Of a stretch of DNA of 28,240 nucleotides, positions 1 to 28,240 are shown in pieces. Position 1 is the stretch's first letter, and every line of letters begins with the position of its first letter. The stretch is taken from positions 1 through 28,240 of IMG/VR virus record IMGVR_UViG_3300032331_003035. One strand, 5' to 3'. The notes beneath the pieces were generated by a model, which was not told where the DNA came from, did not search any database, and saw nothing but the letters and a program-made list of their open reading frames with translations. This DNA is from a virus. Made by a program: the position numbers and the translations under genes.

Positions 1-675
1 AAAGAAGCTTGGTATCACGAAATCCAAGTAGGTGGACAATGGCAAAAATTTTATGACCCAGGAAAGAATGACAACGAGCGTTCTCCTTTAAACGAGGTTT
101 ATGAAGAATTGATGTCAACAGGTAAAGAATCTGATAAAGAATTGGCGAAACAATATAAGTCTCGTAAGTTCTATATCGTAAAAGTAATTGACAGAGACCA
201 CGAAGAAGATGGTCCAAAGTTTTGGAGATTTAAACACAATTACAAGAACGATGGCATCTTGGATAAAATCATTCCAATTTGGAGAAACAAAGGTGATATC
301 ACTGACCCTGAAAAAGGACGTGACCTTATCATTGAATTGACAAAATCTAAAACACCTGCAGGTAAAGAGTACACAAGTGTATCTACTATTATGTATGACG
401 ACCCAACTGCAATACACGAAGAAAAAGTTCAAGGAGATTCTTGGATTAATGACGAGTTGACTTGGTTGGACGTATATTCTAAAAAACCTGTTGACTATCT
501 TGAAGCAATTGCTCGTGGAGAAACTCCAAAATGGGATAGTGATAAAGGTGGGTATGTTTATCTAAACGATACCGAATCTACAACATCTATGGGTGGTTCT
601 AAAAAATCTGAAACAAAAGCACCTATTGTTGACCCTCAAGCAAACGACGAGGTTGACACAGAATTACCTTTCTAA
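1..675 (+). CDS. gp32-like single-stranded DNA binding protein (5' end outside window)
   Basis: The reading frame is open from base 1, so the gene starts upstream and about 224 residues are visible. A TTG at 109 also fits as a start, but the upstream codons continue the same protein. The core resembles the OB-fold of T4 gp32: SRKFYIVKVIDRDHEEDGP followed by KFWRFKHNYKNDGILDKI parallels the gp32 stretch around its KVFKYRFGKKIWDKI motif. The gp32 zinc-binding Cys cluster is not in the visible part. The C-terminus is acidic and ends DTELPF, like the partner-binding tip of bacterial SSB. In T4, gp32 coats single-stranded DNA and organises recombination and replication proteins; the recombinase, exonuclease and helicase downstream fit that role. 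The identity rests on motif resemblance and context. Confidence 0.85.
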   Translation, partial: KEAWYHEIQVGGQWQKFYDPGKNDNERSPLNEVYEELMSTGKESDKELAKQYKSRKFYIVKVIDRDHEEDGPKFWRFKHNYKNDGILDKIIPIWRNKGDITDPEKGRDLIIELTKSKTPAGKEYTSVSTIMYDDPTAIHEEKVQGDSWINDELTWLDVYSKKPVDYLEAIARGETPKWDSDKGGYVYLNDTESTTSMGGSKKSETKAPIVDPQANDEVDTELPF

Positions 676-688
676 TAAAACAAAACAC

Positions 689-724
689 ATCATGTATGGT
701 ATCTTGTATGGTACCATGCATGAT
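689..724 (+). promoter_or_regulatory. 13-bp hairpin between the gp32-like and uvsX-like genes
   Basis: The arms 689-701 (ATCATGTATGGTA) and 712-724 (TACCATGCATGAT) pair over 13 positions with one G-U wobble (T695 with G718) around a 10-base loop. It occupies most of the 63-base gap. There is no long T run after it, so it is not a clean intrinsic terminator. It might stabilise the upstream mRNA 3' end, or act as a weak terminator or protein-binding site. The structure is visible in the sequence; the role is inferred. Confidence 0.55.
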
Positions 725-738
725 TAATTTATAACATT

Positions 739-1743
739 ATGGCAATAAAGAAAAACGATTTCAGTTCAGTTAAGAAGAAATTCTCAACTTCTGCAAAATA
801 CAAACCCCAAAGATTTTTTGACTTAGGACAAGATTTCTTAGATGCGGTTGGATTACCTGGTCCCGCAATCGGACATTTAAATATGTTATTGGGTCACTCA
901 GATACAGGAAAAACTACAGCGTTAGTTAAAACTGCCGTTGATGCTCAGAAGAAAGGTATTCTACCAGTATTCATCATTACAGAACAAAAATGGTCTTTTG
1001 AACACGCAAAACTTATGGGTTTTGATTGTGAAGAAGTTGTTGATGAAGCAACAGGTGAGTTAGATTGGGACGGTTTTTATATCTTCAATAACAATTTCAA
1101 CTACATTGAGCAAATCACTGACTACATCAATAGTTTATTGGACGCACAAGAAAAAGGTGAATTAGATTATAGTTTATTATTCTTATGGGATTCTGTTGGT
1201 TCAGTTCCTTGTAAGATGACCTTTGAAGGTAAAGGTGGTAAACAACACAATGCATCTACACTTGCAGACAAAATTGGTATGGGGATTAACCAACGTATTT
1301 CAGGTTCTCGTAAATCTGATTCAAAATACGAAAACACATTGGTTATTGTTAACCAACCTTGGGTTGAATTACCTGACAATCCATTCGGTCAACCAAAGAT
1401 TAAAGCTAAAGGTGGTGAAGCCATTTGGTTAAATTCATCATTGGTGTTCTTATTTGGTAACCAAAAAGGTGCGGGAACAAACAAGATTACTGCGACCAAA
1501 GACAAGAGAAGTGTTAAGTTTGCAATTAGAACAAAAGTTTCTGTTATGAAAAACCACATCAATGGATTGGGTTATGAAGACGGAAAGATTATTGTAACAC
1601 CACACGGGTTCTTAGCAGGAAAAGAAGCTGCGGAAGAGAAAGTGTCAATTGAATCATACAAAAAAGAACATGCTGATTATTGGAAAGACATTCTTGGGGT
1701 CACATCTTTAGATTTTGATTTAAAAGAAGAGAAAGAGGATTAG
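739..1743 (+). CDS. uvsX: UvsX/RecA-like recombinase
   Basis: The protein has 334 residues (T4 UvsX has 391) and would form the ATP-dependent filament that carries out strand exchange on single-stranded DNA. Walker A is GHSDTGKT at residues 52-59. Walker B is LLFLWD at 146-151 with Asp151, followed by SVGS as in RecA folds. A stretch at about 203-230 (VNQPWVELPDNPFG, then KAKGGEAIWLNSS) fits the region of the DNA-binding loop and the GG-rich segment of RecA/UvsX. The start ATG lies 15 bases after the intergenic hairpin with no Shine-Dalgarno sequence. It sits directly after the gp32-like gene, its expected functional partner. A KaiC-like RecA-fold ATPase is less likely given the context. Confidence 0.92.
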   Translation: MAIKKNDFSSVKKKFSTSAKYKPQRFFDLGQDFLDAVGLPGPAIGHLNMLLGHSDTGKTTALVKTAVDAQKKGILPVFIITEQKWSFEHAKLMGFDCEEVVDEATGELDWDGFYIFNNNFNYIEQITDYINSLLDAQEKGELDYSLLFLWDSVGSVPCKMTFEGKGGKQHNASTLADKIGMGINQRISGSRKSDSKYENTLVIVNQPWVELPDNPFGQPKIKAKGGEAIWLNSSLVFLFGNQKGAGTNKITATKDKRSVKFAIRTKVSVMKNHINGLGYEDGKIIVTPHGFLAGKEAAEEKVSIESYKKEHADYWKDILGVTSLDFDLKEEKED

Positions 1744-1762
1744 TATATTGTTCCACCATTTA

Positions 1763-1778
1763 AATCACAAAAGTGATT
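1763..1778 (+). promoter_or_regulatory. hairpin enclosing the GTG start codon of the exonuclease gene
   Basis: AATCAC (1763-1768), an AAAA loop, then GTGATT (1773-1778) form a perfect 6-bp stem. The right arm begins with the GTG start codon. An in-frame TAA at 1761-1763 excludes an earlier start, so initiation must happen at this structure. It may dampen translation; that is inferred from the sequence alone and the stem is short. Confidence 0.4.
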
Positions 1779-2777
1779 AAAACATTATTAGTAGACGGAG
1801 ATAATTTATTTAAGATAGGATTCCACGGAGCAAAAGACGTGTATAACGACGGTGCTCATGTGGGTGGAGTATTTCACTTTGTGAACATACTCCGCAAATT
1901 CCTTGAAGAACACAACCATGATAAAGTTGTTGTGTTTTGGGATGGGGACTCAAACTCATCTATCAGAAAATCTATATACCCACAATACAAAGCAAACAGA
2001 CGACAAGACATGAATGAGTATAAGTACGAATCGTATTTGTACCAAAAGTCTCGTGTTAAACAATACTTGGAAGAAATTTTTGTTCGTCAGGTTGAGATGG
2101 TTAGTAATGAGGCGGATGACCTTATTGCTTATTATTGTAAGATATCTAAAGATGAGAATATTATTATTTTCTCTGCGGATAAAGACCTCACTCAACTTAT
2201 TTCAGAAAGAGTTACAATCTATTCACCAATATCAAAACAATATTTTAAAAATGGGGATATGATAACAATCAACAAGGTTGATATCCCCCACTATAATGTA
2301 TTGTTAACTAAAATCTTTACAGGAGACAAATCCGATAACATCAGTGGAATTGAAGGTCTTGGGGAAAAAACATTAATCAAATATTTCCCTCAGGTTCAGG
2401 AGAAACCATGCACTATAGAAGAAATCTTGGATTGTGCACGAAACATCCCGCAAAAGAAACCCATAAAAACATTGGTTAATCTTTTGGAAGGCAAGACAAA
2501 ATCAACTATATTTGGAGAACAGTTTTACCTTACAAATAAAACTATTGTAGACCTTGGTAATCCTTTGATAACAGATGACGGAAAAGAATTGGTTGAACAG
2601 ATATTGACAGACAGTATAGACCCTACAGATAGGGGATATAAAAACTTAATGAGAATGATGATGGAAGACGGTCTTTTTAAATATCTACCCAAGAATGACG
2701 AAGCTTGGGTCAACTTCCTCAAACCATTTATGAAATTAACAAGAAAAGAAAAAAGAAATATAACAAACAAAAATTAA
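1773..2777 (+). CDS. rnh: 5'-3' exonuclease of the T4 RNase H / FEN family
   Basis: This 334-residue protein (T4 RNase H has 305) would remove RNA primers and adjacent DNA from lagging-strand fragments using two metal ions. The acidic metal ligands are in family order: VDGDN (Asp8, Asp10), FWDGD (Asp57, Asp59), NEADD (Glu113, Asp115, Asp116), SADKD (Asp136, Asp138) and GDKSDNI (184-190). GIEGLGEKT at 192-200 is the helix-hairpin-helix/H3TH motif, and YKANR at 72-76 is the conserved basic segment. The start is GTG at 1773: an in-frame stop lies just upstream, and the first Asp motif begins at residue 8. The C-terminal third (about 215-334) is basic and ends in a Lys-rich tail. It sits between recombinase and helicase genes, consistent with a replication role. 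Confidence 0.9.
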   Translation: MIKTLLVDGDNLFKIGFHGAKDVYNDGAHVGGVFHFVNILRKFLEEHNHDKVVVFWDGDSNSSIRKSIYPQYKANRRQDMNEYKYESYLYQKSRVKQYLEEIFVRQVEMVSNEADDLIAYYCKISKDENIIIFSADKDLTQLISERVTIYSPISKQYFKNGDMITINKVDIPHYNVLLTKIFTGDKSDNISGIEGLGEKTLIKYFPQVQEKPCTIEEILDCARNIPQKKPIKTLVNLLEGKTKSTIFGEQFYLTNKTIVDLGNPLITDDGKELVEQILTDSIDPTDRGYKNLMRMMMEDGLFKYLPKNDEAWVNFLKPFMKLTRKEKRNITNKN

Positions 2778-2780
2778 ATT

Positions 2781-3233
2781 ATGAAAGAGCAAGACAGCAC
2801 CAAAATGGAATTCTTATTGACGTTGAATGACAACATCGTAGTTCAGAGATTCTTTAACGTTAGAGGGTTCAATCCTGAGGCAAAAAACTCATTGGAATTG
2901 TATTACTTTATGAGACAACTGAAGGAGGAACTTCAGTATCATTTAAAGATGAAGACGGTTATCTATATGATTGATAACAAAGATGCAATTGTTAATGACC
3001 CTGCAATTATGGACACTTCATTTACTGAAGGTAGCGAACAATTCAATCTTTATGTTAGAATTGGAGAACAGACAATTTGTCATAGATATTTTGACGGAAA
3101 ATTATTCCCGCCAAAAGTTCGTTATACGGTTGACGTACGACCATTTTTGAAAGACGTTCTCCGTGAATTGACTGACATTTTTTCAGCCCCAAAATTAAGT
3201 TTTGAATATTTGGGCGTTGACCTAAACAAGTAA
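2781..3233 (+). CDS. conserved-looking hypothetical protein in the replication cluster
   Basis: I do not recognise this 150-residue protein. It is a soluble mixed alpha/beta sequence with no signal peptide, membrane segment or Cys cluster. The N-terminal part (about 8-30) looks like beta strands around LLTLNDNIVVQRFF. The middle has an amphipathic helix around LYYFMRQLKEELQYHL, and the C-terminal part is VDVRPFLKDVLRELTDIF followed by a short tail. It begins 3 bases after the exonuclease stop and is followed by the helicase gene 35 bases later, so it is very probably co-expressed with replication proteins. In T4 a comparable neighbourhood encodes small accessory proteins (helicase loader gp59, late co-activator gp33), but I see no motif that links it to either. 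Confidence 0.75.
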   Translation: MKEQDSTKMEFLLTLNDNIVVQRFFNVRGFNPEAKNSLELYYFMRQLKEELQYHLKMKTVIYMIDNKDAIVNDPAIMDTSFTEGSEQFNLYVRIGEQTICHRYFDGKLFPPKVRYTVDVRPFLKDVLRELTDIFSAPKLSFEYLGVDLNK

Positions 3234-3268
3234 ATATTTAATAAAACAGGGGGATAGAAAAACGATAT

Positions 3269-4651
3269 ATGAACAAGAATTTTGAATACTTAGGGAACAC
3301 TTTCCAGATACAACTTTTAAACCAACTTATTGTAGATAAAGAATTTTCAACATCAATTATGGATGTGATTGAAAGTGTTTATTTTGACAACAAGTACTTT
3401 AAAATCATCCTACAGATGACAAAGGAGTATCATGCAAAGTATCAGTCTACCCCTAACTTTGACACTCTTGAGCAAATCGTTAAATCTGAAATCTCACAAG
3501 AATTGGTTGCTAAAATCGTTCTTGATACCATTAAACAAATCAAAGACGCGCCATTTGAGGGTACCCAATTTGTTCAAGAAAAGGCTTTGAAGTTTTGTAA
3601 ACAACAAGAACTTCAGAAGGCGATGGACAAAGCTCAAAAGATTATTACTGAGGGGGACTTTGAATCTTATGACAAAGTTGAAAGTTTGGTTCGTGAAGCG
3701 TTACAAGTTGGAGAAAAAGATACGGGTACAACCGATATTTTCTCTAACCTTGAAACAGTATTAGACGAGGATTTTAGACACCCAATTCCAATCGGAATAC
3801 CAGGAATTGACAGATTACTTAAGGGTGGTCTTGCAAAGGGTGAGATAGGTGTTATATTAGCTCCTACAGGGGTTGGTAAAACTACCATCCTCACCAAGAT
3901 TGCAAACACTGCCTTTAATCTTGGATATAATGTTCTTCAAATCTTTTTTGAAGACAATCCAAAGATTGTTCAACGTAAACACTTTACCCTATGGACTGGT
4001 ATTGAACCTGATAATTTGGTTCTACATAAAGAAACCGTAATGGGTAAAATCACTGAGATTAAAGAGACAATGAAGAACGAGTTAATCTTAAAAAAACTCC
4101 CTTCAGATTCTATGACTATGAATCAAATCAAAAATCAAATCAGAAAAATGATTGCGGATGGAACAAAAGTTGATTTAGTTCTTTTGGACTATATTGATTG
4201 TGTGGTTCCTGAGAGTTCAAGTAAAGATGAGTGGAAAGCCGAGGGTTCGGTTATGAGAGGATTTGAAGCGATGTGTCATGAGTTATCATTGGTAGGTTGG
4301 ACAGCAACACAAGGTAACAGGTCATCAATCTCTTCTGAGGTTGTGACTACAGACCAAATGGGTGGTTCTATTAAGAAGGCTCAAGTTGGTCACGTTATCA
4401 TATCGGTAGCAAAAACATTACAACAAAAAGAAATGAATTTGGCTACAATAGCAATTACAAAGTCACGTATCGGTAAAGATGGTGTAGTTTTTGAAAACTG
4501 TAAGTTCAACAATGAATTACTTGAAATTGATACTGAAAGTTCGGTAACATTCTTAGGGTTTGAAGAACAACAAGAAGAAAGAAAACGTGACCGAGTTAAG
4601 GAACTTTTAGAGAAAAGAAAACAAAGAGAACAAAACAATAATACAAATTAA
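3269..4651 (+). CDS. replicative DNA helicase, DnaB/T4 gp41-like
   Basis: The 460-residue protein (T4 gp41 has 475) is a RecA-fold hexameric helicase that would unwind the replication fork. Residues 1-150 form an alpha-helical N-terminal domain, as in DnaB-type helicases. The ATPase domain follows: Walker A APTGVGKT at 198-205, acidic FFED at 226-229, Walker B LVLLDYID at 303-310, the sensor-like TQGNRSS at 347-353 and an arginine-finger-like KSRIGKDG at 398-405. The C-terminus (about 430-460) is a charged Lys/Arg/Glu tail. A GGGGG run lies about 15 bases upstream of the ATG, but there is no normally spaced Shine-Dalgarno sequence. No primase gene accompanies it in the window. KaiC-like ATPase is the alternative, but the long helical N-domain and gene order favour helicase. 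Confidence 0.88.
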   Translation: MNKNFEYLGNTFQIQLLNQLIVDKEFSTSIMDVIESVYFDNKYFKIILQMTKEYHAKYQSTPNFDTLEQIVKSEISQELVAKIVLDTIKQIKDAPFEGTQFVQEKALKFCKQQELQKAMDKAQKIITEGDFESYDKVESLVREALQVGEKDTGTTDIFSNLETVLDEDFRHPIPIGIPGIDRLLKGGLAKGEIGVILAPTGVGKTTILTKIANTAFNLGYNVLQIFFEDNPKIVQRKHFTLWTGIEPDNLVLHKETVMGKITEIKETMKNELILKKLPSDSMTMNQIKNQIRKMIADGTKVDLVLLDYIDCVVPESSSKDEWKAEGSVMRGFEAMCHELSLVGWTATQGNRSSISSEVVTTDQMGGSIKKAQVGHVIISVAKTLQQKEMNLATIAITKSRIGKDGVVFENCKFNNELLEIDTESSVTFLGFEEQQEERKRDRVKELLEKRKQREQNNNTN

Positions 4652-4669
4652 AATAAACAAAGAAGAATT

Positions 4670-6529
4670 ATGGACGCATCACAAAAGATATTGTCAGACT
4701 TAACAGTTTACATGAAGTACGCTAAATTCGTACCAGAACTAAACAGACGTGAAACATGGGAGGAATTGGTAACCCGTAATATGAACATGCATATTAAAAA
4801 ATACCCATCTCTAAAAGACGAGATTAAAGAAGTATACAAAATGGTATATGATAAAAAGGTATTACCTTCAATGAGGTCAATGCAGTTTGGTGGTAAACCA
4901 ATTGAGATTTCTCCAAACAGAATCTACAACTGTGCTTACTTACCTATTGACCACTTGGATGCATTTTCGGAGTCAATGTTCCTATTGTTAGGTGGTACGG
5001 GTGTTGGATATTCAGTTCAAAAACATCACGTTGAAAAATTACCTGAGATTAGAAAACCAAAATCAAATAGAACAAGAAGATTCTTGATTGGTGATTCTAT
5101 TGAAGGATGGGCGGACGCAATTAAGGTGTTAATGAAATCTTATTTCGGTGAAAACTTATCAAATCCTGAATTTGATTTTTCTGATATCAGACCAAAAGGA
5201 GCTCAACTTGTAACATCAGGTGGTAAAGCCCCAGGTCCTCAACCTTTAAAAGATTGTATTCACAAATTAAAAGGTATGTTGGATGCAAAAGAAGATGGTG
5301 AAAAACTAACTCCAATTGAAGTTCATGATATGGTATGTCATATTGCTGACGCTGTGTTAGCTGGTGGTATCCGTAGAGCGGCACTTATTTCTTTATTCAG
5401 TGCTGACGACAACGAAATGATTTCTTGTAAATCAGGTTCATGGTGGGAAAAAAATCCACAAAGAGGTAGAGCGAACAACTCAGCGGCACTTGTTAGACAC
5501 AAGATTACAAAAGAATTCTTCATGGATTTATGGAAACGTGTTGAAGCGTCAGGAGCAGGTGAACCTGGTATTTACTTTACAAACGATAAAGATTGGGGAA
5601 CAAACCCATGTTGTGAAATCGCATTGAGACCAAACCAATTCTGTAACTTATGTGAGGTAAATGTTTCTGACATTGAATCACAAGAAGACTTAAATGCTCG
5701 TGTTAAAGCTGCGGCGTTCATCGGAACATTACAAGCGGGTTACACTGACTTCCATTACTTGAGAGACATTTGGAGAAGAACAACTGAGAAAGATGCGTTG
5801 ATTGGTGTATCTATGACAGGTATTGGTTCAGGTGTGGTTTTAGGTTATAATATGAAAGAAGCTGCGAAAGCGGTTAAAGAAGAAAACTCAAGAGTTGCTG
5901 AATTGATTGGTATTAACAAATCAGCTCGTATGACAACTGTAAAACCTGCGGGAACAACTTCATTGACGTTGGGAACATCATCAGGAATTCACGCTTGGCA
6001 CAACGACTACTACATCCGTAGAGTACGTGTTGGTAAGAATGAGGCAATCTACAATTACTTGGTGACAAATCACCCTGAATTGGTTGAAGATGAATTCTTC
6101 CGTCCACATGATACAGCGGTTATTTCGGTTCCACAAAAAGCACCTGAAGGAGCTATCTTAAGAACTGAAAGTCCTTTCCAATTGTTAGAACGTGTTAAAA
6201 AAATTACACAAGAGTGGGTTAGACCTGGTCACAGAACTGGTTCAAACAGTCACAACGTATCTGCAACTATCAGTTTAAAGGCTGAAGATTGGGAATTAGC
6301 TGGTGATTGGATGTGGGAAAATAGAGACTTCTATAATGGATTATCTGTATTACCTTATGATGGTGGAAGTTACATTCAAGCACCATTTGAAGATTGTACT
6401 GAAGAAGAATTTGAAAGATTATTTTCAAAACTTCACTCAATTGATTTAAGTAAAGTTATTGAGTTACAAGATAACACTGATTTAAGCGGAGAATTGGCTT
6501 GTGCTGGTGGGGCTTGTGAGATTAAATAA
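4670..6529 (+). CDS. nrdJ: adenosylcobalamin-dependent (class II) ribonucleotide reductase
   Basis: The enzyme would reduce ribonucleotides to deoxyribonucleotides for phage DNA synthesis, making a thiyl radical with vitamin B12 coenzyme. The key residues are visible: Cys88 (IYNCAY), the active-site N-x-C-x-E set Asn312/Cys314/Glu316 (NPCCEI), Cys325 as partner of Cys88, and the C-terminal swinging-arm pair Cys611/Cys616 (CAGGACEIK). The spacings Cys314-Cys325 (11) and Cys611-Cys616 (5) equal those of the Lactobacillus leichmannii enzyme (C408/C419 and C731/C736). At 619 residues it is about 120 shorter than that 739-residue enzyme. No small subunit or activase gene is nearby, which also argues for class II. 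It ends the replication block and is followed by a terminator-like hairpin. Confidence 0.87.
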   Translation: MDASQKILSDLTVYMKYAKFVPELNRRETWEELVTRNMNMHIKKYPSLKDEIKEVYKMVYDKKVLPSMRSMQFGGKPIEISPNRIYNCAYLPIDHLDAFSESMFLLLGGTGVGYSVQKHHVEKLPEIRKPKSNRTRRFLIGDSIEGWADAIKVLMKSYFGENLSNPEFDFSDIRPKGAQLVTSGGKAPGPQPLKDCIHKLKGMLDAKEDGEKLTPIEVHDMVCHIADAVLAGGIRRAALISLFSADDNEMISCKSGSWWEKNPQRGRANNSAALVRHKITKEFFMDLWKRVEASGAGEPGIYFTNDKDWGTNPCCEIALRPNQFCNLCEVNVSDIESQEDLNARVKAAAFIGTLQAGYTDFHYLRDIWRRTTEKDALIGVSMTGIGSGVVLGYNMKEAAKAVKEENSRVAELIGINKSARMTTVKPAGTTSLTLGTSSGIHAWHNDYYIRRVRVGKNEAIYNYLVTNHPELVEDEFFRPHDTAVISVPQKAPEGAILRTESPFQLLERVKKITQEWVRPGHRTGSNSHNVSATISLKAEDWELAGDWMWENRDFYNGLSVLPYDGGSYIQAPFEDCTEEEFERLFSKLHSIDLSKVIELQDNTDLSGELACAGGACEIK

Positions 6530-6728
6530 TAAACATACAAATATTAACGAGTCAAACAAGGGGGAAGAAATTCCCCCTTTTGACTTTTATATTGAAGATG
6601 GGAAATATGTGTTTACCGAACATTATCATTTAAAAAGAGGTAGTTGTTGTGGTAACCAATGCCGTCATTGTCCTTATTTTCCTGCTCACAAAAAAGGAAA
6701 TACCACTATATTTATAAACAATGGCTAA
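6501..6728 (+). CDS. small Cys-rich DUF5522-like protein
   Basis: Up to 75 residues. The core FDFYIEDGKYVFTEHYHL, then KRGSCCGNQCRHCPY, matches my memory of the DUF5522 family (short Bacteroidota proteins with a CC-x3-C-x2-C motif and a preceding YHLKRG). Cys49, Cys50, Cys54 and Cys57 could bind a metal, probably zinc; the function is unknown. The true start is uncertain. ATG 6501 lies inside the reductase gene, GTG 6507 and GTG 6516 are alternatives, and non-standard starts after 6529 are possible. The 3' end overlaps the gp25-like gene by 8 bases. The terminator-like hairpin at 6551-6584 lies in its 5' part. It may be a host-derived gene. The reading frame and motif are clear; the start and any role are not. 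Confidence 0.7.
   Translation: MLVGLVRLNNKHTNINESNKGEEIPPFDFYIEDGKYVFTEHYHLKRGSCCGNQCRHCPYFPAHKKGNTTIFINNG
6551..6591 (+). terminator. strong intrinsic-terminator-like hairpin after the reductase gene
   Basis: AGGGGGAA (6559-6566), a GAAA loop (6567-6570) and TTCCCCCT (6571-6578) form a GC-rich stem. It extends outward as GTCAAA (6551-6556) pairing with TTTGAC (6579-6584) across a 2-base bulge (CA), and ACTTTTAT follows. An A-rich upstream side, GC stem and T-rich downstream side are the classic layout. It marks the end of the replication/nucleotide block, 22 bases after the reductase stop. It also lies inside the reading frame of the small DUF5522-like gene, so it may act as a partial terminator or attenuator rather than a full stop. 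Confidence 0.72.
6704..6720 (+). promoter_or_regulatory. candidate late-promoter-like TTTATAA motif before the gp25-like gene
   Basis: ACTATATTTATAAACA directly precedes the ATG at 6721. It shares ATTTATAA with sites before the genes at 739, 9127 and 17775, and TATAAACA differs by one base from the T4 late promoter TATAAATA. Its 3-base distance to the ATG would give a nearly leaderless transcript, so the promoter role is uncertain. Confidence 0.3.
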
Positions 6729-7191
6729 TGGTATTACATATGGTTTAAATTTCCCTTTCAGAGATTCTGCAAGAGGTGACTATTTGGAGTTAACTGAATT
6801 TCAAGCTCAAGAAATTAAGGCTGACCTAATTCATTTATTGTTAACAAGAAAAGGGTCTAGATATTTTTTACCAGGATTTGGTACAAGATTATATGAATTT
6901 CTTTTTGAACCATTTGACGGATTAACGTTTAATGCAATTGAATCTGACATTAGAGACGCGATTGAAAACTTTATGCCAAACTTATTGGTTAACAGTTTAA
7001 GTATAACACCTGCAGACCCACAAGAAGAGGTTGATATTGCAACGGGACAAAATACGGTTGGAAGTAGTGAATCTTCAATATATAGATTCCCTGGTAAAGG
7101 AACTTCAGAATACACCGCAAAAATAAGAATTGATTATTCAACCAATGGTTCAACATTTGGTCAGAGTGATTTTGTAATTATCAATATTTAA
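6721..7191 (+). CDS. gp25-like baseplate wedge protein (GPW/gp25 family)
   Basis: This 156-residue protein (T4 gp25 has 132) belongs to the GPW/gp25 family, found in contractile tails and type VI secretion baseplates, where it helps join the wedge to the sheath. The family signature is at 47-64: RYFLPGFGTRLYEFLFEP, the equivalent of the conserved RP-x-FG-x2-L-x-LFEP stretch. It is followed by an amphipathic helix (about 68-88) and beta strands. An extra segment at about 95-130, rich in Ser/Thr/Gly/Glu, accounts for the greater length. The ATG lies within the last codons of the DUF5522-like gene, 3 bases after a TTTATAA motif. It opens the structural module and is immediately followed by the gp6-like gene, as expected for baseplate clusters. 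Confidence 0.9.
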   Translation: MANGITYGLNFPFRDSARGDYLELTEFQAQEIKADLIHLLLTRKGSRYFLPGFGTRLYEFLFEPFDGLTFNAIESDIRDAIENFMPNLLVNSLSITPADPQEEVDIATGQNTVGSSESSIYRFPGKGTSEYTAKIRIDYSTNGSTFGQSDFVIINI

Positions 7192-7196
7192 ATAAG

Positions 7197-9035
7197 ATGG
7201 CAAATAATAGAATATCATATACAAGTAGGGATTATCAGTCAATAAGAACTGAACTCTTAAATTACGCCAAAACATATTATCCTGATTTGATTCAGGATTT
7301 CAACGATGCATCAGTATTCTCAGTGTTCATTGATTTAAACGCTGCGGTTGCGGATAACTTACATTATAATATTGATAGAAGTATCCAAGAAACTGTTTTA
7401 CAATATGCTCAACAAAGGTCTTCAATATATAATATTGCAAGAACTTATGGGTTAAAATTGCCAGGTCAAAGACCATCGGTATCTTTGGTTGATTTTTCAA
7501 TTACGGTTCCTGCTTATGGTGATAAAGAAGATGAAAGATATCTTGGAACTTTATCAAGAGGGTCTCAAGTTGTCGGGGCTGGTATTGTATTTGAAAATGT
7601 TTATGACATTGACTTTGCTTCACCATACAACGCTCAAGGATTTCCAAATAGATTAAAGATTCCAAACTTTAATGCTAATAATATTTTAATTAACTATACA
7701 ATTACAAAAAGAGAACTTGTTGTTAATGGTATTACAAAAGTGTTTAAAAAAGTAATTGGAGCTAATGATGTTAAACCATTTTTTGAATTATTCTTACCTG
7801 AAAAAAATGTATTAGGTATAACAAGTGTGTTATTAAAAAATGGTACAAACTACACAAACACTCCAACAACTTCTGAATTTTTAGGTTTAGATAATAGATG
7901 GTATGAAGTAGATGCGTTAGCGGAAGACAGAGTATTTGTTGAAGACCCTACAAAAGTATCTGACCAACCTGGTATTAAAGTTGGTAGGTATATTCAAACT
8001 CAAGATAGATTTATTACTGAGTATACTCCTGAGGGATTTAAAAAGATGACATTTGGTGGTGGAACAAATACCGCTCAAGACCAATTAAATCAATTTACCA
8101 CTTTAGGTGCTACATTAGATTTACAAAAATATTCAAATAACCTTTCATTAGGGGCTACATTAACTCCAAACTCAACATTGTTTATTCAATATAGAGTTGG
8201 TGGTGGTTTGGCAACAAACTTAGGAACAAATGTTATTAATGCAATAGGTACTGTATCTTTCTTTGTTAATGGACCTTCAGAGACTACAAACTCATCTGTT
8301 GTTAACTCATTAAGATGTGTTAACGTAACTGCGGCGGTTGGTGGGGCAGGTATTCCTTCATTAGAAGAAATAAGAAACTATGTGTCATTTAACTTTTCGG
8401 CACAAAAAAGAGCGGTAACCGTTCAAGATTATGATTCATTAATTAGAAACATGCCAGCTCAGTTTGGGGCACCTGCAAAAGTATCTATCACTGAAAATGA
8501 TAATAAGATATTAATTCAAATATTATCATATGATACTTCAGGTAAATTAACTAACATTGTTTCCAATACTTTAAGACAGAATATTGCAAATTATTTATCA
8601 AACTATAGAATGATGAATGATTATATTTCTATTTTTAGTGCTGAAGTAATTGATTTAAGTTTAGACATATCAATTGTTTTAGATTCGGCTCAGAACTCAG
8701 GACAAGTAATTTCAAGTGTTGTGGATAAGATATCGGCATACTTTAATCCTCAAACAAGACAATTAGGACAAAATGTTTACTTGTCTGAAATTAGGAGTTT
8801 AATTCAAAACACAAATGGAGTACTAACCGTTGCAGGAATTGATGTATTCAATGAAGTTGGGGGACAATATTCTTCCGCCGAAACTTCTATGACTTATGCA
8901 AATGAAGAAACAAAATTAATATTACCTGTTGATGATACAATATTTGCGCAACCATCACAGGTTTATCAAATTAGATATCCAAATAAGGACATTAGAGTTT
9001 CAGTTAAAAATTTCCAATCTGTAACTTTTTCATAA
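7197..9035 (+). CDS. gp6-like baseplate wedge protein (baseplate J family)
   Basis: The protein has 612 residues (T4 gp6 has 660). In contractile tails gp6/J-type proteins dimerise to tie wedges into the inner baseplate ring. The N-terminus has the typical opening: TSRDYQSIRTELLNYAKTYY (9-28), then ASVFSVFIDLNAAVADNLHY (38-57) and YAQQRSSIYNIARTYGLK. The central part is beta-rich. The region around RAVTVQDYDSLIRNMPAQFG, followed by VSITENDNKILIQIL, is the conserved J-domain segment. The C-terminal part returns to alpha/beta. The ATG lies 5 bases after the gp25-like stop, consistent with co-translation. A T-rich 91-base gap follows. The family assignment is firm from sequence pattern and neighbour; the exact T4 equivalence is by order and length. 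Confidence 0.88.
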   Translation: MANNRISYTSRDYQSIRTELLNYAKTYYPDLIQDFNDASVFSVFIDLNAAVADNLHYNIDRSIQETVLQYAQQRSSIYNIARTYGLKLPGQRPSVSLVDFSITVPAYGDKEDERYLGTLSRGSQVVGAGIVFENVYDIDFASPYNAQGFPNRLKIPNFNANNILINYTITKRELVVNGITKVFKKVIGANDVKPFFELFLPEKNVLGITSVLLKNGTNYTNTPTTSEFLGLDNRWYEVDALAEDRVFVEDPTKVSDQPGIKVGRYIQTQDRFITEYTPEGFKKMTFGGGTNTAQDQLNQFTTLGATLDLQKYSNNLSLGATLTPNSTLFIQYRVGGGLATNLGTNVINAIGTVSFFVNGPSETTNSSVVNSLRCVNVTAAVGGAGIPSLEEIRNYVSFNFSAQKRAVTVQDYDSLIRNMPAQFGAPAKVSITENDNKILIQILSYDTSGKLTNIVSNTLRQNIANYLSNYRMMNDYISIFSAEVIDLSLDISIVLDSAQNSGQVISSVVDKISAYFNPQTRQLGQNVYLSEIRSLIQNTNGVLTVAGIDVFNEVGGQYSSAETSMTYANEETKLILPVDDTIFAQPSQVYQIRYPNKDIRVSVKNFQSVTFS

Positions 9036-9126
9036 CAAGTTTATTTTATCTTTTTTTAGTTTATTATTTAGTTGTGTGGGCTCTTTAAAAATTCCACATA
9101 AACTATTTATAAATTAAAGTAACCTG
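9036..9126 (+). promoter_or_regulatory. 91-base gap with candidate late-promoter-like motif
   Basis: This is the longest gap in the window. It has a T-rich part (9045-9069) without a convincing hairpin. AAACTATTTATAA at 9100-9112 follows, 14 bases before the ATG at 9127. The identical 13-mer with the identical 14-base spacing occurs before the gene at 17775, which suggests a shared transcription or translation signal. TTATTTAGTTG at 9064-9074 recurs at 24586-24596. Confidence 0.4.
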
Positions 9127-12100
9127 ATGGGTCAATCATATAGAATAAGAACGGAGTTAGGAGTTAATAAAACAATCAACATTCAACTTGACCAAGAGTT
9201 TGAATTTTTAGAGATTTTATCTTTAAAACTCCAACAAGAAGATGTCTACATAAAAAGTTGTGCGGAGTACGGAGTTGTTGTTGGTAGAGTTACCGCAAAT
9301 AATGGTTTTGGATTACCAAATGCTAGAGTTTCAATCTTTATACCAATAGATTCAATAGATGAATCTAATCCTTTAATTTCTAGTATATACCCATATAAAT
9401 CACCAAATGATAGGAATGAAGATGGTTATAGATATAATTTACTTCCATACGAACAATCATATTCAACTCACGCAGCCACAGGTACGTTACCAACAAGATT
9501 AGATGCATTAACAGGTAGTACTGCAATAGAAATATACGACAAATATTATAAATTAACTGTAAAAACAAATGACAGTGGTGATTACATGATAATGGGTGTA
9601 CCACAAGGTCAACAGACGTTAGTTATGGACGTTGATTTGTCAGACATCGGTGAATTTTCTTTAACCCCACAAGATTTAATAAGAATGGGTCTTGCCAGTG
9701 AAGCTCAAGTTGCTGGTAATAGATTTAGAACATCAAACGATTTAAATTCTTTACCTCAAATTGTTAATTTGGTTAAACAATTAGAAGTCTCTCCACTTTG
9801 GGGTGACCCTGAATTGTGTGATATTGCAATTAATAGAGTGGATTTTGATTTAAGAGATGAAGCAAACATTGATATTCAACCCACAGCAACTTTTATGGGT
9901 TCTATTTTTTCAACATCAGACGCCTTTAGAGTTAGAAAAAACTGTAAACCTCGTGACAACATGGGTAATTTATGTTCACTATCTACAGGACCTGGACAAA
10001 TTCTATCAATAAGACAAACTATTGCTCAAGATGAAGATGGCAATCCTGTTTTAGAACAATTTCAGTTAGAGCAGGCGGGTAATATTATTGACGGTGATGG
10101 AACTTGGTTAACAGAATTACCAATGAATTTGGATTATTATATTACAAATGAATTTGGTGAAAAAGTGTTATCAAATGACCCGACTGTTGGTATACCAACT
10201 AAAGGAAAATATAGATTTAAAATTAAATGGCAACAACCTCCAACATTGAGTGAACAAACAAGAAGACCTTATTATCTTTTACCAAATATTAAAGAGTATG
10301 GTTGGAGTGTTAATAGTCCAGTTGACCCTACTAATTATGTGTCAACTTCTAATGAATATAAACAAGCACATAGTTCTTATTATTTTGGTTTAGCTTGGAG
10401 TGGATACACAGACGGATTTACAAACGCAACTCAAAAAACCAAAAGGTTAAATGAAGTTATAAATTGTGAAGACACATTTTATCAATTTGATTTTAACAGA
10501 GTATATACTCCATCAATGTTGATGACAGAATTTAAAAAAGGTGCTAGAGGTAGATTTATTGGTATAAAGGAAATTGATAGTCAAGAGTGTGAATCAAGTG
10601 TTAATAAATTTCCTGCAAATGATGGATTTAGAAACTTTGATTTATTATTTTTTATTTTTTCAATATTGTTTACGGTAATTCAAGTTATTACTTTACCAAT
10701 AATTTTACAGGCACATATATTAATATTTTTATATAACCTAGTTTTTAGGTTCATATGTGCAATATGTCAGGCGGAGATTAGAATATTTAAATGGTCAGTA
10801 AGACCATTTGGATGGATATGTAGGGCATTAAAAATTAATTGTGAAAAGAAAGATTATACAATAAGACTACCAATGATTACATATCCCGACTGTCAATCAT
10901 GTGATTGTAAATCTGATATACAAACAACAAGAGCAAACACTCTTCAAAACCAAGCACCAAATTCTACAGGTAATGGTTTCTTGAGTTATTTTTCAGCACC
11001 ACAATACTATAATGTTGCGTGGGAACAATATTATGTTGGTAATGCTCCAGAAGACGTTCAATATTTATCAATAATGTCAAGTGAAGCTTTAGGTGGATTT
11101 GCTAGCTCCGCGGCAATAGCTAATTCAAATTGGTATAAATTACCAATTTCATCGGTGTATAACCTACCAAGTAATAATGGAAATTTTGCTTTCACATCTA
11201 GAAGTTTACCACTTGGTGAAAGAATAAATTTATTTAATCAGAGAGGTAATTTTTTTGTAGGTTTAAACAGAATTAGAGTAACTTTTGCTAAAAGTTCAAA
11301 CATTGGTAAATACCATTATGATAATACCATTACAGTAATTTCACCAACACAGTATAATTCTGGTGATTTATTAACATTTATAAACCCTTCAAGCTCTAAG
11401 GATTTAAATTACTTATATAGTGCAACTACAATAACAGGAATAACTCAAGGGATTAGTGGGCAATCATATAATTCTACCGCCTCTACTACGGTAAATGTTA
11501 CCTATGCAACTACACAATATTCAGATAATACCGTTTCATATTCATTACCATATGGTTCTGACAATACAACATATCAATTTCCATCTGATATTGAATATTA
11601 CCAAGTTGTTACCGCAATAACACTATCCCAAGCTGCCTTAATATGGAATACTGGGACAACAGCAGAACAGTTTCCAAATGTTATAAATGCACCATCAGTA
11701 ATAAATGAATGGTATAATAGTGGCGGTAATGATTTTATTGTTACACCATATTTACGTTCAGTAAATCCTTTACAATTTTATCAAGACTATGAAAATCAGT
11801 ATATTTTAATTTTACAAAGAGGAGTTGACCCATATTCTCCAAAATATGTTAACGAATATGATGTGAGTATTTTATTCGGTAAACCTTTGGGTAGTCCTGG
11901 ATTTACAGTTACCGCTACGACAAGATTAAATATACCTATACAAAAGTTAAGTGCGGGGTACTCAACTTCAGTACAATCTCATACAAATCAAACGTTTATT
12001 ACTTATCAATCATATTTCTTTAAACCTGGTATTCCTGGTAGTACAATTGTTGGTCAACAATATACAGGATTTAGTACAAGTAATATTGCGTATTATGGTG

Positions 12101-14124
12101 CTTTAGATAGTACAAAATTACCATCTCTTAATTCACCACCAGAGTATATAGGGGCGTCACCAAACAAAGTAATAAGTGTTACAACAAATGGATTTTATGA
12201 TTCGGCAAACAATTCTGCCAAGTATGATGATTCTGAAGATGTTTCAGGGTTAGGTATTATGACCATAAACAACTATGTTGTTGGTACAACTTATGGAAGT
12301 ACTTCTTGGCCATTTAATATTGCACCCCGTAATTATTATACTCAAATATTATGGGTTACCATACCAACATCGCCTTTTCAATCGTTATTGTCAATTAATT
12401 TTTCAGTTAGTAATTTGAATGTTATGAGAACAGATAGATTACCAAGTTCTGATATTCTTGATGGGGGTTCTTGGATATCAAATCCAGCACTATTACAACA
12501 AAATTTAAATTTTGCGATATATCAAATTTCAGATAATGGTGAAATTTTATCGGGACCTAATTCAACAACAGGAGCAAGTCAAGTTACGCCAGACCTTGGA
12601 GAACTACCAAATGCTGCGAGAGTTTTAGAAAGTTTTAATTGTGAAACCATGGTTGGATTAAAATGTTATGAAGGTTTTGGAAGTTCATTTCAAATTAATC
12701 CTTCTTGCCCAGAAGCTGATGCGGTTGATAAAGGATGTTATATGTTTATGAGAAGACCATTACTTGATTTAATTAAAGATTATGGGACGTTTGCCGAGTG
12801 GGGTTTTAGGTTTAGATTTTTCTATGGGTTATGCCGAGGAGTGTTATCACAAACATTTGCAAATAATTGGATAAACGGTTCATTGTATATGTTCCCAATT
12901 CAAGTAGATACTTTTTACGACACCAATAATAAACCAAAATCACCAGTATTTTGTAACACATTGGCGTATTTTGATTTTGATACTACTAATTTTTATTATA
13001 GAAGCAGTCCTTATGATTCATTTAACAATAAATTTAGAGGTAGAGATGCAAATGAAGATGGGGCGGTTAACAATAGAAATTTAATGTTCCCGACAACAAT
13101 AATGAATTTAGGGTTTAAAGATATAATATATTCTGAATTATCATTTGACCCATCAACAAGGGCTTATGTAATACCTGATATTAATCCTACTAGTTATTCT
13201 GACCCATCAGACCTTGTTAATCTTTTTGTTATTTCAAGAATAACGGATGAAGGATTTTTGGCGTCCATTATTTCTGTTGGTGATAACTCTATTGACCAAT
13301 TATTTTCAAGACCTCAAGGCAGTGGTACATTGTCACTTTTTAGTCCACAAAAAAGAGTAGATGGGGACTTTGCTCAGTTATTATCAATTAACAGTGAAAT
13401 TGGTAATATTAGTTTTTCACCTGAATTTTATGAAATTTATGCAGGCACGACAAATAACCCAACACAAATATTAGGTACCGCAAATAATCCTACAATAGCT
13501 GTTTGGTTTTCATCAACAACTGATAATTTACAAACAAAAGATTACCTAACTCCAGGTCGAATTGATTTTAGGTCTAACAATAATTCTGCTTATTATCCAT
13601 ACAATTATGGTATTAAATCTCAAGTAGTGCCATTTTACCAATGGAAATTAAGTAATACGAGTACAATATTTGGTAGTCAATATAATACATGGGGAACAAG
13701 TTATGCTGATATTGTTCAGAACAAAGCATATCAATCATTGGATAGAACAGAGATTACAACACCATCATATTTTATTAGTAACAATTTAAGTTCAAGTCCA
13801 ACAATTGATGACTTAGGTAAACGAGGATATATTTTTAGTTCTGGTTTTTGTTATGAAGGTGTTACTGCAGGTGGGGCGTATTCATATGTTGATTGTTCGG
13901 GTAATACTCAAACAGGTAGTGTTGCTGGTGTTACGGTAAAATACCAATCAATTAATTTTGGTGTAATAACACCAACTACAACTCCACCAACTTTGGTATA
14001 TAGCACACAATCACCACGTTCGTCAAAATTCATTGTTGGGGCACCATTTCAATTTTATTTTGGTACCGTTAAAGGTGCAAGTGCTTTAGATAAATTTAAA
14101 ACAAAATACTCAGTAGTTGAATAA
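9127..14124 (+). CDS. giant virion/baseplate protein with beta-sandwich N-domain and hydrophobic segment
   Basis: I do not recognise this 1665-residue protein as a named family. Its place after gp25- and gp6-like genes and its size suggest a baseplate or tail-tip component. Residues 49-170 look like a carboxypeptidase-regulatory-like beta domain (VVVGRVTANNGFGLPNARVS, later NDSGDYMIMGVPQGQQTLVM). Around 506-546 lies a strongly hydrophobic stretch (LLFFIFSILFTVIQVITL, then IILQAHILIFLYNLVF), long enough for one or two membrane helices. It is followed by aromatic/basic residues and a Cys-rich patch (CQSCDC). The rest is a long Ser/Thr/Asn/Tyr-rich beta-type sequence with scattered Cys (CETMVGLKC, CPEADAVDKGC). 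There is no signal peptide. It might be a membrane-interacting injection component, but that is inference. The next gene overlaps its stop by 8 bases. Confidence 0.75.
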   Translation: MGQSYRIRTELGVNKTINIQLDQEFEFLEILSLKLQQEDVYIKSCAEYGVVVGRVTANNGFGLPNARVSIFIPIDSIDESNPLISSIYPYKSPNDRNEDGYRYNLLPYEQSYSTHAATGTLPTRLDALTGSTAIEIYDKYYKLTVKTNDSGDYMIMGVPQGQQTLVMDVDLSDIGEFSLTPQDLIRMGLASEAQVAGNRFRTSNDLNSLPQIVNLVKQLEVSPLWGDPELCDIAINRVDFDLRDEANIDIQPTATFMGSIFSTSDAFRVRKNCKPRDNMGNLCSLSTGPGQILSIRQTIAQDEDGNPVLEQFQLEQAGNIIDGDGTWLTELPMNLDYYITNEFGEKVLSNDPTVGIPTKGKYRFKIKWQQPPTLSEQTRRPYYLLPNIKEYGWSVNSPVDPTNYVSTSNEYKQAHSSYYFGLAWSGYTDGFTNATQKTKRLNEVINCEDTFYQFDFNRVYTPSMLMTEFKKGARGRFIGIKEIDSQECESSVNKFPANDGFRNFDLLFFIFSILFTVIQVITLPIILQAHILIFLYNLVFRFICAICQAEIRIFKWSVRPFGWICRALKINCEKKDYTIRLPMITYPDCQSCDCKSDIQTTRANTLQNQAPNSTGNGFLSYFSAPQYYNVAWEQYYVGNAPEDVQYLSIMSSEALGGFASSAAIANSNWYKLPISSVYNLPSNNGNFAFTSRSLPLGERINLFNQRGNFFVGLNRIRVTFAKSSNIGKYHYDNTITVISPTQYNSGDLLTFINPSSSKDLNYLYSATTITGITQGISGQSYNSTASTTVNVTYATTQYSDNTVSYSLPYGSDNTTYQFPSDIEYYQVVTAITLSQAALIWNTGTTAEQFPNVINAPSVINEWYNSGGNDFIVTPYLRSVNPLQFYQDYENQYILILQRGVDPYSPKYVNEYDVSILFGKPLGSPGFTVTATTRLNIPIQKLSAGYSTSVQSHTNQTFITYQSYFFKPGIPGSTIVGQQYTGFSTSNIAYYGALDSTKLPSLNSPPEYIGASPNKVISVTTNGFYDSANNSAKYDDSEDVSGLGIMTINNYVVGTTYGSTSWPFNIAPRNYYTQILWVTIPTSPFQSLLSINFSVSNLNVMRTDRLPSSDILDGGSWISNPALLQQNLNFAIYQISDNGEILSGPNSTTGASQVTPDLGELPNAARVLESFNCETMVGLKCYEGFGSSFQINPSCPEADAVDKGCYMFMRRPLLDLIKDYGTFAEWGFRFRFFYGLCRGVLSQTFANNWINGSLYMFPIQVDTFYDTNNKPKSPVFCNTLAYFDFDTTNFYYRSSPYDSFNNKFRGRDANEDGAVNNRNLMFPTTIMNLGFKDIIYSELSFDPSTRAYVIPDINPTSYSDPSDLVNLFVISRITDEGFLASIISVGDNSIDQLFSRPQGSGTLSLFSPQKRVDGDFAQLLSINSEIGNISFSPEFYEIYAGTTNNPTQILGTANNPTIAVWFSSTTDNLQTKDYLTPGRIDFRSNNNSAYYPYNYGIKSQVVPFYQWKLSNTSTIFGSQYNTWGTSYADIVQNKAYQSLDRTEITTPSYFISNNLSSSPTIDDLGKRGYIFSSGFCYEGVTAGGAYSYVDCSGNTQTGSVAGVTVKYQSINFGVITPTTTPPTLVYSTQSPRSSKFIVGAPFQFYFGTVKGASALDKFKTKYSVVE

Positions 14125-15811
14125 GTATACAATCATACCAAGTAGTTTACAGTATAAGTCGGCACCATTTGTTGACCAAGAGATTTCATTGTCTTTAGAG
14201 GAACAAAGTCAACAAATAACAGAATACGATAGAAGTCAAAGTATTAGTCTTGCTCAGATTTATGATAATGAGAGACAGAGTTGTACTATCTTTAGACCAA
14301 CATTTAAAGTAAATTACTTATATTCTAACACTTATACGGGAACAACAGGTTACGTACCTTTTAGAAATACTTTATATTATGTTGACCCAATTGCTTCAAA
14401 AACAAATAACATATGGAAAGGATTTCCTCAATACTATGAGTTTGATTTTTATAGACCAGATGTTAGTGACCAACATATAAGATATCAGGCTAAAAGTGCT
14501 TACACATATAATTGGACGTATTATATTAGTTATGCTTATCAAAACAATTATAATAAACAATTATCTTATAGTTTAAATGGTACAAGTTTAACTTGGATAG
14601 CGTCAGAAGGAATTCCATTTTATATTCAAAATTCAGTTCAAAATGGTAGTAACGTTGTGTCGTTTCAATGTATATCTCCACATGGATTGAGTGTTGGTGA
14701 ATATGTTGAATTATCTTTCAACTATAATGGTATAAAATTATTTCAAGTTTATTCATTAGGTAATGGTTTATTTGATAGTGATACACATATATTCAACATA
14801 TATAATGTTGGATATACTGGTGCAACCTTTGCCAACAATGTGACAGGAACATTTAAACGAGTAATTAATCCTGAAAATATTGAAGAAACTAAATCAAAAT
14901 ATTATGTAAGAGAACATAAGATTTTAACAAATGTTGATGATTGTGTGATGACAAAAAATGCGTTTGAAAAAAATGTATTTTTAGAAGAAAAGAAATTTGA
15001 ATTTAGTTCAATTACACCAAATAATCTTTCAAGAGTATCACAAAAAACAAGTAGTAATTCGTACAATATAACAGTTAATTATGATTTAAATTTAAATAAT
15101 GTTTTAGATAATCAAAAACGTCCTGTTAGTGAGTTATTTTTAACAATAATTAATAAAGGATATACTGGATACTTTAATAAACCTACAAACGGTGTTGGTT
15201 TGAAACAAGGTTGGGAATTTAATTTAACTAAAACTTCTAATTATTGGTGGGATAATAGTAATTTAAATTCAAATACAAGTATATTGACATCAAGTTATAC
15301 GTTAACTAGCGGCGTTACTAAAACATTTTATTATAATAGAGATTTAATGTCTGGTAGTACAATTGACGGTGATTTTTGTGAATGGAATAATTACGAACAA
15401 TTGGAAAGAGTGGTTTCACCTTACTACCACAAATTAAAATACAATCAAAATATATTTCAGACTACACAAACTTCTAACACAAACGCGCCTGGATTTTACT
15501 ATGAACCACACACATCAATGACAATTAGAGTTTTTTCTGATTACGTTGAAACGGGAAATGTTGATGCCGTTGATGGAGTACCATCATACTCTTATTTTTC
15601 AAATTCAGACCAACAATTTAGATGGAGAGATTTATATAGTTATGGGTTTATTGATAATTTAGATAGAGGTGTTAATTATCCATTTTTAAATTTTGCTCAA
15701 TATCCGTTCAAAGATGTTCAATTTAGATTAATCCCTGAAGGAATAAACTATAACTCCGCATTAGTTGGAGTTCCTTACCCTATTAAACCTTTGATTGATG
15801 GATGTGAATAA
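14117..15811 (+). CDS. unrecognised virion structural protein (564 aa)
   Basis: I do not recognise this protein. The start is probably TTG 14117: an in-frame TAG lies immediately upstream (14114-14116) and no ATG occurs near the beginning, so the gene overlaps its neighbour by 8 bases. The N-terminus (residues 1-60) is polar with a probable helix (LSLEEQSQQITEYDRSQSIS). The rest is rich in Tyr, Asn, Ser and Thr with alternating beta-strand pattern, like tail and baseplate proteins. Few Cys are present and no membrane segment is seen. The flanking genes and tight overlap on both sides place it in the baseplate/tail assembly operon, where a wedge-associated or fibre-attachment role is plausible but unproven. 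Confidence 0.7.
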   Translation: MNKYTIIPSSLQYKSAPFVDQEISLSLEEQSQQITEYDRSQSISLAQIYDNERQSCTIFRPTFKVNYLYSNTYTGTTGYVPFRNTLYYVDPIASKTNNIWKGFPQYYEFDFYRPDVSDQHIRYQAKSAYTYNWTYYISYAYQNNYNKQLSYSLNGTSLTWIASEGIPFYIQNSVQNGSNVVSFQCISPHGLSVGEYVELSFNYNGIKLFQVYSLGNGLFDSDTHIFNIYNVGYTGATFANNVTGTFKRVINPENIEETKSKYYVREHKILTNVDDCVMTKNAFEKNVFLEEKKFEFSSITPNNLSRVSQKTSSNSYNITVNYDLNLNNVLDNQKRPVSELFLTIINKGYTGYFNKPTNGVGLKQGWEFNLTKTSNYWWDNSNLNSNTSILTSSYTLTSGVTKTFYYNRDLMSGSTIDGDFCEWNNYEQLERVVSPYYHKLKYNQNIFQTTQTSNTNAPGFYYEPHTSMTIRVFSDYVETGNVDAVDGVPSYSYFSNSDQQFRWRDLYSYGFIDNLDRGVNYPFLNFAQYPFKDVQFRLIPEGINYNSALVGVPYPIKPLIDGCE

Positions 15812-16640
15812 AATACAAATAAGACAAGATGGATTAATTAACAAGGAGTTAGTTATTCCAATTCAATTAACTTGGGATTACTTAGGTTTAGACCAAAGTA
15901 TTGATGAATATGAGGCGGATATAATTAATCAGGTTACTGGTACATATGGTGACTTTGAAGTTACAAGATTTGCTCACGCACCTATTGCGGTTTCAGACCC
16001 ATATTCGGATAATGCGTTTGAACTTACCGACATACAATATGAGTTTAACTTTTATTCAGGTGGGTCATTAAGCGATTCTGCAAATTGGAGAAACAATTAT
16101 ATGTCAGAAGGTTTTACGCCACAAGAAATTTATTACTATACAAACAACTTTACGAATTCGTTTTTTAAATTGGATTTATATGATAATGTTGATGAAAAAC
16201 GTCAAACAAATTACATAACAATTATAATCCCAACCCAACAAGGGTTAACAATGGATACGTTAATGCAAAGAACTCTTGTTAAAGTTAAAAAACCATATTT
16301 TGTGCTAGATTATGTTGGAGACAAAGAAGGATTTTTCATTTATTGGTTAAAGAAAAGAAACTTTTTAAACATAAAAACATTTTTTATGAGTGCAAAATTT
16401 TATGACGCAAAAAATGGGTATTTTACCAAGATGATGAATATGCCTCAATCGTCAATTGCTGGTGATAAATTTACTTTTGATAGTACAAAATATTTTTATT
16501 ATAGGGTTGAATTGGATTATGATAAACACAATTACCAAGTGTTTAGTATGAATCCATCGCAAACACTTTATAGTAATCTTGGGGACAGAGCGGGTGCGAC
16601 AATACCCATAAAATGGTACGAATATGTTAATCCAAAATAA
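15798..16640 (+). CDS. unrecognised baseplate/tail-associated protein (280 aa)
   Basis: This protein is not recognised. ATG 15798 is the likely start; a TTG directly before it (15795) would add one residue. The gene overlaps the previous stop by 14 bases. The sequence begins MDVNKIQIRQDGLINKELVI, then has a Asp/Glu-rich helical stretch around 30-45. The remainder is beta-rich with many aromatic residues (a cluster at about 180-230 including FFIYWLKKRNF and KYFYYRVELDY). Its size is close to T4 gp8 and gp9 (334 and 288 residues), and it lies in the corresponding part of the baseplate block, but no motif supports either identity. The stop overlaps the next ATG as TAATG. Confidence 0.68.
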   Translation: MDVNKIQIRQDGLINKELVIPIQLTWDYLGLDQSIDEYEADIINQVTGTYGDFEVTRFAHAPIAVSDPYSDNAFELTDIQYEFNFYSGGSLSDSANWRNNYMSEGFTPQEIYYYTNNFTNSFFKLDLYDNVDEKRQTNYITIIIPTQQGLTMDTLMQRTLVKVKKPYFVLDYVGDKEGFFIYWLKKRNFLNIKTFFMSAKFYDAKNGYFTKMMNMPQSSIAGDKFTFDSTKYFYYRVELDYDKHNYQVFSMNPSQTLYSNLGDRAGATIPIKWYEYVNPK

Positions 16641-17749
16641 TGGAAGATTTTTATAAAATAATAGTATCACCAGAGACAATACTTGGAGATTTATTTTTAG
16701 TAAATTTACAAGGACAAAATGTTAATAACACTTATTCAGGACAAACTGTTGGAGTTTATTCTGCTATGACTAAAGTTGTTAGTTCAGGTCCTAATGGTAC
16801 TTCTTTATTAACAGGATTGACCGTACCAATTCTAATTAGACAAACTGCGGTTGATGTTGGGTATTATAGTCCATTTGATGGAGCGGTTTTACAAAAAGAT
16901 GTCGTAGCTAATTTTATATTTTCATCAACAACTACAAATCCATATGTTTATAACATTTACAACACATCAAGTGAGTTTCAAAAATTCCTTGATTTGTCTG
17001 TATATAGAGTAGATTGGGGTGACGGTTCTCCAAAACAAACAATAACAACTTACGCACCAAATTCTTTAAGCCATACTTATCCAACGGCAAATACAACATA
17101 TACAATTTCATTAGAACAAACAAATCCATGGGGTATAACAAGAGTATCTAAAACAATTACGACACCATACACCAATGTGGTTCCAAATAACCCAAATGGC
17201 GAGGCTTTTTTCACTCCAGCGGGTGGTAATTGGGCTGGAACACCCGTTAGTTATGATTATATATTTTCAGGTGATGCGGTTAATGAAGTGTCAGCTCAAA
17301 CTTCATTTAATTATGTTACAGTACCTTATACTATTTCAGGATTAACAAAATCAAGTGTAACTGACTTGGCGTTATATGGTTCTGTAAAATATATTGTAAA
17401 CACACCTGTAATTAAAAACGGTCAAATATGGGGTGTAATTACAGATATGAATCCTGTGTTTACCGCATATACTATTAATGGTGTAAATTATTATGATTAT
17501 GTTGATGGAACAACAATCTTTTTTGAACCATCTTCAGGATTTACTGAAAACAATTTAACTCAAAGACCAATCACAAAAGATGAGGTTTTACTTAAAGTTA
17601 TTGACCAAGCACAGATACAAACTAACATCTTTATTGAGAGAGGAAAGAACTCTGTATATGAAAGAATACAAAGAATGGGTGAGGTTGATAATCTTGGTGA
17701 CATGATTAATTACGGATATGGATTTTTTAACGTTGAAAAAAAGAACTAA
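16640..17749 (+). CDS. PKD-domain-containing tail/baseplate protein
   Basis: The 369-residue protein starts at the ATG of a TAATG overlap (16638-16642), implying translation coupled to the preceding gene. Residues about 119-175 look like a PKD (Ig-like) domain: VDWGDGSP at 124-131 and HTYP at 145-148, followed by a beta strand and TPY. PKD domains are common in surface adhesins and virion proteins, where they mediate protein-protein or sugar contacts. The N-terminal 90 residues and residues 180-369 are not recognised. The C-terminal end (QAQIQTNIFIERGKNSVYER) looks helical and may anchor the protein in the particle. The gene is followed by a 25-base gap holding a TTTATAA motif. Confidence 0.72.
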   Translation: MEDFYKIIVSPETILGDLFLVNLQGQNVNNTYSGQTVGVYSAMTKVVSSGPNGTSLLTGLTVPILIRQTAVDVGYYSPFDGAVLQKDVVANFIFSSTTTNPYVYNIYNTSSEFQKFLDLSVYRVDWGDGSPKQTITTYAPNSLSHTYPTANTTYTISLEQTNPWGITRVSKTITTPYTNVVPNNPNGEAFFTPAGGNWAGTPVSYDYIFSGDAVNEVSAQTSFNYVTVPYTISGLTKSSVTDLALYGSVKYIVNTPVIKNGQIWGVITDMNPVFTAYTINGVNYYDYVDGTTIFFEPSSGFTENNLTQRPITKDEVLLKVIDQAQIQTNIFIERGKNSVYERIQRMGEVDNLGDMINYGYGFFNVEKKN

Positions 17750-17774
17750 ACTATTTATAAGATAAAAAGAAACT
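17748..17774 (+). promoter_or_regulatory. candidate late-promoter-like motif before the 302-aa gene
   Basis: AAACTATTTATAA at 17748-17760 overlaps the stop of the previous gene (TAA 17747-17749) and lies 14 bases before the ATG at 17775. It is identical in sequence and spacing to the site at 9100-9112. The intervening bases are A-rich (GATAAAAAGAAACT), as expected for initiation without a Shine-Dalgarno sequence. Confidence 0.4.
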
Positions 17775-18683
17775 ATGGCAATCGGCTCATACGGAACAAT
17801 TAGACCTTCAGACGTATCACCTGAAGATGTACAAATTATAATGAACTACACACCATCAAGGGATGTTACGGATAATTTTATCCTTACAGAGCTTGACGCA
17901 CAGACATTATTAAAACCTTATTTCAATAATACACAAACAGGTGGAAACGCAGATGTTGAAATTTTGGGTGGATTATATAACTTAACATTACCAGCAGAAC
18001 AATTTAACGCTCTTGGGATTTATACTTTATATTTAAGACCTGCTCAAATTAGAACTAGAATTACAGATTGTGGTGTGTTAAGTGCATTACCAAATGTTAA
18101 GGGTATTATAATTGATATCACAAACGTACCTGTACAATTCCAAAATAAATTTGTACCACAAGGATTGGTAGGGTTTAGAATTGAATACTTAAATGCTGAC
18201 GGTTCAAAAATACCTAATTTCTTTAGAGTTGTCACATCATCATTCTTCTGTGAACCAGTTGTAACAAATGAGATTAATACAACACAAAAATCTATTAGAT
18301 ATAGATATGTTGATGGTAGTTCAAATTTAATATTTTTAACTTTATCACCATCATCTTCACCAACGAATAAGCCAAATGCGACACCATTTATTGGACAACC
18401 TGACCAAAGTATAATAATTAGTAATACGTTTTTTAATCCTGTTACATTAGAAATTGATATGGTTGAGTACGATATTTCGTCTCTTGCAATTGCACTTTAC
18501 GGTAATCAAACCAAATCTATTGATGACGGTATCTACACAATTTACGACGCTGAAAATAACATTTACAGACAGTACAACTTGTATGAAATTAGAGACCAAT
18601 TTAATGCATTACTTTATGAGGTTAGACAAAGTAGAGGAAATAATATTGATTTTAGTAAAAACTTCACAACGATAACAACTTAA
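17775..18683 (+). CDS. unrecognised baseplate/tail protein (302 aa)
   Basis: I do not recognise this 302-residue protein. The N-terminus (MAIGSYGTIRPSDVSPEDVQ) contains a short helix. It is followed by a beta-rich core with strands around VEILGGLYNLTLPAEQFN and IYTLYLRPAQIRTRITDCGV, and a C-terminal helix-rich tail (YNLYEIRDQFNALLYEVRQS). There is no signal peptide or membrane segment. It begins downstream of the repeated AAACTATTTATAA motif and ends in a TAATG overlap with the gp7-like gene, so the two are probably translated together and may assemble together in the wedge. A wedge subunit or connector role is the best guess from position only. Confidence 0.7.
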   Translation: MAIGSYGTIRPSDVSPEDVQIIMNYTPSRDVTDNFILTELDAQTLLKPYFNNTQTGGNADVEILGGLYNLTLPAEQFNALGIYTLYLRPAQIRTRITDCGVLSALPNVKGIIIDITNVPVQFQNKFVPQGLVGFRIEYLNADGSKIPNFFRVVTSSFFCEPVVTNEINTTQKSIRYRYVDGSSNLIFLTLSPSSSPTNKPNATPFIGQPDQSIIISNTFFNPVTLEIDMVEYDISSLAIALYGNQTKSIDDGIYTIYDAENNIYRQYNLYEIRDQFNALLYEVRQSRGNNIDFSKNFTTITT

Positions 18684-21667
18684 TGGCGGTAGATATAAAA
18701 GATACTAAATATTTTTACCCACCAAGACCAGGTAATGGAGCGGGTACCTTCTCTGACAACATTGTAGGATTACAAACTGTTGAGGGTGGAGGACTTACGC
18801 AAGGTAATTTTGAATTTACCACTGGTGTAACAGAAAAGGTTAACAGAGTCTTTAATGTAGGGGCGTTCTCTGAACCTATGTCTTTGGACATGATGGGTAT
18901 TGATAGTTTAGAGGAGAGTAGAAGAATTATGGCAACCCAATTCAGGGTTTATCCAAATTATGATATTTCTCAAGTTCTTAACTTTTCAATGTATGGTTCA
19001 CTGTCTAAAAGATTTAGTGTTTCTATAACAAGAATTATTAATTATTTTCCTGCGTCGTTAGATGTAATGTTTAACAATGATGACTACACTACAGGTAATA
19101 CTGCTTATGACATTGTTTATGACTCTCAAAACGATGAAACTTATTTTAAAGTAAATGTTGATAGGATTAACAATCCTTTAGATATTGATTATTCAATTAG
19201 TGCTGCAACTAATCTATCAATTAGAGAAATTGAAGTATCTCCATATAGAAATTTATATAACACATATCTTGATTATTGTGTTAGTATTAATGATAACATC
19301 TTTGAAGTACTTTCGTTTACACCATCGGAAACATTATCTTCGGGATATATTCAATTTTATGTTTCAGGGGCGCCATTTGGAACTACGGCAACCACACTTA
19401 ACGATGATTTCCAAATTAGACCAAACGATTTTATTGTTGATAAAGTTTTTCAAGAGTCATTTGATGAAATTGAAAAGTTTTTGGTTAATAGATTAGTTAG
19501 ACCTGAATATACTGCGGTATTCCAAGTACCACAACAAAATGAATTTGGTCAAACATATACTGAATATCAACAAGTAACTTGGCCAAAACAAGGTCCTTGG
19601 AATTTGGACATTCGTTCATTCTTATTTGATAGATACCTTGAACAAATTCAAGCGATTGCGGTTAATTTGGATTCATTCAAAACAAATTTAATTTCAAGGT
19701 TTTTAATTACGGATTCATTAAAAGAATTTGACACATTAGGTCAAAAAGTTGAAAAAATATTTCAAATTTATGGTAGAAGTTTTGACCAAATAAAACAATT
19801 TATTGATGGTTTAGCTTATATGAATTCTGTTAATTATAACCCATCAAATGACATACCTTCTGAATTATTAGTTAACTTGGCTAGAACATTGGGATGGTCA
19901 TCAAACTTTTCTCCAATAACAAACGATGATTTTTTAAGTTCTGTTTTTGGTAATACATCAACTCCAACGTATCCTGGATATGCTAGGGCTTTAACACCAA
20001 CAGAATTAAACTATGCTTATTATAGAAACTTAATTCTTAACGCTTCTTACCTTTTCAAGTCAAAAGGAACAAGAAGGTCAATTGAATTTTTATTAAGATT
20101 AATTGGTGCTCCTGATTCGTTAATTGAATATAATGAACACATTTATTTAGCTGACCAAAGAATTAATCTTGACCAATTTGAAACTCAATGGGCTAGTATT
20201 TCTGGTGGTACGTATGCTAATAATGTTCCTTCTTATTTAGCAGGTGAAACTTATAAAATTAAAGGACAGTTATATACGGCATTTACCTCAACAGCAACCT
20301 ACCAAGACGTTAACATTACATTAAAAGATTACCCAATGGATGCCGAAGGTTATCCAAACGCACCAGCAAATACAGAAACATTCTTTTTCCAAATAGGTGC
20401 AGGTTGGTATGAAACAACTCCACAACATAGAAGCCCTGACCAAGTTCAACTTACAGGTAATGTTTATACAGGCCAAAACTATAGTATCCAAACTCAATTA
20501 ACACCATTTACCTATGGTCAAACTTATCTTAATAGATATAGAGATTTTCCATACATGAATGAAGGATTTAAATTACAAAAAGTTGTTGATAATAATAAGT
20601 CATGGTTATCTGATGATGATAGAATTAGAGTTTCAACTCAAGGGGATTACAATGCATATTATTACGTTGATAATGAGAAGTTAGTATTAAACGTTAAGAA
20701 TGTTGATATATTTTTAAATCCTGCTCAAGGTATTGTTTATGATGTTTGGAACCAATCAGTTCAATATGACTATCCAATTCCTGAATCAGGTCTAACTGTT
20801 GGTTATCCTGTACCAGGCGGGGTTGATTGGACTTATGTTAACCCTGAACCAAAGAAAAAAACATTCTTTGAATTTTCTCAAACATTTTGGGAGAATATGA
20901 TTAACACAAGAAATAGACAATATATCACTGATGGTAAAACAGGTGGTTACCCTACATTACAATCAATATTTTGGAAATACATTGAATCCGAACAAACCGT
21001 TGGAATACCAAACAACAAATATACGTATCAAAAATTAATTGATTACGTAAATGGTATTGGTCCTTATTGGACTAAGTTGGTTGAACAAATGGTTCCAGCA
21101 ACAACTATTTGGAATGGCGGGGTTAGATTAGAAAATTCAATCTTTAATAAACAAAAATTTGTTTATAGAAGACAAAGAGGTTGTCAATTTATTCCAGTCC
21201 CTGTTGACCCATGTTATATCATTTCAAACATATTTGATTATACATGTAATACTGAATATGCGGACTTTAACATTTATCCGTGGTTTAATGGTGATGTTAT
21301 GGTATCAAACTTTAGTAGTATTTTAGGTAATAGAGTTAATAACATGTTGGCTCAAAGCGGATTAACGTTAAATCAATGTTATGAAAACTCAGTATTAACC
21401 GATTGGTATGTTGATTTAACTATAAATGGAGAAGTAATAATTAAAGATTCTTTCTATACTGGTTATGGTATTTCAGATGTACCAACTAATACACAATGGA
21501 GAAACGCTTTAATAAATTATTTACCTCAATTATATAATTATGGGTATACATATTACCTAAATGGTAATACATTAACAATAACAAATTTGGCGTGTTTAAC
21601 TCAAAATATAGTGGATACTGTTTCATTAAACGTTGGAATAAACATTAACATTAACTGTACACAATAA
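18683..21667 (+). CDS. large baseplate wedge protein, possibly gp7-like (994 aa)
   Basis: The protein is close in length to T4 gp7 (1032 residues), the large wedge protein encoded after gp6. The middle (about 320-480) is alpha-helical: RYLEQIQAIAVNLDSFKTNL, VEKIFQIYGRSFDQIKQFID, DIPSELLVNLARTLGW and LNASYLFKSKGTRRSIEFLL. The last has the GT-(K/R)-x2-I-E-F-x-LRL pattern that I associate with tail protein I and with gp7-like wedge proteins. Both flanks are beta-rich, and the C-terminal quarter has a Cys-containing beta domain (CYIISNIFDYTC) and a segment resembling a small adhesin module. TAATG overlaps occur at both its start and its stop. The baseplate role is likely; equivalence to gp7 is an inference from length, order and the helical motif. 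Confidence 0.72.
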   Translation: MAVDIKDTKYFYPPRPGNGAGTFSDNIVGLQTVEGGGLTQGNFEFTTGVTEKVNRVFNVGAFSEPMSLDMMGIDSLEESRRIMATQFRVYPNYDISQVLNFSMYGSLSKRFSVSITRIINYFPASLDVMFNNDDYTTGNTAYDIVYDSQNDETYFKVNVDRINNPLDIDYSISAATNLSIREIEVSPYRNLYNTYLDYCVSINDNIFEVLSFTPSETLSSGYIQFYVSGAPFGTTATTLNDDFQIRPNDFIVDKVFQESFDEIEKFLVNRLVRPEYTAVFQVPQQNEFGQTYTEYQQVTWPKQGPWNLDIRSFLFDRYLEQIQAIAVNLDSFKTNLISRFLITDSLKEFDTLGQKVEKIFQIYGRSFDQIKQFIDGLAYMNSVNYNPSNDIPSELLVNLARTLGWSSNFSPITNDDFLSSVFGNTSTPTYPGYARALTPTELNYAYYRNLILNASYLFKSKGTRRSIEFLLRLIGAPDSLIEYNEHIYLADQRINLDQFETQWASISGGTYANNVPSYLAGETYKIKGQLYTAFTSTATYQDVNITLKDYPMDAEGYPNAPANTETFFFQIGAGWYETTPQHRSPDQVQLTGNVYTGQNYSIQTQLTPFTYGQTYLNRYRDFPYMNEGFKLQKVVDNNKSWLSDDDRIRVSTQGDYNAYYYVDNEKLVLNVKNVDIFLNPAQGIVYDVWNQSVQYDYPIPESGLTVGYPVPGGVDWTYVNPEPKKKTFFEFSQTFWENMINTRNRQYITDGKTGGYPTLQSIFWKYIESEQTVGIPNNKYTYQKLIDYVNGIGPYWTKLVEQMVPATTIWNGGVRLENSIFNKQKFVYRRQRGCQFIPVPVDPCYIISNIFDYTCNTEYADFNIYPWFNGDVMVSNFSSILGNRVNNMLAQSGLTLNQCYENSVLTDWYVDLTINGEVIIKDSFYTGYGISDVPTNTQWRNALINYLPQLYNYGYTYYLNGNTLTITNLACLTQNIVDTVSLNVGINININCTQ

Positions 21668-24258
21668 TGGCATCATTTTATTATAACATATCTGTAACTG
21701 GTGATTGTTCATCAACATCGTCTGGAATAGCATCTCTATTACCATATGGTGGAACTCCTCCATATACGGTTGAATGGGTCGAGCCAAATTTAGGTACCGA
21801 TATTGTTACTACTTCACCATCAATTAGGGCTTCTTTAAGTGCCGATACATACGGTGTTAGAGTTAATGATAGTACTCTACCTGTTAACCAAGAATTTTAT
21901 ATTAACATACCCATATCGTCTGGGGTGTGCACAAGCATTTTAGGTGTTCAAAGTACAATTTGCGGTTTAAATAATGGTTTTGTTACAGGTTCATCTACTT
22001 CTGATTATTCAAGTACAAACTTTTATTTGTATTCAGGTGATGGTGGGTATATAACATCTGCAATTACAAATACATCTGAAGTTGTGTTTAACAATTTAAC
22101 TGCGGGTACCTATTACATGGTTGCCGAAGATTTAGGTGGTTGTTCGGGTGAAAGCCAAAATTTTATTGTTGAATCATCCACACCTCTTAGTTTTGGGTTA
22201 TATGTGGTTCCAAACTCAAGTTGCGGTGGTACACCAATAGGTAAAATAACGGTAACAGGACAAACTGGTTCCGCACCGTTTACTTATTTATGGAGTAATG
22301 GATTTACTGGTGCAACTATTACAGGATTAACTGAAGGACCATATTCGGTACAGGTTACCGATAGTTTAGGATGTATTACAAGTGAAAGTGCAACCATAAC
22401 TAACATACCACCAATCGGACTTGGACAATTCACCGCAGTTCAACCATCTTGTTTTGCTGCGGATGGGGCTCTTACAATACAGATAACAGGTGGTACTGCG
22501 CCGTATTATTATTCTGCATCAACAGGTAATGTTTCAATTCAGTATTCAACCTCATGGACCATATCTGGATTATCTTCAGGTGATTATAGTTTTTCAGTTA
22601 CCGATTCTGCCTTTTGTAATATTTTGGCTGGTAGTACATTGTTAACACCTCTTGGTATTGCTTCAATTACAATCTCTAGTCAAGGTACAACGTGTTCAAG
22701 TAACGCCGCGTCAATTACGGTATCAGTTAACGGTGGTACATCACCTTATACGTATACTTTAATTTATCCTGACGGTAACACAACAAATGTTATTAATTCG
22801 CAAACATCACAAGTTTTTAATAATCTATCAACAGGTACATATAGTGTTGCGGTACAAGATGCTGCAGGTTGTTCGTACATGGATGAGATTACATTATTTG
22901 CCACAAACACATATACAATATCAACTGAAGTTACAGGTACAACATGTAATCAAAATAATGGTTCAGTCTTAGTTACAAGGACTGAAGGTGGTGCGTCACC
23001 TTATGATTATTCTTTGGATGGTATTCAAAACGTTATTGATACAACATTATCTGCGGTTACGTTTACAAACGTCGCTTCAGGACAACACACAATAACGGTT
23101 ACGGATGCCACAGGATGTACACAAACAAGCCAAGTATACGTTACTCAAAGTGAGCCGTTAGATTTTACATTATATAGTACTTCTTGTGGTGAGGGTTCTG
23201 ATGGAACATTAACCGCATTAATATCAACAGGAACACCACCATTTACATTTGATTGGTCAAATAATGTTCAAAACAATCCACAACAAATTCAAGTTACGGG
23301 ATTAACTGCTGGCACCTACAGTTTAACTGTTGTTGATAGTGTTGGTTGTTCTTTAACTAGAAGTGCGTTAATTGATTGTCAAGGACTTTACGTATCATAC
23401 CAAACGTATATTATGGGTGGTGAACAATTTAATATTCAATCACAAACTAAATACGGTTTACTTCAAATGTTAAATGAAGGTTTTAATGATTTAACTAATG
23501 ATAAAGTTAGTTGTGATTTAATTTCTGCGGTTTATGGTGTTAAAATTTCTGTTAATCCTATGGGATTAACCACAAGTCAAAATTTCTTTACAGGAACAAC
23601 TTTAGTTAGTGCACCGAGTGATAATCTTTATTATGATACTGTTAATGATTTATTATTAACAATACCTGGTGTCGGAGGTGTCACAATTGATGCGGTAAAT
23701 AATCAAATAACAATAAGTACAGACCCAAATAACACAACATTAAATGGACAAGAAATAGTCATTGAATTAACTATAGTTTATGACATTATGTGTTTGTCTT
23801 GTGATTTACCAACGCCAACTCCAACAATAACAACAACTCAAACAACCACACCTAGCCCAACACCTACAATACCTATTGTTAGCCCAACAAACACACCAAC
23901 TAATACTGTAACTCCAAGTGTTACACCAACAAATACTGTAACGCCAACAATGACAAAAACTCCTAATCAAACTCCAACACATACACCAACTCCAACCATA
24001 TCTTATAGGGCTCATAGTTTAGTCACATGTTCTGCTTCATGTGGTGGAGGTATTTGTAGATGTGTTTCGCCAACGTCAACAATTACAGTTTATACCGCAC
24101 CAAACATAAGTAGCGTATGGGCATCTGGTGCAATAATTTATACTAACTCATCATTGACCACATTATTAGATAACGTATTTTCTCAACATAACGGAGCTAT
24201 GTATATATTCAATAATGGTGTTGCGTATTATGAATGTAATTTAGGTAGCGGATGTTAA
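21667..24258 (+). CDS. tail adhesin with seven SprB-like repeats, Thr-Pro stalk and Cys-rich tip
   Basis: The 863-residue protein is modular. Residues about 10-570 hold seven related beta domains of 65-80 residues. Each has a GG-x-PY-x-Y/W-type strand and a closing G-L-x-aG-x-Y-x-V-x-V-x-D-x2-GC motif, for example ITGLTEGPYSVQVTDSLGC (218-236), FNNLSTGTYSVAVQDAAGC (384-402) and VTGLTAGTYSLTVVDSVGC (543-561). This matches the SprB repeat, typical of Bacteroidota gliding adhesins. An unrecognised domain follows (571-713), then a Thr-Pro stalk (714-779), then a Cys-rich terminal domain (781-863; CSASCGGGICRC, ending GSGC). There is no signal peptide, so it would be a virion protein, probably a receptor-binding adhesin. 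It starts in a TAATG overlap with the preceding baseplate gene. Confidence 0.78.
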   Translation: MASFYYNISVTGDCSSTSSGIASLLPYGGTPPYTVEWVEPNLGTDIVTTSPSIRASLSADTYGVRVNDSTLPVNQEFYINIPISSGVCTSILGVQSTICGLNNGFVTGSSTSDYSSTNFYLYSGDGGYITSAITNTSEVVFNNLTAGTYYMVAEDLGGCSGESQNFIVESSTPLSFGLYVVPNSSCGGTPIGKITVTGQTGSAPFTYLWSNGFTGATITGLTEGPYSVQVTDSLGCITSESATITNIPPIGLGQFTAVQPSCFAADGALTIQITGGTAPYYYSASTGNVSIQYSTSWTISGLSSGDYSFSVTDSAFCNILAGSTLLTPLGIASITISSQGTTCSSNAASITVSVNGGTSPYTYTLIYPDGNTTNVINSQTSQVFNNLSTGTYSVAVQDAAGCSYMDEITLFATNTYTISTEVTGTTCNQNNGSVLVTRTEGGASPYDYSLDGIQNVIDTTLSAVTFTNVASGQHTITVTDATGCTQTSQVYVTQSEPLDFTLYSTSCGEGSDGTLTALISTGTPPFTFDWSNNVQNNPQQIQVTGLTAGTYSLTVVDSVGCSLTRSALIDCQGLYVSYQTYIMGGEQFNIQSQTKYGLLQMLNEGFNDLTNDKVSCDLISAVYGVKISVNPMGLTTSQNFFTGTTLVSAPSDNLYYDTVNDLLLTIPGVGGVTIDAVNNQITISTDPNNTTLNGQEIVIELTIVYDIMCLSCDLPTPTPTITTTQTTTPSPTPTIPIVSPTNTPTNTVTPSVTPTNTVTPTMTKTPNQTPTHTPTPTISYRAHSLVTCSASCGGGICRCVSPTSTITVYTAPNISSVWASGAIIYTNSSLTTLLDNVFSQHNGAMYIFNNGVAYYECNLGSGC
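21703..23376 (+). repeat. seven SprB-like domain repeats (protein level)
   Basis: Approximate domain limits in residues of the 863-aa protein are 13-80, 88-168, 178-245, 255-330, 334-411, 415-492 and 497-570. Repeats 3, 5, 6 and 7 carry the clearest closing GTYSVxVxDxxGC-like motif; repeats 1 and 2 are more diverged. The copies differ strongly at DNA level, so this is an old array rather than a recent expansion. Confidence 0.7.
23806..24003 (+). repeat. Thr-Pro-rich stalk (first copy)
   Basis: Residues 714-779 of the adhesin consist of alternating Thr-Pro with Asn, Ser, Val, Met and Gln at intervening positions ([20 protein letters not shown]). The composition is mucin-like, probably an extended flexible stalk. 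The same kind of sequence is much longer in the 723-aa protein downstream. Confidence 0.85.
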
Positions 24259-24276
24259 AAATAATTTTAAAATAAA

Positions 24277-24585
24277 ATGGTACAAATAAGATTAACGGAA
24301 ATATCGGGAGGAACTTACCCAATAGATGTGATACTTTCAGACATCTACGGTAATAATGCGGTTAATCTTGCAACAATATATCCTGGGCCTGTTCCACCTG
24401 TTCAAACATATAATTCAACAATCCCATCAATATTTGAAACAGCTCCTGAAGTGATGTTAACTTTGATTGATGCTAACGGTTGTAAATTATTTAAAATCTT
24501 AGAATGTACTTACGGTTGTGCGTTTGAAATAACGATTGAATTGGCTTCGTGTATCGTTAATATTAACATCGCGCAAGTAACTTAA
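24277..24585 (+). CDS. small unrecognised virion-associated protein (102 aa)
   Basis: This 102-residue protein is not recognised. It is predicted beta-rich, with a proline-rich bend (YPGPVPPVQTY) in the middle and four Cys in the C-terminal third (CKLFKILEC, YGCAF, ASC). No signal peptide or membrane helix is seen. It lies 18 bases after the SprB-like adhesin gene and 76 bases before the Thr-Pro protein, so it belongs to the fibre block. Its start (VQIRLTEISGG, then YPIDVILSD) loosely parallels the first domain of the next protein ([10 protein letters not shown], then GPFNVYLDS), suggesting a shared small beta module. It could be a chaperone-like or capping protein for the fibres, but nothing specific supports that. 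Confidence 0.6.
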   Translation: MVQIRLTEISGGTYPIDVILSDIYGNNAVNLATIYPGPVPPVQTYNSTIPSIFETAPEVMLTLIDANGCKLFKILECTYGCAFEITIELASCIVNINIAQVT

Positions 24586-24661
24586 TTATTTAGTTGGTTA
24601 ATTTTCCCATTTTTAAAATAAAAGTAATCATTTCAGGTATTTATTTAATAAATTATCGCGG
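24586..24661 (+). promoter_or_regulatory. 76-base AT-rich gap before the Thr-Pro protein gene
   Basis: It begins with TTATTTAGTTG (24586-24596), which also occurs in the gap at 9064-9074. GGTATTTATTTAATAAATTA lies close to the ATG and loosely resembles the TTTATAA sites. No stable hairpin or T run typical of an intrinsic terminator is seen. A promoter here is plausible but weakly supported. Confidence 0.28.
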
Positions 24662-26833
24662 ATGACTACATACACTATAACAGTTACCAATAATGCTGTC
24701 GGTTGTAATAACGAAATTGAACAGCAAATATCAGTAACTGGTTGTTCCACATATATTGTCAGATTAACTTCTAACTCAAATGCACTAGGTCCATTTAATG
24801 TTTATTTGGATTCTACTTTAATTTATTCTGACCAAACAAGAAATGAAATGTTGGATGGTGTTGTGGTTACTATTGAATGTGGTACGCCAACTCCAACTCC
24901 AACACCTACTATTACACCGACAACTACACCAGTTAATACAACTCCAACTAATACTCCAACTTTAACTCAAACGCCAACAAATAGTGTAACGCCAACAAAT
25001 ACCACAACTCCAACTCTTACACCAACAAACACTGCTACTCCAACTCTTACACCAACACCTACAGTAACAATAGGTTTAACACCTACAACAACCCAATCTC
25101 AAACACCAACAACAACCGCTACTCCAACAAATACACCTACTAATACTGAAACTCAAACACCAACGCCAACAACTTCAGAAACACCAACAAATACGCCTAC
25201 CAATACTGAAACACCAACAAATACTCCAAGTGAAACACCTACACAAACTCCTACAAATACTGAAACACCAACACAAACTCCAAGTGAGACTCCAGGAAAC
25301 ACGCCAACTAATACTTCAACGCAAACAGTAACACCAAGTAATACTGCAACGCCAACTAATACGGTAACACCTACTGTAACTGAGACACCAACTAATACGC
25401 CAACTGCTAGTGAAACTTCAACACCAACTGTAACACCAAGTAACACTGAGACACCAACACCTACTGTAACTGAGACACCAACTAACACACCAACAGCTAA
25501 TGAAACTTCAACACCAACTGTAACACCAAGTAATACTGCGACACCGACTAATACTCAAACACCTACTGTTACTGAGACACCAACTCAAACAGTGACACCA
25601 AGTGTTACTGAAACTCCTACTGAGACGCCAACAAATACGCCAACAACTACTGAAACTCCAACAGAGACACCAACAAATACTCCTACTGTTACTGAAACTC
25701 CAACGCAAACTCAAACACCAACAAATACTTTAACGCCAACGCCAACAACAACACCAAATAGAAACTTTATAGCGTCTAACTTTAACACTACGGGTGGTAT
25801 GAGTATTACATTCCTACCAACAATAGGATTTACAATTACAGGATATGTACCACCAGTTGATTATACTCAAACCAAAAACGCATTCCATGATGTAATTCCA
25901 AGTGGAAGTACTTTAGATGTGTTAACAAGTGGTACTACAAGAGGTACACTACAATTATTAATTAATACAATACTAATTGATACTAATACTTTAGATGCTG
26001 GAAGTACTTGGACTATAACATTTAATAGTGATTTAAATGAAAATGACATTGTTGAAATCAGGTTGATGGATGCTCCAACACCTACACCAACACTTACACC
26101 AACAAACACTCAGACACCAACAGTTACTGCAACAAATACTCAGACACCAACAGTTACCGCAACAAATACTGAAACACCAACGGTTACACCAACAGTTACC
26201 GCAACAAATACACCAACATATACTCAAACTCCAACACATACCGCAACACCAACTCCAACATCACCACCGTTCCAAGCATATCTATTCATTGACCGAAATG
26301 ACGCAACAATTAGAACTGCGTTAAATAACTATATGTTATCACAAGGAAGTGCATTTAGAGGGTTTAATATTAATAACGTTACTCAAACTCAAGCAACATT
26401 TGACGCTCAAATGAACGCATATATTGCTTATAGTGGTTGGGGTGTTAGTGAACCTTCAATATTTACCGCACCAATCTCAACAACATCAGGTGGTAGTGAT
26501 GCGTACGGTAATCCAATAGTTGCTTACAAATTCCAAACAATTCAAGTTCCAAATACCACAGTTCCTGCGGGTGAAGTTGCTTGGTATACATGGATAGTTG
26601 CGACAGGAATGACAAATGGACAAAAATACTCAACCATTAAAAATGGTAATGCTAATCCACCAATAACTGATACGGTTGTTAATACATTAACAAATAGTTT
26701 GGTTGTAAATTATAGTGGTTCAACAAATATACCAGCAGGAACATATAGAGTTTATACAACAAAAACTGCTTCAGGATTGAATATTACAAATTCTGGTAAT
26801 AATTGGTATTTCCAAGGAGGAACATTAGTATAA
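24662..26833 (+). CDS. multidomain tail protein with long Thr-Pro mucin-like stalks
   Basis: The 723-residue protein has five parts. An N-terminal small domain (1-74) with two Cys pairs-like positions comes first. A Thr-Pro stalk of about 290 residues (75-365) follows, built from motifs such as [15 protein letters not shown] and TPTVTETP. A beta-rich middle domain (366-471) includes [20 protein letters not shown] second stalk (472-536) contains three [10 protein letters not shown]-type units. The C-terminal globular domain (537-723) runs from [20 protein letters not shown] to [20 protein letters not shown]. There is no signal peptide. The architecture of globular heads on stiff or glycosylatable stalks suits a receptor-binding or virion-surface fibre. 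The globular domains are not recognised. The stalks contain recent DNA duplications. Confidence 0.72.
24884..25756 (+). repeat. Thr-Pro-rich stalk (long copy)
   Basis: These are residues 75-365, almost wholly Thr, Pro, Asn, Glu, Ser, Val and Gln with Pro every third to fourth position. The DNA is a degenerate ACA/ACT-CCA repeat. The codon-aligned 90-base units at 25367-25546 are the clearest tandem copies. Confidence 0.88.
25367..25546 (+). repeat. 90-base tandem duplication within the Thr-Pro stalk
   Basis: Unit 1 is 25367-25456 and unit 2 is 25457-25546. By hand comparison they differ at 7 of 90 positions. Five differences are silent and two change a residue (Ser to Asn, Glu to Ala), so 28 of 30 residues are the same. 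The period is a multiple of three and the boundary is in frame. Confidence 0.85.
26075..26269 (+). repeat. Thr-Pro-rich stalk (second copy of the 723-aa protein)
   Basis: These are residues 472-536. They include tandem 30-base units encoding [10 protein letters not shown] twice and a variant [14 protein letters not shown], at about 26104-26210. The stalk separates the middle domain from the C-terminal domain. Confidence 0.82.
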
Positions 26834-26876
26834 AAAAATAAAAATAATAGATAATAATCAAATATTTACATATAAC

Positions 26877-28240
26877 ATGAGCTTTCAATATAAAAACCCA
26901 ACTTCGTCCACATTATTACAAGCACCTGATTCGGTGTTAAGAACTAATGATACTGGTACTAATTTTAGTGTGCTTGGTATTGGTGGATACATGGAGGTAT
27001 TTTATTTATCTGATTTAGATTGGATAATACCACCACAAACATTAATTGATGGAGGGGCTGTTTTATATTCAGGTAACTCAATCCCAATAAGTTTTTATTA
27101 TAATGTTCCATATGCGGTTCCAAATATTTTAAATCTTAATAACGACGGTATTTCTTCTGGGCGTAGAAGATTAGGTATGCAAGTTTATGTTCAGGAAACT
27201 GATACAGTATACCAATATACTATGACAGGATTTACGGCAATGTGGGACGCTGCTGAAGCGGTAGGGTCAATTGTTGATACTGGTAATGGTTATGAAGCTT
27301 ACGATGATACCCCTGAAGGTATTACGTTTGTTGATGCTTGGACAGGTTCTACTATTGAAGGTGTAAGCGGTGTTACAAAGAATGATGCCAGATGGCAAAT
27401 ATTTTGGGGTAGTGATGTTCAAGTTACTGGAGGAACATATTTTTCAGGAACACAAGAATTAGATTTATATAATAGTACTGGTGGTACAGTTACAATCACA
27501 GGATTTACAGGTACTGTCACAGGTGGAACATATAATAGTGGGACAGGTACGCTTACTTTAAATAATAGCGATGGTTCTTCAGTTAATGTTTCAGGATTTA
27601 CATCAGGTGGAGGTGGAAGTCCTCTTACAGTTTATGATGCCACGTCAGGTGTAACGGCAACAAACGTTACAGGTATGACTTTTTCGGGTGCTTCTGTTAT
27701 TGATAATGGAGGTGGAAACGTAGTAATTACATTTACAGGTGGAACATCAGGTACTTCGGGTATAAACGGTACTTCAGGAACATCAGGGTTAAGTGGTGTT
27801 GACGGAACTTCAGGTTCAAGTGGAACAGATGGTAGCTCAGGAACATCAGGTTCAAGCGGAACAGATGGTAGTTCAGGAACTAGTGGTAGCTCAGGAACAG
27901 ATGGTTCTTCGGGAACTAGCGGTAGCTCAGGAACTTCAGGTTCAAGTGGTACGGATGGTAGCTCAGGAACATCAGGTTCTTCAGGAACAGATGGTTCATC
28001 AGGAACTAGTGGTAGCTCAGGTACGGATGGTTCTTCAGGAACTTCAGGTTCAAGTGGAACAGACGGTTCTTCAGGAACTAGTGGTAGCTCAGGTACGGAT
28101 GGTTCTTCAGGAACTTCAGGTTCAAGTGGTACAGACGGTAGCTCAGGAACTAGTGGAAGCTCAGGAACATCAGGTTCAAGTGGAACAGATGGTAGCTCAG
28201 GAACATCAGGTTCAAGTGGTACAGATGGTAGCTCAGGAAC
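26877..28240 (+). CDS. collagen-like tail fibre protein (3' end outside window)
   Basis: The ATG at 26877 opens a frame that stays open to the end of the window (454 complete codons), so the gene is 3'-truncated here. The N-terminal part (1-180; MSFQYKNPTSSTLLQAPDSV, with many aromatic residues) is unrecognised and probably attaches to the tail. Residues about 181-287 are beta-rich with Gly/Thr strands (GGTYNSGTGTLTLNNSDGSS), a pattern common in phage fibres. From residue 289 an unbroken Gly-X-Y repeat runs to the window end: GTS, GSS, GTD, plus single GIN, GLS and GVD triplets near its start. No proline occurs in the repeat. Collagen-like shafts trimerise in phage tail fibres, so a receptor-binding tip probably lies beyond the window. 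Confidence 0.82.
   Translation, partial: MSFQYKNPTSSTLLQAPDSVLRTNDTGTNFSVLGIGGYMEVFYLSDLDWIIPPQTLIDGGAVLYSGNSIPISFYYNVPYAVPNILNLNNDGISSGRRRLGMQVYVQETDTVYQYTMTGFTAMWDAAEAVGSIVDTGNGYEAYDDTPEGITFVDAWTGSTIEGVSGVTKNDARWQIFWGSDVQVTGGTYFSGTQELDLYNSTGGTVTITGFTGTVTGGTYNSGTGTLTLNNSDGSSVNVSGFTSGGGGSPLTVYDATSGVTATNVTGMTFSGASVIDNGGGNVVITFTGGTSGTSGINGTSGTSGLSGVDGTSGSSGTDGSSGTSGSSGTDGSSGTSGSSGTDGSSGTSGSSGTSGSSGTDGSSGTSGSSGTDGSSGTSGSSGTDGSSGTSGSSGTDGSSGTSGSSGTDGSSGTSGSSGTDGSSGTSGSSGTSGSSGTDGSSGTSGSSGTDGSSG
27741..28240 (+). repeat. collagen-like Gly-X-Y repeat with 36-base period
   Basis: About 55 consecutive Gly-X-Y triplets are visible, running to the window end. The dominant unit is 12 residues (GSSGTSGSSGTD), 36 bases, with synonymous codons mixed among copies. 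The 59 bases at 27999-28057 are repeated exactly at 28071-28129, an offset of 72 bases (two units). Confidence 0.9.

Follow-up and report, generated by a model that had tools for sequence, protein, structure and literature searches.

SprB-Type and Ig-Like Repeats in Bacteria and Phages

SprB repeats are typical of Bacteroidota adhesins, in which they form long arrays. The phage repeats described here resemble those of the Bacteroidota SprB adhesins in sequence, spacing, cysteine pair and closing motif, whereas the protein that carries them has a length of 863 aa, a fixed set of seven repeats and no visible secretion signal. Chains of similar Ig-like domains also build up GhpA, the grappling-hook protein of Aureispira sp., a member of the Bacteroidota, but this is a bacterial surface hook of thousands of residues. 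Among phage proteins, Hoc, T5 pb10 and the neck whiskers share with the present protein the Ig-like domain and the core G-G-x-x-P-Y-x-Y ... G-x-Y-x-V-x-V-x-D; these, however, are head or neck proteins and were matched more weakly than SprB.

Phage proteins with the label 'SprB repeat' are already deposited in UniProt, an example being A0A6J5LD72 of an uncultured Caudovirales phage, which is named only by its domain and for which no described function was found. Our literature search for SprB repeats in phage tails returned no paper, and a paper on gliding filaments contained no information about repeats. The view of a seven-repeat stalk that is fixed throughout a clade and whose tips can be exchanged is new; it is drawn from a viral sequence of 28,240 nucleotides (IMG/VR record IMGVR_UViG_3300032331_003035; hereafter the window) and its relatives. 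In place of the long bacterial arrays, an adhesin repeat appears to have become fixed here as an obligatory seven-unit tail stalk.

Domain Organization and Family Membership

The open reading frame at 21667-24258 (plus strand, as are all window features given below) encodes the 863-aa protein. Seven homologous domains (D1-D7) of ~72-88 residues each fill residues 1-572 (21667-23382); the array thus lies where it had been predicted (21703-23376), with slightly wider actual limits. After the array come a conserved domain of 140 aa, a linker rich in Thr and Pro, and a tip of 85 aa; this C-terminal part (residues 573-863) was absent from the original prediction.

The Pfam SprB profile (PF13573) matched the protein in five stretches with E=1e-24 and 86 bits, exceeding the curated cut-off of 28 bits. 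The strongest stretch is D4 (residues 252-328, 22420-22650; 36 bits); D3 (residues 175-246, 22189-22404) and D7 (residues 497-572, 23155-23382; 28.6 bits) are also above the cut-off, and D5 (residues 333-411, 22663-22899; 21.4 bits, E=7.8e-6) and D6 (residues 416-493, 22912-23145; 24.1 bits, E=1.1e-6) lie under it as single matches. A six-frame scan of the window gave five SprB matches, three of them above the cut-off (at 22204, 22432 and 23182), and the same kind of scan gave none in 14 control genomes. The divergent D1 (residues 1-88, 21667-21930) and D2 (residues 90-168, 21934-22170) were not caught by Pfam and were linked to the other domains by profile-profile comparison (D1 to D7 with E=2e-11 and to D3 with 1e-8, D2 to D3 with 1e-4). 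Together, the Pfam match and these links bear out the prediction that seven SprB-type domains make up most of the protein, and Pfam SprB matched all 32 orthologs scanned. The opening cysteine is present in all seven repeats and the closing one in six; the closing GC motif, predicted for all seven domains, is exact in five, with FC in D4 and LP in D1. Most of these cysteines are invariant across 32 orthologs, and the opening cysteines are spaced by 76-87 residues, against a bacterial median of 76.

A match to generic phage Ig-like domains instead of SprB had been named as the outcome that would speak against the original prediction. The SprB cut-off was passed, but phage Ig-like families were matched too (Hoc-like head decoration PHROG 2973 in four stretches with E=6.5e-16, a decoration protein with 2.5e-5), so this comparison is only half discriminating. 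SprB repeats and phage Ig-like repeats look like one superfamily, neighbours in sequence space; judged by sequence, the cysteine pair and the closing motif place the 863-aa protein on the SprB side, and SprB is its best family.

The protein lacks the marks of a gliding adhesin. Pfam gave no match to a T9SS sorting domain in the window protein, and no signal-peptide character was seen by eye at its N-terminus (MASFYYNISVTGD); weak matches to the sorting domain PF18962 in 6 of 32 orthologs (best 2.3e-4) are read as Ig-like cross-matches. Since no secretion features were seen and the very long array of the SprB gliding adhesin is replaced by seven repeats, the protein is not a gliding adhesin. 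In the bacterial loci with relatives of the repeat, 20-26 repeats were counted within ~2,060 aa (at most 26 in 2,066 residues).

Predicted Fold

In an AlphaFold model of residues 1-714, based on 32 orthologs (pLDDT 80.6), seven Ig-like sandwiches are followed by an alpha/beta domain at the C-terminus; the pTM was 0.36, and therefore the relative orientation of the domains is not given by the model. In a structure comparison, this modelled chain of Ig-like sandwiches found its nearest PDB fold in GhpA (pieces in 9flp, 9fly and 9flw; E down to 8e-21, 16-21% identity), which was not listed among the sequence-profile matches. The top viral structural match was A0A6J5LD72 (UniProt/BFVD), a protein of 714 aa, as compared with 711, that is 34% identical along its whole length and has the same predicted fold.

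The conserved alpha/beta domain (residues 573-711, 23383-23799) is ordered from residue ~586, with a pLDDT of ~70-85 from residue 590, and may serve in oligomerisation or attachment. Profile comparison linked it weakly to the C-terminal end of the 994-aa protein encoded upstream (E=0.0036, compared with 0.1-0.7 for non-overlapping stretches and reversed controls), and in both the helices and strands are predicted to follow one another in the same order, the model of the 994-aa protein being poor. We treat this kinship as a lead only.

Genomic Context

The SprB-repeat gene is located in a baseplate/tail-fibre cluster, with gp25-like and gp6-like genes upstream and a collagen-like fibre gene downstream. 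The upstream genes as a whole (gp32-like ssDNA-binding protein, UvsX-like protein, exonuclease, DnaB-like protein, B12-type ribonucleotide reductase, gp25-like and gp6/J-like proteins) indicate a T4-like contractile phage. The B12-type ribonucleotide reductase (4670-6529) shares 68% identity with its counterpart in Microcystis phage Mel-JY01 and 63-64% with those of a Vibrio and an Oceanospirillum phage, whereas the gp6-like and helicase genes are <30% identical to their best listed phages; these values suggest that the reductase has probably been exchanged between unrelated phages. The tail cluster also contains a 1665-aa open reading frame (9127-14124) with no Pfam or PHROG match.

The gene directly upstream (18683-21667), itself downstream of the gp25-like and gp6/J-like genes, encodes a 994-aa tail protein that is probably a baseplate wedge, in the position of P2 gpI or of the large T4-like wedge protein. 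Over residues 340-500, a helical stretch, this protein resembles the large protein of the corresponding cluster in Mel-JY01 (5e-9); the resemblance to Flavobacterium phage immuto is weak (0.002). Its structure model is too poor to be used (pLDDT 32), so the wedge identity rests on synteny. Thus, the predicted position directly after a baseplate gene holds as far as the overlap is concerned (TAATG at 21665-21669, where the TAA stop of the upstream gene ends on the A of the ATG), but the word "baseplate" reflects synteny and a weak similarity of one helical segment, with no Pfam or PHROG family match.

Downstream of the SprB-repeat gene lies a gene for a conserved 102-aa protein (24277-24585; 43 matching rows among the downstream open reading frames of the clade), which is probably a single Ig/SprB-like domain (profile match to D7 with E=2.6e-5, probability 75%). 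It is followed by a second tail fibre (24662-26833) with a conserved 75-aa N-terminus (36 rows), a long Thr/Pro stalk encoded by repeats and a variable tip (32 rows), and by a collagen-like tail fibre (26877-28240; Pfam Collagen 3e-24, PHROG collagen-like minor tail 4e-21) that is cut by the window end.

For the gp6-like protein, six relatives were found in INPHARED at 26-28% identity: Flavobacterium phage immuto (four records), Mel-JY01 and the 484-kb LR756508. No SprB domains were detected in the corresponding region of these phages, and since they share the gp6-like gene, tails of this type do not generally require the stalk.

Conservation Within the Phage Clade

Scans of IMG/VR with the tail gene and with the SprB protein yielded 248, 316 and 273 related stretches, and the best 80 of each were used. 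Among the best 80 loci fetched with the tail gene of a distant member, 77 contain the array, and in the other three the sequence stops inside the tail gene or within ~150 bases of it. The repeat profile detected seven repeats in 73 of the 77 and fewer in the remaining four. The SprB gene directly follows the tail gene for all 94 distinct proteins, with the one-base overlap retained in 60 and a start within ~20 bases in the others, and the orthologs align nearly without gaps over 711 aa at 57-79% identity. Because the array is found in every locus checked that extends past the tail gene, and at a constant gene position, our comparison of these sequences indicates that the SprB-repeat protein is a fixed core gene of a large uncultured clade of freshwater tailed phages and not a private capture.

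In a tree of 104 repeats, each of the positions D1-D7 formed its own clade (SH-aLRT 90-100), so that a repeat groups with those at the same position in other phages; the deeper forks lack resolution, the alignment having only 72 columns. The array must therefore have been assembled before the clade diversified and has undergone no turnover since. The suggestion that the domain was captured from a host is accordingly retained in part: an ancient capture from Bacteroidota is likely, whereas a recent one is rejected on the grounds that each repeat position is conserved and the seven-repeat array fixed across the clade.

C-Terminal Extensions and Tips

The alpha/beta domain is the natural end of the protein in most members of the clade: 66 of 81 distinct complete proteins end <=5 residues from this core, and 15 are longer, 12 of them by >40 residues. 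One of these 12 long extensions is a tipless Thr/Pro stalk, and at least seven unrelated tip families were recognised among the others, each usually preceded by a Thr/Pro-rich linker. The families are the Cys-rich tip of the window, a propeller-like tip (L008, L015) and those of L009, L053/L133/L187, L156/L143, L191 and L026. In the window, the optional extension consists of the linker (residues 712-778, 23800-24000) and the 85-aa Cys-rich tip (residues 779-863, 24001-24255), which was detected in a single close relative, L036/L006 (89% identical), the others bearing unrelated tips or none. A Pfam search of the tips gave nothing useful, and the resemblance of one tip to a beta-propeller was under any cut-off. 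In L035, the propeller-like tip of L041 was found directly 3' of the SprB protein in another frame (13080-13330, 90% identical); this displaced tip may have been broken or frame-switched at the Thr/Pro-coding DNA, or may be an assembly error.

Tips of all families are attached at one C-terminal junction, and in L077 a separate, neighbouring fibre carries a tip of the L053 type (37-38% identity). Such exchange at a single junction implies a surface-exposed, distal C-terminus, and hence the SprB array is probably a stalk of fixed length and not the receptor-binding part. The variable portion of the protein is the extreme C-terminal tip, which lies beyond the repeats, and the suggestion that the repeats themselves bind the receptor is not supported. 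The swappable tips are the concrete receptor-binding candidates, and their distribution can be compared with host data.

Host Prediction

A four-repeat alignment was too divergent for scanning; one repeat of the ortholog L053, corresponding to D3, was used instead as a query against a collection of bacterial and archaeal genomes that represents each of 84,980 species by one genome. According to their record titles, the 80 matches retained were all Bacteroidota, with <=59% identity, and many were located on contigs of hundreds of kb. This repeat was chosen as near the SprB consensus, which favours SprB proteins, but the choice does not alone explain 80 of 80. Relatives of the 994-aa gene were not found in the bacterial and archaeal genome collection, hence prophages gave no host.

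The rate of Shine-Dalgarno signals in 239 genes of a 326-kb relative was 5%, against 6.6% in shuffled sequence; for comparison, it was 0% in Flavobacterium phage immuto, 30% in a Microcystis phage and 33% in a Citrobacter phage. The clade showed no enrichment of TAnnTTTG, a promoter motif of Bacteroidota, and the motif is of no help here. The 326-kb relative also carries 12 clustered tRNA genes (L228:6622-13149). The repeat relatives, the absence of Shine-Dalgarno signals and the presence of a Flavobacterium phage among the few gp6 relatives make a Bacteroidota host likely, these three lines being indirect and none of them proof. In this sense the repeats do serve as the host clue that had been expected of them; the clade in question is abundant in fresh water, and no close member has been cultured.

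Proposed Role and Alternatives

The explanation that we favour, at a probability of about 0.65, is that the 863-aa protein serves as a stalk in the virion of a T4-like contractile phage that infects Bacteroidota, composed of a seven-repeat rod, an alpha/beta cap and a swappable tip. Its N-terminal part, or a co-translated partner, would seat the stalk on the baseplate; the seven SprB-type Ig-like domains, whose cysteine pairs may form disulphides, would assemble into an extended rod of fixed length, and the alpha/beta domain would cap or oligomerise it. In a minority of phages, including that of the window, the Thr/Pro spacer would carry the swappable tip, which probably touches the cell surface. 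Such a protein would work like the stalk of a tail fibre or spike, and the combination of a conserved base with a variable, exchangeable tip was indeed found. The weak link of the upstream gene to a baseplate wedge counts against this explanation, as do the low pTM of the model and the lack of SprB domains in the region examined in immuto, Mel-JY01 and LR756508. As most members are tipless, their stalk would act via the alpha/beta domain or purely structurally.

The latter option leads to a less probable alternative, in which the protein is a purely structural joint of fixed length between baseplate and tail fibre, with the repeats as spacers and the tips as decoration that has no receptor function. 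The constant length, the even conservation and the 66 of 81 proteins without an extension are in line with it, yet unrelated domains swapped at one junction, together with a tip family shared with another fibre, are the usual signature of receptor-binding diversification. We consider it improbable that the protein decorates the head or neck and provides weak general adhesion, as Ig-like proteins of the Hoc, T5 pb10 and neck-whisker kind would. The match to the Hoc-like PHROG agrees with such a function, as do the matches of the repeat profile to neck-whisker gp24 (2e-6), decoration proteins (2e-5) and Hoc (0.003), but the gene always adjoins the tail gene within the baseplate/fibre cluster, optional receptor-like tips are present, SprB is the best-matching family, and Bacteroidota proteins are the closest bacterial counterparts in both sequence and structure.

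The original prediction had also raised mimicry or binding of the gliding machinery. In its full form, the anciently captured array would be a clade-wide homotypic docking rod on SprB-type filaments of the host, and the virion would ride the moving adhesin along the gliding track to the injection site. This idea draws on the domain family common to gliding adhesins and on the literature on F. columnare phages, where gliding components have been proposed as likely receptors (PMC7345892). It can be tested, but nothing in the present analysis supports a link to gliding: the repeats show neither diversification nor recent exchange with hosts, and their relatives are spread across many Bacteroidota lineages and do not point to one gliding protein. 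We therefore regard it as very unlikely. That the contig is a piece of a Bacteroidota chromosome, with an adhesin beside a prophage, would suit the typical occurrence of SprB repeats, but viral contigs of the clade, many in number and up to 326 kb long, carry the gene in the tail cluster, which in effect refutes this reading; neither a sorting domain nor a signal peptide was seen in the window protein, and a search of the bacterial and archaeal genome collection revealed no relative of the tail gene. Its probability is negligible.

Other SprB-Like Repeats in Phages

Further SprB-like repeats were encountered in phage genomes. The 642-kb uncultured phage LR756502 encodes a 1670-aa protein (L115:3448-8460) with ~13 SprB-like repeats, nine of which fall in one tight clade; its repeats are mostly close to one another, in contrast to the ancient fixed array of the window's clade. 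Weak SprB matches were also present in a second frame of 829-897 aa, far from the baseplate cluster, in the large relatives L042 (G009:22683-23336), L104 (G002:127123) and L087 (G001:296957). In Citrobacter phage KKP_3664, an enterobacterial T4-like phage, a hypothetical protein encoded after gp12 (L116:3543-6104) has four weak SprB-like repeats, which are possibly a phage Ig-like relative instead of true SprB.
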